Positions 1 through 64,000 of a stretch of 64,000 bases of DNA are shown in pieces. Source of the DNA: Lutimonas saemankumensis (GTDB taxonomy: Bacteria > Bacteroidota > Bacteroidia > Flavobacteriales > Flavobacteriaceae); the NCBI RefSeq assembly GCF_020171465.1, contig NZ_JAIUZR010000001.1:1-64000 (forward strand). The letters run 5' to 3'. A model generated the notes under the pieces. That model was not told the origin of the DNA and did no database searches. It saw only the letters and a program-made list of their open reading frames with translations. The number at the start of each line of letters is the position of its first letter. Within the stretch, counting starts at the first letter, position 1. A program made the translations under genes and the position numbers.

Positions 1-67
1 CCGAACAGAGAAGTTAAACCTATCAGCGCTGATGGTACTGCCACTGGTGGGAGAGTAAGTCGTTGCC
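1..67 (+). rRNA. rrf: 5S ribosomal RNA, 3' part
   Basis: The first bases carry the conserved 5S loop segment CCGAACAGAGAAGTTAA and then the closing GGTGGGAGAGTAAG segment of the 3' half. The 5' half lies outside the window, so this is the tail of an rRNA operon. The exact 3' end is inferred; a strong terminator hairpin begins about ten bases later. Confidence 0.9.
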
Positions 68-76
68 TTTCTTTTA

Positions 77-113
77 AAACCTCTGATACAATCGTATCGG
101 AGGTTTTTTTTTG
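77..113 (+). terminator. Rho-independent terminator of the rRNA operon
   Basis: A 10-bp stem (CCTCTGATAC paired with GTATCGGAGG, one G-T pair) closes a four-base loop and is followed by a run of nine T. It directly follows the 5S gene. Confidence 0.93.
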
Positions 114-243
114 GTAAAAAACAGGATGTCATAGCCAGTATCTTCCCCTAAGAAAAATTTCAACACCTGGTATCTTCATGACTATATCCTTTTAAAGATT
201 GGGATTCAAGAATATTTTAGAAATAATAAATGGTTTGGCAAAA

Positions 244-265
244 TATTTTGAACATGTTCAAAATA
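244..265. promoter_or_regulatory. Perfect 22-bp palindrome, candidate operator of the MATE gene
   Basis: The half-site TATTTTGAACA is followed immediately by its exact reverse complement TGTTCAAAATA. It lies about 118 bases upstream of the MATE exporter start, in the 270-base gap after the rRNA terminator. A palindrome with no loop and no T-tract suits a dimeric repressor site (for example TetR- or MarR-type) better than a terminator. No regulator gene is adjacent. The rest of 114-382 shows no gene and no clear TAnnTTTG box. Confidence 0.5.
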
Positions 266-382
266 AATTGTAACATTGCAACTATGATTGTATAAATATT
301 CATTTTCTAAATTTTTAGATTCTTCTGTTGAATCCAGGGACAAATTTTAGTTTGTCTAATCCTACAATCAAATACCTCTATC

Positions 383-1789
383 ATGCAATCATTTAGCACC
401 AAGCTTAAAAAATTATTTTATTATTTAAAACTAGCCGTCTCCGGTAAGGAGAAAGAATTCACGTCAGGAAGTATCAACAAAGCAATTTTTTTACTTTCAA
501 TACCGATGATTCTCGAAATGCTCATGGAATCCATTTTTGCGATCGTTGACATTTATTATGTTTCAAGAGTTAGCGTAAATGCTGTGGCAACCATAGGACT
601 GACAGAATCCATGATCACCCTGGTCTATGCTGTGGCCATAGGCTTAAGTATGGCAGCAACTGCAATTGTAGCCAGAAGAATCGGTGAAAAAGATGCTGAA
701 GGAGCCTCGAAAGCTGCAGTTCAGGTCATTTTTCTTGGAATTGCGGTTGCCTTTATAATAATGATCATCGGAATCCTGTATTCAAAGGAGTTATTAGCTT
801 TGATGGGGGCTGAACCTGACCTGATTGAAGAGGGTTATGGCTATACAAAGGTATTAATGGGTGGTAATATGACGATCATGCTCCTTTTTTTGATCAATGC
901 CATTTTTAGAGGTGCAGGTAATGCTTCTATTGCTATGTGGACCTTGATTTTATCTAATGGGTTAAATATTATTCTCGATCCGATTTTTATTTTCGGATTT
1001 GGTCCAATCCCTGCCTTTGGGGTTGAAGGAGCGGCAATTGCCACAACTATTGGAAGGGGCACAGCAGTGTTTTTTCAGCTGTTCATTCTTTTTAAGGGCT
1101 ATGGAATTATAAAAATTCGATTCAGGAATTTGATCTTAGACCTAAAGGTTATGCTCAATTTAATAAAGGTATCCCTGGGAGGAATTAGTCAGTTTCTGAT
1201 AGGTACTTCAAGCTGGGTATTTTTAATGCGTATCATGAGTGAGTTTGGTAGTGAGGTACTCGCCGGCTACACAATTGCTATCAGGGTGATGATGTTTACC
1301 TTGATGCCTGCATGGGGATTGAGTAATGCGGCAGCAACTTTGGTAGGACAAAACCTTGGGGCTAATGAACCAGGGAGGGCGGAAATTTCAGTTTGGAAAA
1401 CAGGAAAGTATAATGCATGGTTTATGGCCATGGTTTCAATTATCTATCTGGTATTTGGAGCTGAAATAATTTCTCTTTTTAACGATACGCCACGTGTAGT
1501 AGAATACGGGAGTCTTTGTCTGAGAATTATCGCAGCAGGTTACGTATTTTATGGATATGGTATGGTGATCATACAATCCTTTAACGGAGCCGGAGATACG
1601 AAAACCCCAACGTATATTAACTTTGTATGTTTTTGGTTAATTCAGTTACCCTTTGCATATTTAGTTGGATTAAATTTGAATGCTGGACCAATTGGTGTAT
1701 TTTGGGCAATAACATTGGCTGAGATTTTGATTGCTGTTATTGGGGTGATCTGGTTCAGGCAAGGGAAATGGAAAATGGTTAAAGTATAA
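383..1789 (+). CDS. MATE family multidrug/solute exporter
   Basis: A 468-residue inner-membrane protein with about twelve hydrophobic helices arranged as two similar MatE halves (roughly residues 32-195 and 255-420). The first half opens with a segment typical of the family, around IPMILEMLMESIFAIVDI. MATE proteins export cationic drugs or metabolites in exchange for Na+ or H+; the substrate here cannot be read from sequence. Length is normal and the frame is intact. It stands alone between the rRNA operon and an amidohydrolase gene, with a perfect 22-bp palindrome upstream that may be its operator. The short charged N-terminus before the first helix is usual in Bacteroidota members. Confidence 0.92.
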   Translation: MQSFSTKLKKLFYYLKLAVSGKEKEFTSGSINKAIFLLSIPMILEMLMESIFAIVDIYYVSRVSVNAVATIGLTESMITLVYAVAIGLSMAATAIVARRIGEKDAEGASKAAVQVIFLGIAVAFIIMIIGILYSKELLALMGAEPDLIEEGYGYTKVLMGGNMTIMLLFLINAIFRGAGNASIAMWTLILSNGLNIILDPIFIFGFGPIPAFGVEGAAIATTIGRGTAVFFQLFILFKGYGIIKIRFRNLILDLKVMLNLIKVSLGGISQFLIGTSSWVFLMRIMSEFGSEVLAGYTIAIRVMMFTLMPAWGLSNAAATLVGQNLGANEPGRAEISVWKTGKYNAWFMAMVSIIYLVFGAEIISLFNDTPRVVEYGSLCLRIIAAGYVFYGYGMVIIQSFNGAGDTKTPTYINFVCFWLIQLPFAYLVGLNLNAGPIGVFWAITLAEILIAVIGVIWFRQGKWKMVKV

Positions 1790-1830
1790 TCAATCGGGAA
1801 CACTTATACTGAATTAAATAAAAAAAATTT

Positions 1831-2949
1831 ATGAATCATTTAATAAAGTTTTTTGTAATGAAATCAGGTTATATTTCCTTGATGCTGGCATTATTGCTGG
1901 TTGTCACTATTCATGCACAAAAGGATATTAGTTTTGAAGCGTACGACCCAATTTCTACACTTGTGGTGCCGGAAAACCCTGTAATCAAGGCTAAATTTCC
2001 TTTTATAGACATTCACGGGCACCAGTACAGGATGCCCGAACAGGACTTAGGGCCTGTAATTGAGGCCATGGATACATTAAATATGGGTATCATGGTCAAT
2101 CTGAGCGGACGATCAGGAGAAAAGTTAATCAAGTCGGTTCAGAATATCAAGGAACATTACCCTAACCGATTTGTGGTTTTTGCCAATATTGATTTTGAAG
2201 GAGTTGGATCAGATAACTGGACGGCCAATGCGGTTAGACAGTTTGAAACCGATGTTAAGAATGGTGCCAGGGGGTTGAAAATATACAAAAGCCTTGGGAT
2301 GAGATATAAGGATAGTGAAGGGAATAGACTTGCCATTGATGATGAAAGGCTGGATCCGATCTGGGCCAAATGCGCCGAACTGGGTGTCCCGGTATTAATT
2401 CATGCGGCTGATCCAAGATCATTTTGGGATGATTTTGATGGAGATAATGAACGCTGGCTGGAGTTAAAAACACATCCCAGAAGAAAGAGAAGTGATACTG
2501 ATCCCGCTCCTTGGGAGCAGATCATTGGAGAACAACACAATATTTTTCGGAAACACCCAAATACTACCTTTATCAACGCGCATATGGGGTGGTATGCCAA
2601 TGACCTGGGAACTTTGAGTGATCTTATGAATGAAATGCCAAACATGTATGTTGAAATAGGTGCTATAATAGCTGAGTTGGGAAGACAACCCAGAAACGCA
2701 AGAAAATTTTTCGACAGATATCAGGACCGAATACTTTTTGGAAAAGACAGCTGGAAGCCCGAGGAGTTTCCTACTTACTTCAGGGTTCTTGAGTCAGATG
2801 ATGAATATTTTCCTTATCACAAGAAATATCATGCATTTTGGGCCATGTACGGCTTAAACCTTTCAGATGAGATTCTAAAAAAGGTATATTATAAGAATGC
2901 ACTTAGAATTGTTCCGGGTCTGGATAAATCTTTGTTTCCCGATGAATAG
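1831..2949 (+). CDS. Secreted amidohydrolase-family metal-dependent hydrolase
   Basis: A 372-residue protein with an N-terminal signal peptide ending near residue 29 (hydrophobic core LMLALLLVVTIHA), so probably periplasmic. The rest is an amidohydrolase-2 type TIM barrel. The metal-ligand pattern is visible: an HxH pair near residues 62-64, His near 191 in LIHAADP, His near 251 in HMGW and Asp near 306 in FGKDSW. The family includes decarboxylases and lactone or amide hydrolases; the substrate is unknown. A second in-frame ATG at 1858 would give a shorter, equally good signal peptide. It follows the MATE gene by 41 bases on the same strand, so the two may be co-transcribed. Confidence 0.8.
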   Translation: MNHLIKFFVMKSGYISLMLALLLVVTIHAQKDISFEAYDPISTLVVPENPVIKAKFPFIDIHGHQYRMPEQDLGPVIEAMDTLNMGIMVNLSGRSGEKLIKSVQNIKEHYPNRFVVFANIDFEGVGSDNWTANAVRQFETDVKNGARGLKIYKSLGMRYKDSEGNRLAIDDERLDPIWAKCAELGVPVLIHAADPRSFWDDFDGDNERWLELKTHPRRKRSDTDPAPWEQIIGEQHNIFRKHPNTTFINAHMGWYANDLGTLSDLMNEMPNMYVEIGAIIAELGRQPRNARKFFDRYQDRILFGKDSWKPEEFPTYFRVLESDDEYFPYHKKYHAFWAMYGLNLSDEILKKVYYKNALRIVPGLDKSLFPDE

Positions 2950-2966
2950 AAAGATAAAAGGAGTCT

Positions 2967-3545
2967 TTAATTCTCCTTATTCTCAACCTCAGTATCCAGG
3001 GAGTCATTTTTATTTTCTTCAGCGACCTCATCGATGAATTCACTCAATTCTTGATTGATTTCTTCACGTAAATTCATGTTATTGATTTTAAGGTTCAGGG
3101 CAGAAAAAGCATTGATGATATTATTGTTTTCCTCTGCTACCAATTCTTCAGTAATCGTTGGAATGGTTGACATGTCAGCCAATCGAAGTGTCTCACTGTA
3201 CAAAACGTTTAATCGAATTTTTACTTCGGGAATATTTAATTTTTCCACTCTGACCGAGTCCCTTAGCTGTAAGGCAAGTTCAGATAATTCCACGCTGTTT
3301 AACAGGGCTTCACTCATTGAAATCTCCTGATAGTCAATGATGAGATCATGGAATTTTTTATACTCGGGCCAGCTGGATACCAAAGAATCTGCTTTGGTAT
3401 TGAGTTGTGCGATGGGTTGATCTGATTTAATGATACTTGAAGATCCAATCTGCGTGATTTCCTCCTTTTTGGGAGTACTCTTTTCTTTTTTGCAGGATAT
3501 TAGAACTGATGCCAATAATATTAAAACGATAAAATTTTTAAACAT
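2967..3545 (-). CDS. Putative lipoprotein, unknown function
   Basis: A 192-residue protein with a lipoprotein signal (hydrophobic stretch, then lipobox LISC followed by KKEK), so probably membrane-anchored. The mature part is helical and acidic, with many Glu, Leu and Asn and no recognisable catalytic motif. It ends in a very acidic tail. The frame stays open to 3566, but a TAnnTTTG-type box on this strand covers 3564-3571, so the start at 3545 (or 3554) is preferred. It is convergent with the amidohydrolase gene and divergent from the threonine dehydrogenase gene. I do not recognise the family. Confidence 0.75.
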   Translation of the reverse strand: MFKNFIVLILLASVLISCKKEKSTPKKEEITQIGSSSIIKSDQPIAQLNTKADSLVSSWPEYKKFHDLIIDYQEISMSEALLNSVELSELALQLRDSVRVEKLNIPEVKIRLNVLYSETLRLADMSTIPTITEELVAEENNNIINAFSALNLKINNMNLREEINQELSEFIDEVAEENKNDSLDTEVENKEN

Positions 3546-3563
3546 TAGACTCATATTGAAGGT

Positions 3564-3571
3564 CAAAAATA
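3564..3571 (-). promoter_or_regulatory. Bacteroidota -7 box (TATTTTTG) for the lipoprotein gene
   Basis: Read on the minus strand, the bases form TATTTTTG, matching TAnnTTTG, about 19 bases before the preferred start at 3545. No good upstream TTTG box was found, so this is a partial match. Confidence 0.45.
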
Positions 3572-3627
3572 AGAATTAAAATCAAGCTATTCGAGAATGT
3601 GTGAAGTGATTTTAAGCTCGAAACCGT

Positions 3628-3635
3628 TATCTTTG
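3628..3635 (+). promoter_or_regulatory. Bacteroidota -7 box (TATCTTTG) for threonine dehydrogenase
   Basis: TATCTTTG matches TAnnTTTG and ends 20 bases before the ATG at 3656. This implies a very short leader and makes the GTG at 3650 a poor start. The upstream -33 box is not clear. Confidence 0.5.
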
Positions 3636-3655
3636 GTTTATCAAATTATGTGTAT

Positions 3656-4597
3656 ATGGCTTCCAAAATTCTGGTCATTGGTTCAAGCGGACAAATAGGT
3701 ACCGAACTGGTATTAAAATTAAGGGAAATTTACGGGAACAAGAATGTGATAGCTTCGGATATTCGAAAAGGAAATTACGAAGTTATGGAATCAGGACCCT
3801 TTGAGTATCTGGATGTGATGAATAAAAATGAAGTTAAAGGGGTGTTGGAAAAACATGAGGTCACAGATGTTTATATGATGGTAGCGATTCTTTCTGTGAT
3901 TGCGGAGCAAAACCCGCTTAAAGCCTGGGAACTTAATATGAATTCCCTGTTCAATATCCTGGAACTGGCTAAAAACGGTCATATAAAACGTTTGTTCTGG
4001 CCTAGTTCCATTGCTGTTTTTGGCCCAGACACTCCTAAAGAAATGACTCCTCAGGATACGGTGATGAAACCTTCAACGGTCTATGGAATAAGTAAACTGG
4101 CAGGAGAAAACTGGTGTTCTTATTACAGCAATAATTACGGGGTGGATGTAAGAAGCATTAGGTATCCGGGGCTGATAAGCTATAAAACCACTCCGGGAGG
4201 TGGCACCACCGATTATGCCGTAGAGATTTTTTACGAAGCTATAAAAAGAAGGTCTTATACCTGTTTTCTTGAGAAAGACACTGTGCTTCCAATGATGTAT
4301 ATGGATGACGCTATCAATGCTACGATAGGTGTCATGCAACCAGAGTCTCTCCCTTCCTATGTATCCTACAACCTCGGTGCTTTTAGTTTTTCACCTGAAG
4401 AGCTTGCAGAGGCGATTAAAAAGAAGATTCCCGAATTCAAAATTAGTTATAAACCCGATTCCAGACAGGGAATTGCCAAAACCTGGCCTCAAAGTATAGA
4501 TGACTCTGAAGCCCGTAAGGACTGGGGATGGAAACCCAAAGTAGGTCTCGAGGAAATGGTAAAAACAATGTTACAGGGGTTACACTTCACTATTTAG
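3656..4597 (+). CDS. tdh: L-threonine 3-dehydrogenase, SDR type
   Basis: A 313-residue extended short-chain dehydrogenase. The NAD-binding glycine motif GSSGQIG is at residues 9-15 and the catalytic Tyr/Lys pair at about Y143/K147 (YGISK). The segment after PGLISYKTTPGGGTTDYAV is characteristic of the epimerase-like threonine dehydrogenases of Bacteroidota, which oxidise L-threonine to 2-amino-3-ketobutyrate with NAD+. It is cytoplasmic. The usual partner gene kbl is not in this window. The ATG at 3656 is chosen over the GTG at 3650 because of the promoter box just upstream. Other NAD-dependent sugar epimerases are the main alternative, but the TTPGGGTTDYA signature argues against them. Confidence 0.88.
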   Translation: MASKILVIGSSGQIGTELVLKLREIYGNKNVIASDIRKGNYEVMESGPFEYLDVMNKNEVKGVLEKHEVTDVYMMVAILSVIAEQNPLKAWELNMNSLFNILELAKNGHIKRLFWPSSIAVFGPDTPKEMTPQDTVMKPSTVYGISKLAGENWCSYYSNNYGVDVRSIRYPGLISYKTTPGGGTTDYAVEIFYEAIKRRSYTCFLEKDTVLPMMYMDDAINATIGVMQPESLPSYVSYNLGAFSFSPEELAEAIKKKIPEFKISYKPDSRQGIAKTWPQSIDDSEARKDWGWKPKVGLEEMVKTMLQGLHFTI

Positions 4598-4605
4598 TTA
4601 GTTTT

Positions 4606-4613
4606 TATTTTTG
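4606..4613 (+). promoter_or_regulatory. Bacteroidota -7 box (TATTTTTG) for the thioredoxin-like gene
   Basis: TATTTTTG matches TAnnTTTG. It overlaps a possible TTG start at 4611, which is therefore rejected in favour of the ATG at 4650. Confidence 0.45.
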
Positions 4614-4649
4614 TTACGTCTAAAAGGTATCAAAGAAACAAACTTTATC

Positions 4650-5255
4650 ATGAAAAACATATTAGAGAAAAGCTTACAGACAGCTAAAAGTTATACAGAA
4701 TATAAAGCGTTGATCCTTGATCTTTTAAAACAAGGGAAGTCAACCGGACCAAATCAAAATGAGTCTTTGTTTCATTTTAGCAAATTGAATAATCAAAGAA
4801 TGAAGCGTTTGGATAAACAAACCAGACTTGAAGACAAAACCTTGAGCAAAACTCAAAAAATTAACAGAGATTTTACATGGCTCGTTTTAACGGAGGGCTG
4901 GTGTGGTGATGCGGCGCAAACCCTTCCTGTTATTAATAAAATTGCTGAAAGCAATAAAAAGATTGACTTAAAAGTTGTTTTAAGGGATGAAAATGAGGAG
5001 TTGATGAATCAATTTCTTACCAATGGAAATAAGTCAATTCCAAAGTTGATAGTAGTTGATAAGGCATCAAATGAAGTGGTTGGTTCCTGGGGTCCAAGAT
5101 CGGAAAAGGCTTCAAAAATGGTGAGTGATTACAAGGAAAAACACGGTAAAGTCGATGCTAAACTTAAAACCGATCTTCAGAACTGGTATAACCAGGACAA
5201 GGGTAAAAACATTGAATTCGAGATGGTCGAATTAATTGACGAGTTACTAGTTTAA
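4650..5255 (+). CDS. Thioredoxin-fold family protein with CGDA in place of CxxC
   Basis: A 201-residue cytoplasmic protein without a signal peptide. A thioredoxin-like fold is suggested by strand-helix alternation and by the motif EGWCGDAAQTLPVI, with the single active-site Cys near residue 85. The position of the resolving cysteine is alanine, so classical dithiol reductase chemistry is unlikely. A cis-proline-like segment (KSIPKLIVVD) follows as expected. It resembles the Thioredoxin_9 type proteins of Bacteroidota. The start is the ATG at 4650; the frame is open to a TTG at 4611 that lies inside a promoter box. A conserved unknown gene follows after one base and is probably co-translated. 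Confidence 0.75.
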   Translation: MKNILEKSLQTAKSYTEYKALILDLLKQGKSTGPNQNESLFHFSKLNNQRMKRLDKQTRLEDKTLSKTQKINRDFTWLVLTEGWCGDAAQTLPVINKIAESNKKIDLKVVLRDENEELMNQFLTNGNKSIPKLIVVDKASNEVVGSWGPRSEKASKMVSDYKEKHGKVDAKLKTDLQNWYNQDKGKNIEFEMVELIDELLV

Positions 5256-5256
5256 A

Positions 5257-5727
5257 ATGATCTTATCTTTAGAGGGCATGGGCCCCGAATCGAAAGTATA
5301 TATCTTTCCTTCAAGCAGGAAATTTTATAGGGATGAACTTCCTGTTTTAAATAAGAAAATCTTAAATTTTTGTGAGGAGTTTAAAGGAGTCGATATCTTT
5401 TTTGAAATACGTTATGGCCGGTTTCTGGTTTTCGTGGTATCAGAAGGAACTTCCTTGGACCTGGACCAACACAATGAATTAATAGCATTTATTCAAGGCC
5501 TGGAAGAGGGTTTTAAGCTTGTTTTGCTCGACAAAGTCAATGTATCCTTCAAGCAAGGGGAATACATCCAAATGAAGGAAATCCCTGAATTCAAGAAACT
5601 GATTAAGAACAGAGGGGTATCTCCTAAAACGGTGGTTTTTGACCATATGATAAATACCAAATACGAGTATGAAAATGTCTGGGAATTGCCTGCGGGACAA
5701 AGCTGGCTATCCCATTTTTTTAATTAG
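5257..5727 (+). CDS. Conserved Bacteroidota protein of unknown function
   Basis: A 156-residue soluble protein that I recognise as a small family common in Flavobacteria and often labelled ABC transporter ATPase. That label is not supported, since no Walker A (GxxxxGKS/T), signature or Walker B motif is present. Conserved-looking parts are the N-terminal IFPSSRKFYRDE segment, the central LLDKVNVSFKQGEYIQ segment and the C-terminal WELPAGQSWLSHFF. It starts one base after the stop of the thioredoxin-like gene, pointing to a shared transcript and perhaps a shared role. It is convergent with truB and overlaps its end by eight bases. Confidence 0.75.
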   Translation: MILSLEGMGPESKVYIFPSSRKFYRDELPVLNKKILNFCEEFKGVDIFFEIRYGRFLVFVVSEGTSLDLDQHNELIAFIQGLEEGFKLVLLDKVNVSFKQGEYIQMKEIPEFKKLIKNRGVSPKTVVFDHMINTKYEYENVWELPAGQSWLSHFFN

Positions 5728-6421
5728 AAGCTTTTTTGTTGAGCTTCTCTACGAAAGATTCAGGGGTTTCTGCACCCGAAAGATCAAAATTACCACTTTT
5801 AGTCCTGCGAAGCGATGAAAGATGAGCCCCGCTGTTGAGCCTTATTCCAAAATCACTTGCAATTGACCTTATGTAAGTTCCTTTGCTGCACTTAATTCTG
5901 AAATAAACTACAGGAAACTCAATCTTTTCGATTTCAAATTCAAAAATTTCTATTTTTCTTGATTTAATTTCTGTCTGCTCACCTTTTCGAGCCAATTCAT
6001 AAAGCCTGACTCCGTCCTTTTTGATTGCAGAGTAAAGTGGTGGTTTCTGTTCAGAAATTCCTAAAAACGAAGCAGCAGTTTCTTTAATGGCTGGGTCCGT
6101 TATATGATCCGTTGGAAATTCTTTATCAATCTCAGTTTCGAGATCAAAAGAAGGAGTGGTCTGACCCAGGGTTATAGTGCCTTTATATTCCTTTGCTTCT
6201 GCTTGAAACTGATCGATTTTTTTTGTCATTTTCCCTGTACATATCACGAGCAAACCTGTTGCGAGGGGATCGAGGGTGCCTGCATGTCCCACCTTAATTT
6301 TTTTAAGGTTGAACTTTTTTCGAATTGCCCAGCGAATTTTATTGACCGCCTGGAAAGAGGTCCAATGCAGGGGTTTGTCTATGATGAGTATCTTTCCTTC
6401 TTTAAAATCTTCAACTTTCAT
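5720..6421 (-). CDS. truB: tRNA pseudouridine(55) synthase
   Basis: A 233-residue enzyme that converts U55 of the tRNA T-loop to pseudouridine. The catalytic motif HAGTLDPLATGLL with the nucleophilic Asp is near residue 50, and LNSGAHLSSLRRTKSGNF near the end is typical. It is shorter than the E. coli enzyme because the C-terminal PUA extension is absent, as is usual in Bacteroidota. It is the last gene of the ftsX-DUF3098-uppP-truB operon. Its ATG overlaps the uppP stop by four bases (ATGA), implying translational coupling. Confidence 0.95.
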   Translation of the reverse strand: MKVEDFKEGKILIIDKPLHWTSFQAVNKIRWAIRKKFNLKKIKVGHAGTLDPLATGLLVICTGKMTKKIDQFQAEAKEYKGTITLGQTTPSFDLETEIDKEFPTDHITDPAIKETAASFLGISEQKPPLYSAIKKDGVRLYELARKGEQTEIKSRKIEIFEFEIEKIEFPVVYFRIKCSKGTYIRSIASDFGIRLNSGAHLSSLRRTKSGNFDLSGAETPESFVEKLNKKASN

Positions 6422-7218
6422 CGCATGTAAAAATAGGCGTAACCAATTGCAAAACTTCCAACGATAAAACAGTAAACAGAAAAATAATATAGTTTACTGT
6501 TTTTTACAAGTGATATCATCCACTGGCAGGCTAAAAGGCCTGATACAAATGCCGCTATAAAACCAACCGACATGATACCAAAATTTTCATTAGCAAAACT
6601 GATCTCTCCCCCCATGAAATCCTTCGCTACTTTTCCAAAGATCAAAGGGACCACCATGAGAAACGAAAAGCGAGCGGCCTTGGTTCTGTCGATTCCAAGT
6701 AAAACAGAAGTAGAAATCGTTGCTCCGGATCTTGATATTCCCGGAAGCATAGCAATGGCTTGTGAAATTCCGATAATAAAAGAAGTCTTATAGGATACAC
6801 TCTTTTTTGTGTTTTTAGCTTTATCTGCCAGAAAAAGCAATAATCCTGTTATCAAAAGCATAAAACCCACAAGTAAAACGTTTCGATTGAAAAATGCCTC
6901 AAGCTCTTTTTCAAACATCAGACCAATAATAACGGCAGGGATCATTGAGATAATAATCTTTATCGAAAAGAGAAACTCTTCATTTTTTTTAAACTGAAAT
7001 AATCCTTTAAGAATTTCAAATACTTCCTTTCGAAAAATGACTATGGTGCTTAAAGCTGTTGCGAAATGTAAAACAACTGTAAATGTAAGGCTTTCTTTTG
7101 GTAAAGATTGATCGCCAAACAGGACTTTGGCCAATTCTAAATGCCCGCTTGATGATACCGGTAAAAATTCTGTAAGGCCCTGGACTATACCAAGGATAAT
7201 CGCTTCTAGATAATTCAT
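6418..7218 (-). CDS. uppP: Undecaprenyl-diphosphatase
   Basis: A 266-residue inner-membrane enzyme of the BacA/UppP family that removes phosphate from undecaprenyl pyrophosphate to recycle the lipid carrier for peptidoglycan and other envelope glycans. It shows both family signatures: near the N-terminus GLTEFLPVSSSGHLEL with the essential Glu and Ser residues, and mid-protein PGISRSGATIS with the Arg. About eight membrane helices are visible. Length is normal. It lies 30 bases after the DUF3098 gene and overlaps truB by four bases. Confidence 0.96.
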   Translation of the reverse strand: MNYLEAIILGIVQGLTEFLPVSSSGHLELAKVLFGDQSLPKESLTFTVVLHFATALSTIVIFRKEVFEILKGLFQFKKNEEFLFSIKIIISMIPAVIIGLMFEKELEAFFNRNVLLVGFMLLITGLLLFLADKAKNTKKSVSYKTSFIIGISQAIAMLPGISRSGATISTSVLLGIDRTKAARFSFLMVVPLIFGKVAKDFMGGEISFANENFGIMSVGFIAAFVSGLLACQWMISLVKNSKLYYFSVYCFIVGSFAIGYAYFYMR

Positions 7219-7248
7219 TTTTTCGCTTTAAATAAGATCAGAAAATTC

Positions 7249-7512
7249 TTATTTTTTTTCTCCCGGGTTCGCCACAATGGCATAAACTTCAATGGCCAGT
7301 CCTAGCAGTACAATTGCGGGAGCCAGCCTGATCCTTCTAAAGCTGTATATTTCCTCATTGAAAACTGCAGGATCCTCACTTCCTCCTCCCATCATCAAGG
7401 CAAATCCGATCAGAATGACAATGACGCCAAGGATCATAATCATATAATTTTTTTTGCCAAAGAGAAATTCTCCTTCCCTTTTCTGCTGCAGATCTTTATT
7501 TTTTTTTGCCAT
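7249..7512 (-). CDS. DUF3098 family small membrane protein
   Basis: An 87-residue protein with a charged N-terminus and two hydrophobic helices (about residues 25-42 and 63-80) joined by a polar loop. It matches the DUF3098 type always found between ftsX and uppP in Bacteroidota. Function is unknown; the position suggests a role in the envelope or cell division. It begins one base after ftsX ends. Confidence 0.85.
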   Translation of the reverse strand: MAKKNKDLQQKREGEFLFGKKNYMIMILGVIVILIGFALMMGGGSEDPAVFNEEIYSFRRIRLAPAIVLLGLAIEVYAIVANPGEKK

Positions 7513-7513
7513 A

Positions 7514-8392
7514 TTAATAATATAATTCTTCTGTACGTAAATTCAGGAATCTTTGAGTTGCTAAAAATGTACTCATCCATGTTATTAGAATTCCCAAACA
7601 AAAAACAATGGCAAATAAACCAGCCATTTCAACTCTGTTATCGATCATTCCAAATTCAGGAAAGGTACTGTTCAGATAATAGAGAAGTACCCCAAGTTCT
7701 ATAACGGCGAGAAAGGCACCTATAATACCAAGTTTGACACTATTCCATATGAAGGGTCTTCTGATAAAGCGTTTGGTTGCACCAACCATCTGCATGGTCT
7801 TGATAGTAAATCTCTTTGAATAGACTGAAAGCCTTATGGAGCTGTTAATCAGAACCACCACTACTAAAGTGGCTAATCCGGAAAATACAAGTATGAAAAT
7901 ACTTATCCGTTTCACGTTTTTGGTTAACAGATCAACAAGTGGTTTGTCATAAGAAACCGTTGAAACAAACTGATTGTTTTTATATATCGCCTCAATTTCT
8001 TCCATTTTTTCAGGAGAAACAAAATCGGCTTTAACGTATATGTCTATTGAATTTTCCAGAGGATTATACCCAAGGAAATCCATGAAGTCTTCTCCATTCT
8101 CTTCTTTGTAAATCTCAGCAGCCTCTTCCTTGGACACATATTTGGTCCTTTTGGTAAATTCCTGTTCATCAATTGATACCTGAAGGTTTAGAATCTGATC
8201 CTTTTCAACTGAATTTTTCAGATAAAGAGTAATGGCAGCACTCTCCTTGAAATAATTTGAAAGTTTCTTTGTATTCAGAACTAATAGCCCGAGAATTCCA
8301 AGTAAAAATAATACTAAAGAGATACTGATTACCACCGATACGTATGAGGAACGCAAGCGTCTTTTCTGGTATTTTTCAAAAGATTTACTCAT
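7514..8392 (-). CDS. ftsX: Cell division protein FtsX
   Basis: A 292-residue inner-membrane permease-like protein. It has an N-terminal helix (about residues 22-42), an extracytoplasmic domain of roughly 120 residues, then three helices in the FtsX core. Together with the ATPase FtsE, which is not in this window, it transmits a division signal to periplasmic peptidoglycan hydrolases. It is first in the operon with DUF3098, uppP and truB, an order typical of the phylum. Length is normal and the start is a clean ATG. Confidence 0.92.
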   Translation of the reverse strand: MSKSFEKYQKRRLRSSYVSVVISISLVLFLLGILGLLVLNTKKLSNYFKESAAITLYLKNSVEKDQILNLQVSIDEQEFTKRTKYVSKEEAAEIYKEENGEDFMDFLGYNPLENSIDIYVKADFVSPEKMEEIEAIYKNNQFVSTVSYDKPLVDLLTKNVKRISIFILVFSGLATLVVVVLINSSIRLSVYSKRFTIKTMQMVGATKRFIRRPFIWNSVKLGIIGAFLAVIELGVLLYYLNSTFPEFGMIDNRVEMAGLFAIVFCLGILITWMSTFLATQRFLNLRTEELYY

Positions 8393-8461
8393 TGGTTTTC
8401 TCAGCTTTTTGAGATTTGCAAGGTAATTATTTCTACCTAAAAGGCAAACTAAAATTACATG

Positions 8462-8875
8462 TCATATAGATCGTTTTTCTGAGTCCTGACAGAGTTCGAT
8501 TAAAACCCCGTTGCTACTTCGGGGATGTAAAAACGCAATGATTTTATTGTCAGCACCTTTTTTGGGTTTCTCGTGAATCATTCTAAATCCTTCCTTTTTT
8601 AATCGGTCGATCTCAGCATAGATGTCATCAACATCTATGGCAATATGATGAACCCCTTCACCGCGTTTCAAAATAAATTTTGAAACAGGACTTTCATCGT
8701 TCAGGCCTTCAAGAAGTTCAATTTTGTTAGGGCCAACCTGAAAAAAAGAAGTCGAAACGCCCTCACTTTCCACGGTTTCGGTTTTGTAGGGAGGCCCCCC
8801 AAGCAATTTAGAAAACAATTCGTTGGATTCCTTAAGGTTTTTAACCGCAATCCCAATATGTTCTATTTTATTCAT
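8462..8875 (-). CDS. mce: Methylmalonyl-CoA epimerase
   Basis: A 137-residue vicinal-oxygen-chelate protein that interconverts the R and S forms of methylmalonyl-CoA in propionate and odd-chain metabolism. Metal ligands fit the family: His in KIEHIGIAV near the start, His in GVHHIAIDVDD and Glu in LIELCQ at the end. The ATG at 8875 begins the family-typical MNKIEHIGIAV. The frame runs further upstream to 8965, but those residues are not family-like and a promoter box lies at 8894-8901. It is divergent from rbfA. Confidence 0.92.
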   Translation of the reverse strand: MNKIEHIGIAVKNLKESNELFSKLLGGPPYKTETVESEGVSTSFFQVGPNKIELLEGLNDESPVSKFILKRGEGVHHIAIDVDDIYAEIDRLKKEGFRMIHEKPKKGADNKIIAFLHPRSSNGVLIELCQDSEKRSI

Positions 8876-8893
8876 TTCCTCGATCTTTGGAAT

Positions 8894-8901
8894 CAAAAAT
8901 A
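8894..8901 (-). promoter_or_regulatory. Bacteroidota -7 box (TATTTTTG) for mce
   Basis: On the minus strand this is TATTTTTG, ending 18 bases before the mce ATG. The matching -33 box is not clear. Confidence 0.45.
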
Positions 8902-8922
8902 AAGATTTTAGACAAACTGAAT

Positions 8923-8958
8923 TTTGACGCCCTGTTAACATGAATAATACTATTTTTG
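8923..8958 (+). promoter_or_regulatory. Bacteroidota promoter of rbfA
   Basis: TTTG at 8923-8926 and TATTTTTG at 8951-8958, separated by 24 bases, a little longer than the usual spacing. The ATG at 8964 follows closely, so the earlier ATG at 8940 lies inside the promoter and is rejected. Confidence 0.5.
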
Positions 8959-8963
8959 TAGAC

Positions 8964-9353
8964 ATGGAAACAAACAGACAAAAAAAGATCGCCGGAGTTA
9001 TTCAGAAAGATCTTGTTGATATTCTTCAGGGTGCCGCAAGAGATGGAATGAAGGGGGTTGTCATTTCGGTTACCAAGGTTCATGTAACAACTGATCTTGG
9101 ACAGGCCAAAGCGTATTTAAGCATCTTTCCATCAGATAAGAAGGATGAAATTATGGAAGGTATTGCGGCCAATAGCGGAATGATCAGACATGCCTTGGCG
9201 TTAAGAACAAAGAATCAGTTAAGAAGGATGCCTGAGCTTATATTTTTTATTGATGATTCGCTTGATTACATTGATGACATTGATCAGGCACTAAAAGGCG
9301 AAGATGATCCTATCAAAAATTTTGATTCTTTAAAACAAAAGAAAAAGAGATAG
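8964..9353 (+). CDS. rbfA: Ribosome-binding factor A
   Basis: A 129-residue cytoplasmic KH-fold protein that assists 30S maturation and 16S 5'-end processing. Family features are the opening METNRQKKIAGVIQKDLVDIL, the central VHVTTDLGQAKAYLSIFP and RRMPELIFFIDDSLDY near the end. Start 8964 is preferred because it begins the family-typical sequence and follows a promoter box. The next gene, a lipoprotein-release-type permease, starts two bases after its stop, a common Flavobacterial pairing. Confidence 0.94.
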   Translation: METNRQKKIAGVIQKDLVDILQGAARDGMKGVVISVTKVHVTTDLGQAKAYLSIFPSDKKDEIMEGIAANSGMIRHALALRTKNQLRRMPELIFFIDDSLDYIDDIDQALKGEDDPIKNFDSLKQKKKR

Positions 9354-9354
9354 C

Positions 9355-10557
9355 TTGAATTTTCCTTTGTACATAGCAAAACGTTACTTAAGGTCGAAAA
9401 GCAGCAACAACGCCATCAATATTATCACTCTTATTGCTACTTTAGGGGTTATTGTCAGCGCCATTGCATTATTTATCGTCTTATCCGTTTTTTCGGGATT
9501 GAAGGATTTCAGCCTGAGTTTTATCAGAACCGCTGATCCGGACCTGAAGATCACCACCGCAGAGGGCAAGTCGTTCTATTTTGATCAGGATCTTGAAAAA
9601 AAGCTTATGGGTGATAAAATCAAAGCCTACACAAGGGTTATTGAAGAACGTGTATTTCTGAGCTACGGTGAAAAATCCCATATTGCAAGTATAAAAGGAG
9701 TTGATTCAAATTACCTCAATGTAAACCGGCTGGATACAGCCGTCTATTTTGGAAACTGGGTCAATTATGACGCCAAGTATACCGTAGTGGTTGGTAGTGC
9801 AATTTCTTCTTCGTTGTCTATTGGCACGTATGATTTTTTGGACTATTTAAAGATTTACGTTCCAAAACCGGGCAAGGGATACATAACAAATCCAAAAACG
9901 GCATTTAATCAGGTTGCAGCCCAAACCATTGGGATCTATCGTCTTACGGATGACATTGATAAGAAATTTGTTTACAGTAATTTGGTACTTGCCCAGGATC
10001 TGTTGAATTACGAAGAAAATCAGGTATCGGCTGTAGAAATTAAAGTGGCTGAAGGGTTTGATTCAAGGGAGGTGCAGCATGAACTGAAGCAAAGTCTTGG
10101 AAGCGATTATAAGATAAGGACAAGGCAGCAGCTTAATTCTGTTTTCTATAAAATGCTCAATACGGAAAATCTGGTTTCTTACCTGGTATTCACCCTAATT
10201 CTTGTCATTGCCCTGTTTAATGTGATCGGGGCAATAGTGATGATGATCATTGACAAAAGAGAGAATTTAAAAACGCTTTTTCATCTGGGAGCAACGGTTA
10301 GGGAAATCAGAAGGGTATTTGTTTTACAGGGCTTTCTATTGACTTTGTTCGGTTTGTCCGTGGGCCTTTTTCTGGCAATTCCTTTTGTGTTGCTTCAAAA
10401 GAAATATGGATTTATCATGATCACTCAATCCCTGGCTTATCCGGTGGAGTTCCGGCTAACTAATGTGCTTGTTGTTGTTTTAACCATAGTTGTTCTGGGC
10501 TATCTGGCTTCAAAAATCGCGAGTGCCCGGATATCCAGAAAGCTTGTTGCGGACTAA
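9355..10557 (+). CDS. ABC transporter permease of the LolC/LolE type
   Basis: A 400-residue inner-membrane protein with an N-terminal helix, a large periplasmic MacB-like domain (about residues 50-250) and three C-terminal helices forming the FtsX core (about 275-395). It resembles the permeases that release lipoproteins to the outer membrane; the ATPase partner is not next to it. The start is TTG, giving the family-typical MNFPLYIAKRYLRSKSSNNAIN; no ATG gives this N-terminus. It is two bases downstream of rbfA, so co-transcribed. A general FtsX-like permease of another function remains possible. Confidence 0.87.
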   Translation: MNFPLYIAKRYLRSKSSNNAINIITLIATLGVIVSAIALFIVLSVFSGLKDFSLSFIRTADPDLKITTAEGKSFYFDQDLEKKLMGDKIKAYTRVIEERVFLSYGEKSHIASIKGVDSNYLNVNRLDTAVYFGNWVNYDAKYTVVVGSAISSSLSIGTYDFLDYLKIYVPKPGKGYITNPKTAFNQVAAQTIGIYRLTDDIDKKFVYSNLVLAQDLLNYEENQVSAVEIKVAEGFDSREVQHELKQSLGSDYKIRTRQQLNSVFYKMLNTENLVSYLVFTLILVIALFNVIGAIVMMIIDKRENLKTLFHLGATVREIRRVFVLQGFLLTLFGLSVGLFLAIPFVLLQKKYGFIMITQSLAYPVEFRLTNVLVVVLTIVVLGYLASKIASARISRKLVAD

Positions 10558-10573
10558 TAGAACAGCGAATAAA

Positions 10574-11554
10574 TTAATCTCCGAATTTGTCCAGAACTTC
10601 GTCGAAAACCTGAAAAACTTCTTCCTTGGTATCAGAGGTCACCATACGAAGCCTGTATTCTTTGAAGTGAGGAATCCCTTTGAAATAATTGGTATAATGT
10701 CTGCGGGTTTCAAAAAGTCCGGCCCTTTCCCCATTCCAGCCAATAGCCATTTCAAGATGTCGTTTTGCAGTTTTGGTCCTCTCTCGGATTCCGGGAGATT
10801 CAAGATGCTTACCCGTGCTGAAATAATGCTTTACCTGATTAAAGAACCACGGGTTGCCTATGCTTGCCCTTCCAATCATAGCGCCATCCAATCCGAATTT
10901 ATCTCTCATTAACATTGCTTTTTCAGGGGAGTCAACGTCGCCATTGCCAAATACGGGAATATGCATTCTTTGATTGTTTTTCACATCTGCAATTGGTTCC
11001 CAGTTTGCCACACCTTTATACATCTGGGCTCTTGTCCTTCCATGGATGGCTATGGCCTGTATTCCCACATCCTGCAATCTTTCTGCTACATCCTGAATGT
11101 AAATTGAATCATGATCCCAGCCTAAACGCGTTTTAACCGTAACAGGCAGATGTGTATGTTTTACCATGGCCTCACTTAATTTGACCATTAGTGGAATGTC
11201 TTTAAGGATCCCGGCACCAGCTCCTTTACTCACCACCTTTTTCACGGGGCAGCCAAAATTAATATCGATAAAATCAGGGTTCGATCTTTCAACGATCTCA
11301 ACCGTTTTGAGCATCGAGTCCAGGTTAGCGCCGAATATCTGAATTCCAACGGGTCGTTCCTTGTCGTAGATGTCAAGTTTCTGAACGCTCTTGGCGGCGT
11401 CTCGGATCAATCCTTCGGAAGATATGAATTCTGTATATACAACATCAGCACCATTTTCCTTACACAAGGCACGAAATGGCGGGTCACTCACATCCTCCAT
11501 AGGAGCGAGCAATAAAGGAAAATCTCCAAGATCTATGTTACCTATTTTTGCCAA
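10574..11554 (-). CDS. dusB: tRNA-dihydrouridine synthase
   Basis: A 326-residue FMN enzyme that reduces uridines in tRNA D-loops. Visible motifs: LLLAPMEDVSDPPFR at the start of the barrel, the catalytic Cys near residue 103 in NFGCPVKKV followed by GAGAGIL, then VKTRLGWD, and IHGRTRAQMYKG for flavin and substrate binding. The subtype (DusB-like) follows from overall similarity and is less certain than the family. It is convergent with the LolE-like gene, 16 bases apart. Confidence 0.93.
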   Translation of the reverse strand: MAKIGNIDLGDFPLLLAPMEDVSDPPFRALCKENGADVVYTEFISSEGLIRDAAKSVQKLDIYDKERPVGIQIFGANLDSMLKTVEIVERSNPDFIDINFGCPVKKVVSKGAGAGILKDIPLMVKLSEAMVKHTHLPVTVKTRLGWDHDSIYIQDVAERLQDVGIQAIAIHGRTRAQMYKGVANWEPIADVKNNQRMHIPVFGNGDVDSPEKAMLMRDKFGLDGAMIGRASIGNPWFFNQVKHYFSTGKHLESPGIRERTKTAKRHLEMAIGWNGERAGLFETRRHYTNYFKGIPHFKEYRLRMVTSDTKEEVFQVFDEVLDKFGD

Positions 11555-11571
11555 ACCTTCTGTTTTGGCTG

Positions 11572-11579
11572 CAAAATTA
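11572..11579 (-). promoter_or_regulatory. Bacteroidota -7 box (TAATTTTG) for dus
   Basis: On the minus strand the bases read TAATTTTG, 17 bases before the dus ATG. No clear TTTG lies at the -33 position. Confidence 0.45.
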
Positions 11580-11685
11580 CATAAATTTTAAACATTAAAT
11601 TTCATGCGAAAAGCGGTTTAAAATGATTTTTAGTTTGAGCAATGAATCCACCTGGTTTTATAGGCCTGTATAATTGCAAAAAGTG

Positions 11686-11693
11686 TATTTTTG
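11686..11693 (+). promoter_or_regulatory. Bacteroidota -7 box (TATTTTTG) for the TolB-like lipoprotein gene
   Basis: TATTTTTG overlaps a TTG that would otherwise be the longest start, which supports the ATG at 11715 instead. Confidence 0.45.
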
Positions 11694-11714
11694 ATTTCAG
11701 AATTAAATCAAACT

Positions 11715-12821
11715 ATGAAATTAAAATTATATACCTTAATTATCTTTATTGTGTTTGCAGCTTGTAAATCTTCAAAAAGCAAACATGGATATGACGGATA
11801 TTCAGGAGCTACAAAAATTGAAAATGTATTGCATTACCCTAAGGAAAAGCACCTTAAAAATGTGAGGCAGTTAACCTTTGGAGGTGATAATGCAGAGGCC
11901 TACTGGAGTTTTGACAGTTCAAAACTGGTTTTTCAGGCCAACAATAAAGCCTGGGGCCTTGAATGCGATCAGATCTTTATGATGGACGCCTCCAAACCCC
12001 TTGACAGCAGTGAGATTCCCCAAATGATAAGTACAGGAAAAGGAAGGACGACCTGCAGTTATTTTTTACCTGGCAACGAAACAATTGTTTATTCCTCTAC
12101 ACATCTGGCTGATGATGCATGCCCCCCGGTTCCAAAAAAGGAAGATTACGGGAATAAATACATATGGCCGGTTTATCAAGGATATGATATATTTATAGCA
12201 GATACAAAAGGAAACCAGCTCAAGCAGCTCACATTTGAGGATGGATATGATGCTGAACCCACTGTATCCCCTAAAGGAGATCGAATCGTTTTTACTTCAA
12301 CACGAACCGGAGATCTTGAGTTGTTTACCATGGCTATTGACGGCAGTGATGTAAAACAGGTCACCCATGAACTCGGGTATGACGGAGGAGCATTTTTCTC
12401 ACCGGATGGTACCAAATTGATATTCAGATCCTCCAGACCAAAAACCGACGAGGAAATTAAGGAATACAAGGACCTTTTGTCAAAAGGCCTTGTGCAGCCC
12501 ACCAACATGGAACTTTATGTTTGTAATGTTGACGGGAGCGACCTGAAAAAGATCACAGATCTTGGCAGTGCCAACTGGGCTCCTTTTTTTCATCCTTCTG
12601 GGAAAAAAGTGTTGTTTTCCAGTAATCATGTTTCAAAAAGAAGTTTTAATCTTTTTATGATCAATATTGATGGAACAGGATTGGAACAGGTTACTTATGA
12701 TACCGTGTTCGACGCTTTTCCAATGTTCTCGCCTGATGGTAAAAAATTAGTATTCTCTTCGAACAGAAATAACAACGGAACACGTGATACGAATTTATTT
12801 GTAGCTGACTGGGTTGAGTAA
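11715..12821 (+). CDS. TolB-like beta-propeller (PD40) lipoprotein
   Basis: A 368-residue protein with a lipoprotein signal (hydrophobic LYTLIIFIVFAAC, Cys near residue 18). The mature part has at least four PD40/WD40-like propeller repeats, each with an SPDGxKLVFxS-type core: SPKGDRIVFTSTR, SPDGTKLIFRSSR, HPSGKKVLFSSN and SPDGKKLVFSSNR. It is probably anchored in an envelope membrane. It resembles the TolB propeller but is a stand-alone protein, not the Tol-Pal component. The oxidoreductase gene starts 14 bases downstream, so the two may form a transcript. Confidence 0.82.
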   Translation: MKLKLYTLIIFIVFAACKSSKSKHGYDGYSGATKIENVLHYPKEKHLKNVRQLTFGGDNAEAYWSFDSSKLVFQANNKAWGLECDQIFMMDASKPLDSSEIPQMISTGKGRTTCSYFLPGNETIVYSSTHLADDACPPVPKKEDYGNKYIWPVYQGYDIFIADTKGNQLKQLTFEDGYDAEPTVSPKGDRIVFTSTRTGDLELFTMAIDGSDVKQVTHELGYDGGAFFSPDGTKLIFRSSRPKTDEEIKEYKDLLSKGLVQPTNMELYVCNVDGSDLKKITDLGSANWAPFFHPSGKKVLFSSNHVSKRSFNLFMINIDGTGLEQVTYDTVFDAFPMFSPDGKKLVFSSNRNNNGTRDTNLFVADWVE

Positions 12822-12835
12822 AAATTAAAAAAAAA

Positions 12836-13822
12836 ATGGGTAAAACATATAATTGGGCCATACTGGGGTGTGGTAAAATTGCAAGAAAATTTGTCAATGA
12901 TCTTAAACTTTTAAAAAATGCAAATCTTTATGCGGCGGCTTCGAGAAGTATTGAGAACGCCGAAAATTTTGCCGAAGAACTGGGTTTTGAAAAGGCCTAT
13001 GGCTCTTACCTGGAAATGGTAAAGGATCCTGAGGTTGATGTGGTGTATATTGCAACTCCACATGCAATGCACATGGAACACAGTATTCTTTGTCTTGAAC
13101 ATAAAAAGGCTGTTTTGTGTGAAAAGGCATTTGCCATGAACGTTAAGGAAGTTGATCAGATGATTACTGCATCAAAAGATAATGACACCTTTCTTATGGA
13201 GGCGTTCTGGACAATTTTTCAACCAAAATTCAATAAAGTTCTTGAGCTGGCAAAGGACCCTGAACTGGGGCGATTGAAATTTATAAAATCGGATTTTATG
13301 TTCAATGCCGATTTTGATCCCGACAAGAGGTTATACAACATTGACCTCGGGGCGGGTTCCTTACTCGATATAGGAATCTATCCTATCTTCAGGTCCATGA
13401 TGTTTTTGGGAAAGCCTGAAAAAATTAAAACCATGGCAAATATCAGGGAGACTGGTGTGGAAGACAGTATCTGTATGCTTTTTGATTATGAAGGAGGGGA
13501 AAAAGCGGTTCTTACATCAAGTTTTGAAAGTTCCAGCATCAATGAGACAGAACTTTGCTTTGAACATGGTTTTATAAAATTCGAAAGAGATCCTGCTTAT
13601 CCTATTATATTTGGAAAAAATGGAAAAAGAGAGGAGATCGGATTTGAATTGTCAAGGGGAGAAGGCTATGAACTTGAAGCTGCTCATGTCATGGAATGTA
13701 TGGATCAGGGGATCACTGAGAGTCCGGTTTTAACCTTTCAATTTAGCCGTGATCTGATGGAAATTATGGATAGGGTGAGAAAAGAGGCCGGAATTGTCTT
13801 CCCGAAGCATGATTTAACATAA
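12836..13822 (+). CDS. Gfo/Idh/MocA family NAD(P)-dependent oxidoreductase
   Basis: A 328-residue protein. The Rossmann nucleotide-binding motif is near the start ([13 protein letters not shown]), and the family's lysine segment appears as CEKAFAMN, where most members read EKP. A C-terminal alpha/beta dimerisation domain follows. Members oxidise or reduce sugars, inositols or trans-dihydrodiols; the substrate is unknown here. It follows the TolB-like lipoprotein by 14 bases. There is no signal peptide, so it is cytoplasmic. Confidence 0.88.
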
Positions 13823-13853
13823 AGAATTCGGTTTTCCGAACGAACTAATTGGT

Positions 13854-13870
13854 TATATTTGCGCAAATAT
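13854..13870 (+). promoter_or_regulatory. lepA promoter -7 box overlapped by a 16-bp palindrome
   Basis: TATATTTG at 13854-13861 matches TAnnTTTG and lies about 28 bases before the lepA ATG. The perfect palindrome ATATTTGCGCAAATAT covers 13855-13870, so a dimeric factor bound here would cover the -7 box. A small hairpin (TTCGG-TTTT-CCGAA, 13827-13840) lies near the expected -33 position. Confidence 0.45.
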
Positions 13871-13889
13871 TGAAGACAGGACGAAACGG

Positions 13890-15686
13890 ATGAAGAATAT
13901 CAGAAACTTTTGCATTATAGCCCATATTGATCATGGTAAAAGTACCCTGGCAGACAGGTTGCTGGAGTATACCAATACGATTTCTGACAGAGAAAAACAG
14001 GATCAGTTACTGGATAGCATGGATTTGGAGAGAGAACGAGGTATTACGATAAAAAGTCATGCCATTCAAATGGATTACAAGTATCAGGGTGAAGACTATG
14101 TGCTTAATTTGATTGATACGCCGGGCCATGTTGACTTCTCTTATGAAGTTTCAAGGTCAATAGCGGCTTGTGAAGGTGCTTTATTAATAGTCGATGCCGC
14201 CCAAAGTATCCAGGCTCAGACGATATCTAATCTGTATTTGGCCCTGGATAATGATCTTGAGATCATTCCGGTTTTGAATAAGGTAGATCTTCCAAGTGCT
14301 AACCCGGAAGAAGTTACCGATGATATCGTGGATCTGTTGGGATGCGATCCTGAGGAAGTAATACATGCCAGTGGTAAAACCGGATTTGGGGTGGAAAACA
14401 TTCTTGAAGCTATCATTGAAAGAATTCCGGCACCGGAGGGTGACCCAAAAAAACCCTTACAGGCACTTATTTTCGATTCTGTCTACAATTCCTACAGAGG
14501 GGTAGAGACTTATTTCAGGGTCATTGACGGTGAGATCAGGAAGGGCCAGAAGATTAAATTCATGGCCACAAATAAAGAGTACTACGCTGATGAAGTTGGG
14601 ACCCTGAAGCTGGATCAGGAGCCCAAAAAGGTGATTTCGGCAGGAGATGTGGGCTATTTGATCACGGGGATCAAAACAGCGAGTGAGGTAAAAGTGGGTG
14701 ATACCGTAACAGATGCCATAAATCCAACCCAGAATCGAATTGATGGATTTGAGGATGTTAAACCAATGGTATTTGCAGGGATTTATCCTGTTGACACAGA
14801 AGATTATGAGGAGCTAAGGTCCTCGATGGAAAAGCTTCAGTTAAATGATGCCTCCCTGGTTTTTGTGCCGGAAAGTTCAGCTGCCCTTGGCTTCGGATTC
14901 CGATGTGGGTTTTTAGGGATGCTGCATCTTGAAATTATTCAGGAAAGGCTTGAAAGGGAGTTCGATATGACCGTGATTACCACTGTCCCTAACGTTTCTT
15001 ACCATGCCTACACCAATAAGAAACCCGATGAAATGATTCTGGTTAATAATCCTTCTGATTTACCGGAACCTTCAACATTAAACAGGGTAGAGGAGCCTTA
15101 CATCAAGGCGAGCATAATTACCAAAGCTGATTTTGTGGGCCCGGTAATGAGTTTATGCATAGAAAAGAGGGGTGAGATTACAAATCAGACTTACTTAACT
15201 ACTGAAAGGGTTGAATTAAGTTTTGATATGCCGTTGTCAGAAATTGTATTTGATTTTTATGACCGGCTTAAAACGGTTTCAAAGGGCTATGCCTCATTTG
15301 ATTATCATCCAATTGGTTTCAGGTCTTCAAAGTTGGTTCGAGTAGATATTTTGCTTAATGCTCAGCCCGTAGATGCCTTGTCTTCCTTGCTTCATGAATC
15401 TACAGCTTACGCTATTGGCAAGAAGATGTGCGAGAAACTCAGACAGCTGATCCCAAGACAACAGTTCGACATACCGGTCCAGGCTGCCATCGGTGCAAAG
15501 ATCATTGCCAGAGAAACGATCAAAGCCTTAAGAAAGGATGTTACGGCCAAATGTTACGGGGGTGATATTTCGAGAAAGCGAAAACTTCTTGAAAAACAGA
15601 AGAAAGGTAAAAAGCGTATGAGACAAGTGGGTAATGTAGAAATTCCACAGCAGGCTTTTATGGCAGTTCTTAAATTGAATGATTAA
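13890..15686 (+). CDS. lepA: Elongation factor 4 (back-translocating GTPase)
   Basis: A 598-residue translational GTPase of full normal length. G motifs: [16 protein letters not shown] near residue 10, DTPGHVDF near 80 and NKVDLP near 130. EF-G-like domains and the LepA-specific C-terminal domain rich in Arg and Lys follow. It associates with the membrane or ribosome and is thought to act on stalled or mis-translocated ribosomes and in initiation. It ends three bases before the converging MscS-type gene, leaving no room for a separate terminator. Confidence 0.97.
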
Positions 15687-15689
15687 TCA

Positions 15690-17459
15690 TCATTCAGAAA
15701 ACAGATCTCGGCCTTTTTCATTTCCCTTCTCCGGTTTGGTTTTTTTAACAGGACTTTTAGTCACTTTTACGTTTTGGTTCTTTCCTGTAAGATGATCTAC
15801 CAGCTTGTCAAAAGGACTTCTCGAATCCGTAGGAATTTTACTCGGAACCGTTGTGAGATTTCCATCCCTGGCGGCAATATAAGACGGAGACAGAATTTCA
15901 ATTCCAGCTTCATTGAAGACTTCTAATATGTTTTTGTGTATATCGGAATAGATCAATGCCATCTTTTTGGGTTCTTTACTGTAAGCGTTCAATTCATAGG
16001 AGACATAATTGTCATCAAGGCTGGTTTGCAAAACAAAAGGGGAAGGTTCTGCTTCAATATGAAGGCTCCTTTTACCCGCATCTATCAATAATTTTTCAAC
16101 TGTTTTCCAGGGGATATCATAGCCGATGGTCACAGAGGTATGAAGCAGGAGGCCGTTTTTGTCAACATTTGCGGAATAATTAACCAGATGATTGATTATA
16201 ATGTTTGCATTGGGTATCGTTACATCCTCATTTTTTACCGTCCTTATCCGGGTGACTAAAAGTGTCTTTTCTATCACATCACCAACTGTGTCCTGAATCC
16301 GGACTCGATCCCCAATTTGATAGGGTCTCATATAGGTAATTACTACACCGGCAACAATGTTTGCAACCGCGGAGGTAGAGCCAAAAGAGACCAAGGCTCC
16401 TATAAAAATGGATACCCCTTTAAATGCAGGAGATGTGGAGCCCGGTAAATGAGGATAGATCAATACGAGAGCGAAGGCCCAGATCAAAAGGCTAATGATC
16501 TTTTGCGTAGTGCTGGCCCAGTCTTTTGGAAAATTCTTAATAATGAATTTTTCAGCCTCAATATCTTCAACGATGTCTTTTTGAACCCGAATAATATATC
16601 GGGTGATCATAATGATTACGATTATAAATATCAGATTTGGTAAAAAATCGACAAATCCATAGAATACAAATTTTACGGGCCTTGCCAGGTAGCTGTAAAA
16701 ATTACTTACGATTTCTTCTGCCCAGGGAAAAAAACTAAACATAAAAGGCAGGTAGGTAAATAGTACGAAAAGGATTGTAATGATGCGGAGTACATTTGAT
16801 AGAAAAACAAATATATTGGCCGTGTTCTTCGGAATAAAATACTTGAAAATATTCTTTTTATTCTTCAGGAATCGTTTTTCAAATTTTGAAAGGTAGATAT
16901 TGAGTTTTCTAAATAGCCAGTTGATGACCTTGATGACTGCGATCAAGATGACGAGTGAGATGAGGAAATAACCGATTCTTATTAGCCATTCCTGAGTGGA
17001 CAGGTTATATTGATCTTGCTTATTAACAGATTCTTTAAACTTCTGGACCTGCATCTCAGCAAGTTCGTTTAAAGACATTTTATTTGTGATGGCATCGTTT
17101 TCGGTGATGATAAAGGCAATTTCATCATTGTACATAATACTGGCAAACTGGTTTCCTTCCTTTACAAAGATGGTGTCAACACCTTTCTGGTATTTTTCAT
17201 ACAGGTCATGAAGCCTTTTGGAGATCTGTTTTGCCCTGTAAGTTACAGGGTATTCATTTGCGGAATATCTTATAAAGTAAATCGTATCCCTTTTAAAGAT
17301 AACAGGTGCCACATTATTCTGAAAAGCGGGTTGTTCTGTTTGAAGTGGTGACTGCTGCGAAACATTGTTTTTCAGACTATCCTGACCGGAAATCTGAGCA
17401 GATAAGGAAAAGCACAAAAGGCCCAATAAAAAGACCAAGGTGGTTTGAGGGGGACGCAT
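15690..17459 (-). CDS. Mechanosensitive ion channel (MscS family), long form
   Basis: A 589-residue protein with a signal peptide (ends about residue 25), a periplasmic N-terminal domain of about 130 residues, several membrane helices (about residues 160-340) and an MscS pore and beta domain. Family signs are the glycine-rich pore helix GVSIFIGALVSFGSTSAVANIVAGVVI, then YQIGDRVRIQDTVGDVIEKTLLVTRIRT. The C-terminal tail is rich in Lys and Pro. Such channels release solutes on osmotic downshock. It is larger than E. coli MscS (286 residues) because of the periplasmic and extra membrane segments. It is transcribed alone. Confidence 0.92.
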   Translation of the reverse strand: MRPPQTTLVFLLGLLCFSLSAQISGQDSLKNNVSQQSPLQTEQPAFQNNVAPVIFKRDTIYFIRYSANEYPVTYRAKQISKRLHDLYEKYQKGVDTIFVKEGNQFASIMYNDEIAFIITENDAITNKMSLNELAEMQVQKFKESVNKQDQYNLSTQEWLIRIGYFLISLVILIAVIKVINWLFRKLNIYLSKFEKRFLKNKKNIFKYFIPKNTANIFVFLSNVLRIITILFVLFTYLPFMFSFFPWAEEIVSNFYSYLARPVKFVFYGFVDFLPNLIFIIVIIMITRYIIRVQKDIVEDIEAEKFIIKNFPKDWASTTQKIISLLIWAFALVLIYPHLPGSTSPAFKGVSIFIGALVSFGSTSAVANIVAGVVITYMRPYQIGDRVRIQDTVGDVIEKTLLVTRIRTVKNEDVTIPNANIIINHLVNYSANVDKNGLLLHTSVTIGYDIPWKTVEKLLIDAGKRSLHIEAEPSPFVLQTSLDDNYVSYELNAYSKEPKKMALIYSDIHKNILEVFNEAGIEILSPSYIAARDGNLTTVPSKIPTDSRSPFDKLVDHLTGKNQNVKVTKSPVKKTKPEKGNEKGRDLFSE

Positions 17460-17533
17460 AGGTTAAGGGTTTGTTGAGCTAATATAATGGAAATAATTCT
17501 AATAACCTCATTATGACCTCTTTGAAGTAGTTG

Positions 17534-17566
17534 TAAAAAAAAAGGCCGATCCCATAGAGATCAGCC
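17534..17566 (-). terminator. Rho-independent terminator after the HEPN-like gene
   Basis: On the minus strand, GGCTGATCT and GATCGGCC form a stem around a short loop, followed by nine T. It lies 23 bases past the stop at 17589. Confidence 0.85.
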
Positions 17567-17588
17567 CGAGATATGATTTATTTTGATG

Positions 17589-17963
17589 TTAAATTATTTT
17601 TTTACTAATAAGGAAGTTTTCAAGCTGATCAGCTGTTTGAAAACATGCACTCACTTTATCTACATCCTCGCAGTACCTGTTGTGATCTGGATTGTTGCTG
17701 CAATCGATCAGGTTCAGGTCAATCTGGCGAAATTTTTTATCCAGTAATCGACATCTTTCCAAGAGTTGATCCAAAGATTCAGTTGGTTTGGTTTCAAAAC
17801 CTCTTTTGGTAAGATATCCTTTTAAGTAATTTTCAATTGAAAGAAGCGAGTTTTTACAAACCTGGAATGTCACAACATCTTCTTTGGGCCTGAACAATCC
17901 CTCATTGGCTTCCTGTAATTGCTGTTTTGCTTTTTTAAAGTGATCTTGTGCTTTTTTATCCAT
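17589..17963 (-). CDS. Small helical protein, HEPN-like
   Basis: A 124-residue, almost all-helical protein with no signal peptide. The pattern of an N-terminal helix (DHFKKAKQQLQEANEGL), a central helix (QVCKNSLLSIENYLKGYL) and C-terminal helices resembles HEPN-domain proteins, which bind nucleotides or act in toxin-antitoxin and stress systems. The family call is tentative and no RX4-6H catalytic motif is obvious. Start 17963 is preferred: the frame runs to 18002, but that stretch is the terminator hairpin of nifJ. It has its own terminator after it and so may live on nifJ read-through or its own promoter. Confidence 0.6.
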   Translation of the reverse strand: MDKKAQDHFKKAKQQLQEANEGLFRPKEDVVTFQVCKNSLLSIENYLKGYLTKRGFETKPTESLDQLLERCRLLDKKFRQIDLNLIDCSNNPDHNRYCEDVDKVSACFQTADQLENFLISKKII

Positions 17964-17971
17964 GGCTGATA

Positions 17972-18010
17972 AATAAAAATCCCACGCAGTAATGAATACC
18001 ACGTGGGATT
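17972..18010 (-). terminator. Rho-independent terminator of nifJ
   Basis: On the minus strand AATCCCACG pairs with CGTGGGATT around a 15-base loop and is followed by TTTATTT. It starts about ten bases after the nifJ stop. Confidence 0.8.
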
Positions 18011-18020
18011 GGTTTATAGA

Positions 18021-21000
18021 TTAAAGGCTTTTAAACAATTCCAAACGCTCCCATTTAGAATCTACCTCTTCCTGAGCTTCATTCAGTAATTCAGAAGCCA
18101 GCTCCGCATTCTCTTTTACAACCCTTGTAAAACGAGATTCATTGTACATGAATTCTTCTAAAGGAGCAGAGGGTTCTTTTGAATCAAGTCTGAACTTTTT
18201 GCCTTTTGGTTTAGAAGGATCAAATCTGAATAATGGCCAGTATCCCGTATCAACTGCTTTTGCCTGTTGAGTTGCTCCATGTTTCAGGTCATACCCGTGC
18301 TCACCGCAGTGTGAATAGGCAACGATCAATGATGGTCCGTTGTATTCAGCTGCTTCTTTAATAGCTTTCAGGGTCTGAACATCTTTAGCTCCCATTGCAA
18401 TTTGAGCAACATAAACGTTTCCGTAAGAAATTGCCTGCATTGAAAGACTCTTTTTAGGAGTTTTCTTACCTGCAATTGAGAACTTGGCACTTGCACCGAT
18501 AGGAGTCGCTTTAGAAGTCTGGCCTCCGGTGTTGGAATAAACTTCCGTATCCATCACAAGTATATTGATGTTTTCACCTGAGGCGAGAACGTGGTCTACA
18601 CCGCCGTAACCTATGTCATAGGCCCAACCGTCTCCACCAAATATCCATACGGCTTTCTTGCGCAGATATTCAGTCAACTGATTCAGTTTTTTAGCCTCTT
18701 CATTATTGTCAAGGATATCTAAAGTTTTTTTCAATCTGTCAATATCCTCAAACTTCTTGGCTTTCTCTTTTTCGTCCGATTCAGGGTTGTTCAAGATAGC
18801 ACTTACCAGTTCGCTACCAACGAGTAGTTCAAGAGATTTTAGAAGATTCACTGCAATTTCCTGTTTTTTGGTCAGGGCAAGTTGCATACCTAATCCAAAT
18901 TCAGCGTTGTCTTCAAACAGTGAGTTTGCCCAGGCCGGCCCTCTTCCAAATTCATTGGTTCTGTAAGGCGTTGTTGGCAGGTTACCACCATAAATTGAAC
19001 TACATCCCGTTGCATTGGCAATCATCATGCTGTCACCATATAATTGGGTAATCAGCTTGATATAAGGAGTTTCACCACATCCTGAGCAAGCACCTGAATA
19101 TTCAAATAATGGCTGAAGGAATTGTGCTCCTTTTACGTTGGAAGTACTCAATTCAGTTCTGTCGTAATCAGGAAGATTGATAAAGTAATCCCAGTTGAGG
19201 TTTTCAACGGTGTCATGATCGAGCTTTTTACGCATATTAATCGATTTGAAATCAGGGATTTCCTTGCTTTCTGCAGGACAGACTTCAACACAAAGATCAC
19301 AACCTGTACAATCTTCAGGTGAGACCTGAAGTACGTAAGCATCCTCTTTGCCAAATGGTCGACCCTTGGCAGGAACACTTTTCATTGTCAATGGCGCTTC
19401 GAACAATTCTTCCTTCGGAACAACTTTGGCTCGGATCGCTGCATGAGGACAGATGGCGACACACTTGTTACATTGTGTACACAGGTTCTCATCATCCCAG
19501 ATTGGAATAAAGTGAGCAATACCACTTTTTTCATATTGAGTTGTTCCGGTTGGGAAAGTTCCGTCAACAGGGAAGGCACTTACAGGAAGTTCGTCTCCGC
19601 GTCCACCAAGTATGGTTTCAAGCACCTCGGAAACAAATCCATCCGGCGCATTGGTCATTGCCGACACGAATTGCTTCTTACTCGTTACTTTTTTCGGATA
19701 TTCCACTTTTTGAAGGTTTTCAAGAGACTTATCTACCGCCTCGAAGTTCATCTGAACTACTTTCTCACCTTTATGCGAGTAAGACTTGACGATAGCATCC
19801 TTGATTTTCTGAATGGCTTCATCTTTTGGAAGTATACCTGAAATGGCAAAGAAACACGTTTGCAATACAGTGTTGGTTCTTTTTCCAAGTTTTGCATCCT
19901 GAGCCACTTTTGAGGCATCTATGATATAGAAATTCACTTCGTGTTCGATCAAATGCTTCTGCATCTTTTCAGGAAGCTTGTCCCATATTTCATCTTTTGA
20001 GTAAGGCGAGTTCAGCAAGAAAGTACCTCCTTGTTTTAAATCGTCAATCATATCATATTTTTCAATGAAATTGAATTGATGACTTGCGATGAAATCGGCT
20101 TTTTCGATAAGATACGTAGAATGAATTGGTTCAGGGCCAAATCTTAGATGCGAAATTGTCTGTGCACCCGCTTTTTTAGAGTCATAAACAAAATATCCCT
20201 GTACAAAATTGTTTGTGGTTTCACCAATAATCTTGATCGAGTTCTTGTTACCACCTACCGTACCATCAGAACCTAATCCATAGAACATACAGTTAAAAGT
20301 GGATCTCTTTAGTTCAAAGGTAGGATCAGCCATCAGGCTGGTATGAGTTACATCGTCAATAATACCTACTGTGAAATGATTTTTAGGATTTTCTTTTAAA
20401 AGTTCATCGTAAATACCTTTCACCATTTTTGGAGTAAATTCTTTGGAAGAAAGACCATATCTACCTCCCACGATTGAAGGAATAGTTTCTGAACTCTCCA
20501 TATATGCGCTTAACACATCCATGTAAAGAGGTTCTCCTATACTTCCTGGTTCTTTCGTTCTGTCAAGAACAGCAATTTTCTTGACTGTTTTTGGCATTTT
20601 TTCAATGAAATCGGCAACAGAGAAAGGTCTGTAAAGTCTTACAAACAGTGCTCCCACCTTTTCACCATCAGCAACCATTTTTTCAAGAGATTCGTAAACT
20701 GGTCCTTCTCCGGATCCCATGATCACTGTTACTCTTTCAGCTTCAGGATGCCCTACATAATTGAACAGGTCATATCTTCTTCCAGTATGATCGTAAAATT
20801 CATCCATCACTTCCTGAACGATTCCAGGTACAGCTGCATAATAGTTGTTCGCCGCTTCTCTGGCCTGGAAGAAAACATCGGGGTTCTGAGAGGTTCCCCT
20901 GATAACCGGATTATCCGGGTCAAGCGAATTCTTTTTGTGGGCCATGATCTTATCTTCTGGCATCATTGCCTTGATAATATCATCAGGAATAGAGTCAATT

Positions 21001-21551
21001 TTAGAGATTTCATGAGAAGTTCTGAATCCGTCAAAAATGTTCATAAACGGAACCCTCGATCTTAAGGTAGCCACCTGCGAAATCAAGGCGAAATCCTGAG
21101 CTTCCTGAACCGATCCGGCAAATAGCATTGAAAACCCGGTCTGTCTTGCAGACATCACATCACTGTGATCTCCAAAAATTGACAAGGCATGGGTCGCAAC
21201 AGTTCTCGCTGCAACATGTATAACGGTAGGAAGTAATTCTCCTGCCATTTTATACATATTGGGGATCATTAGCAATAACCCCTGAGAAGCTGTAAATGTC
21301 GTTGTAAGTGCTCCGGCCTGAAGTGATCCGTGTACTGCTCCAGCTGCTCCACCTTCACTCTGCATTTCAACAATCCTTGGAATGTTGTTCCAGATATTCT
21401 TCTGTTCCTTTGCACTGAAAAGATCAACGTGCTCCCCCATAGGAGAAGCCGGAGTGATCGGATAGATGGCACATACTTCATTTGTTTTATGTGCTACTCT
21501 GGCGACGGCCTCATTTGCATCACATATAATTTTATCAAATTGTTTTTTCAT
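18021..21551 (-). CDS. nifJ: Pyruvate:ferredoxin (flavodoxin) oxidoreductase
   Basis: A 1176-residue single-chain enzyme of normal length that converts pyruvate and CoA to acetyl-CoA and CO2 with reduction of ferredoxin or flavodoxin. Domains in order: alpha-like (start to about 410), gamma-like (about 420-620), two 4Fe-4S motifs (CTQCNKCVAICPHAAI near 690 and CTGCDLCVEVCPAES near 753), and a thiamine-diphosphate-binding part from about 820 (CSGCGETPY, then FGGDGWAYDIGYGG). Oxygen sensitivity is usual for the family; its presence here beside complex I suggests ferredoxin-based energy metabolism. A terminator lies behind it, and direct repeats lie in its upstream region. Confidence 0.97.
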   Translation of the reverse strand: MKKQFDKIICDANEAVARVAHKTNEVCAIYPITPASPMGEHVDLFSAKEQKNIWNNIPRIVEMQSEGGAAGAVHGSLQAGALTTTFTASQGLLLMIPNMYKMAGELLPTVIHVAARTVATHALSIFGDHSDVMSARQTGFSMLFAGSVQEAQDFALISQVATLRSRVPFMNIFDGFRTSHEISKIDSIPDDIIKAMMPEDKIMAHKKNSLDPDNPVIRGTSQNPDVFFQAREAANNYYAAVPGIVQEVMDEFYDHTGRRYDLFNYVGHPEAERVTVIMGSGEGPVYESLEKMVADGEKVGALFVRLYRPFSVADFIEKMPKTVKKIAVLDRTKEPGSIGEPLYMDVLSAYMESSETIPSIVGGRYGLSSKEFTPKMVKGIYDELLKENPKNHFTVGIIDDVTHTSLMADPTFELKRSTFNCMFYGLGSDGTVGGNKNSIKIIGETTNNFVQGYFVYDSKKAGAQTISHLRFGPEPIHSTYLIEKADFIASHQFNFIEKYDMIDDLKQGGTFLLNSPYSKDEIWDKLPEKMQKHLIEHEVNFYIIDASKVAQDAKLGKRTNTVLQTCFFAISGILPKDEAIQKIKDAIVKSYSHKGEKVVQMNFEAVDKSLENLQKVEYPKKVTSKKQFVSAMTNAPDGFVSEVLETILGGRGDELPVSAFPVDGTFPTGTTQYEKSGIAHFIPIWDDENLCTQCNKCVAICPHAAIRAKVVPKEELFEAPLTMKSVPAKGRPFGKEDAYVLQVSPEDCTGCDLCVEVCPAESKEIPDFKSINMRKKLDHDTVENLNWDYFINLPDYDRTELSTSNVKGAQFLQPLFEYSGACSGCGETPYIKLITQLYGDSMMIANATGCSSIYGGNLPTTPYRTNEFGRGPAWANSLFEDNAEFGLGMQLALTKKQEIAVNLLKSLELLVGSELVSAILNNPESDEKEKAKKFEDIDRLKKTLDILDNNEEAKKLNQLTEYLRKKAVWIFGGDGWAYDIGYGGVDHVLASGENINILVMDTEVYSNTGGQTSKATPIGASAKFSIAGKKTPKKSLSMQAISYGNVYVAQIAMGAKDVQTLKAIKEAAEYNGPSLIVAYSHCGEHGYDLKHGATQQAKAVDTGYWPLFRFDPSKPKGKKFRLDSKEPSAPLEEFMYNESRFTRVVKENAELASELLNEAQEEVDSKWERLELFKSL

Positions 21552-21559
21552 TTTAAAGA

Positions 21560-21625
21560 AAGTTTATAAGTATGAGATAAGTTTATAAATGTCTAATTCA
21601 TTCAAGATGACATATCTAATTCATT
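21560..21625. repeat. Two pairs of short direct repeats upstream of nifJ
   Basis: AAGTTTATAA occurs at 21560-21569 and 21579-21588 (19-base period). TCTAATTCATT occurs at 21592-21602 and 21615-21625 (23-base period). All lie within 75 bases of the nifJ start, so they could be regulator-binding sites. No TAnnTTTG box was found in this region. Confidence 0.4.
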
Positions 21626-21729
21626 GTGTAAAATTATGGCTATAAAAACACTTAAATTATGATATAAGTCATAGGGCCCTGTGTAAGTGGAGTAAAGGGG
21701 GTAACACTTGTTACCGAAATGCATAAAAA

Positions 21730-21759
21730 AAAAGAGTATTTGGCAACAAATACTCTTTT
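21730..21759 (-). terminator. Bidirectional-looking terminator after the ferredoxin gene
   Basis: A perfect 13-bp stem (AAAAGAGTATTTG and CAAATACTCTTTT, four-base loop) followed on the minus strand by a long T-run. It separates ferredoxin transcription from nifJ. Confidence 0.9.
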
Positions 21760-21781
21760 GAAATTGTTTTGCGAATATTAA

Positions 21782-22132
21782 CTACTCACCATGAAGCCAG
21801 GCTTTTTTCTCTAATAAGGCCTCTTCAGTTTCAACATTATCTTCATCAGGAACACAACAATCCACCGGGCATACCGAAGCACATTGAGGTTCTTCGTGAA
21901 ATCCTTTACATTCAGTACATTTATCAGTTACAATATAATAGAATTCATCGCTGATTGCTTCGTTTTCAGCATCGGCATCTACAGTTCTGCCGTCTGGCGT
22001 TGTAACCTCTCCGGTAAGTGAAGTTTCATCAGAGTATGACCATTCACTATCTGGTTCATATATCGCGTTATTTGGACATTCTGCCACGCAAGCATCACAA
22101 TTGATACATTCGTCTGTTATAATTATAGCCAT
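21782..22132 (-). CDS. 2[4Fe-4S] ferredoxin with insertion
   Basis: A 116-residue cytoplasmic electron carrier. The first cluster motif is at the N-terminus (CINCDACVAECPNNAIY). The second is spread as CTECKGFHEEPQCASVCPVDCC, the longer spacing of the Alvin/Chromatium-type ferredoxins. About 40 residues between the motifs are acidic and enlarge the protein beyond a minimal ferredoxin. It is the likely electron acceptor for NifJ and KorAB on either side. It is divergent from korA, with a 230-base shared upstream region. Confidence 0.92.
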   Translation of the reverse strand: MAIIITDECINCDACVAECPNNAIYEPDSEWSYSDETSLTGEVTTPDGRTVDADAENEAISDEFYYIVTDKCTECKGFHEEPQCASVCPVDCCVPDEDNVETEEALLEKKAWLHGE

Positions 22133-22157
22133 TTTTATTTGTTTTAAAATTCTTCAA

Positions 22158-22165
22158 CAAAGTTA
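22158..22165 (-). promoter_or_regulatory. Bacteroidota -7 box (TAACTTTG) for ferredoxin
   Basis: On the minus strand the bases read TAACTTTG, 26 bases ahead of the ferredoxin ATG. On the other strand a near match, TATATTCG at 22353-22360, lies right before korA. Confidence 0.45.
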
Positions 22166-22362
22166 CAGAATTAAAATTTGAATAATTTCAGCTTATTTGA
22201 AATTTAGAATTATTCCAAATAAGAGAGTGTCAGGTCTTTAATTGTAATAAAAATTACAGATTGATAAATGTCATGTTCTGATTGAATTGAGCTCGTTACT
22301 TTTAGCTGCCAAATGACAAGAGTAATCTAAATTTTACTAAATTTATAAAAAATATATTCGCA

Positions 22363-24228
22363 ATGACTGTTAATAAAATGGATACTGCACAGCAAGAGGT
22401 AGAATCTTTAAGTGCTGTGGTCATAAGATTTGTCGGGGATTCAGGAGATGGAATGCAACTCACTGGAACTCAATTCACTGATACTTCGGCCATGTTTGGT
22501 AATGACGTGGCGACTTTTCCTAATTATCCCGCCGAAATCAGAGCTCCTCAGGGAAGTCTCTACGGAGTTTCGGGTTATCAGGTTCATATTGGAAGCATTG
22601 AAGTCAGTACCCCGGGGGATGACCTTGATTTGTTGGTGGCCATGAATCCGGCAGGATTGAAAACCAATCTTCACGCCTTAAAGCCGGGACATACGGTAAT
22701 TATCGACATCGACTCTTTTTCAAAAAAGAATTTACAGAAAGCAGAATATGATTCAAATCCTCTTGAAGATGGTTCCCTGGAGAATTATCGCGTAATTGAA
22801 GTCAATATGACGTCTATGACAAAAGAGGCGCTCAAGGATATGGGTCTTGATAATAAGAGTATTACCAGAAGTAAGAATATGTTTGCCTTGGGAATGGTAT
22901 ACTGGATGTACGACCGTGATATGAATCACACCTTGAACTTTTTTGAACAGAAATTTAAGTATAAGCCATTGATTGCCCAGGCAAATGCCAAAGTTTTAAA
23001 AGCTGGTTATTTCTATGCTGAAACCCTGGAGCTGATACCAAATGCGTACAAAATATTGCCTTCGGAAATGCCTAAAGGTACTTACAGAATACTTAATGGC
23101 AATACAGCTACTGCCTGGGGTTTCCTCGCAGCTGCAGAAAAATCAGGATTAGAGTTATTTTTGGGCTCATATCCCATCACACCAGCCACAGATATTCTTC
23201 ATGAATTGGTGAAGCATAAGAACTTTGGGGTAAAAGCGTTTCAGGCTGAAGATGAAATTGCCGGAGTTACTTCGGCTATTGGGGCCTCATTTGCCGGTGA
23301 TCTTGCGATAACAACAACCTCCGGGCCGGGACTTGCCTTAAAGGGTGAAGCCATTGGTCTGGCAATGATGACGGAATTACCTTTGGTAGTTGTAAATGTT
23401 CAGCGCGGAGGGCCATCAACAGGTTTGCCAACTAAAACTGAGCAGTCGGATCTGTTACAGGCGCTTTACGGAAGAAACGGTGAATCCCCGGTTATAGTAA
23501 TCGCCGCAAGTACACCTGCCAACTGTTTTGACTACGCATTTGAAGCGGCCAAATTGACTTTGGAACACATGACTCCTGTTATTTTACTCACTGATGGCTA
23601 TATTGCCAATGGCTCAGAACCCTGGCGCATAAAATCGATCAAAGATATGCCAGAAATAAAGACTCATGTTATTGATGAGAGATCAGAAACCTGGCATCCA
23701 TATGATCGTGACAATGATACCCTGTCGAGAAACTGGGCGATTCCCGGAACTCCGGGTCTTGAACACAGAGTGGGAGGTCTTGAAAAAGATAAAATTACAG
23801 GAAATGTTTCTTATGTTCCAGATAATCATCAATACATGACCGATATAAGGGCAGAAAAAGTTAAACGGGTTGAAAACTTTATTCCTGATCTTGAAGCTGA
23901 ATATAATGAGGAAGGAGATTTGTTGCTGATTGGCTGGGGAGGTACCTATGGAAGTTTACATTCTGCAGTTAGAAAACTTGACGCAAAAGGCTATAAAGTT
24001 GGGCACGCACATTTTCATTATCTGAACCCTTTCCCAAAGAATACTACTGAGGTATTGTCTAAATTCAAAAAAATTATTGTCTGTGAATTGAATAAGGGGC
24101 AGCTTTCCAAAGTATTGAAGTCAAGGTTCCCTGAATTTGAGTATATCCAGTACAATAAGGTAATGGGCTTGCCATTTTCAGTAACCGATCTGGTTGCAAA
24201 AGCGAAAAATATAATTAAAGAAAATTGA
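22363..24228 (+). CDS. korA: 2-oxoacid:ferredoxin oxidoreductase, fused gamma-alpha subunit
   Basis: A 621-residue subunit that with KorB oxidises 2-oxoglutarate (or a related 2-oxoacid) to the acyl-CoA with ferredoxin reduction. The N-terminal gamma-like domain carries RFVGDSGDGMQLTGTQF (residues about 22-40). The alpha domain starts around residue 240 (GFLAAAEKSGLELFLGSYPITPATDI) and includes TTTSGPGLALKGEAIGLA and QRGGPSTGLPTKTEQSDL. The fusion is the common Bacteroidota form. It is followed by korB after one base. Substrate preference is inferred from the family. Confidence 0.94.
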   Translation: MTVNKMDTAQQEVESLSAVVIRFVGDSGDGMQLTGTQFTDTSAMFGNDVATFPNYPAEIRAPQGSLYGVSGYQVHIGSIEVSTPGDDLDLLVAMNPAGLKTNLHALKPGHTVIIDIDSFSKKNLQKAEYDSNPLEDGSLENYRVIEVNMTSMTKEALKDMGLDNKSITRSKNMFALGMVYWMYDRDMNHTLNFFEQKFKYKPLIAQANAKVLKAGYFYAETLELIPNAYKILPSEMPKGTYRILNGNTATAWGFLAAAEKSGLELFLGSYPITPATDILHELVKHKNFGVKAFQAEDEIAGVTSAIGASFAGDLAITTTSGPGLALKGEAIGLAMMTELPLVVVNVQRGGPSTGLPTKTEQSDLLQALYGRNGESPVIVIAASTPANCFDYAFEAAKLTLEHMTPVILLTDGYIANGSEPWRIKSIKDMPEIKTHVIDERSETWHPYDRDNDTLSRNWAIPGTPGLEHRVGGLEKDKITGNVSYVPDNHQYMTDIRAEKVKRVENFIPDLEAEYNEEGDLLLIGWGGTYGSLHSAVRKLDAKGYKVGHAHFHYLNPFPKNTTEVLSKFKKIIVCELNKGQLSKVLKSRFPEFEYIQYNKVMGLPFSVTDLVAKAKNIIKEN

Positions 24229-24229
24229 T

Positions 24230-25243
24230 ATGCAAGATACTGTAGAAAAAAAATATACTTTCAAGGATTTTGCCAGTGACCAGGAGGTCAGATGGTGCCC
24301 TGGTTGCGATGATTACGTGATTCTTAGATCGATGCAGAAGGCTTTGCCGGAGATGGGGGTTAAAAAGGAAGATGTGGTTTTTATTTCGGGTATAGGATGC
24401 TCTTCAAGGTTTCCTTACTACATTGATTCTTATGGGATGCACAGTATTCACGGACGTGCAGCCGCAATATCAAGTGGTGTTAAACTGGCTAATCCGGATC
24501 TGAGTGTCTGGATGATCACGGGTGATGGAGACAGCCTGGCTATAGGTGGAAATCATTTTATTCATGTTCTGAGAAGGAACCTGGACCTAAATATAATTTT
24601 GTTCAACAATGAAATATACGGATTGACCAAAGGGCAGTTTTCGCCTACTTCTCTTATCGGACAGAAGACGAAATCCTCTCCTTATGGAAACACACAGCCT
24701 CCTTTTCATCCGGGAGAATTAGCCCTTGGAGCCCAGGCAAGATTTTTTGCCAGGCTTGGAGGTAACAGCCCAAAGGAAATGACGGCTCTTTTTGTGGAAG
24801 CCGAAAAATTCAAAGGGACTTCACTGATCGAAATCCTTCAGAACTGTGTTATTTTCAACGATGGCTGTTTTACACAGTTTACCGATAAAAAGATCAAAGA
24901 GGATAAACAGATTTTCCTAGAACATGGTAAACCTATGGTTTTTGGAAAAGAACGGGACAAGGGTTTGATATTGAACGGATTAAAACTTGAGGTTGTCACG
25001 ATTGGTGAAAATGGTGTAACTGAGGAAGATATTCTGGTTCACGATGCTAAATGTGAAGATAATACGCTTCATCAGATGCTGGTTAAACTTCAATATCCTT
25101 TGGCAACGGGAATAATCAGGAGTTATGAAGACTCGACTTTTGAAGAACGGGAAGCCGAAATCAACGAAAAAGTATTGTCAAAGTCAGTTTTTTCAAAAGT
25201 TGATGATTTATTTTTCTCGGGAGAAACCTATGAAGTGAAATAA
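24230..25243 (+). CDS. korB: 2-oxoacid:ferredoxin oxidoreductase, beta subunit
   Basis: A 337-residue thiamine-diphosphate subunit. RWCPGCDDYVIL near residue 20, GIGCSSRFPYY near 60 and a Cys after residue 190 provide the cluster-binding cysteines seen in this family. ITGDGDSLAIGGNHF and the following NNEIYGLTKGQ form the TPP/Mg site. It starts one base after korA, so translation is coupled. A hairpin terminator follows before nuoA. Confidence 0.95.
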   Translation: MQDTVEKKYTFKDFASDQEVRWCPGCDDYVILRSMQKALPEMGVKKEDVVFISGIGCSSRFPYYIDSYGMHSIHGRAAAISSGVKLANPDLSVWMITGDGDSLAIGGNHFIHVLRRNLDLNIILFNNEIYGLTKGQFSPTSLIGQKTKSSPYGNTQPPFHPGELALGAQARFFARLGGNSPKEMTALFVEAEKFKGTSLIEILQNCVIFNDGCFTQFTDKKIKEDKQIFLEHGKPMVFGKERDKGLILNGLKLEVVTIGENGVTEEDILVHDAKCEDNTLHQMLVKLQYPLATGIIRSYEDSTFEEREAEINEKVLSKSVFSKVDDLFFSGETYEVK

Positions 25244-25260
25244 TATAAATTATTGTTTAA

Positions 25261-25288
25261 AGGGTGACAATGGTCATCCTTTTTTTTT
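25261..25288 (+). terminator. Terminator of korAB
   Basis: AGGGTGAC pairs with GTCATCCT (one G-T pair) around a four-base loop, then nine T. It separates korAB from the complex I operon. Confidence 0.75.
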
Positions 25289-25299
25289 AAAACGCAGAA

Positions 25300-25307
25300 T
25301 ACATTTG
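25300..25307 (+). promoter_or_regulatory. Bacteroidota -7 box (TACATTTG) for the nuo operon
   Basis: TACATTTG matches TAnnTTTG and lies 23 bases before the nuoA ATG. The T-rich terminator tail occupies the expected -33 area. Confidence 0.5.
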
Positions 25308-25330
25308 TGTACTAATTAAGAAAATCAATT

Positions 25331-25681
25331 ATGGGGTACGAAGCGATTTTAGTATTTTTTATTGCGGGCGTGTTTTTGGTAGTGCTTGCGAATTTCTTAT
25401 CAAATCTGATTTCTCATAAATCCGAGAATCCAGCAAAAAAAGAACCTTATGAATGTGGAATTGAAACAATAGGACCAACTTGGGTACAATTCAAGGTGGG
25501 GTATTATTTATTCGCCATCCTTTTTTTATTGTTTGATATTGAGATTGCATTTTTGGTGCCTTGGGCAGTGGTTTTTAAAGAAATAGGAACGGTTGCCCTT
25601 GTTGAAATACTGATATTCTTGTTCATTCTGGGATTGGGCTTGGCGTACGCATGGAAAAAAAGAGCATTAAAATGGGAGTAG
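25331..25681 (+). CDS. nuoA: NADH-quinone oxidoreductase subunit A
   Basis: A 116-residue membrane subunit of complex I with three hydrophobic helices. The conserved loop [14 protein letters not shown] follows helix 1, and [26 protein letters not shown] forms helix 2. It is the first gene of an operon of eleven nuo genes and overlaps the beginning of nuoB. Confidence 0.96.
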
Positions 25682-26271
25682 AAAAGAAAAGATATTTAAG
25701 TCAGTTAGAAGCCGAAGGATTAAAAGAGGTTGTTCCGGATAGTTTTCCTGGAAAAGTAATCCCGGCAGGAAATGGAGCCAATATTGTGGTTACCACGCTG
25801 GATTCTGTTGTGAACTGGGGTCGATCCAATTCTTTGTGGCCCTTATATTTTGGTACCAGTTGTTGTGCCATAGAGATGATGCAGACAGGAGCTCCGAAGC
25901 ACGATTTCTCACGTTTTGGCTTTGAAGTAGCAAGACCCTCTGCCCGACAAGCTGATCTGATCATCATTGCCGGAACCATAGTAAATAAAATGGGGCCTGT
26001 TTTAAGAAGATTGTACGATCAAATGGCCGAGCCTAAATATGTTATTGCCATGGGGGCATGTGCCATTTCAGGGGGGCCATTCTACTATAATTCATATTCT
26101 GTCATTAAAGGTGCGGATCATGTAATACCCGTGGATGTTTATGTACCGGGGTGCCCGCCCAGGCCAGAATCCTTATTGGAAGGGATGATCATGTTACAAG
26201 ATAAAATAAAGAACGAGAACATGAAGCATAAGACCAATCCCATTGACGGTTTTGACGAAGGAAATATTTAG
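25672..26271 (+). CDS. nuoB: NADH-quinone oxidoreductase subunit B
   Basis: A 199-residue peripheral-arm subunit carrying the terminal N2 4Fe-4S cluster. Ligands are visible: the twin Cys in [10 protein letters not shown], Cys in [11 protein letters not shown] and Cys in VPGCPPRPE. The ATG at 25672 overlaps the nuoA end by ten bases. An alternative ATG at 25651 adds seven residues (MEKKSIK) and overlaps by 31 bases; sequence cannot settle which is used. Confidence 0.93.
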
Positions 26272-26291
26272 CATCTAAGCATAGAGATACC

Positions 26292-26753
26292 ATGAAAAAC
26301 GAAGAACTACAACATATTATTGATGGCTTGGGGGAAAATCTGGAATTCACAGAAGAAGGATCAGAATATTTAACGCTGACGGTTCCTAAGGAACAACTTC
26401 ACGCGGTTTGCCGTAAGTTAAAATCAGATCCCAAACTAAAATTTGATTTTGCTTTTTGTATCACAGGGATGGACTGGGGTAAAGAGTTAGGTGTAATTTA
26501 TCACCTGGAATCTACAGAGCTTAAACACGCTATTGTGGTAAAAGTGAAAACTGAAGACAGGGAGAATCCAACACTTGATTCTGTTTGTGATATTTGGAGG
26601 ACAGCCGAATTTCACGAAATGGAAGTCTATGATTTTTTTGGTATAACATTCAATAATCATCCAAATTTAAAACGGCTTTTCTTAACACCGGACTGGGATG
26701 GCTGGCCATTGAGAAAAGATTATGAAGATGAAACCAATATGATTATTAAATAG
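26292..26753 (+). CDS. nuoC: NADH-quinone oxidoreductase subunit C
   Basis: A 153-residue soluble subunit. The family signature DIWRTAEFHEMEVYDFFGITFNNHPNLKRLFL is present in the second half, followed by WPLRKDYE. It is a separate gene here, not fused to nuoD as in some Bacteroidota such as Bacteroides. Confidence 0.94.
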   Translation: MKNEELQHIIDGLGENLEFTEEGSEYLTLTVPKEQLHAVCRKLKSDPKLKFDFAFCITGMDWGKELGVIYHLESTELKHAIVVKVKTEDRENPTLDSVCDIWRTAEFHEMEVYDFFGITFNNHPNLKRLFLTPDWDGWPLRKDYEDETNMIIK

Positions 26754-26761
26754 GGATTTAT

Positions 26762-27883
26762 ATGGCCAATCAAGACTTAAAAACCAAAATTAAAACGGAA
26801 GAATATTTCGTTAATATGGGGCCTCAGCACCCGGCAGCTCATGGTGTTTTACGTTTGTTATTAACCATTGACGGAGAGATAATCAAAAATGTTGAGCCCG
26901 ATCTGGGATATATACATCGCTCTATCGAAAAAATGTGCGAAAGGGATAGTTATCAGCAAATCGTTCATCTCACAGACAGGATGGATTATTTGTCTTCTCA
27001 CATCAATAATGAGGCTGTTTGCCTGGCGGTAGAAAAAGGACTTGAAATAGAAGTTTCTGACCGTGTCAAAGTGATTCGTACCATTCTGGGTGAACTTACC
27101 CGAATCGCATCTCATTGTTTATGGTGGGGCGTAATGGGAATGGACCTCGGAGCATTAACTACCTATTTCTATGCTTTTAGGGATCGCGAGATGATCAACG
27201 ATATTTTTGAAGAAACCTGTGGTGCCAGGCTGACTATGAACTACAATGTTCCTGGTGGACTCATGTTTGATATTCATCCGAATTTTGTCAATCGAACCAA
27301 AGAGTTTATCAAGCATTTTAAAACTAAAATTCCTGAATACGATCGTCTGCTGACTGGAAATGTAATTTTTCAGAAAAGAACAAAAGGAGTAGGGATTCTC
27401 ACTAAAGAGGATGCTATTTCATTTGGTGTGACGGGCCCGGTTGCAAGAGGTTCTGGTTTTTCAAGTGATGTGAGAATACATCATCCTTACAGCGCCTATG
27501 ACCGCGTAGAATTTAAGGAAGCCTTATTAACAGAAGGAGATACTTTCGCGAGATATAAAGTAAGAATAATGGAAATGTGGGAGTCCATGTCAATTATTGA
27601 GCAATTGATCGATAATATTCCGGAAGGAGAAACCAAAACGACAACAAAAGCAGTAATCAAATTACCAAAAGGTGAATTTTACCAACGCGTTGAAACGGCA
27701 AGAGGGGAATTAGGGGTTTATATAAACAGCACCGGAACCAAAAATCCATACAGGCTAAAATTCCGCTCACCGGGATTTTCGAATTTGTCCGTTTTAAACC
27801 ATATTTCAAAAGGAAGTAAAATAGCCGATTTGGTAGCTACTATGGCTTCCTTTGATTTTGTAATTCCAGATATAGACCGCTAA
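26762..27883 (+). CDS. nuoD: NADH-quinone oxidoreductase subunit D
   Basis: A 373-residue 49-kDa-type subunit that lines the quinone site with NuoB. The N-terminal MGPQHPAAHGVLRL holds the conserved quinone-site His. YIHRSIEKMCE and GARLTMNYNVPGG follow. It is somewhat shorter than the roughly 400-residue proteobacterial form but complete at both ends (the C-terminus ends FDFVIPDIDR). Confidence 0.96.
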   Translation: MANQDLKTKIKTEEYFVNMGPQHPAAHGVLRLLLTIDGEIIKNVEPDLGYIHRSIEKMCERDSYQQIVHLTDRMDYLSSHINNEAVCLAVEKGLEIEVSDRVKVIRTILGELTRIASHCLWWGVMGMDLGALTTYFYAFRDREMINDIFEETCGARLTMNYNVPGGLMFDIHPNFVNRTKEFIKHFKTKIPEYDRLLTGNVIFQKRTKGVGILTKEDAISFGVTGPVARGSGFSSDVRIHHPYSAYDRVEFKEALLTEGDTFARYKVRIMEMWESMSIIEQLIDNIPEGETKTTTKAVIKLPKGEFYQRVETARGELGVYINSTGTKNPYRLKFRSPGFSNLSVLNHISKGSKIADLVATMASFDFVIPDIDR

Positions 27884-27899
27884 TAAGACTAATTTTTTA

Positions 27900-28967
27900 A
27901 TGATGAATTTAACATTAAGCATAACAAAAACAATAGGTGATTGGATTTACTCGATCATGCCTGAAAGTGCTGCTACGGTTACAATTTGGGTTTTAATTGC
28001 AGCAGCTTATCTCGCTCTATTTGCGGTAGCAGGATTGTATTTAGTATTGTTAGAACGCAAAGTGGCCGCTTGGTTTCAGCTGAGGTTAGGGCCAAACAGA
28101 GTAGGGCCCGGAGGAATGTTTCAAACTATGGCAGATGCCTTAAAACTGGTTTCCAAAGAATTGACAAGTACGGAAAGAGTGGACATTTTTTTGTTCAATT
28201 TAGCTCCTTTTTTTGTAATTGTTTCTGCATTAATAGCGATTAGCGTTTTACCTTTTTCAAGACAATTTCAGGCCTTTGATATCAATATAGGTGTGTTCTT
28301 TTTATTGGCAGTTTCTTCTATAGGTGTGATTGGGATTTTATTGGGAGGATGGGCCAGTAACAATAAGTTTGCCTTGATAGGTGCCATGCGAAGCGGATTA
28401 CAGACGATTAGTTATGAATTGTCCGTTGGGCTGTCCATCTTAACTATGGTATTGTTGACAGGAACATTGCAACTGTCTGAAATCATTGAAATACAAAGAA
28501 CCGGGGGCTGGTTGATCGTACAGGGACATATTCCTGCAATTATTGCCTTTATGATTTTTATGATAGCAGGAACAGCAGAAACCAATAGAGCACCTTTTGA
28601 TTTGGTAGAAGCAGAGTCTGAATTAGGGGCAGGTTTCCACACCGAATATTCAGGGATGAAATTTGCCTATTTCTTTTTAGCGGAATTTATCAATATGTTT
28701 ATTATTGCCTCCATAGCTGTGGTATTATTTTTTGGAGGATGGTTATCTCCCTTTGGAATCACCGATGATATTACATGGTTCCCTGAATCGATCTGGTTTT
28801 TGATTAAAGTACTGATCATTATCTTTTTGATGATGTGGTTCAGGTGGACTTTCCCTAGATTGAGGGTAGATCAGTTATTAACCCTGGAATGGAAGTATTT
28901 ATTGCCAATAAACTTGGTAAATATCGTAATAATGGCAATTGTAATTTGGTTGAATTGGATAATTTAA
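27900..28967 (+). CDS. nuoH: NADH-quinone oxidoreductase subunit H
   Basis: A 355-residue membrane subunit with eight helices that connects the quinone tunnel to the proton pumps. Signatures are LLERKVAAWFQLRLGPNRVGP, the acidic loop ETNRAPFDLVEAESELGAGFHTEYSG and MWFRWTFPRLRVDQLL. The second Met (27903) is an equally possible start. Confidence 0.96.
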   Translation: MMNLTLSITKTIGDWIYSIMPESAATVTIWVLIAAAYLALFAVAGLYLVLLERKVAAWFQLRLGPNRVGPGGMFQTMADALKLVSKELTSTERVDIFLFNLAPFFVIVSALIAISVLPFSRQFQAFDINIGVFFLLAVSSIGVIGILLGGWASNNKFALIGAMRSGLQTISYELSVGLSILTMVLLTGTLQLSEIIEIQRTGGWLIVQGHIPAIIAFMIFMIAGTAETNRAPFDLVEAESELGAGFHTEYSGMKFAYFFLAEFINMFIIASIAVVLFFGGWLSPFGITDDITWFPESIWFLIKVLIIIFLMMWFRWTFPRLRVDQLLTLEWKYLLPINLVNIVIMAIVIWLNWII

Positions 28968-28987
28968 TAAATGATTAAAGAACGATA

Positions 28988-29464
28988 ATGAGTTACTTTT
29001 CAGATATATATCACGGAATAAAAACCTTATTCACAGGAATGAGTGTTACCGGTGGATATTTTATTCGCGCTCGAAAGGGCAGTATAACACAACAATATCC
29101 GGATAACAGAGATAGTTTAAAAATGTTCGATCGGTTTCGAGGAGAAGTTGTAATGCCTCATGATGAAAATAATGAACACCATTGTACCGGATGTCAGAAA
29201 TGTGAAATAGCCTGTCCTAATGGTACCATTGAGATCGTCTGGGACAGACAGGTAGATCCGGCAACCGGAAAAAAGAAAAAAATGATCGATAAGCATATTT
29301 ACCATTTATCTATGTGTACCATGTGCGGTTTATGTATCGAAGCTTGCCCAACCGATGCCATTGTCTGGGCCCAGAATTATGAAAATTCTGTATATGACAG
29401 AAGCGCCCTAACTAAAGTATTGAATCAACCTGGCTCTAAGGTAAAAGCAGGAATAGAAGATTAA
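28988..29464 (+). CDS. nuoI: NADH-quinone oxidoreductase subunit I
   Basis: A 158-residue iron-sulfur subunit with two 4Fe-4S motifs: CTGCQKCEIACPNGTIE near residue 59 and CTMCGLCIEACPTDAI near residue 108. In complexes lacking NuoEFG this subunit and its neighbours are the likely docking surface for reduced ferredoxin (inference). Confidence 0.95.
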   Translation: MSYFSDIYHGIKTLFTGMSVTGGYFIRARKGSITQQYPDNRDSLKMFDRFRGEVVMPHDENNEHHCTGCQKCEIACPNGTIEIVWDRQVDPATGKKKKMIDKHIYHLSMCTMCGLCIEACPTDAIVWAQNYENSVYDRSALTKVLNQPGSKVKAGIED

Positions 29465-29468
29465 TAGT

Positions 29469-29975
29469 ATGGAAAGAATTGTATTTTATATTATTGCTTT
29501 GATCATGATCGTTTTCGCGATTAAAGCGGTTTCAAGTAGAAAAATGCTAAGAGCAGTGATTTACCTTTTATTCGTTTTGATAGGAATTGCAGGTATCTAT
29601 TTTCTGGTTGATTATGCCTTTATGGCTGCTATTCAATTGGCCGTTTATGGAGGTGGGGTGATCGTTTTGATCATTTTTTCTGTATTGCTGGTGCATCACA
29701 TTGAGCTCAGGCTCGAAGTTTCAAAAATGTCTCAGCGGATATTTGCAGGTTTACTCAGTGTGCTGGGACTTTCGGTTACTTTATATGCCCTATTTTCCTA
29801 TGAGTTTCAGTCGGTTGAAAATTACCGGGCTGTTGAGATAGCTGAAATTGGTAGAGGAATGTTGAGTTATGGCCCCGGAGGATTTATCCTTCCTTTTGAG
29901 GTGATCAGTGTATTGTTGGTTGCCGTAATGATAGGTGCCATTGTAATTGCAAAAGGTAAACGTTTAGAACAATAA
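29469..29975 (+). CDS. nuoJ: NADH-quinone oxidoreductase subunit J
   Basis: A 168-residue membrane subunit with five helices. The conserved third helix region is seen in AIQLAVYGGGVIVLIIFSVLLV. It is four bases downstream of nuoI. Confidence 0.93.
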   Translation: MERIVFYIIALIMIVFAIKAVSSRKMLRAVIYLLFVLIGIAGIYFLVDYAFMAAIQLAVYGGGVIVLIIFSVLLVHHIELRLEVSKMSQRIFAGLLSVLGLSVTLYALFSYEFQSVENYRAVEIAEIGRGMLSYGPGGFILPFEVISVLLVAVMIGAIVIAKGKRLEQ

Positions 29976-29987
29976 AATTAGAACCTA

Positions 29988-30305
29988 ATGATACAGGGAA
30001 TTAGCATATATGAGATCTTGACCTTGACTTCCATACTTTTTTTTGTCGGGGTTTACGGATTTTTAACAAGAAAGAATTTGATCACGATGTTGTTATCAAT
30101 TGAGCTGATACTGAATGCCTCGGCCATCAACTTTGTTGTGATCAACACTTATTTGTTTCCGGAAAATCTTCAGGGGGTATTCTTTTCGGTTTTTATAGTT
30201 GCCATAGCGGCGGCGGAAACGGCACTTGCCGTTGCGATCGTCATCAACTTGTATAAACTGATAACATCGGTCGAAGTCAAGGATACAGAAATAATGAAAT
30301 TTTGA
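29988..30305 (+). CDS. nuoK: NADH-quinone oxidoreductase subunit K
   Basis: A 105-residue membrane subunit with three helices. The buried Glu of ITMLLSIELILNASAINFV and the Glu of AAAETALAVAIVIN form part of the proton path. Length is normal. Confidence 0.95.
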   Translation: MIQGISIYEILTLTSILFFVGVYGFLTRKNLITMLLSIELILNASAINFVVINTYLFPENLQGVFFSVFIVAIAAAETALAVAIVINLYKLITSVEVKDTEIMKF

Positions 30306-30325
30306 ATCAGTGAAATAATCTAATT

Positions 30326-32245
30326 ATGGATTTTAGTTATACGATTTTAATTCCGCTTATCCCTTTAGCAGTATTCCTTTTGCTGGGGATCAATTACAAC
30401 CGCATCAAACCTGCCGTGTCCGGGTGGATTGGTTCTTTAGGACTTCTTGCAACCTTGGTTTTATCTTATTATACGGCTTATCAGTATTTCTTTGTAGCAG
30501 GCCAGCTGGATGGGGTTTATCAGTCATTCACGCATCAATGGAGATGGATGACTTTTAACGAATCGCTCTATATTGATATGGGAGTTCTCATTGACCAGAT
30601 ATCAGTAATGATGCTTATTGTAGTGTCGACAATTTCGTTTATGGTTCATCTATACAGTAGAGGCTATATGAAAGGAGATCCGGGTTACACAAAGTTTTTT
30701 GCTTACCTGTCTCTGTTCACGTTTTCCATGATGGGTCTGGTACTGGCAGTCAATTTATTTCAGATCTATATATTCTGGGAACTTGTGGGAGTATCATCAT
30801 TTTTACTGATCGGTTATTATTACACAAAACCTTCAGCCGTCTCCGCGGCAAAAAAAGCTTTTATAGTGACGCGATTTGCTGATCTCGGATTTTTGATCGG
30901 GATATTGATTATTGGTTATTATGGAGGATCTTTTGATTTTGCTATATTAAATGATCTGGATGGCAGCGTAATAGCAAATTGGGCATCTCTTTCTTTTATG
31001 GGGCTTTCCGTTATTACCTGGGGGCTATTACTGATTTTTATTGGAGGTGCCGGGAAATCAGCCATGTTTCCATTGCACATCTGGTTACCTGATGCCATGG
31101 AAGGGCCAACACCGGTATCGGCTCTGATACATGCTGCAACCATGGTTGTGGCGGGGGTATATCTGGTTGCCCGACTGTTTCCGCTATTCTATTTTGTGGA
31201 AGGCGGATATGCATTAAACGTTGTAGCCTGGGTTGGGGCTTTCTCTGCACTTTTTGCGGCAATCATAGCGCTAACACAAAACGATATAAAAAGGGTTCTG
31301 GCTTTTTCAACCATGTCTCAGATAGGTTATATGATGCTAGCCCTTGGTGTTTCCGGTTATTCAGGTCATGACGGGTTAGGTTATATGGCTTCCATGTTCC
31401 ACCTGTTCACTCATGCCATGTTTAAAGGCCTTCTCTTCCTAGGCGCCGGTTCAATAATCCATGCCATTCACAGCAATAATTTACAGGAGATGGGAGGCCT
31501 GAGGAAATACATGCCGATTACCCATATCACTTTTTTAATAGCTGCCTTATCAATTGCAGGATTTCCGGGATTTGCAGGTTTTTTCAGTAAAGATGAAATT
31601 CTGGTAGCCGCCTTTGAGCATAATCGACTCATCTATGTCATAGGTGTTCTTGTAGCCGGCCTTACCGCTTTTTACATGTTCAGATTGTATTTTGGAATTT
31701 TCTGGGGACCGAACAGGCAATACAAACACGCGCCTCATGAGTCTCCTGTTTCCATGACCGGGCCCATGATATTTTTGGCCTTCATGAGTGTTGCCGCAGG
31801 TTATGTGCATTTTAGCGAGTATGTTACTGCCGACAGGCAGCCCTTCGAGGCCCACCTGAATTATCCGCTTGCTGCAATAGCCGTGAGTGTGGGACTTTTT
31901 GGGATTATTCTGGCTTATTTGTTTTACAAAAAGCCAAGTAGTTTGCCCGATAAAACAGCAAAATCTTTTGGGCAATTGTACAAATGGGCGTTTGACAAGT
32001 TTTATTTTGATGAACTGTATTTATTTGTAACCAAACAGATCATCTTTAAGAGGATTTCTGCTCCATTTGCCTGGTTTGACAAGAATGTAGTGGACGGAAC
32101 CATGAATCTTATCGGAAATTCCACAGTATCGGGCTCGGAAAAAATCAAGAAAATTCAATCAGGACGGGTTCAGGATTATGCTTTTGCATTTATTGCAGGT
32201 GCCGTTATTCTGGCCATGATATTTATTTATAAATGGATTATTTAG
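30326..32245 (+). CDS. nuoL: NADH-quinone oxidoreductase subunit L
   Basis: A 639-residue antiporter-like proton-pumping subunit. The conserved Glu of IFWELVGVSSFLLIGYYY and the segment KSAMFPLHIWLPDAMEGPTPVSALIHAATMV are clear. The C-terminal part contains the amphipathic lateral-helix region and the last membrane helix at the very end. Confidence 0.96.
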   Translation: MDFSYTILIPLIPLAVFLLLGINYNRIKPAVSGWIGSLGLLATLVLSYYTAYQYFFVAGQLDGVYQSFTHQWRWMTFNESLYIDMGVLIDQISVMMLIVVSTISFMVHLYSRGYMKGDPGYTKFFAYLSLFTFSMMGLVLAVNLFQIYIFWELVGVSSFLLIGYYYTKPSAVSAAKKAFIVTRFADLGFLIGILIIGYYGGSFDFAILNDLDGSVIANWASLSFMGLSVITWGLLLIFIGGAGKSAMFPLHIWLPDAMEGPTPVSALIHAATMVVAGVYLVARLFPLFYFVEGGYALNVVAWVGAFSALFAAIIALTQNDIKRVLAFSTMSQIGYMMLALGVSGYSGHDGLGYMASMFHLFTHAMFKGLLFLGAGSIIHAIHSNNLQEMGGLRKYMPITHITFLIAALSIAGFPGFAGFFSKDEILVAAFEHNRLIYVIGVLVAGLTAFYMFRLYFGIFWGPNRQYKHAPHESPVSMTGPMIFLAFMSVAAGYVHFSEYVTADRQPFEAHLNYPLAAIAVSVGLFGIILAYLFYKKPSSLPDKTAKSFGQLYKWAFDKFYFDELYLFVTKQIIFKRISAPFAWFDKNVVDGTMNLIGNSTVSGSEKIKKIQSGRVQDYAFAFIAGAVILAMIFIYKWII

Positions 32246-32252
32246 TAATAGG

Positions 32253-33740
32253 ATGGATATACTAAGCTTATTTGTTGTCGTACCGGTCATAACTATTTTG
32301 GTTTTGATATTTTCAAAGAATTTGAAACAATCCAGAGTGATCGCCGCTGTTGGAATGATGGTACAATTTTTAATGTCATTGAACCTGATATATGCCTATG
32401 TTCAGGAAAGAAAAGTGAATGACGATATCATGGTTTTCATGAAAGATTATATGTGGTTTGAAAGGTTTAATATCCATTATACCATAGGGGTAGACGGGAT
32501 ATCTGTTGCCATGATCGTACTGGCCTCCATTGTGGTGCTGGCAGGTGTTTTTATTTCCTGGAAAATGGAAGATTTGCATAAAGAGTTTTTTATTGCACTA
32601 ATTGTATTGGCAACCGGGGTATTTGGATTTTTTATCTCAATAGACCTGTTTACCATGTTCCTGTTCTATGAAATTGCTGTGATTCCGATGTTTTTACTTA
32701 TTGGGATCTGGGGTTCCGGACCAAAGGAATATTCAGCCATGAAACTTACACTGATGCTTATGGGAGCCTCCGCTCTTTTACTGGTCGGAATTTTAGGGAT
32801 CTATTTTAATTCTAATCCGGAAGGTGGAGCATTAACGTATAATATTCTTGAAATAGCTCAGGTCAATATTCCTTATGAAGCTCAAAATCTTTTTTTTCCA
32901 TTAACTTTTATCGGATTTGCGGTTTTAGGTGCCCTGTTTCCTTTCCATACCTGGTCTCCTGACGGTCACGCTTCGGCTCCAACGGCTGTATCTATGTTGC
33001 ACGCTGGCGTATTGATGAAACTTGGTGGATATGGCGTATTTCGTGTAGCTATGTACCTCCTACCTGCAGGAGCAATTTCCTGGTCAAACTTTTTTATTGT
33101 TTTATCAGTGATAGGTGTTTTTTATGGTGCCCTGGCAGCCATTAAACAAACCGATTTAAAATATATCAATGCGTACTCCTCTGTAAGTCACTTGGGAATG
33201 GTATTATTTGCCCTGCTGATGGTCAACAAAACCGCATGGAACGGAGCAATTTTGCAATCTTTATCCCATGGGTTTATGACAGCTTTATTTTTTGCTTTGA
33301 TTGGAATGATCTATGGTAGGACGCATACGCGTGACGTGAGAAAAATGAGTGGTCTTTTAAAAGTAATCCCCTTTATTTCAGCCATGTATGTAATTGCAGG
33401 CCTGGCTTCTCTTGGATTGCCGGGATTCAGCGGTTTTATGGCAGAAATGCAAATATTTGTGGGTGCATTTGAGCATCCTGATATGTTCCACAGGGTGGCA
33501 ACAATAATTACAGTTTCCGCAATTGTAGTGACAGCGGTTTATATTTTACGCGTTGTTGGGATGATGTTGATGGGCCCCGTAAAAAATGAAGAGTTTAACC
33601 AGTTTGAAAAGGCAACCTGGTATGAAAGGGTAGGGGTCATCCTCTTGCTCATTCCTATTGTTTTTATGGGTGTCACTCCTATCTGGTTGAGCGACATGAT
33701 CAGAGAGAGTTTAACCCCGTTTATTGAGCGACTGGTTTAA
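32253..33740 (+). CDS. nuoM: NADH-quinone oxidoreductase subunit M
   Basis: A 495-residue antiporter-like proton-pumping subunit with about fourteen helices. Signatures are FLFYEIAVIPMFLLIGIWG and the segment TWSPDGHASAPTAVSMLHAGVLMKLGGYG. It begins seven bases after nuoL. Confidence 0.96.
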   Translation: MDILSLFVVVPVITILVLIFSKNLKQSRVIAAVGMMVQFLMSLNLIYAYVQERKVNDDIMVFMKDYMWFERFNIHYTIGVDGISVAMIVLASIVVLAGVFISWKMEDLHKEFFIALIVLATGVFGFFISIDLFTMFLFYEIAVIPMFLLIGIWGSGPKEYSAMKLTLMLMGASALLLVGILGIYFNSNPEGGALTYNILEIAQVNIPYEAQNLFFPLTFIGFAVLGALFPFHTWSPDGHASAPTAVSMLHAGVLMKLGGYGVFRVAMYLLPAGAISWSNFFIVLSVIGVFYGALAAIKQTDLKYINAYSSVSHLGMVLFALLMVNKTAWNGAILQSLSHGFMTALFFALIGMIYGRTHTRDVRKMSGLLKVIPFISAMYVIAGLASLGLPGFSGFMAEMQIFVGAFEHPDMFHRVATIITVSAIVVTAVYILRVVGMMLMGPVKNEEFNQFEKATWYERVGVILLLIPIVFMGVTPIWLSDMIRESLTPFIERLV

Positions 33741-33816
33741 AAATTGGTTTTTGCCTCAGAAGTTGAGGTGATTGATAAAAAGGATAATAATTAGAATACA
33801 AGTAATAATTGAAGAT

Positions 33817-35232
33817 ATGGATTTAGGAGGGTTTTTATTAATGAGACAAGAGCTGATCTTGCTGGCAGTACTCCTGCTTCTTGTGATTATGGAAATTTTC
33901 ATGAGCAATAAACAAACACTGGTTAATGTGGGGATAGGATTGTTTGGCCTTCATACAGTGATTGGGTTCATGCACCTGGATGACGGGTCTTTATTTGGAG
34001 GAATGTTTCATACAACACAACTGATTCATCTTTTTAAAAATGTATTGAATGTTGGGGTGCTGATCATATTGTTACAGTCTTCGGGATGGATAAAAGAGGT
34101 ACTGGTTAAAGAACATAAATCAACCGAGTTTTTTATGATGATGTTTTCATCCTTACTCGGAATGTATTTTATGATTTCTTCGGGTGATTTCCTCATGTTT
34201 TATCTGGGTCTGGAGCTTTCTGCGCTCCCTATTGCGGCACTGGTGGCATTTGAGACCAATAAAAGGGTTTCTGCAGAGGCCGGTATCAAATTTATATTGT
34301 CATCCGCGTTGGCTTCAGGAACTTCGGTTTTTGGAGTATCATTGATCTATGCTACAACAGGAAGCATATATTTTGCAGAAATAGTCTCGCTTTTAACCTA
34401 TTCAAATCTAAGTCTGCTCGGGTTCATATTTTTCTTTTCTGGGCTCGCTTTTAAAATTTCTCTTGTACCCTTCCATTTCTGGACAGCGGATGTTTATCAG
34501 GGAGCACCCATTGGGGTTACTTCCTATTTATCAGTAATTTCAAAAGGATCGGCCGTTTTGATTTTGATGATTATCGTTTTCACGGTGATGAAGCCATTTG
34601 ATATAATAAGCACCAATTTGCTCTACATGGTCTCCATAGCCACCATGTTCATAGGTAACCTATTTGCTTTGAGGCAGCAGAATATGAAACGATTTCTTGC
34701 TTTTTCATCGATAGCCCAGGCAGGGTTTATTTTGTTGGGAATGCTGTCAAATGATCAGCTGGGGGTATCTACTGTTGTTTACTTTGTTTCTATTTATGTA
34801 TTTACCAATCTGGCTGCATTTGGTGTTATTCAGGCCATTTCATCTCAAACCGGAAAAGAAAACATGAGTGATTACGAAGGCCTTTACAGAACAAATCCAA
34901 AACTGAGCCTGGTGATGATGCTGGCACTTTTCTCTCTGGCAGGAATTCCTCCTGTTGCAGGATTTTTTGGAAAGTTCTTTTTATTCACTGCTGCGGCCAG
35001 TCAGGGAATGTACCTGCTTGTGTTTATAGCCGTTGTGAATGTAACCATCTCGTTATACTATTATTTATTGGTAGTAAGGGCCATTTTTCTCAGAAAAAGC
35101 GATACGCCAATACCCTATTTCAAAAGTAGTGTAAGTATGAAACTGGGTATTTTGATAGCGGTTGTTGGTGTCCTCTTTATAGGTGTTTACAGCCCGGTGT
35201 ATGATTATATTTATCAACTAAGTATTTTTTAA
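33817..35232 (+). CDS. nuoN: NADH-quinone oxidoreductase subunit N
   Basis: A 471-residue antiporter-like proton-pumping subunit. It contains MFYLGLELSALPIAALVAFE and FHFWTADVYQGAPIGVTSYLS, the family's ion-channel motifs. The frame is open back to a TTG at 33772, but the ATG at 33817 (MDLGGFLLM) gives the expected hydrophilic N-terminus; an ATG at 33841 is the other option. It is the last named subunit; a small unknown gene follows after four bases. Confidence 0.94.
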   Translation: MDLGGFLLMRQELILLAVLLLLVIMEIFMSNKQTLVNVGIGLFGLHTVIGFMHLDDGSLFGGMFHTTQLIHLFKNVLNVGVLIILLQSSGWIKEVLVKEHKSTEFFMMMFSSLLGMYFMISSGDFLMFYLGLELSALPIAALVAFETNKRVSAEAGIKFILSSALASGTSVFGVSLIYATTGSIYFAEIVSLLTYSNLSLLGFIFFFSGLAFKISLVPFHFWTADVYQGAPIGVTSYLSVISKGSAVLILMIIVFTVMKPFDIISTNLLYMVSIATMFIGNLFALRQQNMKRFLAFSSIAQAGFILLGMLSNDQLGVSTVVYFVSIYVFTNLAAFGVIQAISSQTGKENMSDYEGLYRTNPKLSLVMMLALFSLAGIPPVAGFFGKFFLFTAAASQGMYLLVFIAVVNVTISLYYYLLVVRAIFLRKSDTPIPYFKSSVSMKLGILIAVVGVLFIGVYSPVYDYIYQLSIF

Positions 35233-35236
35233 ACTT

Positions 35237-35563
35237 ATGGCTTTAGAAGGAAAACATATGTTTGGTGCAATTGGTGATACTCGGGTCACCTTTGTCGAGA
35301 AAAAAATTGACCAGGATCGAATGGAATTTTTGAAGAAACTTCTTGAAGTTAATGATTTCGAGGTCCTAGTTCAAGAAGAAAAACGAAAAAGTGAAGAGGA
35401 ACCACAGCTTTACACCATCGGAGTTACTGATATGGTATTTAACCCTACTGTATATGTTTTTCAAAGGCGTTTAAAAACACTTGATGGAAACCATATTGTG
35501 AATCAGGAATACTGGAATCAATTATCTGAGGATACCAAGCCGCAGTACTGGAAAAATTCTTGA
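35237..35563 (+). CDS. Small protein of unknown function at the end of the nuo operon
   Basis: A 108-residue soluble protein with mixed strands and helices, no cysteines, no signal peptide and no membrane helix. The N-terminal half is basic and acidic in alternation (RVTFVEKKIDQDRMEFLKK). The second half has DMVFNPTVYVFQRRLKT and ends in KPQYWKNS. I recognise no family. It starts four bases after the nuoN stop, so it is translated from the complex I transcript. An accessory or assembly role for the complex is possible by position only. Confidence 0.7.
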   Translation: MALEGKHMFGAIGDTRVTFVEKKIDQDRMEFLKKLLEVNDFEVLVQEEKRKSEEEPQLYTIGVTDMVFNPTVYVFQRRLKTLDGNHIVNQEYWNQLSEDTKPQYWKNS

Positions 35564-35595
35564 CATTCACGATTTTTTGAATGGATTTATTGATA

Positions 35596-35628
35596 CAATT
35601 AAGAATCAATGATTTCTATACTTAATTG
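35596..35628. other. Stem-loop after the nuo operon
   Basis: CAATTAAG at 35596-35603 pairs with CTTAATTG at 35621-35628 around a 17-base loop, followed by a short T-rich stretch. It may be a weak terminator for the nuo transcript. The 225 bases from 35564 to 35788 contain no gene. Confidence 0.35.
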
Positions 35629-35738
35629 ATTGATTTTTGAAAAAATTATTCTTGAATCTTTAAGTGGTATTTATATTCGGAGACAATATTTTTAGAATAC
35701 CATAATTATTTATATATTAAAAAATTCAAACTAATAAT

Positions 35739-35774
35739 GTTATACCGTTGTTTATCAGTGGTATAACTTTTTTT
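35739..35774 (+). terminator. Terminator-like hairpin just ahead of the glycogen operon
   Basis: GTTATACC and GGTATAAC form an 8-bp stem around a 13-base loop, followed by seven T. It ends only about 15 bases before the glgA N-half ATG. It may end read-through from nuo, or act as a leader hairpin controlling the glg operon. No TAnnTTTG promoter was found between it and the gene. Confidence 0.6.
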
Positions 35775-35788
35775 GTCAGTTAATTATT

Positions 35789-36592
35789 ATGGAAATTCTA
35801 CACGTAAGCGCCGAGTGTTTCCCTGTAGCCAAGGTTGGTGGGTTAGCAGATGTCCTGGGGGCATTGCCAAAATATCAGAATAAAAATGGTGTTGACTCAA
35901 AGGTAATTATGCCATTTTATGACAATGAGTTTAAAGATTCAAATGATTTCAATTCAATATTTCAGGCTCATTTGAAGCTTGGAAAGCTGCATTATGACTT
36001 TGAGATTTTAACCCCTGTTGAACCATTGGATTTTCCGGTTTTTCTGGTTGATATCCATGGGTTGTTTGACAGGCCTAAAGTGTATTCCTATGAAGATGAC
36101 GTGGAACGTTTTCTTGCTTTCCAACTTGCTGTTCTGGAATGGGTGCTCAGTCTTGAAGAGAAACCAGACATCATTCATGCCCATGACCATCAGACCGGTT
36201 TTTTGGCTTTTTTAATGTCCCATGGCAGAGCATATAAGTCATTAAAGGAAATTCCAACTGTTTTTACCATTCACAATGCCCAATATCAGGGTCAGTTTGG
36301 CTATGATAAATTGAGGTATTTTCCTGAATTTGACCTGAAGAAGATGGGTATAATTGACTGGGATGGTTCCATAAACCCTTTGGCCACAGCCATAAAATGT
36401 TCCTGGAGGGTAACCACTGTTTCGAAAGGATATCTCGAGGAATTAAAATCAAATGCGAATGGTCTGGAAAAACTTATAAGCGATGAGAGTGAAAAGTTTT
36501 CCGGGATCCTCAATGGTATCGACACAGAGCTTTGGAACCCTGAACTGGATTCCAACCTGGTGAAAAATTATTCAATAAAAGCCACAAAATAA
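35789..36592 (+). CDS. glgA: Glycogen synthase GT5, N-terminal domain only (split gene)
   Basis: A 267-residue protein equal to the N-terminal Rossmann domain of a GT5 ADP-glucose glycogen synthase. It starts MEILHVSAECFPVAKVGGLADV, with the KxGG ADP-glucose motif near residue 15, continues through DIIHAHDHQTGFL and FTIHNAQYQG, and stops just after the motif GILNGIDTELWNP, where the interdomain linker of normal GlgA lies. The C-terminal domain is encoded separately at 37794-38447. Together the parts total 484 residues, close to normal GlgA. Its stop overlaps the next ATG (TAATG). Not a decayed gene by appearance: open frame, clean ends, motifs intact. Whether the halves assemble into an active enzyme is unknown. 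Confidence 0.88.
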   Translation: MEILHVSAECFPVAKVGGLADVLGALPKYQNKNGVDSKVIMPFYDNEFKDSNDFNSIFQAHLKLGKLHYDFEILTPVEPLDFPVFLVDIHGLFDRPKVYSYEDDVERFLAFQLAVLEWVLSLEEKPDIIHAHDHQTGFLAFLMSHGRAYKSLKEIPTVFTIHNAQYQGQFGYDKLRYFPEFDLKKMGIIDWDGSINPLATAIKCSWRVTTVSKGYLEELKSNANGLEKLISDESEKFSGILNGIDTELWNPELDSNLVKNYSIKATK

Positions 36593-37794
36593 TGAAAGCA
36601 CTTTTTTTTACAAGAGAATTTCCACCATATGTTTACGGCGGAGCCGGAGTTCATGTTGAATACCTAGCGGGAGAACTGGCAAAATTGATGGAGATGGATG
36701 TGCGATGTTTTGGGGATCAGGATGAGAAGGATGGAAATTTATCTGTTAAAGGTTTCCCTTATGACAATGTGGTTTTTGACGGATCCAATGATAAACTGAA
36801 AGCGGTTTTTAAAACATTGAGTACCTGCATACATATGAATGCCGAAGAGATCGATGCGGATGTAGTTCATTGTCACACCTGGTATGCACAGTTTGCCGGT
36901 ATTGTGGCCAAACTCTGTTATGGAATACCTCTTGTTATAACAACACATTCTCTCGAACCCCTGAGGCCATGGAAAAGGGAACAGTTGGGGCGAGGTTATG
37001 ACGCCTCTTCATGGGTTGAAAAAACGGCTATTGAAATGGCCGATGCCATAATCGCTGTTTCAGAAGAAACCAAGGTGGATGTTTTAAAGAATTTTAATGT
37101 AGATCCGGATAAAGTTAAGGTTATTTACAATGGGATTAATCTTCAGGAATATGTAGTTACCCAAACGGATAAGACCTTGGTGAAATATGGAGTTGATACA
37201 AGTAAACCATTTGTGTTGTTCGTGGGTCGGATTACCAGGCAAAAAGGGATTATCCATCTGGTCAATGCCATTAAATATATTGATCCTGATACTCAGGTGG
37301 TATTATGTGCCGGGGCCCCGGATACGCCAGAGATCGCAAAGGAAATGGAGGATAGTGTAAACGAGGTTAAAAGAGAAAGGGATAATGTCATCTGGATCGA
37401 TGTCATGTTGGAAAAAGAGGAGGTCATTGAATTGTATTCTCATGCAGATGTGTTTTGCTGCCCTTCAATTTATGAGCCTTTTGGAATTATTAATATTGAG
37501 GCTATGGCATGTGAAACAGCTGTTGTAGCAAGTGCGGTAGGAGGAATTAAGGAGGTAGTTGTTGATGGGGAAACTGGTATATTGGTTTCTTTAGAGCAAC
37601 AGGATGTGGCGCCTTTTGAACCGGTTGATCCGGATAAGTTTTCAAGAGATATGGCGGCTGGAATCAACAAACTGATCAATGATAAGGAGCTGGCCAGGGA
37701 TATGGCCCTTAAGGGAAGAAAGAGAGTGGAAGATTATTTTGACTGGATCGCTATTGCAAAACAAGTGGAAGGATTGTACAAATCATTACTGTAA
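36592..37794 (+). CDS. glgM: GT4 glycogen/maltose-1-phosphate synthase (Corynebacterium-type GlgA, GlgM)
   Basis: A complete 400-residue GT-B glycosyltransferase of family GT4. It starts MKALFFTREFPPYVYGGAGVHV, the signature of the actinobacterial-type glycogen synthase. The C-terminal domain has GRITRQKGIIHL for phosphate binding and the EPFGIINIE segment (E-x7-E). Characterised relatives join ADP-glucose and glucose-1-phosphate to make maltose-1-phosphate, the donor for GlgE. GlgE and a maltokinase downstream favour that role over direct chain extension. The gene lies exactly between the two halves of glgA, overlapping each by one base (TAATG on both sides). Confidence 0.88.
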   Translation: MKALFFTREFPPYVYGGAGVHVEYLAGELAKLMEMDVRCFGDQDEKDGNLSVKGFPYDNVVFDGSNDKLKAVFKTLSTCIHMNAEEIDADVVHCHTWYAQFAGIVAKLCYGIPLVITTHSLEPLRPWKREQLGRGYDASSWVEKTAIEMADAIIAVSEETKVDVLKNFNVDPDKVKVIYNGINLQEYVVTQTDKTLVKYGVDTSKPFVLFVGRITRQKGIIHLVNAIKYIDPDTQVVLCAGAPDTPEIAKEMEDSVNEVKRERDNVIWIDVMLEKEEVIELYSHADVFCCPSIYEPFGIINIEAMACETAVVASAVGGIKEVVVDGETGILVSLEQQDVAPFEPVDPDKFSRDMAAGINKLINDKELARDMALKGRKRVEDYFDWIAIAKQVEGLYKSLL

Positions 37795-38447
37795 TGAAGG
37801 ATAAGCCACTGAGCTCATCTGTTGTTGGAACTGATCTCACATCAGGGAAGGAGGTAAATAAGGTTGACTTATGCAGGAGGTTTTCTCTGGACCCTAAAAA
37901 ACCATTGTTTTCGTTTATCGGACGGCTGGTGGTTGAAAAGGGGGCTGATTTACTGCCGGGAATTGTGTACAAAGCTTTGCTCCGGAAGGATATAAGCATT
38001 TTAATCTTAGGTGAGGGAAAAGCAGAAATCTCCGCCGAATTAAGTTCATTGACTGTTCATTTTAAATCAGATTTAGCTTGTATTACAGGTTTTGATGAGG
38101 TTCTTGCGCATCAAATATATGCAGGGTCCGATTTTCTTTTAATGCCTTCAAGAACAGAACCCTGCGGTTTGAATCAAATGTACGCCATGAGATATGGTAC
38201 CATACCCATTGTGAGAAGAACAGGAGGACTGAACGATACAGTAAAGGATATTGGAGACGATGGTTTTGGAATATGTCATGTTCAGGCTTCTGTCAAAGAT
38301 GTAACGGATTCAATTTACAGAGCCATAGAATTGTATGTAAACAAGAAAAAACTGCTTGAAATAAGAAAAAAATGTATGCGAATTGATCATTCATGGAATA
38401 ATTCAGCGCTAGAATATTTAAATTTATACAAATCTTTAACCCATTAA
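37794..38447 (+). CDS. glgA: Glycogen synthase GT5, C-terminal domain only (split gene)
   Basis: A 217-residue protein matching the C-terminal GT-B domain of GT5 GlgA. It has KKPLFSFIGRLVVEKGADLL with the Arg and Lys that bind the ADP phosphates, SRTEPCGLNQMYAMRYG with the conserved Glu, and the family-typical VRRTGGLNDTV. The first 15 or so residues (MKDKPLSSSVVGTDL) do not look like GlgA, whose linker seems to resume at SGKEVNKVDLCRRF. The ATG overlaps the stop of the GT4 gene, so translation depends on the upstream gene. It lacks the N-terminal acceptor domain and is probably inactive without the product of 35789-36592. Confidence 0.88.
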   Translation: MKDKPLSSSVVGTDLTSGKEVNKVDLCRRFSLDPKKPLFSFIGRLVVEKGADLLPGIVYKALLRKDISILILGEGKAEISAELSSLTVHFKSDLACITGFDEVLAHQIYAGSDFLLMPSRTEPCGLNQMYAMRYGTIPIVRRTGGLNDTVKDIGDDGFGICHVQASVKDVTDSIYRAIELYVNKKKLLEIRKKCMRIDHSWNNSALEYLNLYKSLTH

Positions 38448-38449
38448 AT

Positions 38450-39715
38450 ATGTTCACTAAAAAAGTTTTAGGAATTATCCTCGGAGGAGGACAGGGATCT
38501 CGACTTTACCCCCTTACAGAAAGTCGTTCAAAACCTGCTGTACCGATAGCGGGTAAATACAGATTGGTCGATATTCCAATTTCGAATTGTATCAACTCAG
38601 AGATCAAACGAATGTATGTGTTGACACAGTTTAATTCTGCCTCCCTCAACAGACATATAAAGAATACCTATCATTTTAGTTTTTTCAGCCAGGCATTTGT
38701 GGATGTTCTGGCCGCTGAACAAACCCCTATGAGCGATACCTGGTTTCAGGGTACCGCGGATGCCGTCAGGCAAAGTATGCATCATTTCCTAAGACATGAA
38801 TTTGAATATGCTTTGATTTTATCAGGAGACCAGTTGTATCAGATGGATTATAACCTGATGGTGGAGCAACACATAAAAAGTAAAGCGAAGATTTCAATAG
38901 CTACAATTCCTGTAAATGCAAAAGAGGCCACTTCGTTCGGGATTCTTAAATCTGATGAAAAAAACAAAATAACCTCTTTTATTGAAAAACCCGATTCAAG
39001 TTTACTTCCAGACTGGACTTCGGAGGTTAGTGACGATATGAAGGCAGCCGGACGTAATTATCTCGCATCCATGGGAATCTACATCTTTAACAGGGATTTA
39101 CTGATCGAGTTGATGAATGATCCCGACACCAACGATTTTGGAAAAGAAATTATTCCACAGTCCATCGATAAGCACAAGGTGGTCAGCTATCAATACGAAG
39201 GGTACTGGACCGATATAGGAAATATAGATTCCTTTTTTGAAGCAAATCTGGGATTGACGGATGATATTCCAGCCTTTGATCTTTACGATCGAAACAAACG
39301 AATCTATACCAGAGCAAGAATGCTTCCCACTTCAAAAATTTCAGGAACGACTTTGAACAGGAGCGTAATTGGAGAGGGATGTATCGTCCATGCTGCAAAA
39401 ATTGACAGGTCGGTCATTGGAATACGTTCCAGAATTGGAAACGAATCCACCGTGATCAACACCTACATGATGGGTAATGACTGGTATGAGACCCTGGATG
39501 ATATTGAAAAGAAAAAAACCCAGATTTTGATGGGTATTGGAGAACGATGTTTTATAAAGAATGCAATTATTGACAAAAATTGTCGTATCGGAGATGATGT
39601 GAGGATTAATGGAGGGCCTCATCAAAAAGACAGAGAAACTGAAACGTACTGTGTTAAAGATGGAATTGTCGTAATAAAGAAAGGAGCTGTCATTGAAAAA
39701 GGATATGTAATTTAG
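38450..39715 (+). CDS. glgC: Glucose-1-phosphate adenylyltransferase
   Basis: A 421-residue enzyme that makes ADP-glucose from glucose-1-phosphate and ATP. The N-terminal nucleotidyltransferase domain has GIILGGGQGSRLYPLTESR and KPAVPIAGKYRLVDIPISN; SGDQLYQMDY holds the catalytic Asp. The C-terminal part is a left-handed beta-helix, typical of the allosteric enzyme. It starts two bases after the glgA C-half and supplies the donor for both synthases in this operon. Confidence 0.96.
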   Translation: MFTKKVLGIILGGGQGSRLYPLTESRSKPAVPIAGKYRLVDIPISNCINSEIKRMYVLTQFNSASLNRHIKNTYHFSFFSQAFVDVLAAEQTPMSDTWFQGTADAVRQSMHHFLRHEFEYALILSGDQLYQMDYNLMVEQHIKSKAKISIATIPVNAKEATSFGILKSDEKNKITSFIEKPDSSLLPDWTSEVSDDMKAAGRNYLASMGIYIFNRDLLIELMNDPDTNDFGKEIIPQSIDKHKVVSYQYEGYWTDIGNIDSFFEANLGLTDDIPAFDLYDRNKRIYTRARMLPTSKISGTTLNRSVIGEGCIVHAAKIDRSVIGIRSRIGNESTVINTYMMGNDWYETLDDIEKKKTQILMGIGERCFIKNAIIDKNCRIGDDVRINGGPHQKDRETETYCVKDGIVVIKKGAVIEKGYVI

Positions 39716-39725
39716 AATTATTGAC

Positions 39726-41663
39726 ATGCAAAAGCAGCAAAGAGTAGTAATTGACCGTGTGTCTCCTCAAATTAACGGTGGAGCTTATTACATAAAAAGA
39801 GTTGTGGGCCAGTTGGTGCATGTTTCGGCAGATGTGCTTGCTGACGGACATGATGTACTGGGGGTTTCCATACTTTACAAGCATCAAGGTGACAGAAGGT
39901 GGAAAGAGGCAAGGATGCATCCCGGACATAATGATGAATGGTTTGGTTCCTTCAAAGTTGAGAAACAAGGCTATTATTCCTACAAAATTGAAGGCTGGGT
40001 AGATTACGCCCTAAACTGGCAACATGGGATCAGCAGAAAGATTCAAGACGGGCAGCATGTAAGTTCAGAGTTATCTGAAGGGATCCTTTATCTCAAAGAG
40101 GTTGTAAAAAAGTCGAATGCTGATGAAAAGAAGTATCTAAGGGGTCTTATTTCATTGTTTGGTAACGAAAGCGATTATAAAGAAGCCATTATAGAATCTG
40201 AATCGAAAAGGCTCAAAGAAATTTTCGAAAAGTATCCGGCAAAAATATTGGTAAATTCCTCTGAGGAACTCCCTGTTTATGTGGATCGGAAAAAAGCGCT
40301 GTTTAGTACCTGGTACGAATTCTTCCCAAGATCTTCCTCAAAAGAAGAGAACAGGCATGGAACCTTCAAGGAATGTATTCCGCTGCTTGGCAGGGTAGCT
40401 GAGATGGGTTTTGACACCCTTTATTTCCCTCCCATTCATCCCATAGGGGAAGTCAATCGGAAGGGAAAAAATAATACAACCGATGCCTTGGAAGGAGATG
40501 TAGGGTCTTGTTGGGGAATTGGTTCCAAATTTGGAGGTCATAAGGATATTCACCCGGAGTTGGGGAGTGTGGATGATTTTAAGGAATTAATCAAGGAAGC
40601 AGATGCACTTGGAGTTGAAATTGCGATGGACTATGCGCTGCAGGCTGCCCCTGATCATCCTTGGGTTAAGGATCATCCATCCTGGTTCAAATGGAGGCCT
40701 GACGGAACTGTTCAATATGCTGAGAACCCCCCAAAGAAGTATCAGGACATACTGCCTATTTATTTTGAATCTGACGACTTTAAAGGATTGTGGAAGGAGT
40801 GCCTGGATATTTTATTTTACTGGATCGATTGCGGTATAAAAATATTCAGGGTTGACAATCCGCATACCAAACCGTTTTATTTTTGGAACTGGATCATTAA
40901 TGAGGTCAAAAAAAAATATCCCGATGTTATTTTTCTCGCTGAAGCCTTTACAAGGCCTAAAATAATGCAGCAACTGGCTAAGCAGGGCTATTCCCAATCG
41001 TATACCTATTTTACCTGGCGTGACAATAAGCATGAATTGATCAGCTATCTTGAAGAACTGACCAAGACGGAACAAAGGGAATATATGAGGCCTAATTTCT
41101 GGCCCAACACCCCGGATATTAATCCTTATCATTTACAGGGAGCCAATGAGTCCAAACATATTCAGCGCTATGTCCTTGCGGCAACTTTGAGCTCTAATTT
41201 AGGGATTTACGGACCGGTTTTTGAACAAATGATCAGTGCACCTTTACCCGGTAGAGAGGAATATTTGGACTCTGAGAAATTTCAAGTCCAGCATTATGAC
41301 TGGTCAGTTGAAAACTGGTTGATAAAACTTATATCAGGGATCAACCAGGCCAGAAAAGACCACGAGGCGCTGCAACAAACAAATAATATTAAATTCTGTC
41401 ATATTGATAATGATCAAATAATTGCCTTTTACAAATGGAACGATGAGAGAACCAGTGAGGTATTTGTTGTGGTCAGTTTAGATCATCATCACGCCCAGCG
41501 GGGAACGGTTCAACTTCCGACCCAGGACCTTGGAATTGGCCATGATCAGGATTTGCAGATCAGAGATATTGTACCAGATGTAAGCTATACATGGAAAGGA
41601 GAATGGAATTTTGTTGAATTACATCCAAACATGCCTTTTCATATTTTTGAAATAATTAAGTAA
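39726..41663 (+). CDS. glgE: Alpha-1,4-glucan:maltose-1-phosphate maltosyltransferase
   Basis: A 645-residue GH13_3 enzyme that transfers maltose from maltose-1-phosphate to the growing alpha-glucan. An N-terminal beta-sandwich domain (about residues 1-115) is followed by a helical region and the TIM barrel. The barrel's nucleophile Asp is in FRVDNPHTKPFYFWNW and the acid/base Glu in IFLAEAFTRPKIM. Length and motifs are those of GlgE rather than an ordinary amylase. It lies between glgC and the maltokinase, nine bases after glgC. Confidence 0.95.
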   Translation: MQKQQRVVIDRVSPQINGGAYYIKRVVGQLVHVSADVLADGHDVLGVSILYKHQGDRRWKEARMHPGHNDEWFGSFKVEKQGYYSYKIEGWVDYALNWQHGISRKIQDGQHVSSELSEGILYLKEVVKKSNADEKKYLRGLISLFGNESDYKEAIIESESKRLKEIFEKYPAKILVNSSEELPVYVDRKKALFSTWYEFFPRSSSKEENRHGTFKECIPLLGRVAEMGFDTLYFPPIHPIGEVNRKGKNNTTDALEGDVGSCWGIGSKFGGHKDIHPELGSVDDFKELIKEADALGVEIAMDYALQAAPDHPWVKDHPSWFKWRPDGTVQYAENPPKKYQDILPIYFESDDFKGLWKECLDILFYWIDCGIKIFRVDNPHTKPFYFWNWIINEVKKKYPDVIFLAEAFTRPKIMQQLAKQGYSQSYTYFTWRDNKHELISYLEELTKTEQREYMRPNFWPNTPDINPYHLQGANESKHIQRYVLAATLSSNLGIYGPVFEQMISAPLPGREEYLDSEKFQVQHYDWSVENWLIKLISGINQARKDHEALQQTNNIKFCHIDNDQIIAFYKWNDERTSEVFVVVSLDHHHAQRGTVQLPTQDLGIGHDQDLQIRDIVPDVSYTWKGEWNFVELHPNMPFHIFEIIK

Positions 41664-41666
41664 ATC

Positions 41667-43295
41667 ATGGCAGAGAAAGCCTTAAAGAACAAATTACAGT
41701 CTGCCTTTGAATTTGAAGGGGTATGGGAAGAGCTTCTCGATAATAAGGATTTTATTGAAATATTTTTATCGGAAGTTTTAGAAGACTATATCCTGAAGCA
41801 AAGATGGTATGGTGGTAAATCCAGCAAACTGAAATATATAGAACTCAGTGAATATTTTAGGATTCAGCAGCATGGAGAGGTTTATTTTGGCTTGCTTCTG
41901 GAAATCGATTTTTTTGAAGGCTTTTATCATCATTATTTTCTGCCCATAGCCTTTGTCACTGACGCCAGTTTTGCCAAAAGCGACAGAATACTTCCCATTA
42001 AGATCCAGGGCCAGCAGGGATATATTATTGATGCCATCAACCTGGAGGCCTTTAGAAAGCTTGTTTTTGAACGAATTTTAGGAGCCGTTCCGATAGACAG
42101 AACCAAGGTCCAGTACCATCGCAGTGAATCATTTTGTAATGTTGTATATGAGTCATCAAGGTTTATGGGGATGGAACAGAGTAATACCTCAATTATTTAT
42201 AATGACAGGTATGTCCTAAAATTTTTTAGAAGGATTTTTGCGGACAAGAATCCTGATTATGAGATGAGCAGGTTTTTAACAGAGGTCAAGGATTTTAAAA
42301 ACACTCCTGCCTATCAGGGGAGTTTGAATATTATTGATTCGGATAATGTTAATGTGACCATTGCCTTAATGCAGGAGCTTGTTCCAAATAACGGAGACGC
42401 CTGGGATTATATGCTTCAGGAATTGCACCAGGTCTTTCTAAATCTCGATCATAAACATATTGAGATCAGTTCTCTTCCCAAAATTGATATGTTCGAGCGA
42501 ATGGACATTAACCAGGTAAGCCCTGAAATAATTGATTGGATCGGCTTGAACCTTTTTGTAAAGGTCAGAAAGCTTGCTGTGAGAACAGCCGAGATGCATA
42601 TTGTTTTAGGCTCGGAGTTTGAAGACAATTCTTTTACTCCGAATCATTTTAATGGTGATTATGAAGTATGGTTGAAGAACAGATTGATCTATCAGTTTCA
42701 AAATCGTCTTAACACCGTGGAGAACCAGATGCATAAGCTGGATGGAATGGCTATGGATCTGGCAAAAGAATTCCTTGAAAAAAAGAATATCATCCGAAAA
42801 AAGATTACAAATTTCGACTGGACAAAACTCAAAGGCGAACGGATCAGGGTTCACGGAGATTATCACCTTGGGCAGGTTCTGGTAACAGAAGATGATTTTT
42901 ATATACTCGATTTTGAGGGAGAGCCTGAAAGTACCATTCGAGACAGGAAAGTAAAGCAGCCTCCTTTAAAAGATGTGGCAGGATTGTTCAGATCATTTCA
43001 TTATGCAATTTATGCAAGCGTCTTTAACAATTCAGAGGCCTATAATAGATCCCAGGAAGCGCTTTTTGAAGCGGCGGAAATTATATATTCGTATTTAACT
43101 AGCGTATTTCTGGAGACTTATGTTGAACAGGTCCAGGATGCCAATTTGAATATTGGTTACAACCAGGAGCGCATTTTTATATTAAAATATTGTTTACTGG
43201 AAAAAGCTGTTTATGAGATAGGATATGAGCTTAACTCCAGGCCCCGATGGGCACTGATTCCTTTAAAAGGAATCTCTAATATTATAAATCATTAA
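41667..43295 (+). CDS. mak: Maltokinase (Pep2-like)
   Basis: A 542-residue kinase that phosphorylates maltose with ATP to maltose-1-phosphate, the GlgE substrate. It has the maltokinase N-terminal cap (LKQRWYGGKSSKLKYIEL near residue 45) and an aminoglycoside-phosphotransferase-like catalytic core. The core carries IRVHGDYHLGQVLV, with the catalytic Asp, and YILDFEGEPE, with the metal Asp. It is a stand-alone gene, not fused to trehalose synthase, and no treS is in the window. Three bases separate it from glgE. Confidence 0.9.
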   Translation: MAEKALKNKLQSAFEFEGVWEELLDNKDFIEIFLSEVLEDYILKQRWYGGKSSKLKYIELSEYFRIQQHGEVYFGLLLEIDFFEGFYHHYFLPIAFVTDASFAKSDRILPIKIQGQQGYIIDAINLEAFRKLVFERILGAVPIDRTKVQYHRSESFCNVVYESSRFMGMEQSNTSIIYNDRYVLKFFRRIFADKNPDYEMSRFLTEVKDFKNTPAYQGSLNIIDSDNVNVTIALMQELVPNNGDAWDYMLQELHQVFLNLDHKHIEISSLPKIDMFERMDINQVSPEIIDWIGLNLFVKVRKLAVRTAEMHIVLGSEFEDNSFTPNHFNGDYEVWLKNRLIYQFQNRLNTVENQMHKLDGMAMDLAKEFLEKKNIIRKKITNFDWTKLKGERIRVHGDYHLGQVLVTEDDFYILDFEGEPESTIRDRKVKQPPLKDVAGLFRSFHYAIYASVFNNSEAYNRSQEALFEAAEIIYSYLTSVFLETYVEQVQDANLNIGYNQERIFILKYCLLEKAVYEIGYELNSRPRWALIPLKGISNIINH

Positions 43296-43299
43296 TTAC

Positions 43300-45210
43300 A
43301 TGGCAGAAGTAATAAATCATAGTCTTTTTACCGAATTTGACATCAATTTATTTAAATCAGGAAAGCATTATCGACTTTATGAAAAGTTTGGTTCGCATCC
43401 AATTACTGTTGACGGAGTTTCAGGAACTTATTTTGCGGTTTGGGCCCCTTCGGCAGAATCGGTATCGGTGATCGGAGATTTTAACTTCTGGAACGAAAAA
43501 CAGCACAGGCTTAATGTGCGCTGGGACGGATCAGGTGTATGGGAAGGATTTATACCCGAGGCAAAAGAAGGTATGCGGTATAAATATAAAATCAAGTCGC
43601 ATCATAACAATATAGTGACCGAGAAAGCGGATCCTTACGCTTTTTCCTATGAAAAACCACCTAATACGGCATCCATTATAACCAGTATTGACGGCTACAA
43701 ATGGAAGGATAAGGACTGGATGGGCTACAGAAAGGAAAAAAATGGCCTAGACAAGCCCTATGCAGTATACGAAGTCCATTTGGGATCCTGGATGAGAAAT
43801 GCTTCGGATAATACTTTTTTTAGTTATGATCAATTTGCCGATAAACTGGTGGATTATTTAAAGAAAATGAATTTTACCCATGTGGAATTTATGCCGATCA
43901 TGGAATATCCTTTTGATCCCTCCTGGGGGTATCAGCTCATAGGATACTATGCACCAACATCCAGATTCGGGTCAGCCAAGGATTTCATGAAATTATGCGA
44001 TCGTTTACATCAAAATGATATAGGGGTCATACTGGACTGGGTTCCATCTCATTTTCCTTCAGATGATCACGGGCTTGGCTTTTTTGACGGAAGTCATTTG
44101 TATGAACACCCAGATCCAAGAAAAGGATATCATCAGGACTGGAAAAGTCTGATCTTTAATTACGGCAGAAATGAAGTGAAATCATTTTTGATAAGTAATG
44201 CGTTTTACTGGCTTGATAAATATCATGTTGACGGACTCAGAGTTGATGCGGTTGCTTCCATGCTGTATCTTGATTATTCACGTGAAGACGGGGAATGGGA
44301 GCCGAATATCTATGGAGGCAGGGAGAATCTTGAGGCAATTGATTTTCTGAAAGAATTTAACAGAGAGGTCTACTCGAATTTTGATGGCATTCAAACCATT
44401 GCAGAAGAGTCCACGGCATTTACGGGAGTTACCAATGATGTTGAATTTGGAGGGCTGGGTTTTGGTATGAAATGGATGATGGGATGGATGCATGATACGC
44501 TGGAGTATTTTGGAAGAGACCCTATTTACAGAAAGCATCATCAAAATGAAATTACCTTTAGTCTTGCGTATGCTTTTTCAGAAAAATTCATGCTTCCCTT
44601 ATCCCATGATGAGGTGGTCTACGGAAAAAATTCACTTTTAGGAAGAATGCCAGGCGATGAATGGCAACGTTTTGCGAATTTAAGACTACTTTATGCTTAT
44701 ATGTATACGCATCCAGGTACGAAATTGATTTTCCAGGGTGGAGAATTTGGTCAGTCCGAAGAGTGGAATTTCTCTCAAAGTCTGGATTGGCATTTACTGG
44801 AATACAAGCCCCATAAAGGGCTTCAGTCATTTGTGAAGGATCTGAATACATTTTATAAAAATACTCCTGCGCTTTATGAAAAGGCGTTTTCAGGTGAAGG
44901 ATTTGAATGGATCAATTACAAGGACCATGAAAATTCTGTTATTTCCTATATCAGGAAAGGCCATGATGAGAAGAATGATATCATCGTGCTTTGTAATTTT
45001 ACCTCCGTGATTCGAAAAAACTATGAAATAGGCCTGCCAAGAAAAGGGAAATTAAAACAAGTTCTCAACAGCGACTTTAAGAAATATTTTGGTAGTGGAG
45101 TAAGTAACTCCAAAGCGATCGAAATTAAGAAATCTTCGAGGGATGGAAGGCCATTTTCCGCAGCTGTAACGCTTCCTCCGTTGAGTTTAGTGGCTTTTGA
45201 GATAAAATAG
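43300..45210 (+). CDS. glgB: 1,4-alpha-glucan branching enzyme
   Basis: A 636-residue GH13 enzyme that introduces alpha-1,6 branches. The N-terminal CBM48 domain (GTYFAVWAPSAESVSVIGDFNFW) is about residues 40-140. In the catalytic barrel YEVHLGSW opens the domain. The nucleophile Asp is in GLRVDAVASMLYLDY, the acid Glu in TIAEESTAFTGV, and the transition-state His-Asp in LPLSHDEVVYGK. Length is normal. It is the last gene of the glg operon. Confidence 0.96.
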   Translation: MAEVINHSLFTEFDINLFKSGKHYRLYEKFGSHPITVDGVSGTYFAVWAPSAESVSVIGDFNFWNEKQHRLNVRWDGSGVWEGFIPEAKEGMRYKYKIKSHHNNIVTEKADPYAFSYEKPPNTASIITSIDGYKWKDKDWMGYRKEKNGLDKPYAVYEVHLGSWMRNASDNTFFSYDQFADKLVDYLKKMNFTHVEFMPIMEYPFDPSWGYQLIGYYAPTSRFGSAKDFMKLCDRLHQNDIGVILDWVPSHFPSDDHGLGFFDGSHLYEHPDPRKGYHQDWKSLIFNYGRNEVKSFLISNAFYWLDKYHVDGLRVDAVASMLYLDYSREDGEWEPNIYGGRENLEAIDFLKEFNREVYSNFDGIQTIAEESTAFTGVTNDVEFGGLGFGMKWMMGWMHDTLEYFGRDPIYRKHHQNEITFSLAYAFSEKFMLPLSHDEVVYGKNSLLGRMPGDEWQRFANLRLLYAYMYTHPGTKLIFQGGEFGQSEEWNFSQSLDWHLLEYKPHKGLQSFVKDLNTFYKNTPALYEKAFSGEGFEWINYKDHENSVISYIRKGHDEKNDIIVLCNFTSVIRKNYEIGLPRKGKLKQVLNSDFKKYFGSGVSNSKAIEIKKSSRDGRPFSAAVTLPPLSLVAFEIK

Positions 45211-45297
45211 TATATAATATTACTATTCTTCATGATTTCTCTAATTTGATTGAATAGTTCGTAAAAATCGGGTACTATTTTTAGTATATCCTTATAG

Positions 45298-45325
45298 TTT
45301 GTACTATGTAATTTTATTAGGTTTG
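45298..45325 (+). promoter_or_regulatory. Bacteroidota-type promoter ahead of the GH31 gene
   Basis: TTTG at 45298-45301 and TAGGTTTG at 45318-45325 with a 16-base spacer (a little short). It suggests the GH31 gene is transcribed separately from the glg operon. Confidence 0.4.
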
Positions 45326-45371
45326 TAAGCTATGAAATGTTCTGCCATTTTAGCGGACAAAATGAAGATTT

Positions 45372-47777
45372 ATGATTTTAAATACAGAGCTGGAACACAA
45401 AGGGAATTTGTTTCCTTCCAAAGTAGTATCCTATAGAAAAGATGTAGATACTTTTTATTTTACCACTGATAACTATGTGGTTTTACAAGTAACCGTGAGA
45501 CGTGACAGTGTGATTCGTTTCAGATATAGTACGAAGACAATTTTTGACAATGATTTTTCGTATGCCATTACCAAATATGCCAGTGAAGGATACAATCACC
45601 TTGAACTGACTGAGGATGAAACGCATTATATCATTACCACTGCAAAATTGATATGTAAGATTTCAAAGACGGACCTTAGAAAGTCCATTTACGATGCGAA
45701 GGATGATAAATTAATTTGTGAAGATGAGCTTGGATTTCACTGGGAGGAAAGCTACGAATTTGGAGGCGATATTGTAAAGATGTCAAAAGTTTCTCAGGAC
45801 AGTGAAGCTTTTTACGGACTTGGAGATAAACCGGTACATATCAATTTAAAAGGCAAGAGGTTTGAGAACTGGGTAACTGATTCTTACGCTTACGGAAGGG
45901 ATACCGATCCAATTTATAAAACCATTCCTTTTTACGTTGGGCTTCACCATGAGAAGGCCTATGGAATATTTTTTGATAACACCTTCCGGTCTTATTTTGA
46001 TTTTTGCAGCGAAAGAAGAAATATTACAAGTTTCTGGGCCGAAGGTGGTGAAATGAATTATTATTTTATTTATGGACCTGCCATGACAGATGTGGTTGCT
46101 TCCTATACCGATCTTACGGGAAAACCTCATGAATTGCCCCCTTTATGGGCACTGGGCTACCATCAATGTAAATGGAGCTATTACCCGGAGTCAAATGTAA
46201 GAGCCATAACGAGCAAGTTTCGCGAATTGGAAATTCCATGCGATGCTATTTATCTCGATATCGATTATATGGATGGATTCAGATGTTTCACCTGGAATAA
46301 AGAACATTTTCCTGACCCGAAAAAGATGGTTAAAGACTTTGAAAAAGAAGGCTTTAAAACCATTGCCATAATTGATCCAGGTATTAAAATCGATATGAAT
46401 TATTCGGTTTTTCGTGAAGCTCTTGAGAAGGATTATTTTTGTAAAAGGGCAGACGGACCTTATATGAAAGGAAAAGTATGGCCGGGAGAATGTTTCTTCC
46501 CTGACTTTACCGATCCAGAGGTTCGTGACTGGTGGTCAGGACTCTACAAGGAACTAATTGAAGAAATCGGTGTAAAAGGAGTCTGGAATGATATGAACGA
46601 GCCAGCCGTAATGGAAGTTCCCGGGAAAACCTTTCCGAATGATGTAAGACATAACTATGATGGAAACAGGTGTAGTCACAGAAAGGCTCATAATATCTAT
46701 GGTATGCAAATGGCCAGGGCCACCTATCAAGGCTTAAAAAAGTTTTCTTATCCAAAGCGTCCCTTTGTGATTACCAGGGCGGCTTATTCAGGAACACAGC
46801 GTTATACTTCTACCTGGACAGGTGATAATGTTGCTACCTGGGACCATTTGAACATTGCCAATATACAGGCTCAAAGGCTTAGTATGTCAGGGTTTTCGTT
46901 TGTTGGATCAGATATTGGCGGTTTTGCCGAACAACCTAACGGAGAACTTTATGCAAGATGGATCCAGCTTGGAATGTTTCATCCTTTTTTCAGAACACAT
47001 TCTTCAGGTGATCATGGAGATCAGGAGCCTTGGGCGTTTGGATCAAACATTACGGATATCGTCCGTAAATTTATTGAGATCAGGTATCAGTTGCTTCCTT
47101 ATTTATATACTGCCTTCTGGAGATATGCTGAAGAAGGTATTCCCATTTTAAAGTCTCTTGTGTTGTTCGATCAGGAAGACCAGCATACGCATTACAGGAA
47201 CGATGAATTTATTTTTGGAGAAAAAATACTTGCCTGCCCTATAGCAGAACCAAATGCCAAGGGGAGAAGGATGTTCATTCCTCGCGGAGACTGGTATAAT
47301 TTCTGGGATAATGAAGTTTGGAAAGGAGGAGAAGAAGTCTGGGTGGATGCAGATTTGGATTCCATGCCGATATTTGTAAAAGCAGGAGCCATTATTCCGA
47401 AATACCCTGTTCAGCAATATGTAGGTGAAAAAGAGATCAAAGAGCTGGAGCTGGATGTGTATTATAAGGAGGGTAAGGAAACCTCACAGGTTTATGAAGA
47501 TGCCCATGATGGTTATGACTATAAAAAAGGAAGGTTTAGTTTAAGAGATTTTAAGTTGATTGGTAAAAAGAAGTCGCTTACCATCCAGCAGTTTAAGGCC
47601 GGTAAGTATATTACCCCGTATGAAACCTTTAAAATAAATATTAAGGGACTTCCTTTTAAAATTACCAAAATTGATATTGACCATGATCTCCTCGATTTGA
47701 AAAAGGTGAAAGTCAATGGCGATAACTCCTTTGTGATTGAAAAAGAATTCAACAGGCTGCATATTACAGGAAAATAA
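45372..47777 (+). CDS. Glycoside hydrolase family 31 alpha-glucosidase
   Basis: An 801-residue protein with no signal peptide, probably cytoplasmic. A beta-sandwich N-terminal domain (about residues 1-240) precedes the GH31 barrel. The nucleophile is the Asp in GVWNDMNEPAVM (about residue 414) and the acid/base the Asp in TSTWTGDNVATWDHL. GH31 enzymes release glucose from the non-reducing ends of maltose or short alpha-glucans; xylosidase specificity is possible but less likely beside glycogen genes. It lies 160 bases after glgB. A likely role is turnover of maltose and short glucans. Confidence 0.92.
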   Translation: MILNTELEHKGNLFPSKVVSYRKDVDTFYFTTDNYVVLQVTVRRDSVIRFRYSTKTIFDNDFSYAITKYASEGYNHLELTEDETHYIITTAKLICKISKTDLRKSIYDAKDDKLICEDELGFHWEESYEFGGDIVKMSKVSQDSEAFYGLGDKPVHINLKGKRFENWVTDSYAYGRDTDPIYKTIPFYVGLHHEKAYGIFFDNTFRSYFDFCSERRNITSFWAEGGEMNYYFIYGPAMTDVVASYTDLTGKPHELPPLWALGYHQCKWSYYPESNVRAITSKFRELEIPCDAIYLDIDYMDGFRCFTWNKEHFPDPKKMVKDFEKEGFKTIAIIDPGIKIDMNYSVFREALEKDYFCKRADGPYMKGKVWPGECFFPDFTDPEVRDWWSGLYKELIEEIGVKGVWNDMNEPAVMEVPGKTFPNDVRHNYDGNRCSHRKAHNIYGMQMARATYQGLKKFSYPKRPFVITRAAYSGTQRYTSTWTGDNVATWDHLNIANIQAQRLSMSGFSFVGSDIGGFAEQPNGELYARWIQLGMFHPFFRTHSSGDHGDQEPWAFGSNITDIVRKFIEIRYQLLPYLYTAFWRYAEEGIPILKSLVLFDQEDQHTHYRNDEFIFGEKILACPIAEPNAKGRRMFIPRGDWYNFWDNEVWKGGEEVWVDADLDSMPIFVKAGAIIPKYPVQQYVGEKEIKELELDVYYKEGKETSQVYEDAHDGYDYKKGRFSLRDFKLIGKKKSLTIQQFKAGKYITPYETFKINIKGLPFKITKIDIDHDLLDLKKVKVNGDNSFVIEKEFNRLHITGK

Positions 47778-47790
47778 TAAATGGTTTGCA

Positions 47791-47822
47791 AAAAAAAACT
47801 GTCCGGAAGGACAGTTTTTTTT
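47791..47822. terminator. Bidirectional terminator between GH31 and DUF6249 genes
   Basis: ACTGTCC and GGACAGT with a four-base loop, flanked by eight A before and eight T after, so it can work for both converging genes. Confidence 0.92.
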
Positions 47823-47845
47823 GTAGACTCTTTTCATTCTTTTTC

Positions 47846-48181
47846 TTATTCCTCAATCTTGTCTTTCTTTTCGATCATGGCGTTTGCTACAAGGAACAAA
47901 CCACCAAACAAGAAGATCATTGAAGGATAAGCTACTTCCTCATCCATAACCGTATAGGTTTCAATTAGTGAGGCAATGAGGATTCCTATTCCTATACCAA
48001 CCGCCAGCATACCAAATTTCAAAGTAAGATTGGACCTGTGGGTTTTTTTGGTTTGGAAAAGCGAGGCATCTGCACCTTTTTCAATTAATGCCATTCTTTC
48101 CTTGTTTCTTGTGCTAAGGAAAATATAAAAGACACCAAAAATTGATGCGAATACTATTAACGGGATCAATACTGCTTCCAT
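47846..48181 (-). CDS. DUF6249-like small membrane protein
   Basis: A 111-residue inner-membrane protein with an N-terminal helix (about residues 4-22), a cytoplasmic basic segment (RNKERMALIEKGADASLF) and two further helices near residues 55-70 and 85-103. The RxxRMALIEKGAD motif is typical of a family common in Bacteroidota. Function is unknown. It is divergent from the sigma factor gene. Confidence 0.8.
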   Translation of the reverse strand: MEAVLIPLIVFASIFGVFYIFLSTRNKERMALIEKGADASLFQTKKTHRSNLTLKFGMLAVGIGIGILIASLIETYTVMDEEVAYPSMIFLFGGLFLVANAMIEKKDKIEE

Positions 48182-48318
48182 GATAAAATGTTTTTTAGTT
48201 TAAATTAATTTCTTTCTAACTATGACGACAGGTTTAAAATTGTGGTTACACTTTTTTCTAAAAATTTTTTTTGACGTAACTTGTAACCTCATCTCCTAAT
48301 AAAGTGTCTTATAAGTAT

Positions 48319-48894
48319 ATGGATAAAAATGCTGATCAGGTCTATATCGAAAAGGTGTTAAAGGGTGACACGAATTCATTCGCATACTTAATCAACAAGT
48401 ATAAGGATATGACGTATACCCTCGCCATGAAGATTGTTAAGAATCATGAGGATGCTGAAGAAGTGGCTCAGGATAGTTTCTTAAAGGCTTATGAGAAACT
48501 CGATAGTTTTAAAGGAGATTCAAAGTTCTCAACCTGGTTGTATACAATTGTGTATCGAAATTCGATTACAAAAATCAGAAAGAAGAAAGTGGCTACTTCA
48601 GATATCGACGACTATGTAGTGGACAACTATTCAGAAGGAAGTGAATCTCCCCAGATAGATGCCATAAAAGGAGAGGAACGGAAGAAATATGTGAAGGAAG
48701 CCATTGACAGATTACCTGAAAAAGATGCCTATCTGGTAACACTTTTTTACATGAATGACAGTTCCATTGAAGAGATAGAAAAGATTACGGGCCTTACCCA
48801 GAGTAACATTAAGGTAAAACTCTTCAGGGCCAGAAAAAAACTGAATACAGAATTATCCTTTTTATTAAAGGAGGAAGTAAAGACAATATTATGA
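48319..48894 (+). CDS. RNA polymerase sigma factor, sigma-70/ECF family
   Basis: A 191-residue sigma factor. Region 2 (FAYLINKYKDMTYTLAMKIV through DAEEVAQDSFLKAYEKLDSFKGDSKFSTWLYTIVYRN) and region 4 (INDRLPEK-type start AIDRLPEKDAYLVTLFY and the helix-turn-helix ITGLTQSNIKVKLFRARKKL) are present without region 3. The frame opens with a GTG at 48304, but the ATG at 48319 gives the typical N-terminus. The next gene, a probable membrane anti-sigma factor, overlaps it by four bases (ATGA). Confidence 0.93.
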   Translation: MDKNADQVYIEKVLKGDTNSFAYLINKYKDMTYTLAMKIVKNHEDAEEVAQDSFLKAYEKLDSFKGDSKFSTWLYTIVYRNSITKIRKKKVATSDIDDYVVDNYSEGSESPQIDAIKGEERKKYVKEAIDRLPEKDAYLVTLFYMNDSSIEEIEKITGLTQSNIKVKLFRARKKLNTELSFLLKEEVKTIL

Positions 48895-49394
48895 AGGAAG
48901 AAAACAAAATAGATAAGTTGATTAGAGAGAGTTTGAAGGCTGAAAAACCCTCATTGGACTTTACGGATAAGATCATGAATCATATTGAAGCGAAAAACAG
49001 TAAAGAGGAATTAGCTCTTGGGTCATTGTTGAAAAGAACCTCAATGGAATCTCCTTCATTGAATTTTACAGACAGAGTGATGGCTCAAATAGAAAAGGCA
49101 AGCTCTTTAGTAGTTGAAAAACCCCTTATCAGCAAAAAGATATGGATACTTATAAGTGTTATTGTAGGATCGATTTTTACATATGTGTTATTGACAGGTG
49201 AAAAGAATGCTGCAGCTTCTGAAGCCATAGATGGAGCCGTACAAAAAGTAGGCGGGGCCTTTTCAAATTCATTGTCATTTGAGCTGCCGGCTTTACTTAC
49301 CTCTCCAATCTTCGGGCTTAGTATATTCGCTTTGAGTTCCTTGTTGTTTTTCGATTATTTTATGAGAAACAGGAAGGTATCGGTTAAGATTTAA
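48891..49394 (+). CDS. Probable membrane-anchored anti-sigma factor with duplicated motif
   Basis: A 167-residue protein with a cytoplasmic N-terminal half, a membrane helix (about residues 82-102), a short outer loop and a second hydrophobic helix (about 140-160). The N-terminal half carries a motif twice: PSLDFTDKIMNHIE (20-33) and PSLNFTDRVMAQIE (55-68). No zinc-binding HxxxCxxC motif is present, so it is not a classical ZAS anti-sigma factor. The role is inferred from the four-base overlap with the sigma gene and the topology. Confidence 0.7.
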   Translation: MKEENKIDKLIRESLKAEKPSLDFTDKIMNHIEAKNSKEELALGSLLKRTSMESPSLNFTDRVMAQIEKASSLVVEKPLISKKIWILISVIVGSIFTYVLLTGEKNAAASEAIDGAVQKVGGAFSNSLSFELPALLTSPIFGLSIFALSSLLFFDYFMRNRKVSVKI

Positions 49395-49416
49395 TAAATA
49401 GATTCACACAAACGAC

Positions 49417-49466
49417 CCCTCTTTTGAAGGCTGATTTTAAACAGTTAAAAAGAGGGTGTTTTTTTT
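49417..49466 (+). terminator. Terminator of the sigma/anti-sigma operon
   Basis: CCCTCTTTT pairs with AAAAGAGGG around a 22-base loop and is followed by a long T-run. Confidence 0.75.
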
Positions 49467-49486
49467 GAAATATTTTTTAAAAAACG

Positions 49487-49517
49487 TTTGTGATAATTCT
49501 AAAAACATTTATATTTG
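49487..49517 (+). promoter_or_regulatory. Consensus Bacteroidota promoter of tRNA-Asn
   Basis: TTTG at 49487-49490, a spacer of exactly 19 bases and TATATTTG at 49510-49517. This is an exact match to TTTG-N19-TAnnTTTG, 23 bases before the tRNA. Confidence 0.88.
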
Positions 49518-49540
49518 CACACCTCAAAACAAAATGAGAT

Positions 49541-49614
49541 TCCTCCTTAGCTCAGTTGGTTAGAGCATCTGACTGTTAATCAGAGGGTCCTTGGTTCGAG
49601 CCCAAGAGGAGGAG
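49541..49614 (+). tRNA. tRNA-Asn (GTT)
   Basis: A complete 74-base cloverleaf. The acceptor stem TCCTCCT pairs with AGGAGGA, the D-arm has AGCTCAGTTGGTTAGAGC, the anticodon GTT is at 49575-49577 in loop CTGTTAA, and the T-arm is CTTGG-TTCGAGC-CCAAG. CCA is not encoded. The discriminator base is G. Confidence 0.97.
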
Positions 49615-49620
49615 CTTTAA

Positions 49621-49649
49621 ACACCGACAAATGTCGGTGTTTTTTTTTT
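49621..49649 (+). terminator. Terminator of tRNA-Asn
   Basis: ACACCGACA pairs perfectly with TGTCGGTGT around a two-base minimal loop, followed by about ten T. From here to 49841 no gene is seen; an inverted repeat GGGTTTTT/AAAAACCC lies around 49782-49804. Confidence 0.92.
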
Positions 49650-49841
49650 GGACTTAGGTCTCTCCCAAGTCAAAGCGCCGGCCCACCCTCTTCACCAATA
49701 ACATCAACAAGATTTTTTCTTAACACTTGCTTGGAGTCGAACACATGATGTATATATTTTTCATTTGTGAATTCAATTTTAGGGTTTTTTAACTAGAAAA
49801 ACCCAGGTATAGATGTAGAGTAATCTTATAAAATTAGAATC

Positions 49842-50075
49842 ATGAAAACAAAAATCAAAAGTATTGTCGTATCATTAGTTTTAATATCGTTCTTTTTATC
49901 AAGCTGTGGAAGTAGTAATTCAACTTCTTCAAGTTCTCACAGAAGTGTCAATCACTACCATCATGGACATCCAAGGTATCTGGCCAATCCTTATTACGGA
50001 AGAGATGTTATAATTATCGATGATGGAATTGACGTCGATGAACCTATTGCAGTTCCATATAACGAGGAAGATTAA
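49842..50075 (+). CDS. Small His- and Ser-rich lipoprotein
   Basis: A 77-residue protein with a lipoprotein signal (VVSLVLISFFLSSC, Cys at about residue 22). The mature part starts with a run rich in Ser and Asn, then HRSVNHYHHGHP (four His within a short span, which could bind metal), and ends acidic (DDGIDVDEP). It is a stand-alone gene with its own terminator. I recognise no family. Confidence 0.75.
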   Translation: MKTKIKSIVVSLVLISFFLSSCGSSNSTSSSSHRSVNHYHHGHPRYLANPYYGRDVIIIDDGIDVDEPIAVPYNEED

Positions 50076-50105
50076 ACAGGTTTAACCAAAAATCACTACT
50101 ATAAA

Positions 50106-50140
50106 AGACACCGTGATCAAATGATCATGGTGTTTTTTTT
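50106..50140 (+). terminator. Terminator of the small lipoprotein gene
   Basis: ACACCGTGATCA pairs with TGATCATGGTGT (one G-T pair), two-base loop, then eight T. Confidence 0.9.
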
Positions 50141-50227
50141 ATGGATCAGCTTTTAATTTTTATACCTTTAGGGTCGGATTCATTTATTGGAATTCGATAA
50201 TAAAATAGATAATTAATAATCCTTACC

Positions 50228-51256
50228 ATGACACATTCAATTCAAATGTTAAAAACCATAATGATGGTTTTTGTAATGGCCTTTTTCCTAAGTTGCAATT
50301 CGGGCCCAAAATCTTCAGATAAAGAAAAAACAGACAAAGATATTGTTGAAAAATCTGATGAAAAGGAATCTGATTTTAAGATATCTCTTGCACAATGGTC
50401 CCTTCACAAGACATACTTTGGCGGGCCCATAACAGATTGGAGAGAATTTGCAAGGTTGATCAAGGAATCACCTGATTCGGTTTTAAAGGGAGAGGCAGAC
50501 CCAATGGATTTTCCGGAGTTGGCAGCTGGCTATGGAATTAAATCCATAGAGTTAGTCAACACCTTTTATTTTACGAAGGTAGAAGACATGGAGTACTGGT
50601 CAGAATTTAAACAGAAATGTGAAGATTCAGGCGTGTCGGTTGGATTGATCATGTGTGACCTGGTTGGTAACCTGGCGGACGCCGATCCACAGGTTCGGTT
50701 AAAAGCCGTTGAGGACCATTATAAATGGGTTGATCTGGCAGCATTTTTGGGTGCTAGATCCATTCGTGTCAATGCCGGAGGAGAAGGTACGGCCGAAGAA
50801 GTAGCCGCGAATGCTGTTGACGGGCTTTCAAAACTGGGTGTTTATGGCGCATCTAAAGGTATCAATATCATTGTTGAAAACCATGGGGGATATTCTTCTG
50901 ATGGTTCATGGCTTTCAGGTGTAATGAAAAAGATAGATATGGAAAACGTAGGGACCCTTCCCGATTTTGGAAACTTTTGTGTTAAATATGGCACGGACGG
51001 ATGTGAGGAATCCTATGACAAGTACAAGGGAATGGCTGAAATCATACCGTTTGCAAAAGGTGTCAGTGCCAAATCGAATCAATTTGATGAAAACGGTAAC
51101 GAGGTTAATTCTGATTATCTGAGGATTATGAAAATTGTAAAAGAGTCAGGATTCAAAGGTTATGTTGGTATTGAATACGAAGGTGTTGAACTTTCTGAAG
51201 ATGAGGGGATAAAAGCAACCAAGGCCTTACTTGAGAAAGTTTTTAATGAAATTTAG
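50228..51256 (+). CDS. Lipoprotein with sugar phosphate isomerase/epimerase-like TIM barrel
   Basis: A 342-residue protein. It has a lipoprotein signal (MMVFVMAFFLSC), a polar Lys/Asp/Glu linker to about residue 55, then an AP-endonuclease-2/xylose-isomerase-like TIM barrel. Barrel signs are ISLAQWSLHK, YGIKSIELVNTFYF, ARSIRVNAGGEG, INIIVENHGG with the metal-type Glu, LPDFGNF and YVGIEYEG with the Glu near the end. Such proteins isomerise, epimerise or hydrate sugars; an exported, lipid-anchored form suggests work on external sugars. A start at 50246 (MLKTIMM) is possible. It has a terminator of its own. Confidence 0.85.
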   Translation: MTHSIQMLKTIMMVFVMAFFLSCNSGPKSSDKEKTDKDIVEKSDEKESDFKISLAQWSLHKTYFGGPITDWREFARLIKESPDSVLKGEADPMDFPELAAGYGIKSIELVNTFYFTKVEDMEYWSEFKQKCEDSGVSVGLIMCDLVGNLADADPQVRLKAVEDHYKWVDLAAFLGARSIRVNAGGEGTAEEVAANAVDGLSKLGVYGASKGINIIVENHGGYSSDGSWLSGVMKKIDMENVGTLPDFGNFCVKYGTDGCEESYDKYKGMAEIIPFAKGVSAKSNQFDENGNEVNSDYLRIMKIVKESGFKGYVGIEYEGVELSEDEGIKATKALLEKVFNEI

Positions 51257-51265
51257 AAACAAAAA

Positions 51266-51297
51266 AAAGCACCTGATTTAGCAGGTGTTTTTTTTTG
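51266..51297 (+). terminator. Terminator of the TIM-barrel lipoprotein gene
   Basis: GCACCTG pairs with CAGGTGT-type bases around a six-base loop, flanked by eight A before and nine T after. Confidence 0.9.
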
Positions 51298-51320
51298 TTT
51301 ATTTGCTAAGTATTTAAAAC

Positions 51321-51328
51321 TAATTTTG
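51321..51328 (+). promoter_or_regulatory. Bacteroidota -7 box (TAATTTTG) for the DUF6174 gene
   Basis: TAATTTTG with an upstream TTTG at 51294-51297 (23-base spacer). It lies about 85 bases before the chosen start. Confidence 0.4.
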
Positions 51329-51412
51329 ATTTGTTCTTCAGGGACTTAAATTTTGCTAGTTGGCATGATTCGTGTATCTGATAGGCAGATGATCAATTTA
51401 ATTAGGTATAAA

Positions 51413-52189
51413 ATGGTGAATTATAAATTAATCTTGTTTTTTCTCGGATTCTTTGTATTCCTGTCATGTGATGATAATGGAAGTAATTTGACTGAACGTC
51501 AGGTTCAGTTGAATTTATTAAACAAAAACAAAGACGTTTGGGAAGCTCAAAATATAGATCACTATAAGCTCGATCAGTCCAAAGTTTGTTATTGCTATTT
51601 TGGAGATGTAGGGAATAACTGGAGCATTGAAATTAAGAATGCTCCGGATCAATTTATGATGTTCAATAACGATCTTGTTGATGAGCTGCCGGAATTCGCT
51701 TTATCTGTGGACCAACTATTTAATCAGATAGAGAGGGAGATAAATCGTGATCCTTTTCCATATAAACTGGAAGTTCGATATAATGAGGATTATGGATATC
51801 CTGAAATGTTCTCTGTAGACATAGATAAAAATATAGCTGATGAAGAATATAGTTTTATAAATACGAATTTCAAGACTCTCGAATGTGAATCCGGATCATT
51901 GACAGGAAAACTTGTTTTGAAGGGCATATGTATGAATTATGTTATCGAAGTAGTTCGTGGCGATGTGGATCCCGAATTAATTGAAGAGACCTGGATCAAT
52001 CCCTCAACAAATGATTCTTACAACAATGTTTTTGCCTTGGGAAGTTTGTGTGATTTTCCCGAATCCATAGAAGAAGGTGATGTATTTCAGTTTGATATAG
52101 TTACTGATAATTCACCTCAGTCCTGTGCCGTGTGCCAGGCTTACAGTCCTGTTCCTGAAAAGTCTTTACGAATAAAAGTATGTCAATAA
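51413..52189 (+). CDS. DUF6174-like lipoprotein
   Basis: A 258-residue protein with a lipoprotein signal (LILFFLGFFVFLSC). The segment NIDHYKLDQSKVCYCYFG followed later by PYKLEVRYNEDYGYPEMFSVDID matches the DUF6174 pattern (Trp-containing helix, Tyr, CxC, then the xYxxxYGYP segment). A Cys-rich C-terminal half (about residues 150-258) has paired cysteines, as in a disulfide-bonded secreted domain. Function is unknown. The ATG at 51413 is preferred over a TTG at 51353, whose extra residues are not signal-like. Confidence 0.75.
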   Translation: MVNYKLILFFLGFFVFLSCDDNGSNLTERQVQLNLLNKNKDVWEAQNIDHYKLDQSKVCYCYFGDVGNNWSIEIKNAPDQFMMFNNDLVDELPEFALSVDQLFNQIEREINRDPFPYKLEVRYNEDYGYPEMFSVDIDKNIADEEYSFINTNFKTLECESGSLTGKLVLKGICMNYVIEVVRGDVDPELIEETWINPSTNDSYNNVFALGSLCDFPESIEEGDVFQFDIVTDNSPQSCAVCQAYSPVPEKSLRIKVCQ

Positions 52190-52321
52190 AGGGATTCATA
52201 AATGCTCTGAATTATTAGTCAAAAAGCTTTGATGATTAGAATCATTTACTTCCTTGATTCGTATCATTTCTTATAAATCTTACTGTAGTTAATTTTATTA
52301 TCTAACTATAAACAGATTAAT

Positions 52322-53419
52322 ATGAAAAGTCTTTTAAACATTGCAGGAATAATTACCGTTGTGTTGTTCCTGTGGACATGCCAGGATGATGAAAATGAAC
52401 CTATATCTGAAAGTAAACTGGAATTTAGAGAGTTTACGAGTTTGTCCCTGAAGGATAACCCGATTGGAAACACTGATTTAAGAAAGATTCAAATTTACTT
52501 ACCCCGAGGTTATGAGAATAATCCTTCAAAAAAATACCCGGTTATCTATTTACTACATGGTCTTCCATTTACCAGCGAGTCATTTACTGACATTACGGAA
52601 TGGGACCCGTATATTGGTGGCAACAGCCCGTTCCAGATTTATCCCGATTTTCCTGATGAAGGATTCAGATCCTGGGTTGACGGTTTGATTTTGAGTGGCA
52701 AAATGAAATCCTCCATTCTAGTCATGCCCGATGCAGGTAGTGCCTATGGTTTTAGTTTTTATTCGAATTCAATTCTAAATGGAGGGTTTGAAGATTTTAT
52801 CGTAAAAGATGTAGTTAATTACATTGATGCAAATTACAGAACAGTATCCAATAAAGACGGAAGAGCCCTAATCGGGTTCTCACAGGGAGGATATGGCGCG
52901 GTGAAATTAGGTATGAAGCATTCAGATGTCTTTAGTGTTGTTGCAGGTCATAGCGGAGCCTTGTATCTGGATGGATTTTTTGGGATGGGGGCTTTGATTA
53001 TAGCTGAAAACCCTGACGGCTTAAAGGGCCCGGATCCCAACAAATTCTTTACCAGTGCAGCCTATGCGATGAGTTCTGCCTGGTCACCCAATATAGGTAA
53101 TCCTCCCTTTATGGTTGATTTTCCATTTGAATATCCATCAGGAGATGTAGTCCCTGCAGTGAGAGAGCGCTGGTTAAAAAACTGTGCATTTAATTTGCTG
53201 GATGATTATCTTGATGGAATAAATTCTTTGAACGGTGTTTATTTGGATTGTGGCACCCTCGATGAACTTCAAATGACTGCTATGGTTGAGGCTTTTGTTG
53301 CCAAATTAGATGTTGCCGGAGTAGATTATAACTATGAAACTTTTGAGGGAGGGCATTTTGATAAGATGTTTTCAAGACTTGAAAGATCTCTGACTTTTGC
53401 TTCTTCAAATTTGAATTGA
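52322..53419 (+). CDS. Lipoprotein esterase (esterase D-like alpha/beta hydrolase)
   Basis: A 365-residue protein with a lipoprotein-like signal ending at the Cys of LFLWTC. The alpha/beta-hydrolase domain has PVIYLLHGLP (oxyanion region), the nucleophile elbow GFSQGGYGAV with the Ser, an Asp in DCGTLDEL and the His in EGGHFDKM. It resembles the putative esterase family that includes feruloyl and acetyl-xylan esterases and S-formylglutathione hydrolase. The secreted location and a GH16 neighbour suggest action on polysaccharide substituents (inference). Confidence 0.85.
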   Translation: MKSLLNIAGIITVVLFLWTCQDDENEPISESKLEFREFTSLSLKDNPIGNTDLRKIQIYLPRGYENNPSKKYPVIYLLHGLPFTSESFTDITEWDPYIGGNSPFQIYPDFPDEGFRSWVDGLILSGKMKSSILVMPDAGSAYGFSFYSNSILNGGFEDFIVKDVVNYIDANYRTVSNKDGRALIGFSQGGYGAVKLGMKHSDVFSVVAGHSGALYLDGFFGMGALIIAENPDGLKGPDPNKFFTSAAYAMSSAWSPNIGNPPFMVDFPFEYPSGDVVPAVRERWLKNCAFNLLDDYLDGINSLNGVYLDCGTLDELQMTAMVEAFVAKLDVAGVDYNYETFEGGHFDKMFSRLERSLTFASSNLN

Positions 53420-53447
53420 AAATTTGACATTTTCAGTTATTGCAATC

Positions 53448-53480
53448 AAAAAAGGCACTTGTAAAAACAGGTGCTTTTTT
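53448..53480. terminator. Terminator of the esterase gene
   Basis: AAAAGGCACTTGT pairs with ACAGGTGCTTTT (one G-T pair) around a four-base loop, with T-run after. Confidence 0.88.
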
Positions 53481-53522
53481 ATTGGATTAAAAGATGAAAA
53501 ATATCCTAATTTAAAACGATTC

Positions 53523-53530
53523 TACTTTTG
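53523..53530 (+). promoter_or_regulatory. Bacteroidota -7 box (TACTTTTG) for the GH16 gene
   Basis: TACTTTTG matches TAnnTTTG but implies a leader of about 120 bases, which contains a stem-loop at 53574-53600 (CCTGTT pairing with AACAGG, extended by GATTT/AAATC). Confidence 0.35.
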
Positions 53531-53657
53531 TGAGCGTGACAGGTTTTTTATCTTTACGCTTTATGTTTCATAGCCTGTTTTGATTTGTAAAATCAACAGG
53601 GTTCAAACAAGATTTATCGTCCAAAAAAATCAATAGTAATCAATTATAACATAAGCA

Positions 53658-54512
53658 ATGAAATACTTTTTAACGATCGCGATAGCATTTGTCCTTTTGG
53701 CAATGGGGCTCGAAATAAATAACAAAGATGAGAAATTATCCGAAACGGAACCTGCAGTGTGGGAAGTTGATTTTTTTGATGATTTTGAGACTTTCAATAC
53801 AGATAACTGGCAGGATCAAAGAATCTGGGTAAACAATGAAAAACAATGTTATGTGCCTGATGGTGAATTCGGAACCAGGGAAGTCAGTAACGGTACCTTA
53901 AAAATCAAAGTGATTAATATAGGTGAAAAACGTCCATGTGATAACCTTGATAAATTTGGTAAACAACAGGATGATACCCAGTATGTAGCAGGGCGAATCG
54001 CCTCCAAAAACAGAAAGGAATTTATCAAGGGAAGATGGACTGCAAGACTGCGTTTAGTTGGTAAGAGCGAACCAAGTATGTTTCCCGCCTGGTGGATCCT
54101 TGGAGCTCAGAACAACGAATCACCTGTTCAGGAGGAAAATGAAAATATTTGCTGGCCAATGACAGGATCAGGTGAAATCGATATTTTTGAGCATCATGGA
54201 GATGGAGACAAGAATCATTATACTACCGGGGCGATCAAAAATCTGGGAGAATGTGACAAAGGGGATTGGTGGTCGTTGCGATCAGGCGTTGAGACAACTT
54301 TGGACGAATATCATGAATACGCAGTGGAGTGGGAAGGAAGCGATCTTGTTTATCTTTTGGATGGTAAAGAAGTTTACCGTAATGTTGGTGAAGGCGATAA
54401 GTATCCGGAACCCATGTTTGCCATTTTAAATTATGCAAAAATTACGGACTCAGCTATGGAAGGGGAATGGGTAATGGAAGTTGACTGGGTCAAACATGAA
54501 TATTTAAAATAA
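53658..54512 (+). CDS. Secreted GH16 family beta-glucanase
   Basis: A 284-residue protein with an N-terminal hydrophobic signal (YFLTIAIAFVLLAMGL). The GH16 jelly-roll catalytic motif is complete: SGEIDIFEHHG with nucleophile Glu, Asp and acid/base Glu. It is preceded by FPAWWILGA and followed by HEYAVEWEGSDLVYLLDGKEV. GH16_3-like members cleave beta-1,3(4)-glucans such as laminarin; other galactan specificities cannot be excluded. No carbohydrate-binding module or secretion domain is attached. It is a single-gene unit convergent with the STAS gene. Confidence 0.9.
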   Translation: MKYFLTIAIAFVLLAMGLEINNKDEKLSETEPAVWEVDFFDDFETFNTDNWQDQRIWVNNEKQCYVPDGEFGTREVSNGTLKIKVINIGEKRPCDNLDKFGKQQDDTQYVAGRIASKNRKEFIKGRWTARLRLVGKSEPSMFPAWWILGAQNNESPVQEENENICWPMTGSGEIDIFEHHGDGDKNHYTTGAIKNLGECDKGDWWSLRSGVETTLDEYHEYAVEWEGSDLVYLLDGKEVYRNVGEGDKYPEPMFAILNYAKITDSAMEGEWVMEVDWVKHEYLK

Positions 54513-54539
54513 GGACTTCAATGTTTTGCTGATCCAAAG

Positions 54540-54878
54540 TTAGTGATCGTTCAAAGCATCCTTTACGGTTGGACTCACATCAATGATGGTATTAAATCCT
54601 GAAACCGTGAGGATGTCTTTTACTATTTCATTAGGGTGGCACAGAGTCAAAGTGCCAGAATTGGCCATGATCCTCTTAGCCGTTGCCAAAAAGACTCTGA
54701 GTCCGGCACTACTTACGTACCTGGTTTGTTCGAGATCAATCAACATTTTTTTTGTTCCTTTATCCAGTAATTCAAGAATTGCATCCTCCGCCACAGGGGA
54801 AGTATTGGTATCAAGAGTTCCAATAAAGGCAATGACGATCTTATCCTGTATTTCTTTCAATTTGATTTCTAAACTCAT
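54540..54878 (-). CDS. STAS-domain anti-sigma factor antagonist
   Basis: A 112-residue single STAS domain. The phosphorylatable Ser is in RYVSSAGLRVFL, the standard site of SpoIIAA/RsbV proteins. It overlaps the SpoIIE-type phosphatase gene by four bases (ATGA), making it the probable substrate of that protein's phosphatase and kinase-like domains. No separate sigma factor is adjacent, so the output is not visible. Confidence 0.92.
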   Translation of the reverse strand: MSLEIKLKEIQDKIVIAFIGTLDTNTSPVAEDAILELLDKGTKKMLIDLEQTRYVSSAGLRVFLATAKRIMANSGTLTLCHPNEIVKDILTVSGFNTIIDVSPTVKDALNDH

Positions 54879-57800
54879 ATTGAATTGGTATTAACATTGT
54901 ACTTGATTAAATTTATAATGTTCTTGTTAGACTGTCTAATGTAATGATATTCATCTACAAGATTTTTGACTATATGAACTCCCAAACCTCCAATATTCCG
55001 TTCGGATATAGATAGTTTAATGTCAGGAGCTTCGTTTCTAAAAGGATTGAACGGAATTCCGTCATCTTCTATGGTAATGATCAATCGTAAATACTTGAGC
55101 TGAAATTTTATCTTAATGATATGTTCTTCATAGTCGTTGTATGCGTAAGAAATGATATTATTTAATAGCTCATCCAGTACGATATTAAATTTTTGTATGG
55201 CTTTTGGTGTGAGATCATTGTGTGACGCAAATGCTTCAAAATGAGCTATTACCTTTGGCATTTCACTAATTTTATTAAAAATTTTAATTGCAGTATGTTC
55301 ACTGGAATCTCTTTCTTTGTCCTGAAGGTATTGAATGGCAAGAACTGTTATGTCATCGAACTGTTCTGTTCCATCTTCAAATTGTTTAACATTTTCTACA
55401 ATCAGGTCGATAAGACTTCGCGTTGAGTCGTACTCACCTGTCTTTATTAAGTTGGTCAATCTGGAAACGGTATAAAATTCCTCATTTATATTCTGGGCCT
55501 CTGAAACACCATCTGTATAGGCAAGGACGATATCATCTTTTTCAAGATATAATGTACTTTCATTATAGGTCATTTCCTCCAAAGCACCTATCACAGGCCC
55601 ATGTAGCTCGTCCAATATGGTAATATCACGGTTTTTACCGATAATATAGGATGGATTATGACCGGCATTTGAATAGACGAGTTTACCATTATCTGTATTT
55701 AGAATAGCTATAAAAACCGTAATAAACATGTAAGCCTCATTATCTTTTGCTATTTCATTATTTACCTGTGTGAGTATACTGGCCGTTGATCTGTCATTTG
55801 CGGCGTTTGATTTTAACAGAGTCTTTGCCACGGCCATTTCCAATGCAGCAGGAACTCCTTTCCCCGAAACATCACCAACAGCAAAGCAAATATGATTTTC
55901 ATCCAAAAAATTAAAATCATAAAAGTCTCCTCCAACTTCGCGAGCAGGGATTAAATGCGCAAAGATGTCAATTTCCTTTCTGTTGGGAAACGCAGGAAAA
56001 GTCAAAGGAAGCATACTCATTTGAATATCCTTGCCAACATTTAATTCACCTTCCATTCGCTTGTTCGCCTGCATCATTAAGGCTTCATTTTTCTTTCTTT
56101 TGGTAATATCCCGAATGATGCCGCTGAAATTCATTTGATGAATGCCTTCCCACATCGAAAGAGCAAGAGTTACGGGAAAAATAGTATTATCCTTTTTCTT
56201 ACCCTCCATCTCAACGATGTGACCTATTGCTCTTTTTTCTCCTCCGCTCAATACGCGCTTCATCCCTTCATGATGACCTTTATGATACTTTTCGGGAATG
56301 ATTATATCGAGATTTTGACCCAAAGCTTCCTCTTCAGTGTATCCAAAGATCCTCGTGGCTGCAGGATTCCATGATTCTATTATTCCGTGCCTATTGGCGG
56401 AGATGATCGCATCAATTGCTGTGGAAGTGATCGAGCGAAATCTGTTTTCAGAGGCTCTGATCTTTTCTTCTGTTTCTTTTCTTTCTGTAATATCACGGCC
56501 AATTCCAATCAACCCTGCTAACTGCCCATCTTCTGAAAAATAGGGCGTTTTTAAAGTTTCAACAACAATTCGTTTCCCATTGGGCAGTATCGTTACAGAC
56601 TCGAAAAGCTCGGAAGTTCCTTTTTTCAAAACCACTTCATCTGAATTCAAATGTTTTTCGGCTCGTTCTTTTTCAAGAATCTGTAAATCCGTTTTCCCTG
56701 TCAGATCGTGAATGTTCATTCCCATATGCCTTTCAAAAGCCAAATTTGCGCCTAGGTACCTTTTGCTGGTGTCTTTATAAAAAATAATGTCCGGTATGGC
56801 ATTGATCAGGATTTTTAAAAAAGCTTTTTCCTTGTTCAATTCTTTGGTTCTCGAAATAACCCGGTCTTCAAGTTCATCTTTAGCATTGATCAACGCTAAA
56901 TTTGCCTTTTCACCTAATTCAAGCGAAAAAAGAATGGCCAGTATCATAAGAATTATGACTCCGCCAAAGACCCCAAGTACAGTGAACCGCATTGTGGTAT
57001 AGGTAGAATTACCTTCCGTCATATCTATTTCTGAGGCCATACCCATACTCATTTTTTTATCCCAAAGCCAGGACCCATAAACCATTACACCCCGATAATC
57101 TCTATAACCGGTCATATTAGTTCCCGATCTCCCTTTTATGGCGTCAGCGGCCATTAAGGTTAAAGGTTGATCGCTTCTCTGTAATTCGGGAATAAAGCCT
57201 GTCGTCATATCCCCCCCGGGGTTTCTGATTTCCAATTGCAGTATATCCCCTTCGTCATAGGAAATCAAACCTAAATTTCTTAAATCAGTTTTGAACCTGC
57301 TCTCAGACAAAAGTCTTCCTTTTTCCCCGAAAACATAACATTCACCAGTTTTACCGATTCTGGTAAGTTGCATGACTTTTGAAAACCCTTTTGACGGATC
57401 TAGTCTAATTGCTAAAGCAGCCAATATTTTTCCCTCAGCATTTTCTACAGGAGAAACGAAAAAGATACTTGCTGGTTTGATTTCTTTTCTGATGTTTCCA
57501 TTCAAATACACATCAGACTCTACCGGTGGAACAAAAACAGAATTACCCTCAAATACCATTTCCAAAAGTTCGGGCCTTTGTTTATAGATTAAATTTTCCA
57601 CTCCAATATTTTCATCCCTTGATGAAGCAAGATTCATGTAATTATTATCAATAATGAAAAATCCAACGCTCTGAAGTTCATCCTTATGAACTACATAAAA
57701 ATTCCTGAGGTTTTTAAGTGCTTCTGAGCTAATTAATGACTTCTTATCTAAGGGAATACTCAAAATTTCATTAGTAGCTTTCACAAGAATCGGATCTCGG

Positions 57801-58963
57801 CCAAACTCCTGAACAATTAGTTTGTGATGATCAATCCAGAGCTTTAATCTTTCATGAGTATTTTCAAGTGTAGTTTCAAGGTTTATTTCTAAATCATTAA
57901 GAATTTTATTCTTGTTATGTTCCATAGCCATGTAACCAAAAAAGGAGATAACAAGTAATATGATAAGAGTTCCGATTATTGTAATAATTCGAAATCTTCT
58001 AGAACCTATTTCGAGGACGATCTCTTCCTTGACAACTTTTTTGAAAAAATACTTAATAGAATAGTGCCCGATTATAAACAAAAGTGCAATAACGGCGATA
58101 CTTTTAAAAATGAGATATGAAAAGTTAAAAGATTCATCCTCATCCATTGATTCAGAAGTTATCCATTTTTCTCTTAAGGCTTTCATTTCATCCTGAGAGA
58201 TGCTTTCAAGTCCTTTTTGAAGTATACCGTGTAGAATAGTGTTTTTCTGGTGGACAGCTATGTATAATGGAGGAGATTCCATCTTCTCCAACGGAACATC
58301 GGTGGATATTTTTAGGTTTGGTATATAGTTTTCTTCAAGATAGTAGGAAACCACACCGATACTTTCCACGAATCCATCCAGCTCACCGGTTGAAACCTTA
58401 AGAAGGCCATCTTTTACAGATTTTACCTGAACAGCATTGATCTCGGGATAATTACTTTCGAGCTCAGTAGTGATAGCGAATCCTTTAATAACTGCAATAT
58501 TCTTATTTGTAAGATCATGGATTGAGTTAATCGTATCATTGATGTTAGTTACTAAAATTGAAGGTTGTATGTAATAACTTGAGGTAAAGATCATGTATTC
58601 ACTACGTTCATCATCTTTAAAAACAGCAGGAAGAACTTGAACTTCATCTCTTTTAAATCGTTCGAGTAAATTGTTCCATGTATCCGTGACGAATTCAACA
58701 TTCATTCCCGCTTTTTGACCGATCAATGAGATCAGATCGATTGAATAACCGGCAGGCTGTCCCTGAGCTATAAAATCAAACGGAGGCCAATCTGTTTCAT
58801 TGGCCACATAAACGGTTGGATGAGCCTCAATCCATGATAACTCCTCATCGGTCAATTCGAGAAAATTTTTTTGTGCCCAAGATCCTGTGACCAAAAAGAT
58901 GATCAGAAAGATTGAAAAAAAATCAATTCTCAATGTTCTTAAAAGTTTCATCTCTGTCATCAT
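54875..58963 (-). CDS. Multidomain receptor: solute-binding, sensor, PAS-PAS, SpoIIE phosphatase and RsbW-like ATPase
   Basis: A 1362-residue membrane protein with a signal peptide. Domains by approximate residue: periplasmic type-3 solute-binding domain (35-275); membrane helices near 285-305 and 326-348; dCache-like sensor (355-650); third helix (660-685) and coiled coil; PAS (720-835); PAS (840-955); SpoIIE/PP2C phosphatase (about 985-1215) with EVGGDFYD, GDVSGKGVPAAL, YTDGVSEA and FDDITVLA metal-site segments; and a C-terminal RsbW-type ATPase (1230-1355) with NIVLDELLNN, DDGIPFNP and GGLGVHIVKNLVDE. One chain thus joins two outside sensors with opposing switch enzymes. The STAS partner is translationally coupled. 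Confidence 0.9.
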   Translation of the reverse strand: MMTEMKLLRTLRIDFFSIFLIIFLVTGSWAQKNFLELTDEELSWIEAHPTVYVANETDWPPFDFIAQGQPAGYSIDLISLIGQKAGMNVEFVTDTWNNLLERFKRDEVQVLPAVFKDDERSEYMIFTSSYYIQPSILVTNINDTINSIHDLTNKNIAVIKGFAITTELESNYPEINAVQVKSVKDGLLKVSTGELDGFVESIGVVSYYLEENYIPNLKISTDVPLEKMESPPLYIAVHQKNTILHGILQKGLESISQDEMKALREKWITSESMDEDESFNFSYLIFKSIAVIALLFIIGHYSIKYFFKKVVKEEIVLEIGSRRFRIITIIGTLIILLVISFFGYMAMEHNKNKILNDLEINLETTLENTHERLKLWIDHHKLIVQEFGRDPILVKATNEILSIPLDKKSLISSEALKNLRNFYVVHKDELQSVGFFIIDNNYMNLASSRDENIGVENLIYKQRPELLEMVFEGNSVFVPPVESDVYLNGNIRKEIKPASIFFVSPVENAEGKILAALAIRLDPSKGFSKVMQLTRIGKTGECYVFGEKGRLLSESRFKTDLRNLGLISYDEGDILQLEIRNPGGDMTTGFIPELQRSDQPLTLMAADAIKGRSGTNMTGYRDYRGVMVYGSWLWDKKMSMGMASEIDMTEGNSTYTTMRFTVLGVFGGVIILMILAILFSLELGEKANLALINAKDELEDRVISRTKELNKEKAFLKILINAIPDIIFYKDTSKRYLGANLAFERHMGMNIHDLTGKTDLQILEKERAEKHLNSDEVVLKKGTSELFESVTILPNGKRIVVETLKTPYFSEDGQLAGLIGIGRDITERKETEEKIRASENRFRSITSTAIDAIISANRHGIIESWNPAATRIFGYTEEEALGQNLDIIIPEKYHKGHHEGMKRVLSGGEKRAIGHIVEMEGKKKDNTIFPVTLALSMWEGIHQMNFSGIIRDITKRKKNEALMMQANKRMEGELNVGKDIQMSMLPLTFPAFPNRKEIDIFAHLIPAREVGGDFYDFNFLDENHICFAVGDVSGKGVPAALEMAVAKTLLKSNAANDRSTASILTQVNNEIAKDNEAYMFITVFIAILNTDNGKLVYSNAGHNPSYIIGKNRDITILDELHGPVIGALEEMTYNESTLYLEKDDIVLAYTDGVSEAQNINEEFYTVSRLTNLIKTGEYDSTRSLIDLIVENVKQFEDGTEQFDDITVLAIQYLQDKERDSSEHTAIKIFNKISEMPKVIAHFEAFASHNDLTPKAIQKFNIVLDELLNNIISYAYNDYEEHIIKIKFQLKYLRLIITIEDDGIPFNPFRNEAPDIKLSISERNIGGLGVHIVKNLVDEYHYIRQSNKNIINLIKYNVNTNSI

Positions 58964-58982
58964 TAGTTTCGTTTTAAACCCA

Positions 58983-60227
58983 TCAGAAATAGTATCCTAA
59001 ATTTATGTTCAACCTCGAATTCCAGTTCTGATCCTCAGGATGTGATAATCCAATACCGGGACCTCCTGAAAACCACATATTTTGGCCAAAGATGTAGTCA
59101 AAATAGGCATAAAGACCTCTTTTTATTAATGTGGTTCCAACAACGATTTGCTTCGATGCACTACCAAAATCTCTTTTTGGCTGAACCATACTTGTATCGA
59201 GATATAGTTTCATATTGTCGAGGTATTTTCCTTTTATATCAATCTGTTTGGCAATATTAAATGAATAGACATTGGCTTTTGAGCTTACGAGAAAAGGAAA
59301 CATAAAGGCGCCAAATTGTACCGTTTTCTCACTTATGCCCTCTGGATTTTTGGGATTGAATTCATAATTGATCCATTGCAACTGAAAATTCCATTTTTTA
59401 TAGAACATGTTGCTATGAAAAGAAAATGCACGTCGATTGCCTTTTTTTTCTGTTGTTTTATTATAGATCTGTCCTGTTTCTGCCGAAGCGCCCAGATTCA
59501 TTAAAAAATGATTATTCAGACGCCATTTATAAACTGCTCTTAGATTAAACTGATTGATTTCTTCATTTGTTTGAACCTCATCGGTGACCAGGTCAAAGGA
59601 GTACCTTCCATAGCGCTCGGAATCCGTGTATTCGGGATTCTTGTAAAATGCGGCCTGTAGGTTCCATTTTTCATTGTCATGAATCAATTTAACACCTGTG
59701 TCATAGTCATCTTCAAAGCCCAGGTAGTAGGTTGCATTAAACCAAAAGCTATGCGAGGCATAAGGCAACATTCCAAAGGGAACCTGGTGTATACCAATTT
59801 GAAAAGAAGTGTTATCCGTAACATGATAACCAAAGTAACCCTGACGAATCGCATTGAAATCAGTATACCAGCGAAATTCTACAAGAAAAAAAATATCCTT
59901 ATACGTTATGTCTGCGTCAATCCTGAACATTTCAAAACCAAAATCCCCCAACCTGTCTTTATTCTCGTCGTCGTAATCTTTATAAGCATAATTCAGCCTG
60001 AGTGCACCTCCAAGATTCAGTTCAGGAATTTGTCTGAGGCTGTCCTGTTTGTTTTGATTCTTGGATTTTAAAAGATCTTTTAAAAAATTAGTCTTCACTT
60101 CATTTGAAGGCTCGTAAAATTGAATATCCTTATGGGTTGATTCGATTTGAGCATAGATCTTTCCAACTCCAGGCCACATTAATGCCAATTGAAAACAGAA
60201 AATTTTAAACAATGACCATCTCATCAA
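58983..60227 (-). CDS. Porin-like outer-membrane beta-barrel protein
   Basis: A 414-residue protein with a signal peptide (ends near residue 26) and alternating amphipathic strands with aromatic girdles, finishing with strand RLNINLGYYF, whose terminal Phe is typical of outer-membrane barrels. It resembles phosphate-selective porin O/P-like proteins; the substrate is not determined. It is the first gene of the operon with the receptor/phosphatase and STAS genes, 19 bases ahead of the receptor, so its solute may be what the receptor's binding domain senses (inference). Confidence 0.8.
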   Translation of the reverse strand: MMRWSLFKIFCFQLALMWPGVGKIYAQIESTHKDIQFYEPSNEVKTNFLKDLLKSKNQNKQDSLRQIPELNLGGALRLNYAYKDYDDENKDRLGDFGFEMFRIDADITYKDIFFLVEFRWYTDFNAIRQGYFGYHVTDNTSFQIGIHQVPFGMLPYASHSFWFNATYYLGFEDDYDTGVKLIHDNEKWNLQAAFYKNPEYTDSERYGRYSFDLVTDEVQTNEEINQFNLRAVYKWRLNNHFLMNLGASAETGQIYNKTTEKKGNRRAFSFHSNMFYKKWNFQLQWINYEFNPKNPEGISEKTVQFGAFMFPFLVSSKANVYSFNIAKQIDIKGKYLDNMKLYLDTSMVQPKRDFGSASKQIVVGTTLIKRGLYAYFDYIFGQNMWFSGGPGIGLSHPEDQNWNSRLNINLGYYF

Positions 60228-60680
60228 TCCAGATTATTTAGGATGCGGAGTTATGGATTTACCGTATCTGTGATTTCCATTTTAATCCATAAATTATCTA
60301 TTTTAGAACTGACTTTTTGTTGGATGAAAATGTGACTACGAAACCCTGATCAATTACAATTAAAACCGACTTGAGAATTGAAGTCCATAATAAGTATATC
60401 AATTTTTATGTTACAAAACCACTAAACAAGGACGTAGCTATCAGAATACTTTTCAAAAACCATGTTTTTGTTATCGAGTGAATTTTATGGGTTCATTCTT
60501 TCGAAGATTGAAAGATCCATAAAACGTTAAAAATGTTGCTCACAAGAGAGTTTAACGGAACTTTGGAATTTATTTCCGATATTGGTAGTGAGATTGTTAT
60601 AAAGAAATCTTTTTGAGGAGTATTGAATAAGAATTTTTATTCATCATTTTCAGAAATATCCTTTTTACCAAGAAATCAAC
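60228..60680. other. Divergent intergenic region with imperfect stem-loop
   Basis: No gene of convincing length and no clear TAnnTTTG box was found between the diverging porin and sensor genes. The only structure seen is a stem-loop at 60483-60524: TTTTATGG pairs with CCATAAAA and TCTTTC with GAAAGA, with a small internal loop. It may be a regulatory site, but nothing in the sequence proves it. Confidence 0.35.
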
Positions 60681-63600
60681 ATGAAACCTACCCCCTCACA
60701 AGAGAAAGAAATTTTCAAGGTATACGATACCTGGCTTCACAGTTATTTGAACGGGGATATAGAAACTTATGATTCCTTTTTGGATGACAGCTATCATTTC
60801 ATCGGTTCTACCAATAACGAAGAATTTTTAAACCGAAAAGATGCCACGGATTTCTTCCGTAAGACGGCCCATCAGTTTTCGGGTAAAACAGATTTGAGAA
60901 ATGAGAAGAGAATCGTTGAGAAGTTTGGAGAACTCGTCATTCTTACCCATGTTTTTGATGCCTGGTTTTTGAATCATAAGGACTGGACCTATTACGGAAG
61001 GTTCAGATTCACTTCTACACTTCAGGAAAAGAAAGAGGGATGGCGCTTTATCTACCAGCATTTTTCAACTACCGATTCTAAAACGGATGAAGGGGAAACC
61101 ATTGGCTATGATAAAGTGAATGCCGAAAATCAGGAGTTAAGAGAAGCGATAAAAAGAAGAACCCTTGAACTTGAAGAAAAGAATCGAAAACTTGAAATTG
61201 AATCGGCCCTTGAAAGGATTCGTTCTCAGGTAACCGCTATGAAGAAGTCTTCGGATTTACTTGATATCGTTGTTTCGATGCGAGAAGAATTTACTCAGCT
61301 TGGTCACAGGGCAGATTATTTCTGGCATATGATGTGGCTCCCGGATAAGTTTGAAAAAGCAATGACTTCTGGTGATGGCAGCAAGATAGGGATGATCATG
61401 GAATTACCAAGAGATTTCCATAGCCATTATAAGGGAATGGATGAATGGGAAGCTAATGATGAACCAAGTATGATCTTAGCCTTAGAAGTTGAAGAGGCAG
61501 TGGATTATATTGATAAGATGATCACTTTGGGAAATTTCCAGCAGGTAGATCCTAATGCTCCAACTCTGGACGATATCAGGCATATTGGAGGGATAACCTT
61601 TGTCATGGCACGTACCACACACGGTGAAATAGGGTATAGTTTACCAGGTGTTGTAAGGAACCCTCCAGAGAAGGACATTCAGATTTTGGAGCGTTTTGCA
61701 AGCGTTTTCGATCTTGCACACAGAAGATTTCTTGATTTGCAAAATGCAGAAAGACAGGCTCGAGAAGTTGAGATTGAATTGGCCTTAGAGCGCGTAAGGG
61801 CAAGGACTATGGCCATGCAAAAAAGTGAAGAACTGGGTGAAACGGCAGAATTGTTATTTCAACAAGTCGAAGAATTAGGAATTGAGACCTGGACCACCGG
61901 GTTTAATATATGGAATAAGGATAATAATTCTTTTGTTGACAGGGTCAGTCTTAAATATGGTTTTATTGAACCCTACGAAGTTGACTGTAAGGCCCATCCA
62001 TTTTTTGCTGATTTAGCCAAAGCCAGGAACAGTGGAGAAGATTTTCATGTTTTTGAATTGGAAGGAACTTATCTTGAAGAGATTTATGCGATCATGGCGG
62101 GTATGGCCAGGCTAAATTTTGAGAAAATAAAGGAATCAGGAATGACATTGCCATCTCGTCAATTCAACCATTATGTGTTTGGTGAAGAGGTCAGTCTCAT
62201 GTTCATTACTTTTGAACCCTGTCCTGAATCCTGGGACATCTTTAAGCGATTTGGAAAGGTGTTTGAACAAACTTATACTCGTTTTCTTGATCTCCTAAAA
62301 GCAGAGGCTCAGACAAGAGAGGCCCAGATCGAAGCAGCATTGGAACGAGTTCGCTCAAAGACTATGTCCATGCATAATAGCAAGGACATGGAGGGTATCG
62401 TCATTACCTTATTTGAAGAAGTATTGAATTTGGGCCTTGACAGTTCCATGCGATGCGGGCTTGGAATTCTGGAAGGTCATGAAAGAATGGAAACCCGATC
62501 TGTGAACGCGAGCCCTGACGGAAAAGTAGAGCTGAGAGTCGGAATGCTGAATATGACAATTCATCCGATGCTGGTAGGCCTTAAAAAAGCCTGGGAAAGA
62601 GGAGATGATGAATATTCGTATTACTATTCAAAAAAAGATGTTAGAAAGTATTACGAGGCATTAAACAAAGAACCTGAATATCCTTTTAATGCAAATTTAG
62701 AAGCCCTTCCTGAACAGGAATATCATCAAAGTTACTTTTATTCTTCAGGAATTCTATTTGCTTTTTCAGAGAATCCTATTACAAAGGAATCATCTGGAAT
62801 TCTATCCAGATTTGCAGCAGTTTTTGGTCAGACGTACAGAAGGTATTTGGACCTTCAGAAAGCCGAGGAACAATCCAGAGAGGCACAAATAGAACTTGCG
62901 CTGGAACGTGTCAGGAACAGAGCAATGACCATGATGAACTCAGATGAACTTGGTGATCTTATCATCACGGTTTTTAAGGAATTACAAGGACTTGATATGG
63001 AGTTGACCCGTTGTCTTTTATGGATTTTCAATAAAGAGGATGAATCTGCAGTGGCATGGATGACAAATTCAGAAGACCCTGATCGTGCGGATCATTATCA
63101 CGTACCTTATCATAATCATCCTGCTTATAAAAATTACATCAAAAGCTGGAAACTTCAGTTGGCCGAATGGGAATACGATCTAAAGGGAAAGAACAAAGAT
63201 AACTGGGATGAAATTCTGGTTGAAGGGTTTTTCAAAAAATTGCCAAGAAAAGTGAAGAATGCCATGAAGGCTCCTAAGCAGATTATCCTTTCGGGTTCCT
63301 TTAATAAATACGGATTGATACAAACGGCTGGTCTGGAGCCCTTGTCCACAGAAAACAAAGGAATTTTAAAGCGTTTCAGCCAGGTCTTTGAACAAAATTA
63401 CAATCGTTTTCTTGACCTTAAAAAAGCGGAAAAACAAGCGCGTGAGGCACAGATTGAAGCGGCGCTGGAAAAAGTTAGAGCTCGAACCATGGCTATGCAG
63501 TCAAGTCAAGAGCTCCAGGATGCGGCTAATTTATTGTTTTTGGAAGTACAAGGTTTAGGAATTAATGCATGGAGCGCCGGATATAATATTGTTAATGAAC

Positions 63601-64000
63601 GTAAAACTCAAAGCGAGTGCTGGATGAGCAGCGAAGGGGAGTTGCAAGATCCTTTTCCTCTGTATTTTACTAAAGAGGCTTCATTTCAAGCCATGGGGAA
63701 ATTCTTAAAAAGTGAAGATACTTTTTTTGTTCAGGAATTAAAGGGCAAGGCATTGGAGAGGCATTATAATTATATGAGATCTTTACCGGAACTAAAGGAG
63801 ACCTTTCAGCACCTGGATGATGCTGGCCTTTCTTTGCCAACCTATCAGATCAATCATCTCTGTAAATTCAGCAAAGGCTTTTTATTGTTTATCACATATG
63901 AAAAAGACCCTGATGCCCATGAAATATTTAGGCGTTTTACCAATGTTTTTGAACAGACCTACACAAGGTTCCAGGATCTTCAAAAAGCGGAGAATCAGTC
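60681..64000 (+). CDS. Very large repeat-built cytoplasmic sensor protein, partial (N-terminal SnoaL-like)
   Basis: The frame is open from the ATG at 60681 to the window end (1106 codons, no stop). Residues about 5-130 are a SnoaL/DUF4440-like domain (FKVYDTWLHSYLNGDIETYDSF to WRFIYQHFSTT). Then coiled coil (about 145-195) leads into repeated modules of 185-188 residues. Each module ends in a linker like LDLQKAEEQSREAQIELALERVR-NRAMTMMNSDEL, at residues 351, 536, 723, 911 and, cut off, 1098. The domains between linkers look GAF-like. No signal peptide or membrane helix is seen. Bacteroidota proteins of this type usually end in a histidine-kinase or other signalling domain, which would lie beyond the window. 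No output domain is seen here. Confidence 0.8.
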   Translation, partial: MKPTPSQEKEIFKVYDTWLHSYLNGDIETYDSFLDDSYHFIGSTNNEEFLNRKDATDFFRKTAHQFSGKTDLRNEKRIVEKFGELVILTHVFDAWFLNHKDWTYYGRFRFTSTLQEKKEGWRFIYQHFSTTDSKTDEGETIGYDKVNAENQELREAIKRRTLELEEKNRKLEIESALERIRSQVTAMKKSSDLLDIVVSMREEFTQLGHRADYFWHMMWLPDKFEKAMTSGDGSKIGMIMELPRDFHSHYKGMDEWEANDEPSMILALEVEEAVDYIDKMITLGNFQQVDPNAPTLDDIRHIGGITFVMARTTHGEIGYSLPGVVRNPPEKDIQILERFASVFDLAHRRFLDLQNAERQAREVEIELALERVRARTMAMQKSEELGETAELLFQQVEELGIETWTTGFNIWNKDNNSFVDRVSLKYGFIEPYEVDCKAHPFFADLAKARNSGEDFHVFELEGTYLEEIYAIMAGMARLNFEKIKESGMTLPSRQFNHYVFGEEVSLMFITFEPCPESWDIFKRFGKVFEQTYTRFLDLLKAEAQTREAQIEAALERVRSKTMSMHNSKDMEGIVITLFEEVLNLGLDSSMRCGLGILEGHERMETRSVNASPDGKVELRVGMLNMTIHPMLVGLKKAWERGDDEYSYYYSKKDVRKYYEALNKEPEYPFNANLEALPEQEYHQSYFYSSGILFAFSENPITKESSGILSRFAAVFGQTYRRYLDLQKAEEQSREAQIELALERVRNRAMTMMNSDELGDLIITVFKELQGLDMELTRCLLWIFNKEDESAVAWMTNSEDPDRADHYHVPYHNHPAYKNYIKSWKLQLAEWEYDLKGKNKDNWDEILVEGFFKKLPRKVKNAMKAPKQIILSGSFNKYGLIQTAGLEPLSTENKGILKRFSQVFEQNYNRFLDLKKAEKQAREAQIEAALEKVRARTMAMQSSQELQDAANLLFLEVQGLGINAWSAGYNIVNERKTQSECWMSSEGELQDPFPLYFTKEASFQAMGKFLKSEDTFFVQELKGKALERHYNYMRSLPELKETFQHLDDAGLSLPTYQINHLCKFSKGFLLFITYEKDPDAHEIFRRFTNVFEQTYTRFQDLQKAENQ
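61731..64000 (+). repeat. Tandem GAF-like/coiled-coil modules, about 187 residues each
   Basis: Linker starts in the reading frame are at 61731, 62286, 62847, 63411 and 63972, spaced 555, 561, 564 and 561 bases. The linkers are alike (L-D-L-x-K-A-E, REAQIE, ALERVR, TMAM, SxEL), while the domains between them differ much more. This looks like an old duplication series under selection for even spacing. Confidence 0.75.

What the first reader, a model, noticed from the sequence alone, without database searches (positions are those of the whole stretch)
35789..38447. Glycogen synthase GlgA split in two, with a complete GT4 synthase gene nested between the halves
Seen: the gene at 35789-36592 encodes only the N-terminal GT5 domain (KVGGLADV to GILNGIDTELWNP). 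The gene at 37794-38447 encodes only the C-terminal GT5 domain (GRLVVEKGADLL, EPCGLNQ, VRRTGGLNDTV). An intact GT4 glycogen/maltose-1-phosphate synthase gene sits exactly in the linker, joined by TAATG overlaps on both sides. Together the halves are 484 residues, a normal GlgA length, and keep the catalytic residues. Known: GT-B enzymes have two Rossmann domains joined by a linker and normally need both in one chain. Inferred: the halves either reassemble into a two-chain synthase, perhaps with GlgM, or one half has gained a separate role. Translation coupling would fix the ratio of all three proteins. I know of no described glycogen synthase of this form.
Basis: partly seen in the sequence, partly recalled or inferred. 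Interest (0 to 1): 0.87.

Follow-up and report, generated by a model that had tools for sequence, protein, structure and literature searches.

The report
Glycogen synthase split around another enzyme
In one small group of bacteria the gene for the glycogen-making enzyme GlgA has been cut between its two domains by a second, related enzyme gene, and both pieces have been kept by natural selection, so the enzyme probably works as two separate chains that come back together.

Summary
Window 35789-38447 holds the N-domain of a GT5 glycogen synthase (267 aa), a complete GT4 GlgM (400 aa) and the GT5 C-domain (217 aa), joined by TAATG overlaps. The same order is complete in 6 of 22 genus-level genomes; a seventh (G312) shows the GlgM/C-half part. 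One is the isolate Lutimonas halocynthiae. Relatives carry fused GlgA or GlgM before glgC instead. Split genomes form one clade, and each half is monophyletic. In close pairs dN/dS is about 0.05 (N) and 0.09-0.13 (C). Donor-site residues are divided 3:5 between the halves, all present. Each half is predicted to fold as one GT-B domain. Best explanation: a two-chain GlgA assembled from co-expressed halves, beside the GlgM-GlgE route. Assembly and activity are inferred, not shown. Split GT-B enzymes are known (Alg13/14, EpsE/F; PMC8993221). I found no report of a split glycogen synthase (capped listings, open-licence papers only).

The parts
35739..35774 (+). terminator-like stem-loop (12 pairs, 5-nt loop) with T-run, about 15 nt before the N-half start codon; leader or attenuator, or end of the upstream nuo operon
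   Evidence: 88.7% of 71 cells paired in 6 genomes, 4 pairs with a change on both sides; by eye weaker in G305. In the window alone the number of such sites (2) is no more than in shuffles (mean 2.3)
35789..36592 (+). glgA N-half: acceptor-side domain of GT5 glycogen synthase, 267 aa
   Evidence: (PF08323 E 9.2e-64; TIGR02095 positions 1-270)
36590..36594 (+). TAATG joint, N-half stop overlapping GlgM start
36592..37794 (+). glgM: complete GT4 alpha-maltose-1-phosphate synthase by sequence (TIGR02149), 400 aa
   Evidence: (6tvp E 6.8e-109)
37792..37796 (+). TAATG joint, GlgM stop overlapping C-half start
37794..38447 (+). glgA C-half: donor-binding domain of GT5 glycogen synthase with its C-terminal helix, 217 aa
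   Evidence: (TIGR02095 positions 272-477, E 7e-62)
38450..39715 (+). glgC: ADP-glucose pyrophosphorylase, 421 aa (makes the donor used by both GlgA and GlgM)
39726..41663 (+). glgE: maltosyltransferase, 645 aa
41667..43295 (+). maltokinase-like protein, 542 aa
   Evidence: TIGR02457, 354 bits, under its cut-off of 375; no Pfam match
43300..45210 (+). branching enzyme (glgB)-like, 636 aa
   Evidence: CBM48 and alpha-amylase domains; the GlgB_N model is under its cut-off
45372..47777 (+). GH31 alpha-glucosidase-like, 801 aa

Best explanation
A GT5 glycogen synthase (GlgA) was cut once, in the ancestor of one Lutimonas subclade, by a glgM gene landing between its two domains. (Shown: one clade, the site of the cut, domain completeness, selection on both parts. 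That glgM was the incomer is inferred.) The two pieces are translated as separate chains from what looks like one operon and (inferred) dock through the usual GT-B domain interface and the C-terminal crossover helix. This rebuilds the ADP-glucose site, to which N-half residues (H162, V211, N242) and C-half residues (R44, K49, E122, G125, L126) both contribute. The result would be a two-chain ADP-glucose:glucan synthase made beside GlgC, GlgM, GlgE, a maltokinase and a branching enzyme. The cell then holds both the GlgC-GlgA and the GlgC-GlgM-GlgE routes, which elsewhere in the family are alternatives. GlgM is most likely an independent enzyme, not a subunit.
For: (1) Same N-half/GlgM/C-half order in 6 of 22 genus-level genomes (G000, G025, G300, G253, G303, G305); G312 shows GlgM/C-half, its contig starting inside GlgM. 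No genome has one half alone apart from G312, whose upstream part is not assembled. (2) Split genomes form one clade: Nuo tree, bootstrap 99, 5 split of 13 rows; NuoL tree 100/100, 6 split rows, with G304 and G317, where neither enzyme was found, also inside. Halves are monophyletic at 100/99 (6 N) and 99/98 (7 C). (3) Close-trio dN/dS: N 0.046-0.053, C 0.090-0.126. (4) Columns at least 98% conserved in 44 fused GlgAs: N-halves keep 60-63 of 64, C-halves 57-60 of 60; five fused controls keep 59-64 and 57-60. (5) All 8 donor-site residues listed in PMC7137382 are present, 3 in N and 5 in C. (6) The cut lies in the linker: the halves map to adjoining profile positions, and each is predicted as a whole domain (pLDDT 85.7 and 84.6) matching known starch/glycogen synthases. 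(7) The least confident parts of the lone models include the donor loop 12-22, the EPCGLNQ and TGG segments and the C-terminal helix, which in known structures face the other domain; they are 83-95% identical among split genomes. (8) No other intact GlgA in the genome. (9) A lone GlgA C-domain folds (2bfw).
Against: No interaction, expression or activity is shown; no two-chain model could be run. The C-half changes faster relative to GlgC than fused C-domains (3.0-4.1 in 11 deeper pairs and 1.69 in one, against 1.3-2.9 in 10 fused pairs); its dS in the close trio is also lower (0.38-0.53) than that of its neighbours (0.71-1.42), which I cannot explain and which raises its ratio. The three nearest genomes share changes at three otherwise conserved C-half columns. 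Three C-half segments are less identical among split genomes than among the more divergent genus fused GlgAs: EPCGLNQMYA stretch 0.94 against 1.00, GRLVxEKG stretch 0.89 against 0.96, GKxxNK 0.72 against 0.81. The panel was chosen by two motifs (GGLADV, PCGLNQ), so those columns are conserved in it by construction. GlgM between the halves is not where one would put it to help them meet. G308, which falls with the split clade in the GlgM and GlgC trees, lacks both halves, so they can be done without when GlgM is present. In Chlamydiae that acquired GlgE, the GlgC-GlgA route became impaired (PMC7935935, passages), which is a precedent for decay.
Confidence: 0.7

Rival explanations
1. The halves are kept but no longer make a synthase: each, or one, has a separate role such as binding glucan (N-half) or ADP-glucose (C-half) to regulate GlgM, GlgC or GlgE.
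For: A stand-alone GT5 N-domain-like protein exists in the same genome beside panC, and PMC11046441 (passage read) notes that Bacteroidetes keep a GlgA-GT5 fragment, so lone GT5 pieces can persist. The C-half changes faster than fused C-domains, and three of its segments are somewhat less conserved.
Against: The panC-side protein has lost the KVGGLADV donor loop, whereas the N-halves keep it; residues needed only when both domains meet are kept on both sides. In GlgM loci of the genus with both flanks readable, both halves are present (6 genomes) or neither (5: G299, G306, G310, G311, G313).
Confidence: 0.15
2. All three proteins form one complex: GlgM sits with or between the halves, coupling maltose-1-phosphate making with chain elongation.
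For: Nested order and overlapping or near-abutting joints; shared donor ADP-glucose (PMC7137382, passages).
Against: GlgM of the split clade shows no clade-specific fixed change against 23 other GlgMs, and 46 of the 296 family genomes outside this genus have GlgM with no GlgA match at the limits used.
Confidence: 0.1
3. glgA was inactivated by the glgM insertion and the pieces are decaying remnants or mere translation spacers.
For: Insertion into a gene normally destroys it; G308 may have lost both pieces; a GlgA was impaired in Chlamydiae with GlgE (PMC7935935, passages).
Against: No internal stop in 6 N-halves and 7 C-halves, whose synonymous sites are largely saturated between the deeper lineages; dN/dS about 0.05 and 0.1 in close pairs; conserved columns kept as in fused controls.
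Confidence: 0.04
4. Assembly or sequencing artefact.
For: None found.
Against: Same structure in separate assemblies, including the named isolate L. halocynthiae CECT 8444, a single-contig genome (G025) and metagenome bins.
Confidence: 0.01

Closest known systems
Bacterial glycogen synthase GlgA (GT5, TIGR02095; E. coli 2qzs, A. tumefaciens 1rzu)
   Same: Both domains, donor-site residues, C-terminal helix, position before glgC
   Different: Two chains from two genes, cut in the linker, with another gene between
Alg13/Alg14 and EpsE/EpsF two-chain GT-B enzymes
   Same: N (acceptor) and C (donor) GT-B domains in separate proteins; for Alg13/14 the interaction is required for activity (PMC8993221, passages)
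   Different: Lipid-linked acceptors and GT1/GT28-type family; inverting mechanism is recalled; no gene between the halves is mentioned in the passages read
GlgM (GT4 alpha-maltose-1-phosphate synthase, 6tvp)
   Same: The nested gene matches over its whole length
   Different: In the GlgM-type loci inspected here it stands alone before glgC
Lone GT5 fragment of Bacteroidota (panC-side protein)
   Same: N-domain only, PF08323
   Different: 23% identical over 189 columns, donor loop lost, no C-half found beside it
GlgA-GlgB fusion of Waddliaceae/Criblamydiaceae (PMC7935935, passages)
   Same: Rearranged glgA in lineages with the GlgE route
   Different: A fusion, not a split; glgC lost there, kept here

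Membership tests
GlgA (GT5 glycogen synthase) | N- and C-domain sequence of TIGR02095 | tested here: met
   positions 1-270 (231 bits) and 272-477 (210 bits); each half alone is below the whole-protein cut-off of 328 bits
GlgA (GT5 glycogen synthase) | Donor-site residues H161, V211, N246, R300, K305, E377, G380, L381 (E. coli numbering, PMC7137382) | tested here: met
   all present, 3 in the N-half and 5 in the C-half
GlgA (GT5 glycogen synthase) | Both domains in one chain | tested here: not met
GlgA (GT5 glycogen synthase) | ADP-glucose:glucan transfer | not testable with these tools
   needs an assay
Two-chain GT-B (Alg13/14, EpsE/F) | Acceptor and donor domains encoded by separate genes | tested here: met
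   (here one gene apart)
Two-chain GT-B (Alg13/14, EpsE/F) | Chains must associate for activity | not testable with these tools
   no two-chain model or assay available
Two-chain GT-B (Alg13/14, EpsE/F) | Sequence family GT1/GT28-like | tested here: not met
   the halves match GT5 models (PF08323, TIGR02095)
GlgM (GT4, TIGR02149) | Full-length profile match over cut-off | tested here: met
   543 bits over 302, positions 1-390 of 391; the profile itself is still named glycogen synthase
GlgM (GT4, TIGR02149) | Maltose-1-phosphate synthase rather than glycogen synthase activity | tested here: inconclusive
   only context: glgE and a maltokinase-like gene follow
Pseudogene | Relaxed selection or disrupted frames | tested here: not met
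   the C-half is mildly faster than fused C-domains

The most novel reading that the evidence does not exclude
The three chains form one synthase particle in which GlgA-N and GlgA-C assemble on, or exchange domains with, the GlgM dimer. One complex would then direct ADP-glucose either into maltose-1-phosphate for GlgE or straight onto the glucan chain.
Probability: 0.1. Interest if true: 0.9.

Novelty: new variant of a known kind. Interest (0 to 1): 0.74.

Why it matters
It would be the first two-chain member of the ADP-glucose glycogen/starch synthases that I could find, made by evolution at the joint where the two domains open and close. That gives a natural tool for asking whether GT-B catalysis needs a covalent hinge, and how an insertion that should kill a gene can instead be fixed in a clade.

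Tried and rejected
Artefact: rejected by separate genomes. Decay: disfavoured by dN/dS, open frames and column conservation. Duplicated stretch at the cut (the halves overlap by about 14 residues in pairwise hits): the multiple alignment shows the N-half ending near NYSxKT and C-half homology starting near TSGK, so the overlap is mostly a new C-half leader. Frameshift or read-through making one N-GlgM-C chain: not tested; thought unlikely since the joints differ between genomes. GlgM adapted to the halves: no clade-specific change found. A short GlgA C-domain outside the genus: none among the 51 other matches in 299 family genomes (open frames 468 aa or more) or the 43 other matches in 395 class genomes (417 aa or more, 4 rows listing one stop inside). 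Both are samples; the genus search covered the 22 genomes held. G315 shows a 223-aa C piece, but it runs into a contig end and its other contig holds N plus part of C, so I count it as fused and cut.

Rows left out or trimmed: N-half starts of G253 and G303 and the GlgC start of G253 were moved to the codon matching G000; G303 has no full GlgC, and G312 has no N-half and no full GlgM. One search asked for 7 extra fused loci and 4 passed the filter. One search used 13 of 22 genus genomes, and one search used 16 of 17 NuoL loci (G300 left out, interrupted frame). One search took the 44 fused GlgAs that passed length and motif filters among the loci. In the genus, 4 of 22 genomes (G302, G304, G314, G317; 61-90% complete) had neither enzyme as GlgM, split or fused GlgA. 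TreS was sought and none of 7 matches passed its cut-off. A wider search for nested or split genes found no paper.
Full report
What is there. The window carries a gene row downstream of a nuo cluster (NADH dehydrogenase genes): [glgA N-half 35789-36592] [glgM 36592-37794] [glgA C-half 37794-38447] glgC, glgE, a maltokinase-like gene, a glgB-like gene and a GH31 gene. The N-half covers positions 1-270 and the C-half 272-477 of the 477-position GlgA profile TIGR02095; the middle gene is a full TIGR02149 match, closest in the PDB to M. smegmatis GlgM 6tvp. Each joint in this genome is TAATG. The only other separate GT5-domain protein found in the 3.58 Mb genome is a 269-aa protein beside panC, 23% identical, without the KVGGLADV loop.

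Is it real and old. A scan of genome contigs gave 80 loci, the best 80 of a capped list. In 4 of them the C-half is a separate gene next to GlgM; in the other 76 it lies in one frame with N-domain sequence, two of these visibly cut by a contig end. In 299 family genomes, 54 have the C-domain, and only the 3 of this genus are short (open frames 221-234 aa; the other 51 are 468 aa or more). In 395 class genomes, 44 have it and only this one is short. In the genus (22 genomes), N-half/GlgM/C-half is complete in G000, G025, G300, G253, G303 and G305. G312 has GlgM/C-half on a contig that begins inside GlgM. Six genomes have GlgM before glgC without halves (G299, G306, G308, G310, G311, G313). Six have fused GlgA (G301, G307, G309, G310, G315, G316; G315 cut by contig ends).

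One neighbourhood, two alternatives, one merger. The 108-aa gene that follows the nuo genes lies directly before the glg genes in 4 split genomes (in G253 one ORF intervenes; G300's row is elsewhere), in 5 of 6 GlgM-type contigs (G308's is too short) and in 3 of 6 fused-type contigs; G307 and G309 have another gene there, and G310's GlgA contig is cut. After glgC, all 6 fused-type genomes go straight to glgB. GlgM-type genomes have glgE, and the maltokinase in 2 of the 4 contigs that run past glgE. Split genomes have glgE, and the maltokinase in 4 (G000, G025, G253, G305); G300 has a short glgE and no maltokinase, and the G303 and G312 contigs end before it. Across 299 family genomes 54 have GlgA and 49 GlgM, and the overlap is exactly the three split genomes. 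Leaving out these three, zero overlap of 51 and 46 in 296 has hypergeometric P = 7e-5. That figure ignores shared ancestry, and the two searches used different E-value limits (1e-20, 1e-60). G310, an incomplete bin, has GlgM and fused GlgA on separate contigs, each with its own glgC.

History. Nuo and NuoL trees make the split genomes one clade (99; 100/100), and both halves are monophyletic: one origin. In the GlgC tree, split-type GlgC and G308 lie with the genus's fused-type GlgC (98/96), away from the other GlgM-type genomes of the genus. I read this as glgM, and glgE with the maltokinase, having entered a glgA-type locus; the roots of these trees are midpoints, so it is an inference. In the GlgM tree the split genomes plus G308 are one side of a branch (94/91), but the split genomes alone are not: G308 falls among them with modest support (89/81). 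G308 has neither half. Its spacer before glgC keeps ten bases (cccattaaat) identical to the end of the C-half region in G000, G025 and G300 and unlike the other GlgM-type spacers. This suggests, weakly, that both halves were lost together; alternatively G308 is a sister lineage. Its contig gives only 136 bases before glgM, in which I see no N-half (by eye).

Selection. In the close trio, dN/dS (Nei-Gojobori, own script) is 0.046-0.053 (N), 0.090-0.126 (C), 0.013-0.020 (GlgM) and 0.010-0.019 (GlgC). Deeper pairs are mostly saturated at synonymous sites. Against GlgC, N-halves evolve at the pace of fused N-domains (dN ratio 2.4-3.2 in deeper pairs; fused 2.2-3.2). C-halves are faster (3.0-4.1, once 1.69; fused 1.3-2.9). 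In the close trio both ratios are higher (3.3-6.7) but rest on very few GlgC changes. Of columns at least 98% conserved in 44 fused GlgAs, N-halves keep 60-63 of 64 and C-halves 57-60 of 60, as fused controls do (59-64; 57-60). The one recurrent N-half departure, HDHH to HDHQ in 5 of 6, is also found in plant starch synthase IV and A. tumefaciens GlgA (alignments).

How it most likely works. The residues reported to contact ADP-glucose in bacterial glycogen synthases (PMC7137382, passages) are divided 3:5 between the halves, all present. PMC6086201 (passages) describes the inter-domain linker, the C-terminal crossover helix to the N-domain, and ribose contacts from an N-domain lysine and aspartate, which correspond to K15 and D21 here by my reading of the alignment. 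The cut falls in that linker, and the C-half keeps the C-terminal helix. Lone AlphaFold2 models give complete domains (pLDDT 85.7 and 84.6) whose weak spots are the donor loop 12-22 and the tail of the N-half, and the leader, the EPCGLNQ and TGG segments and the C-terminal helix of the C-half. Foldseek places them on known starch/glycogen synthases. The segments that would meet the partner are 81-96% identical among split genomes, against 77% (N) and 71% (C) for the rest, except the GKxxNK stretch at the cut (72%). Against genus fused GlgAs, which are more divergent overall, most are as well kept or better, but EPCGLNQMYA (0.94 against 1.00), HNAQYQG (0.96 against 1.00), GRLVxEKG (0.89 against 0.96) and GKxxNK (0.72 against 0.81) are somewhat less. 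I infer docking and activity; neither is shown. GlgM itself carries no split-specific fixed change against 23 other GlgMs, so I treat it as a neighbour, not a subunit.

What is known. Two-chain GT-B enzymes exist: Alg13/Alg14 and EpsE/EpsF (PMC8993221, passages). Chem. Rev. 2024 (PMC11046441, passages; 300,000 of 445,374 characters held) has no 'split' or 'interdomain' in the held text and mentions that Bacteroidetes keep a GlgA-GT5 fragment, which I take to be the panC-side protein. PMC7935935 (passages) describes a GlgA-GlgB fusion, not a split, in Chlamydiae with the GlgE route. Searches for split or two-part glycogen synthases and for Lutimonas glycogen listed no report by title or start of abstract. 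The listings were capped at 15 of 570 and 12 of 267 papers, and only open-licence papers are held. Hence: new variant of a known kind.

Noticed in passing
window 35739-35774: Terminator-like stem-loop with T-run about 15 nt before the N-half start; 4 of 12 pairs have double-sided changes among 6 split genomes, by eye weaker in G305. It seems too close to the start codon for a promoter in between, so it may attenuate the glg genes.
   Followed up: partly
L165 (G308) 1-200 and 1340-1392: GlgM-glgC locus without either GlgA half, but with a split-like GlgC and a ten-base match to the C-half tail in the spacer: possible joint loss of both halves.
   Followed up: partly
L161 (G300) 10248-11666: In this bin the glgE frame is short (472 aa, matching only residues 1-434), no maltokinase follows, and the glg genes are not beside nuo; error or real erosion not decided.
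   Followed up: no
L168 and L174 (G310): GlgM-glgC and fused glgA-glgC-glgB on separate contigs of one incomplete bin: either both loci in one genome or mixed strains.
   Followed up: no
L002 1405-2214 (G000 contig C4): Stand-alone GT5-like protein of 269 aa beside panC without the donor loop; a lone GT5 fragment of unknown role.
   Followed up: partly
window 35237-35563: 108-aa protein between nuo and glg genes, found at that place in GlgM-type, fused and split genomes, with no Pfam match.
   Followed up: no
window 37794-38447: In the close trio the C-half has lower synonymous divergence (dS 0.38-0.53) than the N-half, GlgM and GlgC beside it (0.71-1.42); cause unknown.
   Followed up: no
L008, L009, L012, L052: Some Flavobacterium loci have fused glgA-glgC-glgE (with maltokinase in 3 of the 4) and no GlgM on the locus, so GlgE can accompany GlgA too.
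   Followed up: no
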